Below, in pieces: positions 1-35,798 of a DNA stretch of 35,798 nt (position 1 is the stretch's first letter; each line of letters starts with the position of its first letter). The DNA lies in the NCBI GenBank assembly GCA_023251695.1, contig JAHEYE010000025.1, positions 1-35,798 on the forward strand. The letters run 5' to 3'. The translations under genes and the position numbers were made by a program. Below the pieces are notes generated by a model that was given only the letters and a program-made list of their open reading frames with translations, searched no databases and was not told where the DNA came from. Origin of the DNA: Sphingobacteriaceae bacterium. GTDB taxonomy: Bacteria; Bacteroidota; Bacteroidia; B-17B0; Aurantibacillaceae.

Positions 1-2478
1 ACGGTAATTATGTTCTAAGCCCGCATGAAGTGCTCCGTTTAATTTTTGATATCCCCATTCATTTTTATTTATAAGGTACACCATATCCTGCGGCAAATCC
101 CGCAGGATCGCTTTATAATGTACATAAAAACGTGTTTTTTCCCTGTTGCTCTTTTTATCAAAACCAATCGTTCCACCATCCAATCCATCCAATGATTTTA
201 ACTGCAAATAGAAGTTAGATTTTTTAATGAATTTGTCGGTACTTGTTTTGTAATTGAATAAAACAGAAATTGGATTATAGCTATTGATGCTACTTATTGT
301 TTTAGTCGCGCTGTCTAAATAAGCCTGCCCTAAACCTGTACTGAACCACACCGTTAAGTCAAACACATGTTTTACGGCGAGGTAATTTCCATTTAAATGT
401 ATTCCTGCTTTTGCACCATCATAACCATTATACCACAAAGCCGGACGAACCCGCATGTCATATTGTTTCCAATTGGGCGGATTGTAAATATGCGAATCAA
501 ATTTTACATCGATCTTATTCCGCTTCACATTATTCAGCATGTTAACATCGGCCAGGCGATAACTGGGGTCGATGATTACATTTTTTAGTTTGCTTCCTAC
601 ATTAACGGTTGCTGTATAGGTCGTTTTTAATTTTGGTCCCCATCCTATCCATCTCGGCAGTGTTTTTCCCCAGGTCGGTTTTTCGAACCAGGTATTCGGA
701 ATCTGATAATGCAAAGCAGAATCGTTTTTATCAATCACAGTAAAATCAACCGGCATCTGCATGGAGCCAATCCGCTTAAACGTAATCTCATAAATTCCTT
801 TTTTCTTTTTCTTTACACGGCCAATTTTGTAATCGATTGTTTTAGTTGTCTCGAGCCATTCATCAAAAAACCAGTTTAAATCAACACCACTATATTGTAT
901 AATTGAGTTACGGAAATCTTCAGGGTACGGGTGACAAAATTTCCATTGTTTAAAATAATTCTGCATGGCTTTGTCAAACAATGCACGACCCAAAACGTAC
1001 TCGAGATTTTTGAGCATGGTAGCCGTTTTAAAATAAACACTGCTGTAACCGCCACCGTGACGGATGCCCCCGTTAAAATCATCACTGTGCGTATTTAATG
1101 TTACCTCTTCTCCTTTTGTCACCACCGAATTATAATAGCCTGTATAAATTTGCTGATCGACAATGCGGACAGGATAGGTAAATTTATTTTCGTATTTATT
1201 TTTAGGTGAATACTCTTTTACAATGGGCCCATCAATGAATTGATAAGTATCTGCAGTATAAAATTGCGTAAGACCTTCATCTAAAAATGCGCGATAGGTT
1301 TCGTTACTGCCAACCATGCCGAAAAACCAATTGTGTGTTAGTTCGTGAATGAATAAAGAACGGTACCCGGGGTCAAATCCGCCATTGAGCGTCATCATTG
1401 GATATTCCATTCCGTCATTCGCATCAGCACTAATCATTTTCGGGTAATGGTACGGACCGATATTATAACTGTTGACTTCGATAATTTTTGTGAGGAATTG
1501 CGCAGCATTGTACCAACCGGCAGCATGCGGTTCCTGTACCAAAGCAATACAACGGATTCCTTCTATATTAGCTTCACCAATTCGGTAAGTCGGATCTGCA
1601 GTATAGCCAACATCATGCACATTGATGGCGCTGAACTTCCAGGTTTTTTTTGTACCGTCTTTTTTAATAATAGTGCTTGGTGCTGAGTTCCATGGTTTCT
1701 TTAAAAAATTAGAAATGTCCAATTGCTTTCTCAACTCTTCTGGCAACATTTCTTTTTCGTTTACCATTGTTCCTGTTCCGTCGACAATGTAATTGTTCGG
1801 GAAAGTTAACTCCACATAAAACGAACCAAAGTCGCCGTAAAATTCATGATCCATGTGTTGGTCGGTATCCCAGTTAAATTTCCGGTCGAACACTGAAATG
1901 CGGGGATACCAATGCACTAAATCGTAATGTTTGTTGCCAAATACATTAAATGTTTTCATCCGGTTACGGATCACTTCGCGGTCGAAGTAAGTTTTGAAAT
2001 CAATATCAAAGGTAATGGATTCTCCGGAAGGTAATGGTTTTGATAAAATAACTTTCAGAACGGTATTATCCAATTCTGTTTGCAGTTCTTTTCCTTTAAT
2101 GGAGATTTTTTCGACCGTTGTGCCTAAGTCTTTACCGCGGTACTTACCATATTTAAAATTGTAATTATTGTTTTTGTATAAATCGGAGAGATAGGAATCT
2201 TTATTTTGTGCGTTGCTGTATAGATGAAAATAAACAACGGTTAAATCGTTAGGTGAATTATTCCAGTAAGTTAATTCTTCGTGGCCGCTCACAACATCGG
2301 AACTATCGTTAATTTCGGCTTTAATATTATAGTGTACATCCTGTTGCCAATAGCCTTCGTAAGGCTTACGGTTTTTCCAATACAAAGGGTTGGTTACAGA
2401 ACGGTAATCGATGTACTCGTTTTGTGAAAGGTAAACCAAGGGAACAAATATCAACAGTATTAAATGTTTTATACGCAT
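1..2478 (-). CDS. M1 family zinc metallopeptidase (C-terminus cut by window edge)
   Basis: This gene is absent from the ORF track because its reading frame runs off the left edge. From ATG at 2478 the frame stays open for 826 codons. The protein begins with a short hydrophobic signal segment (LILLIFVPLVYLSQ), so it is probably exported. Around residue 378 it has HELTHNWF followed 19 residues after the second histidine by the glutamate of FLDEGLTQF. This is the HEXXH-X18-E zinc site of gluzincin aminopeptidases. Just upstream is DGMEYPM, which stands where the GAMEN substrate-binding motif of family M1 normally lies and is atypical. The family removes N-terminal residues from peptides; in Bacteroidota such proteins are usually periplasmic or surface-associated. 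The next gene upstream, on the same strand, is the amidotransferase, 75 bases away. The family call is firm; substrate and total length are unknown. Confidence 0.9.
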   Translation of the reverse strand, partial: MRIKHLILLIFVPLVYLSQNEYIDYRSVTNPLYWKNRKPYEGYWQQDVHYNIKAEINDSSDVVSGHEELTYWNNSPNDLTVVYFHLYSNAQNKDSYLSDLYKNNNYNFKYGKYRGKDLGTTVEKISIKGKELQTELDNTVLKVILSKPLPSGESITFDIDFKTYFDREVIRNRMKTFNVFGNKHYDLVHWYPRISVFDRKFNWDTDQHMDHEFYGDFGSFYVELTFPNNYIVDGTGTMVNEKEMLPEELRKQLDISNFLKKPWNSAPSTIIKKDGTKKTWKFSAINVHDVGYTADPTYRIGEANIEGIRCIALVQEPHAAGWYNAAQFLTKIIEVNSYNIGPYHYPKMISADANDGMEYPMMTLNGGFDPGYRSLFIHELTHNWFFGMVGSNETYRAFLDEGLTQFYTADTYQFIDGPIVKEYSPKNKYENKFTYPVRIVDQQIYTGYYNSVVTKGEEVTLNTHSDDFNGGIRHGGGYSSVYFKTATMLKNLEYVLGRALFDKAMQNYFKQWKFCHPYPEDFRNSIIQYSGVDLNWFFDEWLETTKTIDYKIGRVKKKKKGIYEITFKRIGSMQMPVDFTVIDKNDSALHYQIPNTWFEKPTWGKTLPRWIGWGPKLKTTYTATVNVGSKLKNVIIDPSYRLADVNMLNNVKRNKIDVKFDSHIYNPPNWKQYDMRVRPALWYNGYDGAKAGIHLNGNYLAVKHVFDLTVWFSTGLGQAYLDSATKTISSINSYNPISVLFNYKTSTDKFIKKSNFYLQLKSLDGLDGGTIGFDKKSNREKTRFYVHYKAILRDLPQDMVYLINKNEWGYQKLNGALHAGLEHNYR

Positions 2479-2553
2479 ACCAAGACCTAAATATAGCAAT
2501 TTAGCGGTATTTGTGTAATACTTTTTAATGAACTTTATTTAAAAGTTCTTGGG

Positions 2554-3678
2554 CTAACAGTGGTTAGAAATATTAAGCAGATAATTAAAACCCAATGGCA
2601 GCGTTCTAAGCCTGTTGTAAATGATTTTCAATCTTGTTTCTGAACGGTACGCTGTATGACTAACCCGTTTCATATTCATCATACTACCGAATTCGGCTTC
2701 TGTAATATCCAGTTTCTTAAGGATATATTTTTTATCCGCTTCCATCACTTCCGTAGGATAAATTTCCTGACTCAACTGATTTAATGCTTCATCTTTGGTA
2801 ATCTGCCCACAACAAATAAGTGAAGAAAGGTGGGCCTTCCGGATATCAATGTTGAAGCGCTTTGGTAAAATATACCGGTGATAAAATCTGGTATAAATAG
2901 TTTCCCCATGTTTGGTAACATGTTGCTGCCAGTTATAAACATCCTGTAATTCTTTAAGAGCAGCGCTGCGGTCGTAATTGAGATAGTTAAGAAGAAAGAT
3001 GTTTTTTATACGGCAAATGTTATAATAGTAAAACTTGCGTTTTAGTCCTAACACAGGCAAATGCCTTAGTACTTTTAATTTACTTTGTTTTTTGTAAATA
3101 TCGGTCATGTTCAATGAATCTCCTTTATTATGAATCCAGCAATCGGGCATTATACCTTCCGACCATAAATTATTGCCTGTAAAGATTGTTTTAATATTGT
3201 ATTTATCGGCTGCAAAAAATAAAGCGGCGAGGTAAACATGATCGGTAGGAAATTCAAGATCAATAACCCCGGCTTTCAAATAAGCCTTTTGCAAACTTTT
3301 AAATTCCTCCCAATCCACCACGTAAGTATAGAGATCAACATTTAATTTTTTTGTAAGGATTTCAATATTATGAGATGCGGTTTCTGAATTCCAACCACTG
3401 TCGCAATGTACTGCCAGGGGATTCAGCCCCAATTGTTTTGCTTTATGGAGAAGATAAGAGCTGTCGAGTCCACCACTTATACCAACTATACAATCGTACT
3501 TTTGATCCGGTTTCTTTACTCTTTGAACGAGTGTTTTAAGGTCTGCTTTACTATAGGAATGTTTACTTTTCCTATCATGATATCCCTCACAATAATTACA
3601 AACCCCTTTTTCGTTAAATGAAATATCTTCAACCGTATTATCCAGAATACAGTTTTCACATTGATTAATAAAATTCAT
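2554..3678 (-). CDS. N-acetyl sugar amidotransferase (WbpG/PseA-like, PP-loop)
   Basis: This 374-residue protein has the PP-loop SGGLDSS at residues 68-74, which binds ATP for adenylation of a substrate. Two cysteine pairs near the N-terminus (CENC at 7-10, CNYC at 27-30) form a probable zinc site. This arrangement matches the N-acetyl sugar amidotransferase family (WbpG, PseA and related), which with HisH- and HisF-like partners converts an acetamido group on a nucleotide sugar to an acetamidino group for O-antigen or flagellin glycans. No hisH or hisF homologue and no other glycan gene lies beside it here, which is unusual. The ATG at 3678 is followed directly by the cysteine motif, so the start is convincing. 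Family membership is likely; the actual sugar substrate cannot be told from sequence. Confidence 0.82.
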   Translation of the reverse strand: MNFINQCENCILDNTVEDISFNEKGVCNYCEGYHDRKSKHSYSKADLKTLVQRVKKPDQKYDCIVGISGGLDSSYLLHKAKQLGLNPLAVHCDSGWNSETASHNIEILTKKLNVDLYTYVVDWEEFKSLQKAYLKAGVIDLEFPTDHVYLAALFFAADKYNIKTIFTGNNLWSEGIMPDCWIHNKGDSLNMTDIYKKQSKLKVLRHLPVLGLKRKFYYYNICRIKNIFLLNYLNYDRSAALKELQDVYNWQQHVTKHGETIYTRFYHRYILPKRFNIDIRKAHLSSLICCGQITKDEALNQLSQEIYPTEVMEADKKYILKKLDITEAEFGSMMNMKRVSHTAYRSETRLKIIYNRLRTLPLGFNYLLNISNHC

Positions 3679-3725
3679 TGCGGAAGCTTTTGAATAAAAC
3701 GCAAAAACTTACACTTTATTGTGTT

Positions 3726-4595
3726 TTAACGAATAGCCTTTAAACTAAGGTCAAGACTTTTTACATGGTGGGTTAAACTGCCTACAGATATAAAATCGAC
3801 ACCGCATTTGGCGTAATCGGCAATGTTTTTTTCGGTGATACCGCCTGAAGATTCAACCTCAAAACGGCGTTTAATTAGTTTTACGGCTTCTTTGGTTTGC
3901 GCAGGCGTATAATTATCGAGCATGATGCGCTGAATCCCTCCGCGCTTTAAAACTTTTTTTACATCGTTTAAACTGCGGGTTTCCACTTCAATATTCAATT
4001 GGAGTTTTTTATTGTTTATATAAGAATTAGCTGCATTTATGGCCTGCACAATACCGCCCGCAAAATCGATGTGATTATCCTTTATTAAAATCATATCGAA
4101 CAAACCATAGCGGTGATTAGCGCCACCACCAATCACTACGGCCCACTTTTCAAAAAAACGGAAACCGGGCGTTGTTTTGCGTGTATCAATAACTTTTGCT
4201 TTGGTTCCTTTGCAAAGCGACTGAAGGTATTTTGTTTTGGTAGCGATACCACTCATGCGCTGCATTACGTTTAAGATGAGGCGTTCGGCGGTTAACAACG
4301 TTTGTGTATTGCCTTCCAATGTAAAAACAATGTCGCCCTTTTTTACTTTGCGGCCATCTTTCATCAAAACTTTTACAACAATACTTTTGTCAATGATTCG
4401 GAGTATTTCAACGGCTGCCGTAATGCCGGCAATAATACCATCTTCCTTTACCAGCAATTGCATTTTGCCTTTATGACCGGCCGGAATGGTAGCAAGTGCG
4501 GTATGATCGCCTTCACGTACATCTTCTTTGAAAGCGCGATGCACAAATTTTTTAAAATTAAAATGTTTTTCGTGAAGCAGGATGTAACTACTCAT
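3726..4595 (-). CDS. nadC: Nicotinate-nucleotide pyrophosphorylase (carboxylating), quinolinate phosphoribosyltransferase
   Basis: This enzyme converts quinolinate and PRPP to nicotinate mononucleotide, CO2 and pyrophosphate in de novo NAD synthesis, in the cytoplasm. The diagnostic block DTRKTTPGFR, then GGGANHRYGLFD and LIKDNH, is intact, as are VETRSL and the C-terminal SSGGI/SVGSLTH phosphate-binding region. The ORF-track start at 4607 is a TTG; the ATG at 4595 (MSSYILL) is preferred. It overlaps the end of the upstream DUF4783 gene by eight bases (ATGAGTAG), indicating translational coupling. At 289 residues it is normal length. No nadA or nadB lies nearby. Identification is firm. Confidence 0.95.
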   Translation of the reverse strand: MSSYILLHEKHFNFKKFVHRAFKEDVREGDHTALATIPAGHKGKMQLLVKEDGIIAGITAAVEILRIIDKSIVVKVLMKDGRKVKKGDIVFTLEGNTQTLLTAERLILNVMQRMSGIATKTKYLQSLCKGTKAKVIDTRKTTPGFRFFEKWAVVIGGGANHRYGLFDMILIKDNHIDFAGGIVQAINAANSYINNKKLQLNIEVETRSLNDVKKVLKRGGIQRIMLDNYTPAQTKEAVKLIKRRFEVESSGGITEKNIADYAKCGVDFISVGSLTHHVKSLDLSLKAIR

Positions 4596-4959
4596 TTTCG
4601 TTTTCAATCCTGAATTGCGAGATTAAATTGCGGCGCAATAAAATAGATACGCGGAATTTTCCGTTTGCAGTTTCCAATGAGCCACTCACAAACTGTACAC
4701 TTTGGTTAACTGTACGTGAGTGTGAAACTGTAAAATTTTTAATGCTATGCTTTTCGAAAAAATATTTTATGTTGGCTTCGGCTTGGGCTTTGCTGAGTAA
4801 ATCTTCCTGATTTAAAATTTTCACGGTAAGTTTTTCATCAAAAAATTTAACCAATTCGGATGACTTACCACCTTTTATCGCAGCAACAACATCATCCGTT
4901 ACATCAAATGCCGCGAATGAAGAAGAAAGAAAAAAGAATATAGATACCAGTAATTTCAT
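4588..4959 (-). CDS. DUF4783 family exported protein
   Basis: This 123-residue protein has an N-terminal signal peptide (MKLLVSIFFFLSSSFA) and a small alpha/beta body resembling the NTF2-like fold of DUF4783, a family found in Bacteroidota and often encoded next to nadC. The body has the features GGKSSELVKFFDEKLTVKI and a C-terminal strand ending LISQFRIENENE. No catalytic residues can be pointed to. It starts at an ATG 47 bases from the divergent rlmH and overlaps nadC by eight bases, so the two are co-expressed although one is exported and the other cytosolic. The function is unknown; a ligand-binding or scaffolding role would be a guess. Confidence 0.82.
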   Translation of the reverse strand: MKLLVSIFFFLSSSFAAFDVTDDVVAAIKGGKSSELVKFFDEKLTVKILNQEDLLSKAQAEANIKYFFEKHSIKNFTVSHSRTVNQSVQFVSGSLETANGKFRVSILLRRNLISQFRIENENE

Positions 4960-5006
4960 TTATCATTAATAGGTGCTAAATTTACTAAATTATACGCTTT
5001 ATATAA

Positions 5007-5480
5007 ATGAAGGTTACCTTACTGCAAATAGATAAAACGACTGAGAATTACTTAAACGAAGGGATTGCCATTTACCTCAAGCGTTTAAAGAACTATACAG
5101 TATTGGAAATTAGCACAATAAACGTGCCAAAGACGGTGCGAATGCGGCCCGAAGCAGAACAGAAAAGCGAAGAAGCGAAACGGATCTTGAAACAAATCAA
5201 GGAAAACGACCATTTAGTGATTTTGGATGAAGGCGGAAATTTGTTAAATTCAGTCGGTTTTAGCGAGTTTTTAAGCAAAAAGGCCGTTCAAAATGTTAAA
5301 AACATGGTTTTTCTTATAGGAGGACCTTACGGCTTTGATGAAAGTATTTACAAAAGGGCCAATTATAAATTATCACTGTCTCCAATGACCTTTTCGCATC
5401 AAATGGTGCGTTTATTCTTTATGGAACAGCTTTATCGTGCTTATAGTATTCTTAAGGGTGAGAAATATCATCATATTTAG
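5007..5480 (+). CDS. rlmH: 23S rRNA (pseudouridine1915-N3)-methyltransferase RlmH
   Basis: RlmH is a SPOUT-class methyltransferase that methylates pseudouridine 1915 in helix 69 of 23S rRNA on assembled ribosomes, using S-adenosylmethionine. The sequence is 157 residues, the usual size. It has the SAM-binding knot motif IGGPYGF near residues 104-110 and the characteristic C-terminal tail LSPMTFSHQMVRLFFMEQLYRAY ending in EKYHH, split here as short motifs. The ATG at 5007 is the first in frame and lies 47 bases from the divergent DUF4783-nadC unit, so both promoters must share that short AT-rich gap. Identification is firm. Confidence 0.96.
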   Translation: MKVTLLQIDKTTENYLNEGIAIYLKRLKNYTVLEISTINVPKTVRMRPEAEQKSEEAKRILKQIKENDHLVILDEGGNLLNSVGFSEFLSKKAVQNVKNMVFLIGGPYGFDESIYKRANYKLSLSPMTFSHQMVRLFFMEQLYRAYSILKGEKYHHI

Positions 5481-5585
5481 AACCTACTGAAAATCAAGTA
5501 TCTAAATCCTCACCTAAACGCCCCTCAACATCCCGGTTTTAACAAAAAAACAGATTTTGTAAAACCAATTTGGGTCTTTATAGGT

Positions 5586-5593
5586 TATCTTTG
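5586..5593 (+). promoter_or_regulatory. Bacteroidota-type -7 element upstream of the desaturase
   Basis: TATCTTTG fits the TAnnTTTG -7 consensus of the Bacteroidota housekeeping sigma factor exactly. A TTTTG at 5555-5559 could be the -33 part, but the 26-base spacing is long. The element lies inside the ORF-track version of the desaturase gene and so argues for the later GTG start at 5615. Confidence 0.45.
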
Positions 5594-5614
5594 ACCGAAT
5601 TTAAATTTCATCCT

Positions 5615-6721
5615 GTGAACCAAAATAATATTATCCGATTCAACAATGCTAACCGACAGTTTTACCAAACTGTAAAAAGAAGAGTTGACGAATATTTTAA
5701 GGAACGTAACTTATCTAAGTTCGGTAATTACAAAATGGTTCTAAAGACCATTGCAATGTTTGTTATTTTTCTAGGGCCTTATGCGCTTTTAATGTCAAAC
5801 GTTTTCACGAATGGTTACGCACAAATCGGACTATGGATTTTGATGGGTGTTGGTATGAGTGGTGTTGGTTTATCGGTTATGCACGATGCTAATCACGGCA
5901 GCTATTCAAAAAATCATAAAATAAATAAATTGATGTCGTTTAGCATGACGCTTATCGGCGGCAGTTCTTTAAACTGGCAGTTACAGCATAATAATTTACA
6001 TCACACCTTCACCAATATCGAAGGGCATGATGAAGACATTGCTCCATTAGGATTTTTACGTTTCTCACCTCACTCTCAGTATAAAAAAATTCACCGCTTC
6101 CAATTCTTATACGCCTGGTTTTTCTATGGTTTAATGACATTAATGTGGGCCTTCACGAAAGATTTTTCGCAGTTGATCCGTTATAATAAAATGGGTTTGT
6201 TGAAAGGACATAACACAACTTTCAAAAGTGAATTGATTAAATTATCTATTCATAAAGTAATTTATCTTGGTTATAACCTGGCTTTGCCTTTAATTTTCAT
6301 TCATGCAGCCTGGTGGCAAATTGCTTTAGGTTTTGGTGCCATGCACTTTACCTGTGGATTAATTTTAGCACTTATCTTCCAGCCTGCGCACGTTGTTGAG
6401 ATGACTGAATTTCCTACTCCGGTTAGTCCGGAATCCTTAACGATGGAAGATGACTGGGCTTCGCACCAAATGAAAACAACGGCTAATTTTGCACAGAAGA
6501 ATGTGGTACTTTCATGGTTTGTAGGAGGTTTGAATTATCAGATCGAACATCATTTATTCCCTAACATTTGTCACGTACATTACAAAAAAATCGCGCCTAT
6601 TATTAAGGAAACTGCTAAGGAATTTAATTTGCCTTACCATTCCAAATCAACATTCATCGGGGCGGTTATTTCCCACGCTAAGGTGTTGTATCAACTGGGC
6701 AGACAGCCACAGATGGCTTAG
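5615..6721 (+). CDS. Membrane fatty acid desaturase (acyl-CoA / linoleoyl-CoA desaturase-like)
   Basis: This integral membrane di-iron enzyme inserts a double bond into fatty acyl chains using O2 and an electron donor. Three histidine boxes are intact: HDANH near residue 90, HNNLHH near 125 and QIEHH near 309 (numbered from the GTG start). The glutamine-first third box is typical of front-end desaturases, yet there is no fused cytochrome b5 domain. Hydrophobic pairs lie at about 45-90 and 225-260. The track start at 5570 is a TTG; a TAnnTTTG promoter element inside that extension makes GTG at 5615 (VNQNNIIRF) more likely, giving 368 residues. It follows rlmH by about 130 bases and converges on the AsmA-like gene. 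Regiospecificity cannot be read from the sequence. Confidence 0.88.
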   Translation: MNQNNIIRFNNANRQFYQTVKRRVDEYFKERNLSKFGNYKMVLKTIAMFVIFLGPYALLMSNVFTNGYAQIGLWILMGVGMSGVGLSVMHDANHGSYSKNHKINKLMSFSMTLIGGSSLNWQLQHNNLHHTFTNIEGHDEDIAPLGFLRFSPHSQYKKIHRFQFLYAWFFYGLMTLMWAFTKDFSQLIRYNKMGLLKGHNTTFKSELIKLSIHKVIYLGYNLALPLIFIHAAWWQIALGFGAMHFTCGLILALIFQPAHVVEMTEFPTPVSPESLTMEDDWASHQMKTTANFAQKNVVLSWFVGGLNYQIEHHLFPNICHVHYKKIAPIIKETAKEFNLPYHSKSTFIGAVISHAKVLYQLGRQPQMA

Positions 6722-6761
6722 TCCCGTTGGATTTAAATTCAGAAATTTTGTAAGCTATTGA

Positions 6762-9368
6762 TTAGAAATCTTCGTCGTCCTCATCCTTCTTTTTAGGCTG
6801 AAGATTATTTTGCTTTTTCTTATCCTTCCCGTCACCTACTTCTATTTTAAATTTCTGGTCGCCCTTTTTAGGCTCGTTTTTTATAAGTGTGGTGTCTTTT
6901 TTAAAAAGCCCGAATTCCTCTTTTAAGATTTGTTTAAGCGTTTGTTTTTCCACTTTGATGTCGTCGCCTATTTTTTGTTTTAAACCTTTGCGGTCGTATT
7001 TAATAATGGGTTCATCCACGGTGCCCGTCATTGAAATATAAACGCTGCGTCTGTTATCCGGATCATTTTCCACAAACTCCAGTTCCTCATCCAATTGTTT
7101 ATTGGCGCGTTTCTTACTCGCCAGTAATTCACTCAACAATAATTTGATGTGGTAATCAATTTCATTCTTAAAAGTGTGTTTTCCCCACAGCTCCATATTC
7201 AAAGCCGAATTTTTAATGTATGTTTTGGGAATGGTGATGACCTGGTTTTTGATATCGAAAGAACTTTGTAGACTGGAAAACCTTATATCGCGTAGTTCAC
7301 TTACTTCTACATATTTCGCTAAACTCTCTAAAGGTTTAAAATCAACCAGCCGCCCCTGCTCTATCGTTAAATTTCCATTGGCGATAACACTTTGCAGATA
7401 GCAATTCAAGTCCTTCGACCAATTTCCGGTAAAGTTTACTGTTGCTGTCGCAAATCCTTTTAAATGCTTATCACATAAAGTACTTTGTCCGAAATTATTG
7501 AACGCATAAAACATCTTTGTCAGATTAATGTTTTGCAGATCTGATGCAGCCTTAATCTTGATCATTTCACCGCTTGCATCAGCAAAGGCATTCACCTGCG
7601 CTTTTCCGTCCATCGTTACAAGAGAAATATTTTCTGCTGCAATTTTTTGGTCATGAATGGTGACATTACCCGCAACTTCCTGCGCCCGGAATTTTGAAAA
7701 ACTAAAGTTCGTAATTGAAGCATTCAGATCGAAATTCAAATTAACCGGAATATTGACTTTTTCCGAAGAAGAATTAGAACCGCCATAAAGCACGTCTTCC
7801 AAAGCGAGTGTATTACTTTTTAATGCCGCATTTATAACTAAGGGTTGCTTTGCATCAAACAAATAATTTAAAAATCCGGGTAATTCCCCATTTAATTCGA
7901 TATCAGAACTACCCATCAGCAATTTGAAATTATTCACGGCAACGCTGCGTTTGCTTAATTCGAAACTGCCTTCAATGATATTGATCTCATTTTGTTTGCC
8001 TTTGAACTTCGCTTTTATATTTTTCAAAGTAGCCGAACCATCGGCACTTATATTTGGCGAAAAAGCCGATTGTTTCATTTCATTTAAATTCCCCTTTATC
8101 TGTGCCTTTAATTGCACTTTTCCTGAAACGTACTCTAAAGTATCAATTGGCCAAAAGCGGTCAACATCTTCCAGCTTTGCGTTTAACGCGCCACCCACGT
8201 TAATGTAGGGATCAGATAAATTGGTGATTAAACAATAACCGTTTACAGCATTACTATCCAAATCTGCAGAAATGGTTTGAAGATTGAGATAATCATCTTT
8301 CTCATTAACACTTAACTTACCTTGAACATTTACATGCTTTAATTGCATGTTTTGCTGTTTGTAAGTAATCGTAGCATCCTTCACGCCAAATTCGGCATTG
8401 ATGTTTATTTTTTTGCCGGACTTATACTTCAAATGCCCTTCACTGAAAAAATTCCCATCACTTTTGTAATCGTTCATGCGCGAAGCGTATTTTTCGGGCA
8501 ATAAGGATAAGAGTGAGGCGATATCCAGATTTTTTCCGGTAAAATTCAGATCAGCCGTTTCCAGACTATCCGAATAATTAAAATTTCCAACCGTTGCAAA
8601 ATATATTTCATTCAATGCGAATTCGGCTTTGCTGATCGTATAGTTCGTTTTGTTTATGTCGAGCTCCAGATCGTATTTAAGGTTTTTCTGATTTAGTAAA
8701 TTTGTTTTGTTTACGGTCAGATATTCCAAATGGGCTTTACCCTGAGTTTGCAATGCGTATGCATCAGTTCCAAAATCTCCCGCAAAAGATGCTTCTTTGA
8801 ACGATAAACTCAGTTTCACTTTTTGTTCGGCATTCCTATATTTTAAATTTATATTATGCAGAGTAATATTCTTCAATGCGAATTTCACATTCTCTGTTCC
8901 CTGCCCTTCACTTTTTTTCCAGAAAATATAATTAGGTTTCCCGCTTTTACTTACTCCCGGGTTGAATTGGGCTCCATTTACATTTATTTTATTGATGGTA
9001 TAATTCTTATTCCACAGATCCTTCAGGTTAAACATCATCAAAATGTTTTCGGCAAAGATTAATGTATCCCTTTCTTTCTTTTCAAGTGCCTCAAGAATCA
9101 AAACATTCTTAAACTCGAGTGCGCATTTCGGGAAAGACTTAATAAATGTTAAATCAATATCAGCCGGGTCGACTTTTACTTCTGATTTCAGGTTTTTGTT
9201 GAGTTCTGCGATAACGACCGACTTCACTTCATTTTCATAAATAAAAACAAGGGATACGGCTGCAATGCCCAGTATCAGTACAATTCCAAGAAGCCAAAGA
9301 ATCGTTTTGAATAAAAAACGGAATGGCCTGAATGCCTTTTTTTCGGGTATGGGTGCAGAATTTTCCAA
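6762..9368 (-). CDS. AsmA-like inner-membrane-anchored envelope protein
   Basis: The protein is 868 residues. It has one N-terminal transmembrane helix (about residues 19-45, LFKTILWLLGIVLILG), then a very long, mostly beta-strand body with repeated strand-turn patterns, and a highly charged lysine/aspartate tail (PKKKDEDDEDF). This layout, with the AsmA-like start IAELNKNLKSEVKV, matches the AsmA/TamB-type group of bridge-like proteins. Some relatives move phospholipids between inner and outer membrane; others affect outer-membrane protein assembly. The start is a TTG at 9368; I see no better in-frame ATG before the membrane helix. It is followed 40 bases on by the convergent desaturase. The exact client is unknown. 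Confidence 0.8.
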   Translation of the reverse strand: MENSAPIPEKKAFRPFRFLFKTILWLLGIVLILGIAAVSLVFIYENEVKSVVIAELNKNLKSEVKVDPADIDLTFIKSFPKCALEFKNVLILEALEKKERDTLIFAENILMMFNLKDLWNKNYTINKINVNGAQFNPGVSKSGKPNYIFWKKSEGQGTENVKFALKNITLHNINLKYRNAEQKVKLSLSFKEASFAGDFGTDAYALQTQGKAHLEYLTVNKTNLLNQKNLKYDLELDINKTNYTISKAEFALNEIYFATVGNFNYSDSLETADLNFTGKNLDIASLLSLLPEKYASRMNDYKSDGNFFSEGHLKYKSGKKININAEFGVKDATITYKQQNMQLKHVNVQGKLSVNEKDDYLNLQTISADLDSNAVNGYCLITNLSDPYINVGGALNAKLEDVDRFWPIDTLEYVSGKVQLKAQIKGNLNEMKQSAFSPNISADGSATLKNIKAKFKGKQNEINIIEGSFELSKRSVAVNNFKLLMGSSDIELNGELPGFLNYLFDAKQPLVINAALKSNTLALEDVLYGGSNSSSEKVNIPVNLNFDLNASITNFSFSKFRAQEVAGNVTIHDQKIAAENISLVTMDGKAQVNAFADASGEMIKIKAASDLQNINLTKMFYAFNNFGQSTLCDKHLKGFATATVNFTGNWSKDLNCYLQSVIANGNLTIEQGRLVDFKPLESLAKYVEVSELRDIRFSSLQSSFDIKNQVITIPKTYIKNSALNMELWGKHTFKNEIDYHIKLLLSELLASKKRANKQLDEELEFVENDPDNRRSVYISMTGTVDEPIIKYDRKGLKQKIGDDIKVEKQTLKQILKEEFGLFKKDTTLIKNEPKKGDQKFKIEVGDGKDKKKQNNLQPKKKDEDDEDF

Positions 9369-9450
9369 TAAACTAATTTGAAAATAAAAACAAAACGGAT
9401 GAAGCTCCTTTCTGTTTTATTTAAACAATAACGTTTTAATAAAAGAAATG

Positions 9451-9921
9451 TTACTTACCAATAAGCCTGGTAAAGTTAAAATAGATGGTGTCGGTAGCGC
9501 CGCCAATAAAAGCCTGCAAGTTATCGGGCGAAGCCAAACGGTAATTAATCATCCGCGGAAAATCGTGCGCAGGGTTTTCGAACTGAACAAGGGTATCCAT
9601 CAGGATTGTACTAGTAAACGTAACAGCTTTACCTTTGTTCTGACCTTTCACAAGCGTAATAAAATTCCATTTACCGTTTTCATTAACAATATTAACATCC
9701 TCCATAATGATTGTATCATTATTCATAACGGAAAAAGCTTGTGACGAATAGGAACCATCCGGGTTTTTTCTCCATTGTTCAAATTGATCTTCACCGGCCA
9801 ATTGCCAGGTGCCTATTAATTTGTCGAACACAGTTTTCTCTTCAGAATCACTTTGCTTATTGCCGCCGGCACAATTACAGAGGAGATTAACGGTGATAAA
9901 TATGACAACTAGTTTTTTCAT
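9451..9921 (-). CDS. Small lipoprotein, DUF6265-like
   Basis: The 156-residue product starts with a lipoprotein signal (LLCNCAGG with the lipobox cysteine near residue 18). The body, with FDKLIGTWQLAGEDQFEQW, NDTIIMEDV and FENPAHDFPRMINYR, resembles a single-domain lipocalin-like beta barrel of the DUF6265 type. HDFP is a recurring signature in such proteins. It starts nine bases after the stop of the T9SS-cargo gene on the same strand, so the two may form a unit. No enzymatic residues are recognised. The domain call is from memory of the family and is tentative. Confidence 0.62.
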   Translation of the reverse strand: MKKLVVIFITVNLLCNCAGGNKQSDSEEKTVFDKLIGTWQLAGEDQFEQWRKNPDGSYSSQAFSVMNNDTIIMEDVNIVNENGKWNFITLVKGQNKGKAVTFTSTILMDTLVQFENPAHDFPRMINYRLASPDNLQAFIGGATDTIYFNFTRLIGK

Positions 9922-9930
9922 GAAACTACT

Positions 9931-11121
9931 CTAACGGTTATACACTAATTTACAGGTAAAGGTTTCATTTCTATTAACCAACCGAACCAGATAAAGACCC
10001 GTGCTAAATGTGCTGAGGTCGACCGAACTATTGAGAGAATCAATATTGACTTTTGAAATCATTTTTCCTGTATAATCCATTATTTCTACGAAAGCCACTT
10101 TACCATTCTCTAAATCCAGACCATTAATTGAAAATATACCCGACTCTGTCGGATTCGGAACAAGGCTGATGTTTGTCCCGGTTGTTTTGTTTCGTTCAAG
10201 AACAACCATACCGGAGTAGGTAAAAGTTCTGTCGACATCAGTTTGTTTCAGCCGGTAATAAGAAATTCCCTGCAATGGATTCGCATCATTAAATGTATAA
10301 TTATTGATCTTATTGCTGTTGCCTACCGCATCAACTTCACCAATATTCTCAAAACGGAAACCATCTGTGCTTCTTTCTACCGTAAAATAATCATTATTCA
10401 ATTCCATTGCTGTTTGCCAATTAACTTCAACTTCTTTTACTTTTTCATAAGCTGCAAAACCCAAAAGTTCAATTGGCAATGCACAGCTGGAACATGCTAC
10501 ATTGATATTATCGATCTGGTATTTTTCGCCATTGGCCCAGGTTTGTACTGTTATCTTGAGCTGTAATGTAGTTGCCGGATTAAGACATACGCTATAAGAA
10601 AAAGAAGTTCCCGAACTAAGTGCACCAATTAAAATATAGGTACCGCCGCTGCAAGCTTGTGCACAGGTTCCGCCTTCCACCGAAGTAAGCGGAACGAAGC
10701 CTGAACCGTTCGCGTCGTATTCAAGGCTAATCCAATCCACACAATTGCAGCCGCATCCCGGAATACATTCTTCAAAAGCATTAGAGGCTGCTGCCAGATT
10801 AATATCCATCGAAACAATAATTCCATTGGTACAAGAAGAAGTGTTGATATTTCCTGTGGTCCAGGTGGCCGGGCCATTCGTATCCTCGCATTCAAGCGTA
10901 TTGCCGTTAACGTAAAAATAATCGCCAGTTGTGCAGGTTGGACAGGCAGTGGTCCATCCCACGCCCCCTATATTATCATTGCCTGTAGTAGAAGTATTCG
11001 CTTCATCAAATGGCTCCGAAAAAATAATTTGAGCACCCAGCTGATAGCTGCCCAACACCAAGCAGGTTAATATGATTCTTGCGATTAAATATTTGATCCG
11101 TCTTAACAAAATCCAAAACAT
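9931..11121 (-). CDS. Secreted cysteine-rich protein with T9SS type A sorting domain
   Basis: The protein has a long N-terminal signal (arginine-rich, then IILTCLVLGSYQLGAQ). It continues with a beta-rich domain of about 200 residues holding at least a dozen cysteines, many paired as CxxC or CGC (ACPTC, PGCGCNC, CSSC). Next is a linker domain starting LPIELLGFAAYEK and containing VNWQTAMELNND, FTVERS and SYYRLKQTD, which is typical of Bacteroidota cargo. It ends in a type A C-terminal domain (SLVPNPTESG, GLYLVRLV, FTCKLVYNR) that directs type IX secretion and surface anchoring. The cysteine pattern suggests disulfide-stabilised, extracellular folding. The track start (11151) is a TTG; the ATG at 11121 is preferred. 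Function beyond being a surface or secreted protein is unknown. Confidence 0.85.
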   Translation of the reverse strand: MFWILLRRIKYLIARIILTCLVLGSYQLGAQIIFSEPFDEANTSTTGNDNIGGVGWTTACPTCTTGDYFYVNGNTLECEDTNGPATWTTGNINTSSCTNGIIVSMDINLAAASNAFEECIPGCGCNCVDWISLEYDANGSGFVPLTSVEGGTCAQACSGGTYILIGALSSGTSFSYSVCLNPATTLQLKITVQTWANGEKYQIDNINVACSSCALPIELLGFAAYEKVKEVEVNWQTAMELNNDYFTVERSTDGFRFENIGEVDAVGNSNKINNYTFNDANPLQGISYYRLKQTDVDRTFTYSGMVVLERNKTTGTNISLVPNPTESGIFSINGLDLENGKVAFVEIMDYTGKMISKVNIDSLNSSVDLSTFSTGLYLVRLVNRNETFTCKLVYNR

Positions 11122-11201
11122 TTGAAAAGCGGTTAAGGAGTCTTTTAACAAGATTTTTGGTTAAAATTCCTTTAGGGTGCTCACTTTTATTAAGTGCTTG
11201 T

Positions 11202-11209
11202 CAAATTTA
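11202..11209 (-). promoter_or_regulatory. Candidate -7 element for the T9SS cargo gene
   Basis: On the minus strand TAAATTTG matches TAnnTTTG. No good TTG lies at the -33 spacing. A transcript from here would carry a leader of roughly 70 bases with a small hairpin (CACTT/AAGTG) before the ATG at 11121. Confidence 0.35.
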
Positions 11210-11278
11210 CGATTAATGCCCGCTAAAAACATGCCCATATATTAACAAAATACTAAATTTTGGAGCTTTTTAACAATT

Positions 11279-11307
11279 TTGAAAAGGGCACAATTTTTGT
11301 ACCTTTA
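11279..11307 (+). promoter_or_regulatory. Promoter of the thioredoxin-fold/lipoprotein pair
   Basis: TTG at 11279-11281 is followed after 18 bases by TACCTTTA at 11300-11307. This is one base off the TAnnTTTG consensus at proper spacing. The start codon at 11327 leaves a leader of about 13 bases. Confidence 0.55.
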
Positions 11308-11326
11308 ATAGTCTAAAACCACCCAA

Positions 11327-11938
11327 ATGAAAAACTTACTTCTTTTAGCAGCAGTCACAACAGCAGCTTTCTCTTCAGCCTTTATGTTAGCCCCGGCATT
11401 TGATGAATTGGCCCTGAATTCTGCCATTCCGGAGGCCACTTATAAAATGAAAGACGTAAGCGGTAAAGATGTTTCTTTAGATGAAACTAAAACCGCTAAA
11501 GGTTTATTGGTGATTTTTTCCTGCAATACTTGTCCGTACGTAAAACTAAGCGAAACCCGCATTAAAGAATACAGCGATTTTTGCGCGGCGAATGGCATTG
11601 GTTGTATCATTGTAAATAGTAACGAAGCACAACGTAGCGAAGAAGATAGTTTTGACGCCATGACTAAATACCATGCCGCTCAAAAATTAAAATGTTTTTA
11701 TACCGTTGATGTGAGTTCAAAATTGGCTAATGCTTTTGGTGCCACCCGCACGCCGCAATGCTTTTTATTTAATGCAAAAGGCTTGATTTACAAAGGCGCT
11801 ATTGACGATAATGTAAAAGATCCAACCGCGGTTAAAGAAACGTATCTGAAAGATGCTTTGAATGCTGTTGTAAAAAATACTGTTCCTGCCAAACAGGAAA
11901 CAAAATCAATCGGCTGTACTATTAAGAGAGTTGAATAA
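11327..11938 (+). CDS. Exported thioredoxin-fold protein with CNTC active site
   Basis: This 203-residue protein has a signal peptide (LLLLAAVTTAAFSSAF) and a thioredoxin/redoxin domain. The redox motif CNTCPYVK is near residue 65, and the cis-proline loop is RTPQC near 140. Strands and helices are in the usual order (VIFSCNTC, IIVNSNEAQ, CFYTVDVSS, FLFNAKG). It belongs to the group of Bacteroidota thioredoxin-family proteins of redoxin type, thought to reduce or rearrange periplasmic thiols or respond to peroxides. A further cysteine pair (C in DFCAANGIGC) may serve as resolving residues. The start follows a good promoter by about 20 bases. The lipoprotein gene starts 14 bases after the stop, so the two are probably one transcript. 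Confidence 0.82.
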   Translation: MKNLLLLAAVTTAAFSSAFMLAPAFDELALNSAIPEATYKMKDVSGKDVSLDETKTAKGLLVIFSCNTCPYVKLSETRIKEYSDFCAANGIGCIIVNSNEAQRSEEDSFDAMTKYHAAQKLKCFYTVDVSSKLANAFGATRTPQCFLFNAKGLIYKGAIDDNVKDPTAVKETYLKDALNAVVKNTVPAKQETKSIGCTIKRVE

Positions 11939-11952
11939 TCAAAAACGTTTTT

Positions 11953-12276
11953 ATGAAAAAAATTCTTTTTTCTTTATTAATTGCCGTCTCCGTATTACTT
12001 ACTTCATGCCTGAAGGAAAATCATTCGGTTTGCTTTAAAAATAATTACACCCAAGTTATGTATTCCGTTACAGCGGGAAATGCAAAAATCGGGACTGTTG
12101 AAAACGGGAAAGTATCGAATTACTATGCCATCAATTCTGGAAATTTTTCAATCAGCGGTATGAGTTCAAGCGGACAAAATCTTTCCGGTTCAGGTTCTGT
12201 ATCAGGAAGAGGAACTCATAAATGGACCATTACGCTGAGTTCTGCCGGAACGCTTTCGATCAGCAAAGACAAATAA
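11953..12276 (+). CDS. Small lipoprotein of unknown function
   Basis: The 107-residue product has a lipoprotein signal ending LLTSC (cysteine near residue 19). The mature part, about 88 residues, is rich in Ser, Gly, Asn and Thr and looks like a small beta-sheet domain (VCFKNNYTQVMYSVTAGN, KWTITLSSAGTLSISKDK). I do not recognise the family. It lies 14 bases after the thioredoxin-fold gene and is probably co-transcribed. Its stop codon is one base from the stop of the convergent lptD. Confidence 0.7.
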   Translation: MKKILFSLLIAVSVLLTSCLKENHSVCFKNNYTQVMYSVTAGNAKIGTVENGKVSNYYAINSGNFSISGMSSSGQNLSGSGSVSGRGTHKWTITLSSAGTLSISKDK

Positions 12277-12277
12277 A

Positions 12278-14815
12278 TTAATAGTTATCGAACCACTGAC
12301 GCTGCCGCGGGATTTTGATATCGCTCAGCATGCTTGTCTTCAGATTGATGGTTAAGCTATAACTCTTCCTAAAGCCAAAAGGAATCCAATCGATTCTTGC
12401 TTCCCAGCATTTCAGGTCGCGGTAAAGATTCACGCTTGTATAACTCAGTTGCTTATTAGTAAAATCGTAACCGCTGGTGGCGCCAATTTTCCAATTCTTG
12501 GTTACATTTATGCTGCCGCTGAAGTTCAGGCTTTGCGTGTATTTTATTTTTGCCTTAATGTATTGTTGCGATATGTTCAGATTATAAAATACTGACAGAT
12601 TCCAAGGTAAAGGACCTTCCTCGGCTACTTTGCTTTTCTCGGCCCCTCTCTCCGCACCGTTAGTCAGGTTAGGCGGTTTACGTGCGTTTTTTATTGCATC
12701 CACCATATTTGAACTGAAAGCCCCGTTTACTGCAATATTAGCCGAAGTGAACCTCGCCCATTTTCCGTCATAATTATACTGATATTCGGCTCTGTCGCGT
12801 TTGCGCAAAGTATCGTAAACGTAAGGATCGAAAACTGCATTTCCGACCAAATCAAAAAACTTAAAGAGCTTGTTACGTGCGCTCACGTTAATGTTACTCA
12901 GATTAAAACTATCGGCCGCAAAATTATAATAACCACTCATGCTCAGGTTTTGTAAAATAGTTGCTTTGTTATAGATGTAACCTGTATCCGTTTTTTTCCG
13001 CACCTTGGCCTCAATGTTATTATTCAAATTAAAATTAAGTGTGTTTTGCTCCCCTTGCGCAGGTCCGCCGAAAATATTATTCTGAAATACTGAATAATAT
13101 TGCTTTGTGCCGATTGTATCTACCGTTATCTCCTTCCAGAAACCATATTGCTCTTTACCAAAATCGGGCCGGTACATGTAAGTGATAGTTGGAATAAGAA
13201 GATGCCTGATTTGTTTCAGCCGTTTCGACTTAAACATGTAATCCATAAATAATTTAGTTGAAACGGCTGTGGTAAAATTCGCATCGTACCCCGCAACAAA
13301 ACCATTTACGGTATCGGTTTTAAGTGTATTGGTAGCATACAATAATTCTTTCTTAGTTGTTTTGGTGTACATCACCGAACTTAAATTTACGGCAGGTGTA
13401 ACTGTAATGTATTTTGCTACATTAAAGTTTGTTGAGATTGGTAAACTATGTCTGATCCCATATTTTAATCTCTTCTCTATATCACCCTTGAACAAAATCG
13501 AATCGTAACCGCTAAGTGTGTTGCGTGCTTCCAATAAATAATTCACCCCTACTTTATCAAACACATTTTGCTTTACTGCATTCTCCCGCTTAAACGGAAA
13601 AAAACGATTCACGTTGAAAGTCAGTTGCGGAAAGGAAAGATCAACCAAGCCGCTAATGGTATTCTGACTTCCCATGGCGTTAACACTGAACGAACTCCAT
13701 TTTGTACTTTTTGTAAAATTTACATTTGACTGAAATGTATTTGCAAGGTATTGTCCGGAATTCAAAGAATTGAATTTATTATATTTCTGATTGATGTAAT
13801 TCACATTGGCACCAAATCTGACAGTTGGATTATTTCTGTTATCCTGCGTATGCGACCAGTTGATGTTATATGATTTTTGTTTGTTATATAGCGAAGGAAC
13901 ATCTTTATCACCAATAACGTATTCTGAATATCCCAGATTAACGGCGCCGATATATTTATACAAAACATTATAATCATTGGTTGTTCTTAAACCCCAGCTT
14001 CCGTTCGAATAAATATCGCCACGGATTACCATATCGGTTTTATCATTTATTCCCCAATAAAAACCACCATCCTTAAAAAAATAACCTTGTCCGGGCGAAT
14101 TACCAACAAATGGCAGTAAAATTCCGTTGTGCCTTCTTTTTGAATTCGGAAAATAACCAAAGGGCAACATCAAAGGCGTTGGTACACCGCTTATTTCAAG
14201 GTACATCGGGCCTGTTACAATTTTATCATCCGGAATTATTTTTGCCTTCGTGGCTCTGAAAGCTGTTTTTGCATCTTCGTACTGACAAGGAATGCATTTT
14301 AAATTCTTCATGTAGATAACATCCGTACTATCTTTTTTGATTTCATTTCCGAAAACCAATAAATCGCCTTGCTTGGTAAGAACGTTGAAAATTTTTCCCT
14401 TTTTTGTTTTCAGGTTGTACATTATTTTTTCGGCATTAAATTCTTGTGTATTGTCTTTGAAAACAGGTGTGCCTATTTTTTTTCCTGTTGAATCGGTAGT
14501 TCCGTATGCGGTTACTAAATTTTTGTCGTTATCAATTTCGATAAACTCTGCTTTCAGATTCATATCGCCATATTCGACATAAGCCTCTCCAAACAGGAAA
14601 ATTTTATTCCCCTTTGCTTCGTATCTTATCGAATCCCTTGCGTTATAAATTATCTTCTTGTCGAGAGGCTCGTCTTCATCAAGCGTATCTACCGTTACCA
14701 CTTTAACAGTTGAATCGCTTGCTACAGGCGTTACAGTTTGTGAAATGCTAAAAAAGGGCATAGATATTAACATTGCCCTTAAGAAAACTAATATGGACCT
14801 TCCCCTAGGTATCAA
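12278..14815 (-). CDS. lptD: LPS-assembly protein LptD-like outer-membrane barrel
   Basis: This large protein of about 845 residues has an N-terminal signal (RSILVFLRAMLISMPFFSIS) and an OstA-type beta-jellyroll of about residues 50-190 (IRYEAKGNKIFLFGEAYVEYGDMNL, EFNAEKIMYNLKTKKGKI read as strands). A long beta-barrel region follows, rich in aromatic and Asn residues, with the LptD-like signature GVPTPLMLPFGYFPNSKRR. LptD with LptE inserts LPS into the outer leaflet. The start is taken as the TTG at 14815, which gives the best signal peptide; an ATG at 14773 would leave only a stub. A TAGATTTG box precedes it by about 28 bases. It is divergent from the amidase gene, a common pairing in Bacteroidota as I recall it. 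The lptD symbol is by family, not experiment. Confidence 0.85.
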   Translation of the reverse strand: MIPRGRSILVFLRAMLISMPFFSISQTVTPVASDSTVKVVTVDTLDEDEPLDKKIIYNARDSIRYEAKGNKIFLFGEAYVEYGDMNLKAEFIEIDNDKNLVTAYGTTDSTGKKIGTPVFKDNTQEFNAEKIMYNLKTKKGKIFNVLTKQGDLLVFGNEIKKDSTDVIYMKNLKCIPCQYEDAKTAFRATKAKIIPDDKIVTGPMYLEISGVPTPLMLPFGYFPNSKRRHNGILLPFVGNSPGQGYFFKDGGFYWGINDKTDMVIRGDIYSNGSWGLRTTNDYNVLYKYIGAVNLGYSEYVIGDKDVPSLYNKQKSYNINWSHTQDNRNNPTVRFGANVNYINQKYNKFNSLNSGQYLANTFQSNVNFTKSTKWSSFSVNAMGSQNTISGLVDLSFPQLTFNVNRFFPFKRENAVKQNVFDKVGVNYLLEARNTLSGYDSILFKGDIEKRLKYGIRHSLPISTNFNVAKYITVTPAVNLSSVMYTKTTKKELLYATNTLKTDTVNGFVAGYDANFTTAVSTKLFMDYMFKSKRLKQIRHLLIPTITYMYRPDFGKEQYGFWKEITVDTIGTKQYYSVFQNNIFGGPAQGEQNTLNFNLNNNIEAKVRKKTDTGYIYNKATILQNLSMSGYYNFAADSFNLSNINVSARNKLFKFFDLVGNAVFDPYVYDTLRKRDRAEYQYNYDGKWARFTSANIAVNGAFSSNMVDAIKNARKPPNLTNGAERGAEKSKVAEEGPLPWNLSVFYNLNISQQYIKAKIKYTQSLNFSGSINVTKNWKIGATSGYDFTNKQLSYTSVNLYRDLKCWEARIDWIPFGFRKSYSLTINLKTSMLSDIKIPRQRQWFDNY

Positions 14816-14842
14816 GCCTATTCAGCTAACTTTGATTATATA

Positions 14843-14850
14843 CAAATCTA
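14843..14850 (-). promoter_or_regulatory. -7 element of lptD
   Basis: TAGATTTG on the minus strand fits TAnnTTTG. Transcription would start near 14836, about 20 bases before the TTG start at 14815, which supports that start. The upstream side is filled by the palindrome described separately. No clear TTG at -33. Confidence 0.45.
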
Positions 14851-14868
14851 CTAAATACTTGTATTTAG
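14851..14868. promoter_or_regulatory. Perfect 8+8 palindrome between lptD and the amidase gene (candidate operator)
   Basis: CTAAATAC-TT-GTATTTAG is a perfect inverted repeat with a two-base centre. It directly abuts the upstream end of the lptD -7 box and lies just upstream of the amidase start, in the only shared regulatory gap. Its size suits a dimeric repressor or activator. No hairpin-plus-T tract is present, so it is not a terminator. Confidence 0.45.
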
Positions 14869-14873
14869 AGTCG

Positions 14874-16409
14874 GTGGTGCAGAGTAAGATATTAATAAAA
14901 AACCTTAAAAAAACGGGGCTTTTGTCTCTGTTTTGCCTTGTTTTTTGGCTTACATTAACAAGCTTTCACCGAGATGATCCAAAGGGTATTAAAACCATTG
15001 TTATTGATGCGGGACACGGCGGAAAAGATCCGGGCTGCAACGGTGTTACGTTTAAGGAAAAAGATATTTCACTGGCTGTTGCCTTACGGCTTGGAAAATT
15101 AATTGAGGATAATTATCCGGACGTAAAAGTAATTTACACACGCAAAACAGATGTGTTTATTGAATTGGAAGAGCGCGCACAAATTGCCAATAAAAACAAA
15201 GCCGATCTGTTTATTTCTATCCATTGTAACGCCGCAGGTAAACCGGTAATGATAAAAGATAAAAAAACAGGAAAGATGCGCGTTAAGACTTTCACCAACA
15301 AAAAAGGAAAACGCATTCCGGTTGAAACCATTAACCCTATTCCATTCGGAAGTGAAACTTATGTAATGGGTTTGAAAAACGAAGAAGGAAAAATGAAAGT
15401 AGCGCAGCGTGAGAACTCCGCGATTTTATTGGAGGATAATTACGAAAAAAAATACGAAGGTTTTGATCCCGAGAGTGAAGAGAGTTATATCATCATGAGT
15501 AATTACACTTCCGCTTATGTGATACAAAGTGCGCAATTAGGTTTGAAGATACAAGCAGAGTATTCAAAAAAATCAGGAAGGGTTGATAAGGGTGTACACC
15601 GGCAAAGTATTTGGGTATTGTGGCGCACCGCGATGCCAAGCGTATTAACAGAGATTGGCTATTTGACAAATCCGTTGGAAGAACAGTTTTTAGGTTCGGA
15701 GAAGGGACAGAAATATATTGCTGCCAGTGTTTTCAATGGCTTCCGGAAATTTAAAGATGATATTGAGGGAAAGAAAAAAGAGTACGATGATGAAATTGAG
15801 AATATGGAACCCCTTAAGAACGAAAATCTGGAAGCAGGCAATACAGGAAAACCTTTAAAAGAAGATTACACAGTTGAAGAAGAAGATGGACCAAAAGAAG
15901 ATTCAACCAAAACGGTTATTAAAGACGGTCCTAAAAATCCGGAAGTAAAACAACCCGAGAAAGAAAAGGAGATAGAAAAAGAAGCGCCTAAAGATGTAAA
16001 AGAAATTGTAGACAATTACAAAAACAATTCGCAAAAAGACAGTACAAAGACTGAAACGCCCGTAAAAGAAAAAGAGAAAGAGGTTGTTATTGAAAAACCG
16101 AAAGAAAAAGAACCTGAAGTAAAAAACGAAAGCAGTGATGTTGTTGTTGAATTTAAAGTTCAGTTTGCAAGTAGTGACAAAGAATTAGATCTGAAAGAAA
16201 ATAAATTCAGCCCTGTTGAAAACGGAAGTTTTTACAAAGTAGGAAGTTTCTTAAAATATACTTCAGGAAATTTTAAAACCTCAGCCGATGCGTTCAAACA
16301 TCAGAAAAAATTGGCCGAGGCCGGATTTAAGGATTGTTTTGTGGTTGCGTTTAAAAACGGACAACGCATTGATGTGAAAGAAGCGAAAGCTTTGTCGGAG
16401 AAGAAATAG
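14874..16409 (+). CDS. N-acetylmuramoyl-L-alanine amidase with C-terminal SPOR-like domain
   Basis: This Amidase_3 zinc enzyme cleaves the amide bond between MurNAc and the peptide stem, usually at division sites. Motifs seen are IVIDAGHGGKDPG (zinc His), the ISIHCNA box (second zinc His) and LTEIGYLTNP (catalytic Glu). A long Lys/Glu-rich low-complexity linker of about 120 residues follows. The last 80 residues (VEFKVQFASSDKELDL, FYKVGSF, AGFKDCFVVAF) look like a SPOR domain, which targets denuded glycan at septa. The track start at 14658 lies inside lptD; GTG at 14874 (or 14877) gives a signal segment GLLSLFCLVFWLTL and is adopted. Between motif 1 and motif 3 the domain carries an extended insertion (IKDKKTGKMRVKTFTNKKGK), which is a feature of the Bacteroidota forms. 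Family call is firm; the start is uncertain. Confidence 0.88.
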   Translation: MVQSKILIKNLKKTGLLSLFCLVFWLTLTSFHRDDPKGIKTIVIDAGHGGKDPGCNGVTFKEKDISLAVALRLGKLIEDNYPDVKVIYTRKTDVFIELEERAQIANKNKADLFISIHCNAAGKPVMIKDKKTGKMRVKTFTNKKGKRIPVETINPIPFGSETYVMGLKNEEGKMKVAQRENSAILLEDNYEKKYEGFDPESEESYIIMSNYTSAYVIQSAQLGLKIQAEYSKKSGRVDKGVHRQSIWVLWRTAMPSVLTEIGYLTNPLEEQFLGSEKGQKYIAASVFNGFRKFKDDIEGKKKEYDDEIENMEPLKNENLEAGNTGKPLKEDYTVEEEDGPKEDSTKTVIKDGPKNPEVKQPEKEKEIEKEAPKDVKEIVDNYKNNSQKDSTKTETPVKEKEKEVVIEKPKEKEPEVKNESSDVVVEFKVQFASSDKELDLKENKFSPVENGSFYKVGSFLKYTSGNFKTSADAFKHQKKLAEAGFKDCFVVAFKNGQRIDVKEAKALSEKK

Positions 16410-16416
16410 ATAAGCA

Positions 16417-16479
16417 GTGACTTCGACAAGCTCAGTCACCGCAAATCTCTTAACGGGTGGCTGAGCTTGTCGAAGTCAC
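16417..16479. repeat. Long hairpin between convergent amidase and yidC genes
   Basis: Two 24-base arms, starting GTGACTTCGACAAGC and ending GCTTGTCGAAGTCAC, are complementary with one mismatch (a G-U pair in RNA) around a 15-base loop. It lies between two convergent stops, so it could end transcription both ways, though neither side has a clean T tract. The core CTTCGACAAGCTCAG is a sequence I recall as a common dispersed palindrome in many bacterial genomes. Only this one copy was seen in the window. Confidence 0.75.
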
Positions 16480-16487
16480 CTGAAAAA

Positions 16488-18401
16488 TTACTTCTTCTTA
16501 CCTGAATTTAATTGCTGACGATCTTTTGTCATTTGTTCCAGTTTCTTCTGGAAGTTAGAAACCTTCGCCGGTTTCTTCATGTTCTCATCAATTTTCGCGC
16601 GGATTTTTTTATCATCAATCACCCATTTAAAAGCGTAGGTCTGTAAAAAGGTAATCATGTTCGCTAAAAAGTAATACCAGCTTAAACCTGCAGCGTAACT
16701 GTTCATTACTGCTAAGAAGATTACCGGCATAAAGTACATCATGAATTTCATACCCGGCATTTGCGTACTTTGCTGCGGCTGCAACATGGCGCTATTCATC
16801 CATGTGTAAATAATGGTTGACACGAACATTAAAGCGGCGAATAAACTCACGTGATCACCGTAAATACTGTCTACGATGGAAACTTTTCCGAAGGTCCAAA
16901 TGCTATCGTAGGTTGATAAATCATCTGCCCACAAAAAACCTTTTTGGCGTAATTCAATTGCTGCCGGAATAAATGCAAATAAGGCAATTAATATCGGAAA
17001 CTGTAATAATAAAGGAATACAGCCCGACAAAGGATTAACGCCTGCCTTACGGTATAAGGCCATTGTTTCCTGTTGTTTTTTCATTGGGTCGCCGTCTTTG
17101 TATTTTGCAGTTATAGCTTCTGTCTCCGGTTTTAATACACGCATACGTGCGCCCGACATATAAGTTTTGTATGCAATTGGTAATAAAACAATTTTTACAA
17201 TCATGGTGAGTATCAAAATAACAACACCCATATTCATATTGCCTAACCAATCGAATAACGGAATCACCATCCACTTATTTATGTAAGAGAAAATACTCCA
17301 CCCGGTTGGAATAATCTGTTCTAATTCATCGCCATAACCTGAAAGTGTTTTATAATCGTTCGGACCGAAATAAAATTTCATGCCGAATTTTTCGCTTGGC
17401 ATGTGGCTATACGGAATACCTAAATCTGAACTCAGTGCTTTTACAGTAGTTGCTGAAGTAGGCCGGCCTGACATTTTCACGAAACTGCCATCTTTCAAAA
17501 ATTCAGTTTGTGCTATTAAAGTGGAATTGAAGAATTGTTGTTTGAATGATACCCATTTAATTGGGGCGTCATTCAAAGGTTTTTCTTCTTCAGCTGTTCG
17601 CGGATTAATGTAATCGGGTTTATCAATCGTGAATTTATAATATGCGGTTGCTGCTTCTTTTTCCTTTTCAATGTATTTCTCCTGTGAAGGAAGGTTCATT
17701 CTCCAGTTCAGTGTCATCTGATCAACGTTTGAAGAAATGATTTTTTCCATGCCCACAAAACGGATATCGCATCCTAACATGTAATCTTTATCTTTCAAAC
17801 TATACACATATTCGATATAAGAACCGGGCTTGCTTGTTTCTAATTTAAACGTAATGGATTTATTTCCGGAAGAAACAATTGAGGATTTATCAGAGGTCTT
17901 AAAATAAAAGCTATCGGTAGATAAAATGCGTGAACGCTCGTACGCATCTAGTTTAAGAGAAAAATTTGTGGAATCTTTATCAAATAAAATTAAAGGTGTG
18001 GTTTGTCCGGAACGGGTGTATTTTTTTAATTCAACCTTTATTATCTGTGCGCCTTTGCTACTAATGTAGGCTTTCAGAACATCATTTTCTATGGTGATGA
18101 TTTCTTCTGTGCCTTTTGCTGAAACTGAAAAATCGCGGTAAGCATCATTTTGCAAAGCAGCTTTTGCAGAATCACTTAAAACAACTGCGGTTTTTATGGT
18201 ATCTCCGGCCGTTGTAGCTGTATTAGTATTAGCTACAATTTTTTTAGCTTCTTCTTCAGCTAATTTTTTTTGTACCGCAACAATTGAATCCTGTTTTTGT
18301 TTAGCACGCGCCTGTTGTTCTTTGCTTGGTCCGCTGAAAAATAACCAAATACCAAGTATTGCTGCTATTATTCCTAAACCTATTAATGAGTTCTTGTCCA
18401 C
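16488..18401 (-). CDS. yidC: Membrane protein insertase YidC
   Basis: YidC inserts and folds inner-membrane proteins, alone or with SecYEG. The 637-residue protein has an N-terminal membrane helix (LIGLGIIAAILGIWLFF), then a charged Ala/Lys-rich stretch, then the large periplasmic beta-super-sandwich domain (about 90-360), then the conserved five-helix insertase core (NKWMVIPLFDWLGNMNMGV, PLSGCIPLLLQFPILIALF, PGMKFMMYFMPVIFL). The basic cytoplasmic tail ends in KK. The start is a GTG at 18401 preceded by a TAAATTTG box about 20 bases upstream. It converges on the amidase. Gene identity is firm. Confidence 0.96.
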   Translation of the reverse strand: MDKNSLIGLGIIAAILGIWLFFSGPSKEQQARAKQKQDSIVAVQKKLAEEEAKKIVANTNTATTAGDTIKTAVVLSDSAKAALQNDAYRDFSVSAKGTEEIITIENDVLKAYISSKGAQIIKVELKKYTRSGQTTPLILFDKDSTNFSLKLDAYERSRILSTDSFYFKTSDKSSIVSSGNKSITFKLETSKPGSYIEYVYSLKDKDYMLGCDIRFVGMEKIISSNVDQMTLNWRMNLPSQEKYIEKEKEAATAYYKFTIDKPDYINPRTAEEEKPLNDAPIKWVSFKQQFFNSTLIAQTEFLKDGSFVKMSGRPTSATTVKALSSDLGIPYSHMPSEKFGMKFYFGPNDYKTLSGYGDELEQIIPTGWSIFSYINKWMVIPLFDWLGNMNMGVVILILTMIVKIVLLPIAYKTYMSGARMRVLKPETEAITAKYKDGDPMKKQQETMALYRKAGVNPLSGCIPLLLQFPILIALFAFIPAAIELRQKGFLWADDLSTYDSIWTFGKVSIVDSIYGDHVSLFAALMFVSTIIYTWMNSAMLQPQQSTQMPGMKFMMYFMPVIFLAVMNSYAAGLSWYYFLANMITFLQTYAFKWVIDDKKIRAKIDENMKKPAKVSNFQKKLEQMTKDRQQLNSGKKK

Positions 18402-18420
18402 TTCTTAGAAATTTGAAGGG

Positions 18421-18428
18421 CAAATTTA
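18421..18428 (-). promoter_or_regulatory. -7 element of yidC
   Basis: TAAATTTG (minus strand) matches TAnnTTTG. The nearest TTG upstream on that strand is only 12 bases away, too close for a standard -33. A start near 18414 would leave a 13-base leader to the GTG at 18401. Confidence 0.4.
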
Positions 18429-18500
18429 GCATTTTTAGGTCAATAAAAAGGCCTTTGTAAGTTATTGTTTGTTAAGTAGTTCTATAGTTCGCGCAAAAGC

Positions 18501-19007
18501 TTAATCCACAAGTGGCTTTACTTTTTTAGAGTACTTTCTTTTAAGGTCTAAATAGCCGATTTGCTCATCAGTGGCAGGGTTATCTATCTGACTAACCTTC
18601 GCATCCCCGCTCAGGTTCTTTACAGATATATTTTCCTCCATTGCAGCTATAAATTCATACTTATAATAGCCTTTTGTATTAGGATATTTTGAAACCCCTG
18701 TATTTACGCTTACAGATTTAGTAGCATAGCCTTTTTTATGGATTTTAATGATATAATCACGGTTCTGAGGCAAGCTAAAATTAAACGACATCTCATCATC
18801 TACGAATTTGGTATCGACTATTGTATTCAAATAGACAAGCTCCACCTTATATAAGCCACTTCCTTTGGATTTTTTGGAAATTTTACCTGTCACTTCCATA
18901 ACGGGATCACTTCCGTTTTCATTTGCGGGAGGGTTACCTGCATTTAATGCAAGGCTTATAATTGCAAAAAGCAATGTTGCGATGTTAATTTTTACGTTGT
19001 TTTTCAT
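18501..19007 (-). CDS. Small exported protein of unknown function
   Basis: The 168-residue product has a signal peptide (INIATLLFAIISLALNAG). Its mature domain reads like a single Ig-like beta-sandwich of the carboxypeptidase regulatory type: EVTGKISKKSKGSGLYKVELVYLN, FNFSLPQNRDYIIKIHKKGYATKSVSVNT. That fold is common in Bacteroidota cell-surface proteins, but I do not recognise a named family. A Lys/Asp-rich tail (LKRKYSKKVKPLVD) ends it. It lies 187 bases after the response-regulator gene on the same strand and has its own promoter, whose downstream half (TTTGTAGTGTA) is repeated at the thioredoxin-like gene on the far side of the kinase. That suggests regulation by the neighbouring two-component system. 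Confidence 0.72.
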   Translation of the reverse strand: MKNNVKINIATLLFAIISLALNAGNPPANENGSDPVMEVTGKISKKSKGSGLYKVELVYLNTIVDTKFVDDEMSFNFSLPQNRDYIIKIHKKGYATKSVSVNTGVSKYPNTKGYYKYEFIAAMEENISVKNLSGDAKVSQIDNPATDEQIGYLDLKRKYSKKVKPLVD

Positions 19008-19023
19008 GGCTTATGTTTTTAAT

Positions 19024-19061
19024 TACACTACAAACTACGCCCATTTAAAAGCGCAAATCAA
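19024..19061 (-). promoter_or_regulatory. Promoter of the small exported protein, with shared TTTGTAGTGTA element
   Basis: Reading the minus strand, TTG (19061-19059) is followed after 21 bases by TAGTTTG at 19037-19031 (the -7 box is one base short of consensus). TTTGTAGTGTA runs on at 19034-19024. The same 11 bases follow the -7 of the thioredoxin-like gene at 23199-23209. The ATG is at 19007. Confidence 0.5.
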
Positions 19062-19194
19062 CCTTAAAACAGGCTTTGAGTTACCTGTGTAAGATTTTAG
19101 GTCATTTTGTAAGTGTTTAGATTTTAGAAAAGCCGCAAAAAGTGAAATACCCAAAATCTATTGGAATTGGATCCATACCCTTATCCGATTGAAT

Positions 19195-19839
19195 TTAAAT
19201 CAGGCGGTCTTTTAAGGCCTTGGAAACAGCCTCGGTCATAGAATGAACATGAAGCTTTTCATAGATGTTTTTTATATGAAAACGTACCGTATCAATACTG
19301 ATACAACATTTTTCTGCTATCATTTTATAACTGAATCCATTGGTTAGAGAAGTAAGAATTTCTTTTTCGCGGACGCTTAATTCAACCTCATTGTTCACGG
19401 GTATGTGCTGTTGACGAAAGAGATGAAGAACTTTGCTGGCAATTGAGGGGGTCATGGGTGCTCCCCCACAGGCCGCTTGCTTAATTGCATCAATTAAATC
19501 TGAAGGAGCGCTTTTTTTAAGCATATATCCAACCGCTCCCGCACAAATAGAACGGAAAACTTTATCATCATCATCAAAAACAGTTTGCATTATTACCTTT
19601 ACATCAGGAAAATTATCCTTAACAATTTTCACTGCCTCAATTCCTGATAAACCAGGCATTCCAATATCCATTAAAATTACATCAGGGATTAGTTTTCCGG
19701 TTTCTTCTTTTATATTCAAAGCATTTGGATATGCCTTGCATAGTTCAAACTCAGGTAAGGTCTCAACCAATTTCGAAAGGCTTTCCCTTAAAGCTTTATT
19801 GTCTTCATAAATCGATACTCTGATCACATTTTTTTTCAT
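19195..19839 (-). CDS. NarL/LuxR-type response regulator
   Basis: This 214-residue protein is a receiver plus DNA-binding regulator. The receiver holds the acidic pair ED at 12-13, the phosphorylated aspartate D58 in VILMDIGMPG, and the conserved lysine in YMLKKSAP near 108. The output domain is a LuxR-type helix-turn-helix (LSVREKEILTSLTNGFSYKMIAE, then ISIDTVRFHIKNIYEKLHV) at about 154-210. Its ATG is five bases after the stop of the histidine-kinase gene, so the two are translationally close and form a cognate pair. Targets are unknown, but TGTAGT-type sites around the kinase suggest the adjacent small genes. Confidence 0.94.
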   Translation of the reverse strand: MKKNVIRVSIYEDNKALRESLSKLVETLPEFELCKAYPNALNIKEETGKLIPDVILMDIGMPGLSGIEAVKIVKDNFPDVKVIMQTVFDDDDKVFRSICAGAVGYMLKKSAPSDLIDAIKQAACGGAPMTPSIASKVLHLFRQQHIPVNNEVELSVREKEILTSLTNGFSYKMIAEKCCISIDTVRFHIKNIYEKLHVHSMTEAVSKALKDRLI

Positions 19840-19844
19840 GAGAT

Positions 19845-22800
19845 TTATATTTGAAAATCGAGAATCAATTGAGTTCCCTTAAAACGCTCAGTAAATATTT
19901 GCAGTGTGCCATTTAGTTCTTCTGCTCTGTGTTTCATGTTAATTATACCATTTCCGCCTAGGGTATTACTTTCTTCTTTAAAGCCAACGCCATCGTCATG
20001 AATCCTGATATTTATATGTTTATCAACTTTTATTGCTTTTATTGAACAGTTAACCGCTTCAGAATATTTAGCAACATTGTTTATTGCTTCTTTTAAAATA
20101 AGGTAAATATTCTTTCTTTGGGTCATAGATAATTTCAATTCGTTTATGCTTTCCGGAATATCGAATTCAAGTTTAATGTTTTTAGCTTCCAATGTTTGAG
20201 TGGCGATAATTTGTAGTCTTTCTATAATGTTTAAGAATTTTTCGTTATCCGAATTAACGGCCCAAACTATATCGCTCATACTATCAACAGATGACCTTGC
20301 GCTTTCGCCGAGCCCGTCCATAATAGGAATGGCCTCCGGGGCTTTTTCCTCAATCATTCGTTTTGCAACTTCGCTGTAAATCGAAATACTACTTAGCGTT
20401 GAACCAATCTGATCATGCAAATCCCTTGAAATTTTATTCCGAACCTCATGCATTGCTAAAATGTTTCTTAAACGAATGTAATATATAAGATAGGAACATG
20501 CCAATAAAAACACTAGGCATGAAATATAAAACCAGGATGTTCTCCAGAACGGAGCAGCGATAATAATTTGAACAGAAGTACCCACGTCATTCCATACACC
20601 ATCATTATTACTTGCTTTTACCGTAAATGTATAAGTACCCGGGTTTAAATTTGTATAAGAAGCTATCCTGTTTTGGGCATTTTTATAAATCCATTCTTTT
20701 TCAAATCCTTCTAATTTATAGGCGTATTTGTTTTTACCTGCATTAATAAAACTTATTGCAGTAAATTCAAATGAAAAGGAGTTTTGATTATGGGTAAGGT
20801 GAAGGGCTTTTGTAGTTGAAATACATGAGTTTAAAATTCCTGAAGAATCTCCGGGGACAATTTTTTTATTGGATAAAAGAAAATCAGAAATAATTACAGG
20901 CGGTTTAAACGGATTGTTTCTCAAGCTATCGGGATTAAATGATAATATTCCCTTTTTACAGGTAAATAAAAATCTGCCATTCACACTTTTGCATGCGCAT
21001 CCTTCTTGAAACTCAGTTGTAGGTAAACCATCAATACGATCGAAAATACGGCATTGAATTAATTTATTTTCTTCAAATGTTAACCTGCAAATACCATAGT
21101 TGCAGCCCACCCAAAAATTTCCCGTTTCATCTTCCATTATAGTGTTCCATGTATTCCCCGGCAAACCGTCCCGAATAGTATAACAAATAGGTGCCTTGTT
21201 TCCGCCCTTAATCTTAATAATTCCTTCGCCTGCGGTGGTTATCCAGATATTTTCTTTTTTATCTTCGATAATTTGGTAAATGTGATTTTTAAATACATCG
21301 CTTTTAAAATCTTCAGAGAGCTCCATTAACTTACCGCTAGTCTGGTTAAGCTTACTTAAACCCTCATTGGTTCCTGTCCATATTTCACCGTTTTTCCGTT
21401 GCATTATGCATGTTATCCCTGCTTCTGTGTTTTCACCTTTATAAATGGTAAATTTTTTATATGTTAGGTCGTAACTTATCAAATTATTTTTATCGGTTCC
21501 AATCCAAATAATTTTATTTTTCTTTTTATCGGCAATAAAACTGGTGATTTTATTTTGTGGTAGTATCTTATTGATCGAAACAATCTTTTCATAAATTACA
21601 GTCTCATTAGAATTATTTTCAGGTAATTCTAATTTAAAAAGATCATTATTATTTGAAAATAAAATCGTTTCACCATCTCCGGGCGCAAGACATTGAATTT
21701 GTTCTCCGGGTTTAACATTAATTATTTTCTTTAAAACACCATTTTTTAAATTAAAAGTATAAATACCTTGATGTCTCGAGGCAATAACCAAAACTGTACT
21801 TCTACTAACTGTAACACCGATAATATTCTCAAAAACTTTTTCATCAGAGATTAGCGGTAAACTCATTAAATTAAATTTAAGGGTTTTGGGGTTGAAAGCA
21901 TTTAATCCGCCATCTTTTGTAGCTGCCCAAAACATGCCACTTCTTCCTTGTGAGACCGTATTTATTTTATTACTATTTAATGAATTTGAAACATCTCTAT
22001 CTTGTGAATAAGTAAAAAACTTATCGAGCTTTGGATAATACACGCAGAGACCGTTTTCCGCTGTTCCCGTCCATATTTTACCAAATTTATCCTCGTACAC
22101 GCTTGTAAGATTATCAGAAATTAAAGAATATTTATCTTTTTCTTTATGATGAAAAACTCTTAAACTATCAGTTTCCGGATCAAGCTTGTTCAACCCGCAC
22201 GAAGTAGCCATCCAAACATTTAACGCTTTATCTATAAACAAATCATTGACACTGTTTGAGCTAAGTCTATTAACATACGTTTTAAATGTTTTAAGATCTT
22301 TTGAAACCAAATTTAATCCCCCATTCAATGTTCCTATCCAAATCCTTCCCTTTTTGTCGCCTTTAATGCAGGTAATTGCGTTACTACCAATTGAATTAGG
22401 TTTATCGCTATGCTTAAATCCCGAAAACTCCTTTTTATTCTGATCATAAATATTTAGACCATTGGTGGTACCTATCCAAACAAGTTTATTAATGCTATCA
22501 ACAAATAGACAGGTAATATTATTGCAACTTAAACCTGAATTATTTTTATTATGCTGAAACAAATCGAATTTATGAGTATAAGGATTGTATCTATTGAGAC
22601 CTTTATTTTGAGTTCCTATCCAAATTATTCCACTTTTTTCAACTGCAAGACATGTTACATTATCACTAACTAATGAATTAACGTTTTTTGAATCATGCTT
22701 AAATGGAATAAAGCTGTATCCGTCAAACTTATTTAATCCTTCCTCCGTTCCATACCACATAAAACCCAAACTATCCTGAATTATTGAGGTAACGTTATGA

Positions 22801-22910
22801 TGCGACAAACCATTATCGGTGGTATAATGCCTGAAAAATAAGGTGTCGTTTTGAGAAAGGGAACACTTACTTATTATAAAAAATAACATTAAATGATAAG
22901 CACATTTCAT
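19845..22910 (-). CDS. Periplasmic beta-propeller histidine kinase (Reg_prop/Y_Y_Y/HisKA_3)
   Basis: About 1021 residues. After a signal peptide (LMLFFIISKCSLSQ), at least eleven propeller repeats of the W(I/Y)GT..GLN type follow (MWYGTEEGLNKF, IWIGTQNKGLNRY, VWMATSCGLNKL, IWTGTNEGLSKL, FWVGCNYGICRL), consistent with two seven-bladed propellers. A Y_Y_Y domain (NKYAYKLEGFEKEW, NLNPGTYTFTVKASNNDG) leads to one membrane helix (YISCLVFLLACSYLIYYI). The cytoplasmic kinase has the HisKA_3 box SRDLHDQIGSTLSS and ATPase motifs EAINNVAKYS, DDGVGF and GGNGIINMKHRAEELNG. This is the SusR/HTCS-like sensor architecture but without a fused receiver and AraC output; the partner is the separate LuxR-type regulator. 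The ATG at 22910 is preferred over the TTG at 22946. The ligand is unknown. Confidence 0.93.
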   Translation of the reverse strand: MKCAYHLMLFFIISKCSLSQNDTLFFRHYTTDNGLSHHNVTSIIQDSLGFMWYGTEEGLNKFDGYSFIPFKHDSKNVNSLVSDNVTCLAVEKSGIIWIGTQNKGLNRYNPYTHKFDLFQHNKNNSGLSCNNITCLFVDSINKLVWIGTTNGLNIYDQNKKEFSGFKHSDKPNSIGSNAITCIKGDKKGRIWIGTLNGGLNLVSKDLKTFKTYVNRLSSNSVNDLFIDKALNVWMATSCGLNKLDPETDSLRVFHHKEKDKYSLISDNLTSVYEDKFGKIWTGTAENGLCVYYPKLDKFFTYSQDRDVSNSLNSNKINTVSQGRSGMFWAATKDGGLNAFNPKTLKFNLMSLPLISDEKVFENIIGVTVSRSTVLVIASRHQGIYTFNLKNGVLKKIINVKPGEQIQCLAPGDGETILFSNNNDLFKLELPENNSNETVIYEKIVSINKILPQNKITSFIADKKKNKIIWIGTDKNNLISYDLTYKKFTIYKGENTEAGITCIMQRKNGEIWTGTNEGLSKLNQTSGKLMELSEDFKSDVFKNHIYQIIEDKKENIWITTAGEGIIKIKGGNKAPICYTIRDGLPGNTWNTIMEDETGNFWVGCNYGICRLTFEENKLIQCRIFDRIDGLPTTEFQEGCACKSVNGRFLFTCKKGILSFNPDSLRNNPFKPPVIISDFLLSNKKIVPGDSSGILNSCISTTKALHLTHNQNSFSFEFTAISFINAGKNKYAYKLEGFEKEWIYKNAQNRIASYTNLNPGTYTFTVKASNNDGVWNDVGTSVQIIIAAPFWRTSWFYISCLVFLLACSYLIYYIRLRNILAMHEVRNKISRDLHDQIGSTLSSISIYSEVAKRMIEEKAPEAIPIMDGLGESARSSVDSMSDIVWAVNSDNEKFLNIIERLQIIATQTLEAKNIKLEFDIPESINELKLSMTQRKNIYLILKEAINNVAKYSEAVNCSIKAIKVDKHINIRIHDDGVGFKEESNTLGGNGIINMKHRAEELNGTLQIFTERFKGTQLILDFQI

Positions 22911-23154
22911 TATTTTGCAGATTAGAATTTTGGGTTTATAAAGCAATATAACAAAGTTTCAGGAACAATCCTTAATAAAAGACTAATACCTGCATAATTA
23001 TGTAGTTTAGCCGATAGTGCTGTTTTTAGCAAGAAACCGGGGTTTATAGTGTATTGTATAGTAAATCCGACACTGCCCCAAAATCACTTAAAGCAATTAC
23101 AAAAGATAAAAACATGTTAATCTTCCATCTCCACAACTATATCCCAAAAAGTTT

Positions 23155-23172
23155 ACTACATCATTGTGTAGT
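23155..23172. promoter_or_regulatory. Dyad ACTACA-N6-TGTAGT overlapping the -33 box (candidate operator)
   Basis: Perfect 6+6 inverted repeat with a six-base spacer. Its right arm overlaps the TTG at 23172-23174. The spacing and placement suit binding by a dimeric regulator such as the LuxR-type response regulator encoded nearby; that link is inference. Confidence 0.45.
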
Positions 23173-23209
23173 TGACGGGCCTTTATTAATGCTGTAGGTT
23201 TGTAGTGTA
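23172..23209 (+). promoter_or_regulatory. Promoter of the thioredoxin-like gene
   Basis: TTG at 23172-23174, a 20-base spacer, then TAGGTTTG at 23195-23202: an exact Bacteroidota promoter. It runs into TAGTGTA, so that TTTGTAGTGTA at 23199-23209 is shared with the promoter at 19024-19034. The start site near 23209 excludes the track start at 23205 and supports the ATG at 23274, leaving a leader of about 65 bases. Confidence 0.7.
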
Positions 23210-23273
23210 CAAAAAAACAATAAAAAATGAAACTCGGAATTCAAATCATATTTATAAACTAAATATTAAAACC

Positions 23274-23801
23274 ATGAAAACTTTAACCTCAACTTTAGGA
23301 ATCGCTTTATCATTCTTTTTATTTTCTTTTAAATCAGTAAAGAATGATTTTATTAAATTACCAAATGTTAATCTGACCACACTTGAAGGAAAGGCCGTTA
23401 ACATTGGAGATCTAAAATCTGCTAAACCAACCATTATTTGTTTTTGGTCAATTACAGATGATGCCTCCATTCAAAGAATTAATGCAATTCAGGAAAATTA
23501 TGGAGCCAATAAAAATGAAGTTAGGATAATTGCAATCTCAACCGATAACAATACTTTTATAGTAAAACCTAAAGTTTTATTTTCGGGCTGGGAGTTTGAG
23601 GTTTACATGGATTCGAATCAGGATTTTAAAAGGGCAATGGGTGTTGGAAATTTTCAAAATACTATTGTAATTGATGCCAATGGAAATACAGTTTACAACA
23701 ATACCAATGTCAAATCAGAAAACGAAACAGCACTTTTTGCAGTAGTAGATAACTCAATTGCATCAGCACATAATACGTCGCTATTAGCAAAGGCCGAATA
23801 A
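23274..23801 (+). CDS. Exported thioredoxin-fold protein lacking the redox cysteines
   Basis: The 175-residue product has a signal peptide (TLTSTLGIALSFFLFSF) and an AhpC/TSA or TlpA-like fold: LPNVNLTTLEGKAVNIGDLKSAK, then TIICFWS, IIAISTDN, ATG-like VYMDSNQ and NTIVIDANGNTVY. Where active relatives have WCxxC the sequence reads WSITDDAS, and the cis-proline loop, normally GTPTTFVID, reads FQNTIVID. Both catalytic cysteines and the cis-proline are therefore gone, and the mature protein contains almost no cysteine. It cannot act as a thiol oxidoreductase by the usual chemistry; a binding or signalling role is more likely. It is divergent from the propeller kinase, and its promoter shares an element with the other small gene flanking the two-component pair. 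Confidence 0.8.
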   Translation: MKTLTSTLGIALSFFLFSFKSVKNDFIKLPNVNLTTLEGKAVNIGDLKSAKPTIICFWSITDDASIQRINAIQENYGANKNEVRIIAISTDNNTFIVKPKVLFSGWEFEVYMDSNQDFKRAMGVGNFQNTIVIDANGNTVYNNTNVKSENETALFAVVDNSIASAHNTSLLAKAE

Positions 23802-23804
23802 GCA

Positions 23805-23826
23805 TGGTTTGTTTAACATCAAACCA
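23805..23826. terminator. Weak hairpin between convergent genes
   Basis: TGGTTTG and CAAACCA form a perfect seven-base stem around an eight-base loop, just after the thioredoxin-like stop and before the symporter stop on the other strand. There is no T tract on either side, so termination is only possible, not shown. Confidence 0.35.
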
Positions 23827-23844
23827 ATATATAGCAAAAATATA

Positions 23845-25179
23845 CTAAAACTTCTCTCCCTCGAGCCTTGCCACAACAGCAGATGCGACAGCATTACCAA
23901 CAACATTAGTTGCACTGCGGCCCATGTCGAGAATTTGATCCACTGCTAAGAGTAATAATAATCCTTCTCCGGGAATATTAAACATACCCAGCATGCCGGC
24001 AATAACAACTAAAGAAGCGCGCGGTACACCGGCCATGCCTTTACTGGTAACTAATAAAATTAACATCATTTTTATCTGATCGGCCATGCCTATATCCATA
24101 CCATACGACTGCGCAATAAATACTGTTGCGAAAGTCATGTACATAATAGAGCCATCCAGATTAAAAGAGTAACCCAAAGGCAAAACAAAACTTACTATGC
24201 GGTTACTGATGCCGTGTTTTTCTAAAGCTTCAATGGTCTTCGGCATTGCGCTTTCTGAACTTGCAGTACTGAAAGCCAATAGAATTGGTTCTTTTATATC
24301 TGCTAACAATCTGTAGAATTTTATTTTGAAAACAAGTGCGATAATCCACAACACAACGAAAACAAAAAATAACAGGCCTCCAAAGAAACACAAGATCAAA
24401 TAAGCATAGCCGCTTAAAACATCGAGTCCTTGCATAATGACAACAGCCGTAATCGCTCCAAAAATTCCTACAGGCGCAAAGTTCATCACGTAATTAGTAA
24501 TCTTAAACATAATATGCGCCAGACTATCACAAGCTTTTACCATGGTCTCGCCTTGTTTGCCTAATGAAGCTGCTGCAACGCCAAAGAATAATGCAAACAC
24601 TACAATTGGTAAAACATCATTACTCGCCATAGCACTTACAATACTATCCGGTATAACATGCGAGATAAAATTCTTCGCATCCTGCACGTTCGATTTTACG
24701 CCGGTTTCCGCCCTTGCGTCAGGTAAATCCAAATGCATGACTTTTCCTGGCTCAAATACATTTACAATCACTAATCCCAGCATTAAAGCAATTAATGTTG
24801 CAGAAGTAAAATAAATTAATGTTTTTAAACCAATTCGTCCAACCGATTTGAAATCCCCTACTTTTGCAACACCCAAAACCAGAACCGCAAAAACTAAAGG
24901 TGCAATTATCATTTTTATCATCCGTAAAAAAATGTCACTCAAAATTGAAAACCGTGAGGCAATTTTTTTCTTTTCTTCTTTAAATTGCTTTTCGCTGAAT
25001 TTAGTCAGGGCCGCTTCAGTTTTTTTGATGACTTCAGGATTGCCGCTTTTCACGAGAATGATTTTGGCATAATCGGTTTTTTGGGTGGTAATGGATTTAT
25101 TAATAACGTATCCTGCTATCAGACCAATTAACATGGCAATAACAATACTGGTTATAAGGCGGTTTTTCTTCGAAAACAT
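23845..25179 (-). CDS. Dicarboxylate/amino acid:cation symporter (SDF/DAACS family)
   Basis: This 444-residue inner-membrane protein imports glutamate, aspartate or C4-dicarboxylates with protons or sodium. It has eight predicted helices and the family signatures: hairpin 1 with SSESAMPKT, helix 7 LGYSFNLDGSIMYMT (NMDGT-like, here NLDGS), hairpin 2 with SKGMAGVPRASLVV, and helix 8 DMGRSATNVVGNAVA. An N-terminal insertion of about 50 residues (KTDYAKIILVKSG to KKKIASRF), rich in Lys and Glu, separates helices 1 and 2. The aspartate of DMGRSATN that binds the substrate amino group in GltPh relatives is present. The ATG at 25179 lies behind a TAAGTTTG box. Transported substrate cannot be fixed from sequence. 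Confidence 0.92.
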   Translation of the reverse strand: MFSKKNRLITSIVIAMLIGLIAGYVINKSITTQKTDYAKIILVKSGNPEVIKKTEAALTKFSEKQFKEEKKKIASRFSILSDIFLRMIKMIIAPLVFAVLVLGVAKVGDFKSVGRIGLKTLIYFTSATLIALMLGLVIVNVFEPGKVMHLDLPDARAETGVKSNVQDAKNFISHVIPDSIVSAMASNDVLPIVVFALFFGVAAASLGKQGETMVKACDSLAHIMFKITNYVMNFAPVGIFGAITAVVIMQGLDVLSGYAYLILCFFGGLLFFVFVVLWIIALVFKIKFYRLLADIKEPILLAFSTASSESAMPKTIEALEKHGISNRIVSFVLPLGYSFNLDGSIMYMTFATVFIAQSYGMDIGMADQIKMMLILLVTSKGMAGVPRASLVVIAGMLGMFNIPGEGLLLLLAVDQILDMGRSATNVVGNAVASAVVARLEGEKF

Positions 25180-25197
25180 GAAACTTTATTTATTAAT

Positions 25198-25205
25198 CAA
25201 ACTTA
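25198..25205 (-). promoter_or_regulatory. -7 element of the symporter gene
   Basis: TAAGTTTG on the minus strand matches TAnnTTTG. A start near 25192 gives a leader of about 13 bases to the ATG at 25179. No good -33. Confidence 0.45.
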
Positions 25206-25234
25206 ATAATTATATTTAGATAATGTAAATTATA

Positions 25235-25293
25235 GCCACAGATTTCGCAGATTAGCACGGATTAAATCCGCGTAAATTCGTGAAATCTGCGGC
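25235..25293. repeat. Imperfect palindromic intergenic repeat (CAGATTTC type)
   Basis: The 29-base arms (left begins GCCACAGATTTCGCAG, right ends TGAAATCTGCGGC) pair with about seven mismatches around a one-base centre. The sequence type, CAGATTTCACAGATT plus CGCGGATT, is one I recall as a dispersed element in many environmental bacterial genomes. It ends 14 bases before the mazG-like ATG, so it is in the leader or promoter of that gene. Confidence 0.65.
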
Positions 25294-25307
25294 TTAAAAC
25301 AAATGTT

Positions 25308-25634
25308 ATGACTCTTTCACAGGCGCAACAAAGCGTAGATAACTGGATAAAAACCCATGGCGTACGCTATTTTAATGAATTAACTAATATGGCGATGCTG
25401 ACGGAAGAAGTTGGCGAAGTAGCCCGTATTATCGCCCGCAGATATGGCGAACAATCGGAAAAAGAAAGTGATAAAAACAAATTGCTGGATGAAGAATTAG
25501 CCGATGTTCTTTTTGTTCTGATTTGCCTCGCCAACCAAACAGGAGTTAATCTGGAAGAGGCCTTGAAGAAGAATCTTGAAAAGAAAACCACGCGCGACAG
25601 CGAAAGACATAAAGGAAACGAGAAGTTGAAATAA
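25308..25634 (+). CDS. MazG-like nucleotide pyrophosphohydrolase
   Basis: This 108-residue all-alpha protein has the acidic metal-binding motifs of the MazG/all-alpha NTP-PPase group: EEVGEVARII near 30-40 and DEELADVLFVLICLA near 62-77. Such enzymes hydrolyse (d)NTPs to monophosphates and pyrophosphate, often as house-cleaning. The single-domain length suits the iMazG/RS21-C6-like subgroup. It starts just after a palindromic repeat and its stop abuts the stop of convergent gldG with no spacer. The family is firm; the preferred nucleotide is unknown. Confidence 0.88.
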   Translation: MTLSQAQQSVDNWIKTHGVRYFNELTNMAMLTEEVGEVARIIARRYGEQSEKESDKNKLLDEELADVLFVLICLANQTGVNLEEALKKNLEKKTTRDSERHKGNEKLK

Positions 25635-27350
25635 TCAGGAAGCGTATTTTTTCTTTCTTATATAAAACTGCAGCATTCCGAATAAAATTACCACTAAAAG
25701 CGGTAAGGCTATATTAATAAATTGCCACTTGCTTTCCTTTCCCTCAATTTTCTTTTTGTCCAGTAAACGCAACTTTACTTCGCGTGCTCGCAATTGCAAT
25801 AAACCCTCATCATCGAGCAAATAATTAACGCAGTTCACTAAAAAAGTTTTGTTGGCGAAAGTTTGATTAGTGAATTGATCAAAGCCCAATGGCAAAGGTC
25901 CCACACTTCTTCTTGTTTCATTCTTTGCAATGTTCCCATCAGAGATTACTATCATCTTTGTTTTTTTGCCGTGGGACTTAAATGCAATGGTGGAATCGTT
26001 CATAATGATTCCAGGCAAACGGTTTTCGTAATTCGAATTAAATTCGCCCTCCAATAAACAAGCAACTGCCTGGTATGGATTATTGAACTGGATTTCTTTT
26101 GGCTTAAATTGTACCATGGCTAAAGCCACACGTACCGGTGTCGGTTGTACTTTTGTGTAGCGCGAACTGTGAAGTAAAATAGTTTTTTTAATACCCCGCG
26201 CCGAAACCGTATCAATGGTTCCCGCAAAATCAAGCTTTATCATATCCAGATTTTTCACAATGGGATGATCTATGTCGGGCATAATAAGCGGACTATACAG
26301 CCATTGAAAAGGTTTAAAATTTGGTTGTCCGTTTTTAAAACCAACATTTACAGGAATGGTTGCACACTGCATGTCTTGAATTAAAACCGGATTTAAACGT
26401 ACGCCATACTTAAAAAGCATGTCCGATAAATTTAAATCATTATTGAAGCCCAGGGTGAATTGTTTTAAGCGGAACGTATCCATGTTTAAATACACCGGAT
26501 CCAACATCCATAATACTTTTCCGCCGCTCATGACGAATTGATCGATGATGAATTTATCCTTTTCAACGAACACCGAATCAGGCTGGGATATAATAGCCAC
26601 ATCGGTTTTTTTCAGTGCTTCGAGCTGCTGCTTAATTTCCAGTCGCGTTACATTATAGTACTCGCTCAGCGACCGCATAAAATCGTATTGACGCAAAGTG
26701 TCTAATTCGCCGTGACCCTGAATAAAAGTAACTTCTGAACGGCGTGACGCCTGCAACTTACGTATGGCGTTGGTTAAACCATATTCTAATTCCTGAACGG
26801 AATTGTTTACACTCATTTCTGTTGTGAACCCGCCTCCAGCCTGACGTTTAAAAATCTGCCAAGGTAATTCTCTGCCGCGGTAAGTGACAATAGCACCCGG
26901 CCACAATAAAGTTTCAGTTACCTTTTGTCCTTTTTTACTTTTATCAATAACCTGTTCGGGAACAATTCCTTTGTCGTACAATTGCTTTTCAATTTTATTA
27001 ACTTCTTCCTTATCGGGATTTTCTCCCGGATTAATGAATTCGTAATCAATCTGATTATCTGAATACGCGCGGAATTCATCTAAAATCTCTTTCGTTTCGT
27101 TACGTAAACGTGTAAAATCAGGATTTAAATCGCCATGCAAATACACTTTCAAATAAACAACATCATCTATTCCTTTCAGTAATTTACGTGTTGACTCAGA
27201 GAGTGTATATCTTTTCTCAGTCGTCAAATCAAAACGTTTGAAATAAAATGACAAAACAAAATTGGCGAGAATGACAATTGAAGTTATCATCACAAAGTTA
27301 AGAATGTCTTTGCGTTTGTTACCCGTGGTATGTTTTTTCTCTTTTACCAT
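25635..27350 (-). CDS. gldG: Gliding-motility ABC transporter auxiliary protein GldG
   Basis: GldG is a membrane-anchored, mostly periplasmic partner of the GldF permease; in Flavobacterium the GldAFG transporter is linked to gliding. The 571-residue protein has an N-terminal helix (FVMITSIVILANFVLSFYF), the family motif RFDLTTEKRYTLSESTRKLL, a large soluble domain of the ABC_transp_aux type (about 60-510), and a C-terminal helix (INIALPLLVVILFGMLQFYI). It overlaps gldF by seven bases (ATGGTAA), so the two are coupled. The ATPase gldA is not in the window. The product call is firm; a role in gliding in this organism is inference. Confidence 0.93.
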   Translation of the reverse strand: MVKEKKHTTGNKRKDILNFVMITSIVILANFVLSFYFKRFDLTTEKRYTLSESTRKLLKGIDDVVYLKVYLHGDLNPDFTRLRNETKEILDEFRAYSDNQIDYEFINPGENPDKEEVNKIEKQLYDKGIVPEQVIDKSKKGQKVTETLLWPGAIVTYRGRELPWQIFKRQAGGGFTTEMSVNNSVQELEYGLTNAIRKLQASRRSEVTFIQGHGELDTLRQYDFMRSLSEYYNVTRLEIKQQLEALKKTDVAIISQPDSVFVEKDKFIIDQFVMSGGKVLWMLDPVYLNMDTFRLKQFTLGFNNDLNLSDMLFKYGVRLNPVLIQDMQCATIPVNVGFKNGQPNFKPFQWLYSPLIMPDIDHPIVKNLDMIKLDFAGTIDTVSARGIKKTILLHSSRYTKVQPTPVRVALAMVQFKPKEIQFNNPYQAVACLLEGEFNSNYENRLPGIIMNDSTIAFKSHGKKTKMIVISDGNIAKNETRRSVGPLPLGFDQFTNQTFANKTFLVNCVNYLLDDEGLLQLRAREVKLRLLDKKKIEGKESKWQFINIALPLLVVILFGMLQFYIRKKKYAS

Positions 27351-28087
27351 TTGCGACTCTGCAATACCAATTTGGTGAATATATTAAATAGAGCAATCAG
27401 ACTAATAAAGTAAAGCATATCGCGGGTATCAATAACTCCACGGCTCATGCTCACATAATGATGATTGATTCCTAATGATTTTACGAATGCATCATACTTT
27501 CCGAAAAGGCCTGAGGCAGCAATAAACTCGAAACCCGTATAGCAAAAGAAACAAAGCAATAGAGCCATGATAAATGCGATAACCTGATTCTCCGCAACAG
27601 AAGACGCAAAAACACCAACGGAAACAAATCCTGCTCCTAAAAACAATAAACCAATGTAAGAACCCCACATACCTCCCGTGTCAACACCTATACGGTGATC
27701 GGCCGCTAATTTACTTACAGTATAATAATAAATGAGTGTTGGCAACAGGGAAACAATTACCAAGGTAAATCCGGCGATGTATTTTGCCATCACAATTTGA
27801 ATATCCGTTAATGGGCGTGTCAATAACAATTCTATGGTGCCTGTCTTTTTCTCTTCTGAAAAAGTCCGCATGGTGATGGCCGGAATTAAAAATAAATACA
27901 CCCATGGTGCCAGAATAAATAATGGGTCAATATTAGCAAATCCGTTTTCGAGAACATTTGTTCCTGTACTTTCGCTTGGGATTAAAAACATAAAAGCGCC
28001 TATAAGCGTAATAAAAACACCGATGGCAACATAACCAATGAGTGAACTTAAAAAACTACGGATTTCTTTTATATAGAGGGTTAACAT
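27344..28087 (-). CDS. gldF: Gliding-motility ABC transporter permease GldF
   Basis: The 247-residue protein has six membrane helices (LIGYVAIGVFITLIGAFMF, YLFLIPAITMRTF, YIAGFTLVIVSLLPTLIYYY, GLLFLGAGFVSVGVFASS, VIAFIMALLLCFFCYTGF and a last one near the end). It contains the permease motif MRTFSEEKKTGTIELLLTRPLTD, typical of ABC-2 type subunits. The neighbouring gldG fixes the identity as GldF. A 44-base gap separates it from the upstream esterase gene, so it could belong to a longer transcript that begins at mtgA. The ATG at 28087 is clear. Confidence 0.93.
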   Translation of the reverse strand: MLTLYIKEIRSFLSSLIGYVAIGVFITLIGAFMFLIPSESTGTNVLENGFANIDPLFILAPWVYLFLIPAITMRTFSEEKKTGTIELLLTRPLTDIQIVMAKYIAGFTLVIVSLLPTLIYYYTVSKLAADHRIGVDTGGMWGSYIGLLFLGAGFVSVGVFASSVAENQVIAFIMALLLCFFCYTGFEFIAASGLFGKYDAFVKSLGINHHYVSMSRGVIDTRDMLYFISLIALFNIFTKLVLQSRKW

Positions 28088-28131
28088 TTATGCAAAAATA
28101 ACATTATAGTACTTAAACTGCGATAAGGTTC

Positions 28132-28785
28132 TTATTTATTTAACACATTTTTATTCAGTAAAAACAAAGGTTCTTCCAATATATCATGTGTACCTTTATA
28201 ATGGATTGAGTTTGGTTCAATTCCATTCCGTTCTAAAACTTCAAGTTGCTCCCCCCTTCTTTTCTCTGATAAAAATTCGTCTTTATCTCCGGCTACATAA
28301 TGCCATTTAAGGTTTCTTAATTTCCGAACATCCGCTTCAAAATTCATATCCGGCGGAATGACACTTCCCCATACAATTAAATTATCGATTCTCCATTTTG
28401 TATGCGCTGCCCATCGGCAAATAGTGGCTCCACCCTGCGAAAAACCCAATGCATTTATTATAACTTTTTTGTCAAGCGGTAAAATATAGTTCTGATAAAT
28501 CACATCAAGATATTGGCAGTAATCCTCAATGTCCTTTTCCCGTTCTTCCTTTGTCATCCAACTGGCTCCAATTTTTCCACTGAAGCCGTTGAGATAATAA
28601 CGATGAAGGCCTTCAGGAACAATAAATAAATTTTCCTTATTAAATAATTTTTCAAATTTATTAATGAAGAAAGTAGAAAGTTGGCCGTACCCATGTGCAA
28701 TCAACCATACCGATTTTAAATCAGGATTATTTGCACCTTCAGTAACGACCCGCGCCGTTTTTTGCACTTTTAAATAATCGATCAT
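28132..28785 (-). CDS. Alpha/beta-hydrolase (carboxylesterase/phospholipase type)
   Basis: This 217-residue cytosolic hydrolase has the nucleophile elbow GFSQGG with Ser116, a general-acid Asp in AGDKDEF (about 167) and the catalytic His in GTHDI (about 200), so the triad is complete. The oxyanion strand reads LIAHGYGQ. Length and motifs match the small carboxylesterase/acyl-protein thioesterase group (Abhydrolase_2). It overlaps the upstream serine-hydrolase gene by four bases (ATGA), a sign of coupling. The substrate is unknown. No signal peptide is present, unlike its upstream partner. Confidence 0.85.
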   Translation of the reverse strand: MIDYLKVQKTARVVTEGANNPDLKSVWLIAHGYGQLSTFFINKFEKLFNKENLFIVPEGLHRYYLNGFSGKIGASWMTKEEREKDIEDYCQYLDVIYQNYILPLDKKVIINALGFSQGGATICRWAAHTKWRIDNLIVWGSVIPPDMNFEADVRKLRNLKWHYVAGDKDEFLSEKRRGEQLEVLERNGIEPNSIHYKGTHDILEEPLFLLNKNVLNK

Positions 28786-29942
28786 TCTTCGTCGGCCACG
28801 CTGCTAAATAAAGTATCGGCATCAATGGCCCGGTAAATTTTATACGTTTGATAAGCTGTTCGGTTGAGCTGATTACTCAAAACAACAATCGTGACTTTAT
28901 CACTCAGTCGCCGGTGAAACGATGTTCTGTAACCATGCCACCAGCCGTTATGAAAAACTTCTTTTTTCTCCGAATCCTTAAAATCTTTCATGCGCCATCC
29001 CAAGCCGTAATTGCTTAATTTTTTTTCGCGGCTTAAAGCTGTATAGGCCAGGTCCTGAGTTTCATGATTTAATAGTTTACCCTGAAACAAAGCCTCACTG
29101 AACAAAAACATATCGTACGGCGTTGAATAAATACTTTTATCACCTACTACGTAATCAGAAGCCTCCGGTTCAATGATTTTCCAGCGGTTGTCGTATGGTT
29201 TTGAAATCGCCTTTTCAAAAACATCCAGACTCAAAATTGTTCCGGAGTGTCGCATCCCCAAAGGGAGAAAAATTTCTTCGCGCAAAAAGTTTGAGAATGT
29301 CTTTTTGGATATTTTTTCGATTAATAAAGCCAGTAAAGCATAGTTGGTATTACAATAATTGAATGCTTTGTTAGGTTGCAAATAAAGTCCCGGTCTTTTT
29401 TCAATCATCAATTCCAAAACTTCGCGGTTGGTAAGTACTCTGTCTTTACTTGTCACAATATCATTTAGGAAATACAAATAATTAGGCAAACCCGAACGGT
29501 GTGAGAGCAAATGCTTAATGGTTATTTTATCGTATGGGAATAAAGGAAAATACGAGGCAAATGTATCATCCAATTTAATTAATCCCTTTTCAACCAAAAG
29601 CATTACGGCTGTTGCAGTTATTACTTTTGAAACGGAAGCGAGCTGAAAAGAAGTGGAATCCGTTAAGAGCACATTATTGCGTTTATCGGCATATCCAAAC
29701 GATTTCTGATAGATTACCTCTGCGTCCTTTGCTACAATTACCGAACCATTAAAACCGTTGTGTACCGCCATTTGTTCAAATAAAGTATCAAGTCGGTAAG
29801 CAATATCCCTGTATTTCGAAAAAGGAATTTTACCAATTACCGGCGGTTCCGGCTTAGCAAAAGCTATCATTCCGTTTTCAGAGTTGGATTGTCCGCAGCT
29901 GAAGCAGATTAAACAGAATACTATGAAAAAGAGTTTACGCAC
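28782..29942 (-). CDS. Lipoprotein serine hydrolase of the beta-lactamase (class C/PBP4*) fold
   Basis: The 386-residue product has a lipoprotein signal (FFIVFCLICFSCGQ, cysteine at 16). Its catalytic domain has SVSK (Ser103, Lys106), the YCN triad (Tyr196, Asn198) and HNG (331-333), which takes the place of the KTG box. Such proteins range from D-Ala-D-Ala carboxypeptidases to esterases; true class C beta-lactamase activity is not implied. The start is a GTG at 29942, directly after a 14-copy heptamer repeat, so leader length could vary between cells. It is followed by the esterase with a four-base overlap. The next gene upstream is mtgA, so a cell-wall role is possible. Confidence 0.88.
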   Translation of the reverse strand: MRKLFFIVFCLICFSCGQSNSENGMIAFAKPEPPVIGKIPFSKYRDIAYRLDTLFEQMAVHNGFNGSVIVAKDAEVIYQKSFGYADKRNNVLLTDSTSFQLASVSKVITATAVMLLVEKGLIKLDDTFASYFPLFPYDKITIKHLLSHRSGLPNYLYFLNDIVTSKDRVLTNREVLELMIEKRPGLYLQPNKAFNYCNTNYALLALLIEKISKKTFSNFLREEIFLPLGMRHSGTILSLDVFEKAISKPYDNRWKIIEPEASDYVVGDKSIYSTPYDMFLFSEALFQGKLLNHETQDLAYTALSREKKLSNYGLGWRMKDFKDSEKKEVFHNGWWHGYRTSFHRRLSDKVTIVVLSNQLNRTAYQTYKIYRAIDADTLFSSVADEE

Positions 29943-29946
29943 GCTT

Positions 29947-30044
29947 GTTTAGTGTTTAGTGTTTGGTGTTTAGTGTTTAGTGTTTAGTGTTTAGTGTTTA
30001 GTGTTTAGTGTTTAGTGTTTAGTGTTTAGTGTTTAGTGTTTAGT
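29947..30044. repeat. (GTTTAGT)14 tandem repeat directly upstream of the serine hydrolase
   Basis: Fourteen uninterrupted seven-base units, with the third changed to GTTTGGT and a two-base partial copy at the end. It begins four bases from the GTG start at 29942. Because seven is not a multiple of three, TAG or TAA appears in every frame on either strand, so it is non-coding. Copy number is likely to vary by slipped-strand replication. Confidence 0.97.
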
Positions 30045-30086
30045 GTAATTTAAATTTTTCGAAGTTTAAATCCTATTTGTCGCTGC

Positions 30087-30836
30087 CTACTGCTTACTTT
30101 TTTTACTGCCAACTGACTTCACAGGTTCATCATCATCTTTATATTTATCGTAATCCAACTTATTACCCCAGTAATTCATCTGCTGCTTTATCCATTCTTT
30201 ACGTTTGCCAACATAATTAGTTACAGGATTAGCCTTATAACGTAACGGACTGGGCAGAATGGCAGCAATGGCCGCAGCTTCGTCCTTTGTTAGTTTACTT
30301 GCTTTTTTATTAAACCAATGTTGTGAAGCCGCTTCAGCACCGTACACACCATCACCCATTTCAATGCTGTTCAGATACACTTCCATAATGCGTTCTTTGC
30401 TCCAGAAAATTTCTATCAATAAAGTAAACCAAACCTCAAAGGCCTTACGGATGTAACTTCTTCCTTGCCATAAAAAAACATTTTTGGCAGTTTGCTGGGT
30501 TATGGTGCTAGCGCCCCGCATGTGTTTACCCTGCTCGTTTTCTTTCATAGCTTTTTGAATAGCGCCCCAATCGAAACCAAAATGCTTTAAATAATTTTGA
30601 TCTTCGCTGCAAACAACTGCTAATTGTAATTTGGGTGAAATGTTTTCAAAAGGTTCCCAATCGTGTTCGAGATGCATTTTTTTACCATCCATTTTTTGCT
30701 CCACACAGCGGATAAGCATTAAAGGTGTAACAGGAACAGGTACCCAGCGGAACATAATTACTGATAAAATAGAGACTACTACAAAACAAACGATGGTCCG
30801 CCAGATAAAACTGAGTATTTTTCTTAAAATAATCAC
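30087..30836 (-). CDS. mtgA: Monofunctional biosynthetic peptidoglycan transglycosylase
   Basis: This GT51 enzyme polymerises lipid II into glycan strands on the periplasmic face of the inner membrane. It has one N-terminal helix (IVCFVVVSILSVIMF), the catalytic Glu78 in SEDQNYLKHFGFDW, then GASTITQQTAKN, then KERIMEVYLNSIEMG. No transpeptidase domain follows, and 249 residues is normal for MtgA. The tail is Lys/Asp-rich. The start is a GTG at 30836, about ten bases after a TAGATTTG box, so the leader would be very short. It is the probable first gene of the mtgA-hydrolase-esterase-gldFG run. Confidence 0.95.
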   Translation of the reverse strand: MIILRKILSFIWRTIVCFVVVSILSVIMFRWVPVPVTPLMLIRCVEQKMDGKKMHLEHDWEPFENISPKLQLAVVCSEDQNYLKHFGFDWGAIQKAMKENEQGKHMRGASTITQQTAKNVFLWQGRSYIRKAFEVWFTLLIEIFWSKERIMEVYLNSIEMGDGVYGAEAASQHWFNKKASKLTKDEAAAIAAILPSPLRYKANPVTNYVGKRKEWIKQQMNYWGNKLDYDKYKDDDEPVKSVGSKKSKQ

Positions 30837-30846
30837 GCCTAAACCA

Positions 30847-30854
30847 CAAATCTA
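30847..30854 (-). promoter_or_regulatory. -7 element of mtgA
   Basis: TAGATTTG on the minus strand matches TAnnTTTG, with a start expected around 30840, four bases before the GTG start codon. No TTG lies at the standard -33 distance, so the call is moderate. Confidence 0.4.
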
Positions 30855-30919
30855 TTCGTAATTTTGTACCGAAAACGCTCGGTGCCGACAATCAATTAAC
30901 CATGCCTTTTTAATTTCTT

Positions 30920-31408
30920 ATGGAGAAAAAATGGATTTATGCTCTTTTGACCCTTTTTGGGGGCTTAATTGTGCTGTTTTATTACAATAAATACAAGGTT
31001 GCTCCAAAAATCGATATCACTAAGCTGGAAATTGTAAATGAGGCTGGCGAAAATTTTGATTTGAAGTCCTTAAAAGGAAAAAAACTAATTCTCTCTTTTT
31101 ACGCGAGCTGGTGTGGTAATTGTCTGCAGGAAATGCAGGAGATTGATAAAATAAAAAATACTGAATTAAACGGCATTGATGTTGTTTGTATCACCGACGA
31201 ATCTATTGAGAAATTAAAACAATTTAAAGAGCATTCAGGCTATCCTTTTCTTTTTCTGAAATTAAAAACACAATTTGCTCAAATAAATATTAATTCGATT
31301 CCGGTTACTTATATAGTCAATGAAAAAATGGAAGTAGTTGAAGAATATTTAGGCTACATTGAATGGAGTGATCCTTCGACGATAAATTATATTAAAGGAC
31401 TTTATTAA
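30920..31408 (+). CDS. Membrane-anchored TlpA-like thioredoxin
   Basis: The 162-residue protein has an N-terminal uncleaved-looking helix (WIYALLTLFGGLIVLFYY) and then a thioredoxin domain of TlpA/ResA type. The redox motif SWCGNC is near residue 65, and the cis-proline loop is NSIPVTY. Periplasmic TlpA-like proteins keep cysteine pairs reduced, for example in cytochrome c or copper-site assembly. The region after the redox motif is short, with no insert. It converges on a four-cysteine membrane protein gene with a four-base overlap of the stops (TTAA). Whether that neighbour is its client is unknown. Confidence 0.88.
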   Translation: MEKKWIYALLTLFGGLIVLFYYNKYKVAPKIDITKLEIVNEAGENFDLKSLKGKKLILSFYASWCGNCLQEMQEIDKIKNTELNGIDVVCITDESIEKLKQFKEHSGYPFLFLKLKTQFAQININSIPVTYIVNEKMEVVEEYLGYIEWSDPSTINYIKGLY

Positions 31409-31941
31409 TGCGGGTCTCTCGAAATTGCCGGCTTACCCATTAATTTTTCTTTCTTAGGTTTTGGTTCCGGATCAGGAATATAACGTGGTCCGCCCATTGT
31501 GTGTTGGTTGATAATATTTTCGGGAATAACTTTTAATGTGTCTTTTACTACCGGTTTCTTTTTGATAGTATCCTTTGGTGCAATGTAAGCCACTTCACCT
31601 TTCGTTATTAACCGATCAGGATGTTTGCTTACCTGAGCGTTACTGAATAAACTGAATCCGAAAATAAAAAACGCAATCACTGCAGCTTTCTGAAAAAATT
31701 TCCAACCTCTGAATTGCTTAAAGAAATGCTCGAAACTTATTTCTTCTAATTGCTCTTCTTTAAAACGGCCGCATACACTTTCAGTTTGCGGTAACTCCAC
31801 AAAAAAGTTTTTTATTTCATCCACTGTTTTTATGCTGAAGTCGATTACCGTTTTCTGACATGATAAACAAAAAGCGCCTTTTTCATTTGGGCTCATTGCG
31901 TCCCAATTTTCGTGGCAGGGATTATCAATTACAATTTTCAT
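31405..31941 (-). CDS. Four-cysteine membrane protein, paralogue A
   Basis: I do not recognise a named family. The 178-residue protein has an N-terminal domain with four cysteines (C9, C25, C28, C57) in the pattern NPCHENWDAMSP, GAFCLSCQKTV, SVCGRF, which suggests a metal or Fe-S site. A hydrophobic segment follows (AAVIAFFIFGFSLFSNAQ, about 85-103) whose end looks like a signal-peptidase site. A Pro/Lys-rich tail of about 75 residues ends the protein. The N-terminal 35 residues and the hydrophobic segment are nearly the same as in the next gene upstream, so they are tandem duplicates. Similar N-terminal blocks, as I recall, occur in many uncharacterised Bacteroidota proteins, some fused to TonB-like tails. 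It overlaps the convergent thioredoxin gene by four bases. Confidence 0.75.
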   Translation of the reverse strand: MKIVIDNPCHENWDAMSPNEKGAFCLSCQKTVIDFSIKTVDEIKNFFVELPQTESVCGRFKEEQLEEISFEHFFKQFRGWKFFQKAAVIAFFIFGFSLFSNAQVSKHPDRLITKGEVAYIAPKDTIKKKPVVKDTLKVIPENIINQHTMGGPRYIPDPEPKPKKEKLMGKPAISRDPH

Positions 31942-32017
31942 AATTTCTTTGTTTAATATTTAGATGGGAAACCGATTGGGATTCCATAAATATTCAATTT
32001 ATTCGATTGATAATCAA

Positions 32018-32536
32018 TTATTTACGACTATCATCAATCATTACATCACCCATCAGCATTGGCGGTTTTGGTTCAGGCTTTTGTTTTTTAGGTTTCTCAG
32101 CAACCTTTACTTTGCCTTTTATAGGAGACTTAACATGCGTGGTATCTTTTGTACAATTTACTCTAGCAGTATCGGGTCTTACATAAGCAACTTTTCCCAT
32201 TTTAATTTCAGGGCGTTCCGGGCGACTTTGCGCGTTGCCAAACAAACTGAATCCAAACACAAAAAATATAACTACAGCAGCCTTCTGAAAATAATGCCAC
32301 TTAGTAAAATGATTATGAAAATGATCGAAGGTCATATCAGTTAACTGATCTTCTTCAAATCTCCCACACACCGATTCTGTATCGGGGATTTCAACAAAAA
32401 AATCCTTTATCTGGTCGATAGTCTTTTTACTGAAATCGACTACCGTTTTTTGGCATGATAAACAAAAAGCGCCCTTTTCATTGGGCGACATTGCATCCCA
32501 ATTTTCGTGGCAGGGATTGTTAATTGACAGTTTCAT
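32018..32536 (-). CDS. Four-cysteine membrane protein, paralogue B
   Basis: This 172-residue paralogue of the 31405-31941 product lies 76 bases upstream on the same strand. Residues 8-32 are identical in the two (from PCHENWDAM to CQKTV), and all four cysteines, the hydrophobic segment (AAVVIFFVFGFSLFGNAQ) and the GKVAYVRPD motif after it are kept. The tails diverge: this one is Lys/Pro-rich with a single cysteine (VNCTKDTT) and ends MLMGDVMIDDSRK. Conserved domain and diverged tail suggest that the domain holds the shared function and the tails set specificity. It starts at an ATG at 32536. The function is unknown. Confidence 0.75.
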   Translation of the reverse strand: MKLSINNPCHENWDAMSPNEKGAFCLSCQKTVVDFSKKTIDQIKDFFVEIPDTESVCGRFEEDQLTDMTFDHFHNHFTKWHYFQKAAVVIFFVFGFSLFGNAQSRPERPEIKMGKVAYVRPDTARVNCTKDTTHVKSPIKGKVKVAEKPKKQKPEPKPPMLMGDVMIDDSRK

Positions 32537-32588
32537 AGGCTTGTTTTCTATTAAGATGCTGGGTCAAGCTAAATTCCATAAAAATATT

Positions 32589-32638
32589 TCTCGCTAAGAC
32601 ACAAAGTCGCAAAGTTTAACTACAGATTTACACAGATG
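32589..32638. repeat. Degenerate dispersed intergenic repeat (CGCAAAG and CAGATTTACACAG types)
   Basis: Upstream of paralogue B, CGCTAAGACACAAAGTCGCAAAG is followed by CTACAGATTTACACAGATG. The second half resembles the arm of the 25235-25293 element. The first half, of the pattern CGCAAAGACGCAAAG, is another sequence I recall as dispersed among bacterial genomes. No full palindrome is left, so it may be a relic. Confidence 0.5.
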
Positions 32639-32664
32639 TATAGTGGAAGTTTATAGTAAAGCAA

Positions 32665-32693
32665 TAAAAAAGCCCTACTTTTCAGCAGGGCTT
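32665..32693 (-). terminator. Rho-independent terminator after accC
   Basis: On the minus strand, AAGCCCT pairs with AGGGCTT around a ten-base loop and is followed by TTTTTT. It lies 35 bases after the accC stop and ends the accB-accC transcript. Confidence 0.8.
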
Positions 32694-32727
32694 GATTCGT
32701 AAATTCGTATAGATTAGTAATTCGTAG

Positions 32728-34071
32728 TTATGCGTTTTTAAAATCCCAAGTCTCAAGAAACTTGGTGGTATAGTTTCCTTTTTTGAAATCTTCGTTTTGC
32801 ATTAATTTTAAATGAAATGGAATTGTGGTCTTTACACCCTCAATTACATATTCACTTAATGCACGATGCATTTTTGCAATGGCTTCTTCGCGTGTTTGTG
32901 CTACAGTAATTAATTTTCCAATCATACTATCATAATTCGGTGGAATTCTGTAACCACTATATACATGCGAATCAACACGGATGCCATGTCCGCCCGGTGT
33001 ATGTAAAGTTGTAATGACCCCCGGCGAAGGAACGAAATTCATGAATGGATTCTCTGCATTAATACGGCACTCGATAGCGTGCAACACCGGATAATAATTT
33101 TTTCCTGAAATAGGAACACCTGCTGCAACTAATATTTGCTCACGGATTAAATCGTAATTAATTACTTCTTCGGTTATCGGATGCTCTACTTGGATACGCG
33201 TGTTCATTTCCATAAAATAGAAATTACGGTGCTTATCCACTAAAAACTCAACTGTACCTACTCCTTCGTATGCAATTGATAAGGCAGCTTTCACAGCCGC
33301 ATCACCCATCGCTTCCCGTAATTCAGGCGTCATAAAAGGTGAAGGAGTTTCTTCTACCAATTTTTGGTGGCGACGTTGAATAGAACAATCACGCTCACTT
33401 AAATGACAAGCTTTACCATAAGCATCACCTACAATTTGAATTTCGATATGGCGTGGTTCTTCAATGTATTTTTCCATGTACATGGCGCCGTTTCCAAAAG
33501 CAGCACTTGCTTCTTGTGTCGCGCTGTCCCATGCAGCCTGAAAATCTTCTTCTTTCCAAATGATACGCATCCCTTTTCCACCACCACCTGCGGTAGCTTT
33601 TATAATAACAGGATAAACAATATCTTTTGCTAATCTTTTTCCTTCTTCAACACTCTCTAATAATCCAACAGAACCCGGAACACAAGGAACGCCCGCTGCA
33701 ATCATTGTTGCTTTGGCATTACTCTTATCACCCATTTTATTAATCATTTCAGGTGATGCACCAATAAATTTTATTTTATTCTGACGACAGATTTCAGAGA
33801 ATTTTGCATTCTCGCTTAAGAAACCATAACCCGGGTGAACAGCATCAGCATTCGTAATTTCGCATGCCGCAATAATATTCGACATGCTCAAATAGCTTTC
33901 CTTACTTGGGGGTGGACCAATACAAACAGCTTCATCAGCGAATTTCACATGCAACGAATCTTTGTCGGCCGTTGAATAAACTGCTACTGTTTTTATTCCC
34001 ATTTCGCGGCAAGTTCTGATAACCCTTAAGGCAATCTCTCCCCTGTTTGCGATTAATATTTTTTTAAACAT
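32728..34071 (-). CDS. accC: Acetyl-CoA carboxylase, biotin carboxylase subunit
   Basis: AccC uses ATP and bicarbonate to carboxylate the biotin on AccB, the first half-reaction of malonyl-CoA synthesis. The 447-residue protein is the usual length and has the ATP-grasp fold: N-terminal [13 protein letters not shown], the glycine loop [13 protein letters not shown], the bicarbonate/biotin region [16 protein letters not shown], and the conserved [12 protein letters not shown] start at the ATG at 34071 is clear. It follows accB by 80 bases that hold a palindromic spacer, and both are in one transcription unit ended by the hairpin at 32665-32693. accA/accD are not nearby. Confidence 0.97.
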
Positions 34072-34083
34072 AGTTTTTTATTT

Positions 34084-34150
34084 AAGATTCAAAATCCAAG
34101 ATTCAAGGTTAACCCTGAACTTTGAATTTTAAATATTGAATTTTGAATTG
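34084..34150. repeat. Imperfect palindromic spacer between accB and accC
   Basis: AAGATTCAA occurs directly at 34084 and 34098; ATTCAAAAT at 34087-34095 pairs perfectly with ATTTTGAAT at 34140-34148; GGTTAACC forms the central palindrome at 34107-34114. The whole spacer can fold as one long imperfect hairpin inside the accB-accC transcript. Such TTCAAAATTCAA-type spacers are frequent in Bacteroidota genomes as I recall. Confidence 0.6.
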
Positions 34151-34151
34151 C

Positions 34152-34661
34152 TTAAGCTGGGTCTACTAAGAATAAAGGTTGATCGTACTCTACAGGAGTC
34201 GCATCATTTACTAGCACCTTCACAATTTTACCTTTAATATCGCTTTCGATTTCGTTAAACAGTTTCATCGCCTCGATAATGCAAACCGGACTGCCGGGAG
34301 CCACCTCATCGCCAACGTTTGCGAATACAGGTTTATCTGGTCCGGAAGAACGGTAGAAAGTACCGATCATTGGAGATTTAATAGTAAGGTATTTCGAATC
34401 ATCTGCACCATTTCCGTTTGAGGTAGGATTGGAAGTTGATTTTGCTTCGTTTACAACAACCGAAGGATTGTGAACCGGCGCATTCGTAACAACATGTGTT
34501 GGTGTTGTTATTACCGGTGTTGGGTTTTGGTACATGACAGGTGCGCCCGATTGTTTTCCTGTTTTAATAACGATTTTAATCTCCTTGGTTTCTAGTTCAA
34601 CTTCATTGACCCCGCTTTTAGAAACAAACTTTATGAGGTCCTGGATTTCGTTTAATTTCAT
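34152..34661 (-). CDS. accB: Acetyl-CoA carboxylase biotin carboxyl carrier protein
   Basis: The 169-residue protein has a short N-terminal helical part (MKLNEIQDLIKFVSKSGVNE), a Pro/Ala/Thr/Asn-rich flexible linker (about 40-85), and a C-terminal biotinyl domain with the modified lysine (Lys133) in EAMKLFNEIE. It carries the thumb-like segment FYRSSGPDKPVFANVGDEV that is found in bacterial AccB. Cytosolic, it shuttles biotin between AccC and the carboxyltransferase. It precedes accC in the same direction. A TACTTTTG box lies about 64 bases upstream. Confidence 0.96.
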   Translation of the reverse strand: MKLNEIQDLIKFVSKSGVNEVELETKEIKIVIKTGKQSGAPVMYQNPTPVITTPTHVVTNAPVHNPSVVVNEAKSTSNPTSNGNGADDSKYLTIKSPMIGTFYRSSGPDKPVFANVGDEVAPGSPVCIIEAMKLFNEIESDIKGKIVKVLVNDATPVEYDQPLFLVDPA

Positions 34662-34724
34662 TTGTAAGTTTTTTTAGTTTACCCTCTTGGATTTTTCTAT
34701 CCGCCGGGATTAGTTAGTTGGTGT

Positions 34725-34732
34725 CAAAAGTA
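34725..34732 (-). promoter_or_regulatory. -7 element of accB-accC
   Basis: TACTTTTG on the minus strand fits TAnnTTTG. The -33 side is A/T-rich with no TTG. The expected leader to the accB ATG at 34661 is about 57 bases. Confidence 0.45.
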
Positions 34733-34810
34733 ACATTTTTTTAATTTAAGAAAAGTCTATTTTTCGCGTTTTTTGTTTAAAAAATCAACAAAATGTCCCA
34801 ATTTTAACAA

Positions 34811-34835
34811 AAAAAGCCTCAAAATGAGGCTTTTT
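34811..34835 (-). terminator. Rho-independent terminator after isocitrate dehydrogenase
   Basis: GCCTCA and TGAGGC form a six-base GC-rich stem, extended by flanking A/T pairs, with a TTTTTTT tract on the minus strand. It lies 22 bases after the icd stop and separates it from the accB promoter. The symmetric flanks could also stop plus-strand transcripts. Confidence 0.88.
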
Positions 34836-34856
34836 CAATGATTTTTGGAGAATCGA

Positions 34857-35798
34857 CTATTTGGCCAATTTCTTTTTAAGGGCCGAATCTAATTCGTTTA
34901 AGAATTCTTCAGTGTAAAGATAATGTTTACCATGCTCCACTTTATTTCCATGAATACAAACTGCTAAATCTTTTGTCATTTTTCCACTCTCTACCACCTC
35001 AACACAAACTTCTTCTAAAGCTTTAGCGAACTTCATTAATTCAGTGTTACCATCTAGTTTACCACGGAACTCTAAACCACGGGTCCAGGCAAAGATACTT
35101 GCTATCGGGTTTGTAGAAGTAGGTTTACCTGCTTGGTGTTCACGGAAGTGACGGGTTACAGTACCATGAGCGGCTTCGGCTTCCATGGTTTTTCCATCCG
35201 GAGTAACAAGAACAGAAGTCATTAAACCTAAAGAACCAAAACCTTGCGCAACAGTATCGGATTGTACGTCGCCATCGTAGTTTTTACAAGCCCAAACAAA
35301 ATTACCATGCCACTTTAAAGCAGAAGCTACCATGTCATCAATTAAACGGTGCTCATACACAATTTTTGCTGCTTCAAATTTCGCTTTGAATTCTTTCTGA
35401 TAGATCTCTTCGAAAATATCTTTGAAACGGCCATCATATTTTTTTAAGATGGTGTTTTTAGTAGATAAATAAAGTGGCCATTTTTTTGATAAAGCGGTAT
35501 TGAAACAAGAATGTGCAAATCCTTTAATTGACTCATCGGTATTATACATGGTTAAAGCAACGCCATCGCTTTTGAAATTAAATACCTCAAACGATTGTAC
35601 TTCGCCACCACCTTCAGGTGTAAAAGTTACCGTTAATTTGCCTTTTCCTTTTGTTACAAAATCTGTAGCGCGGTATTGGTCACCAAATGCGTGACGGCCT
35701 ATACAGATAGGGGCGGTCCAATTAGGAACTAATCGCGGAACGTTTTTACAAACGATTGGTTCACGGAAAACAGTACCATCTAAAATATTACGGATGGT
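34857..35798 (-). CDS. icd: NADP-dependent isocitrate dehydrogenase (N-terminus outside the window)
   Basis: The ORF track starts this gene at an internal Met (35549), but the frame is open to the right edge, adding 83 codons that read [16 protein letters not shown], then [30 protein letters not shown]. These are the substrate and metal-binding stretch of the eukaryote-like (subfamily II) homodimeric NADP-IDH. Further on are [55 protein letters not shown] and [32 protein letters not shown], all typical of that type. It converts isocitrate to 2-oxoglutarate with NADPH. About 100 N-terminal residues are missing. The symbol is by function; idh would also be used. Confidence 0.95.

Follow-up and report, generated by a model that had tools for sequence, protein, structure and literature searches.

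Propeller-type sensor histidine kinases give dozens of matches per genome in the bacterial class sampled here, and most of them are without known targets. One such kinase is encoded together with a NarL/LuxR-type response regulator in a draft Bacteroidota genome that is 84% complete, where the two genes lie between two genes for small exported proteins. The locus raises the question of which neighbours the pair controls, and through which DNA site. It was studied within a contiguous stretch of 35,798 nucleotides, referred to as the window. The original prediction was of one local regulon in which an 11-base element shared by two promoters places both small exported genes under the regulator.

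Genes of the Locus

The genes and predicted sites are listed in Table 1. Gene calls and Pfam domains agree with the 1021-residue propeller kinase and LuxR-type regulator that had been predicted. In the kinase, the dimerisation/phosphoacceptor and ATPase domains of a two-component kinase are both recognised (HisKA_3, 39.8 bits with a cut-off of 24; HATPase_c, 26.5 bits with a cut-off of 26.4), and RDLHDQIGS is present in the sequence. The regulator consists of a receiver and a GerE DNA-binding domain, and its gene lies beside that of the kinase with a gap of 5 bp (19839/19845). The flanking genes are likewise of the kinds described: one encodes an exported β-sandwich-like protein whose N-terminus is signal-like and whose core has six strands, and the other, divergent, a thioredoxin-like protein of the AhpC-TSA/Redoxin type.

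Table 1. Genes, predicted promoters, and candidate regulatory sites of the locus.
Feature	Position	Strand	Remarks
Exported β-sandwich protein, 168 aa	18501..19007	−	Family without known function; sited after regulator gene
11-mer TTTGTAGTGTA, copy 1	19024..19034	−	Match outside the -7 TTTG almost certainly coincidental
Promoter element of the β-sandwich gene, AATCTTACACAGGTAA-N43-TAGTTTG	19031..19096	−	0 mismatches before homologues in G006 and G007
NarL/LuxR-type response regulator, 214 aa	19195..19839	−	Response_reg + GerE (Pfam)
Propeller sensor histidine kinase, 1021 aa	19845..22910	−	ATG at 22910; Reg_prop, Y_Y_Y, HisKA_3, HATPase_c (Pfam)
Second, imperfect palindrome copy CTGCATAATTATGTAG	22990..23005		1 mismatch; kinase side of shared intergenic region
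Predicted regulator operator CTACATCATTGTGTAG, CTACA-N6-TGTAG	23156..23171	+	0 mismatches; palindrome and spacing recur at G246, G220, and G176 loci
Promoter of redoxin-like gene	23172..23202	+	TTG 23172-23174, N20, TAGGTTTG 23195-23202
11-mer TTTGTAGTGTA, copy 2	23199..23209	+	Almost certainly coincidental
Redoxin-like exported protein, 175 aa	23274..23801	+	AhpC-TSA/Redoxin; divergent from kinase/regulator; predicted target

A Predicted Operator Ahead of the Redoxin-Like Gene

Among 395 genomes sampled across the class, the closest kinases are those of G246 and G220, from another family, with about 51% identity along the full length and 55-60% in long segments; within the genus of the window's genome, the best matches reach about 25-27% full-length identity. 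The regulator is 63% identical to the G246 and G220 regulators and 69% identical to that of G176. These four regulators form one clade in the tree (support 99), and the recognition helix DTVRFHIKNIYEKLHVHS is identical in all four.

Comparison of the closest kinase/regulator pairs from other families yielded a motif in which the palindrome CTACA-N6-TGTAG precedes a promoter of the Bacteroidota -33/-7 consensus (TTG/TAnnTTTG; PMC7366714). The full element predicted at 23156-23202, CTACATCATTGTGTAG TTG ACGGGCCTTTATTAATGCTG TAGGTTTG, has zero mismatches to CTACA-N6-TGTAG and TTG-N20-TAnnTTTG. Two sites of the palindrome with TTG-N20-TAnnTTTG lie in intergenic regions of the G246 locus, ahead of neighbouring exported genes; the G220 locus has two sites with palindrome and spacing, one without the TTG, and the G176 locus a site with one mismatch. 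When 40 genomes were scanned with up to three mismatches, all sites with none or one fell beside this regulator clade. The palindrome accompanies the clade in three of the class's families. A three-mismatch site on contig C30 of G252, where there is no kinase/regulator pair, was treated as chance. The window site is the single site within three mismatches in its own genome (looser second sites could be missed at this threshold and in an assembly 84% complete), and 0.01 sites are expected in the shuffled window. Control of the divergent redoxin-like gene by the regulator, by way of this predicted operator just 5' of the promoter, is very probable.

On the kinase side, no matching -7 box was found 23 bp from the imperfect palindrome copy, nor was a standard promoter with a CTACA-N6-TGTAG operator found for the kinase operon of the window. 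Clusters of GTAGT in the intergenic regions are partly accounted for by the palindrome and were set aside as evidence.

At the other loci the predicted targets are exported proteins, some T9SS-sorted, and, in G246, G220, and G176, propeller-only proteins. Because the target gene differs between genomes, the link finds no support in gene content by itself. A local regulon can nevertheless be real without conserved gene content, since the operator, and not the target gene, travels with the regulator. Small exported Reg_prop proteins without a kinase occur at three loci (L284, 11666-12439; L285, 12033-12785; L286, 12214-12840), each behind an operator and adjoining a related pair; such proteins might modulate the sensor.

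Operator Geometry across Other Pairs

Palindromes of the form 5-N6-5 with any arm sequence stand 23 bp before 12 of 1865 TAnnTTTG boxes; all the geometries tried average 3.6 (sd 2.0). In addition to the loci already described, these palindromes include TACGC-N6-GCGTA ahead of the regulator genes of G006 and G002, and a copy of it with one mismatch precedes the T9SS-sorted gene of G006. More distant pairs carry variant palindromes, for example CTACATCATTATGTAA or TGACATAATTATGTGA, located 22-24 bp before the -7 box and 5' of the regulator gene or of neighbouring exported genes. The arm sequences vary between regulator clades and the spacing stays.

At 23 pair loci, perfect palindromes with 6-bp arms peak at a spacing of 23 (5, against a mean of 0.39 per spacing; largest count outside spacings 22-24, 2) and at 47 other loci none has this spacing, a test that is not blind because the loci were chosen partly by earlier matches. 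The contrast is weaker when one mismatch is allowed, with 14 of 364 boxes at pair loci and 9 of 609 at other loci. Contig C4 of G396, chosen solely on two three-mismatch matches to the motif, turned out to contain a propeller kinase and regulator, with one site ahead of the regulator gene and the other ahead of the gene for a 2314-aa exported protein. The palindrome was not found in the locus scan of four pair loci (L287, L290, L336, and L340).

These patterns suggest, as a tentative reading that we hold at slightly less than even confidence, that propeller-kinase/NarL-type pairs of Bacteroidota obey one operator code, in which the palindrome arms are specific to the clade and the distance to the -7 box is almost constant at 22-24 bp, and that each pair has few targets, as a rule the gene of the regulator itself and those of exported proteins alongside it. 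A recognisable operator of nearly fixed geometry would tie sensor to output, and if the code is true, the regulons of very many orphan sensors become readable from sequence.

The geometry also bears on how the regulator would act and whose site the palindrome is. Repression of the redoxin-like gene in place of activation would fit an operator that abuts the -33 TTG; we regard it as unlikely, as simple repressors usually tolerate other positions and the nearly fixed 22-24 bp offset across clades suggests contact with the polymerase, as with class II activators. Less probable still is that the palindrome is real and serves another regulator, the neighbouring pair being incidental. That the window's regulator binds the palindrome is something we infer, which leaves room for such a reading; it accords poorly with a palindrome that tracks this clade into three families and with arms that change by clade at constant spacing.

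The Exported β-Sandwich Gene and the 11-Base Repeat

In the structure model of the β-sandwich protein, the six-strand core occupies residues 36-102 and weakly resembles CnaB, transthyretin-like, and SusC NTE domains; the model as a whole is poor (mean pLDDT 53). The palindrome CTACA-N6-TGTAG was not found in the promoter of this gene. A different element is present, in which AATCTTACANNGGTAA sits exactly 43 bp 5' of TANTTTG in the window, G006, and G007. The G007 homologue is encoded at an unlinked place with no adjoining kinase/regulator pair of this type. The gene is placed outside the regulon because its promoter lacks the palindrome and shares another element with homologues, one of them away from any such pair; most likely a different regulator governs it. 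The -7 box is short (TANTTTG), which may indicate a different sigma factor.

Exact AATCTTACANNGGTAA-N43-TANTTTG sites in the genus number five (19031-19096 on the minus strand of the window; G006:C13:102697 and 234398; G007:C5:123322; G004:C34:18777), of which three precede β-sandwich homologues and two are further sites in G006 and G004. Members of the β-sandwich family often adjoin a gene for a response regulator, in many cases one with a single domain (L086, L261, L262, L265, L278, and others); a response-regulator gene lies within 1.2 kb of 10 of 47 family members, compared with 27 of 320 other small genes.

The 11-mer TTTGTAGTGTA had been proposed as the element joining the two small genes. 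It is present as described, with zero mismatches, in exactly two copies in the window, 4.2 kb apart and each right after a -7 box (preceding bases TAGTTTG and TAGGTTTG), an arrangement that favours its being the regulator's site with both genes as the regulon. This is nonetheless highly improbable. The 11-mer is not enriched, occurring four times in its own genome (reversed control, five) and 27 times in eight genomes of the genus (reversed control, 48). The third copy in the genome (G000:C190:10677-10708, L283) is also directly 3' of a TAnnTTTG box and serves an unrelated exported protein, with no Pfam match in a 429-residue part; the fourth is inside an open reading frame (C103). Nor does the 11-mer occur in the homologous promoters examined or at the G246, G220, and G176 pair loci. 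The part beyond the -7 box, TAGTGTA, is not conserved, since the bases after TTTGT differ among the promoters of the window, G006, and G007 (TGTTATA in G006 and TATCAAA in G007 follow TTTG). From base frequencies at 98 TAnnTTTG sites of the window's own genome, taken from the first matches listed with repeats removed, two promoters share seven bases 3' of the -7 box with a chance of about 2e-4; for an estimated 20 promoters per window (about 190 pairs), this gives about 0.04 for some pair, a value that does not yet allow for the choice of feature sought. On enrichment, footprint, and context the 11-mer was ruled out as an operator, and the repeat is almost certainly a coincidence.

The Symporter-yidC Interval and the Origin of the Pair

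The whole set lies between a dicarboxylate symporter gene (23845-25179) and yidC (16488-18401), which neighbour each other throughout the eight-genome set of the genus. In four relatives outside this set (L147-L150) the two genes adjoin, about 85 bp apart. Almost every genome of the genus has different genes in the interval. The G006 slot contains a homologue of the small exported β-sandwich protein together with a T9SS-sorted protein, a TPR-type kinase, and a different regulator, and the G002 slot a regulator and a TPR-type kinase. Other slots hold, as we take them to be by eye from sequence, a WG-repeat protein with a DinB-like protein, a TRIC-like membrane protein, toxin-antitoxin-like genes, and one protein of no recognised kind. 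The interval (18402-23844 of the window, with the matching loci L081 and L138-L143) is a gene-exchange hotspot in the genus, with two kinds of kinase/regulator pair among its contents.

Comparison with related genomes thus revealed that the flanking genes are not kept beside the pair, and conserved four-gene synteny was ruled out; the slot that the set occupies is variable, and the genes on either side of it are conserved. A common origin of this pair with the G006 and G002 pairs of the same slot, by a swap of sensors, was ruled out by the regulator tree, in which the regulators fall in distant clades, which implies separate insertions. The patchy spread of the pair's relatives suggests horizontal transfer, by which the pair was probably acquired into this slot; differential loss is an alternative account of the same pattern. 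As improbable as the 11-mer regulon is the absence of any regulon, with unrelated genes assembled by chance in an insertion hotspot, a reading that the changing content of the interval favours and that covers the β-sandwich gene, and not the exact operator and promoter before the redoxin-like gene.

Proposed Mechanism

The locus is likely, in our assessment, to hold a two-component system with local output, in which the regulator activates the redoxin-like gene through the palindrome and the β-sandwich gene is under separate control. The predicted local regulon with exported output is in this way retained for the redoxin-like gene and given up for the β-sandwich gene and the 11-mer. An exported β-propeller sensor kinase, presumably periplasmic, would phosphorylate the co-transcribed NarL-type regulator, as the families of the two proteins suggest. 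The regulator would bind the 16-bp palindrome that directly adjoins the divergent gene's -33 box; judging from the geometry, it would activate the housekeeping promoter there in class II fashion.

The output would be one small exported protein with a redoxin fold (AhpC-TSA, E 1e-8; Redoxin, E 2e-8; Pfam), about 35% identical to the conserved exported redoxin of the genus. It reads WSITDD where relatives have the CxxC active site as WCKPC or WCxPC, and both catalytic cysteines and the NVPHT motif are lost, which makes thiol chemistry unlikely. Our guess is that the protein binds rather than reduces.

Comparison with Known Systems

Of the systems described so far, the nearest are the hybrid two-component systems (HTCS) of Bacteroides polysaccharide loci, whose regulators are of the AraC type and use direct repeats (PMC3878776). 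As in HTCS, a COG3292-type periplasmic sensor with a kinase is predicted here to control neighbouring exported-protein genes, and the DNA motif is specific to the regulator clade (PMC3878776). The propeller-type sensor is represented by Reg_prop and Y_Y_Y domains, with a presumed periplasmic location. Unlike HTCS, the kinase and regulator are separate proteins and the output domain is of the NarL/LuxR type (GerE), not AraC; also unlike HTCS loci, the interval of the window contains no recognised SusC/SusD or glycoside hydrolase gene. A literature search, with most subscription journals outside its reach, returned HTCS work only and no operator for separate propeller-kinase/NarL pairs.

The output protein shares the AhpC-TSA/Redoxin fold of TlpA/ResA-type exported redoxins and differs from them in lacking both CxxC cysteines and the NVPHT stretch. 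NarL/LuxR-type regulators paired with HisKA_3 kinases are known from NarXL, UhpBA, and LiaSR, in which a dimer site lies near the promoter. The pair described here belongs to the same kinase and regulator families, with a predicted dimer site similarly close to the promoter, and is distinguished from them by its β-propeller/Y_Y_Y sensor and by a CTACA-N6-TGTAG palindrome that abuts the -33 box of a Bacteroidota promoter.
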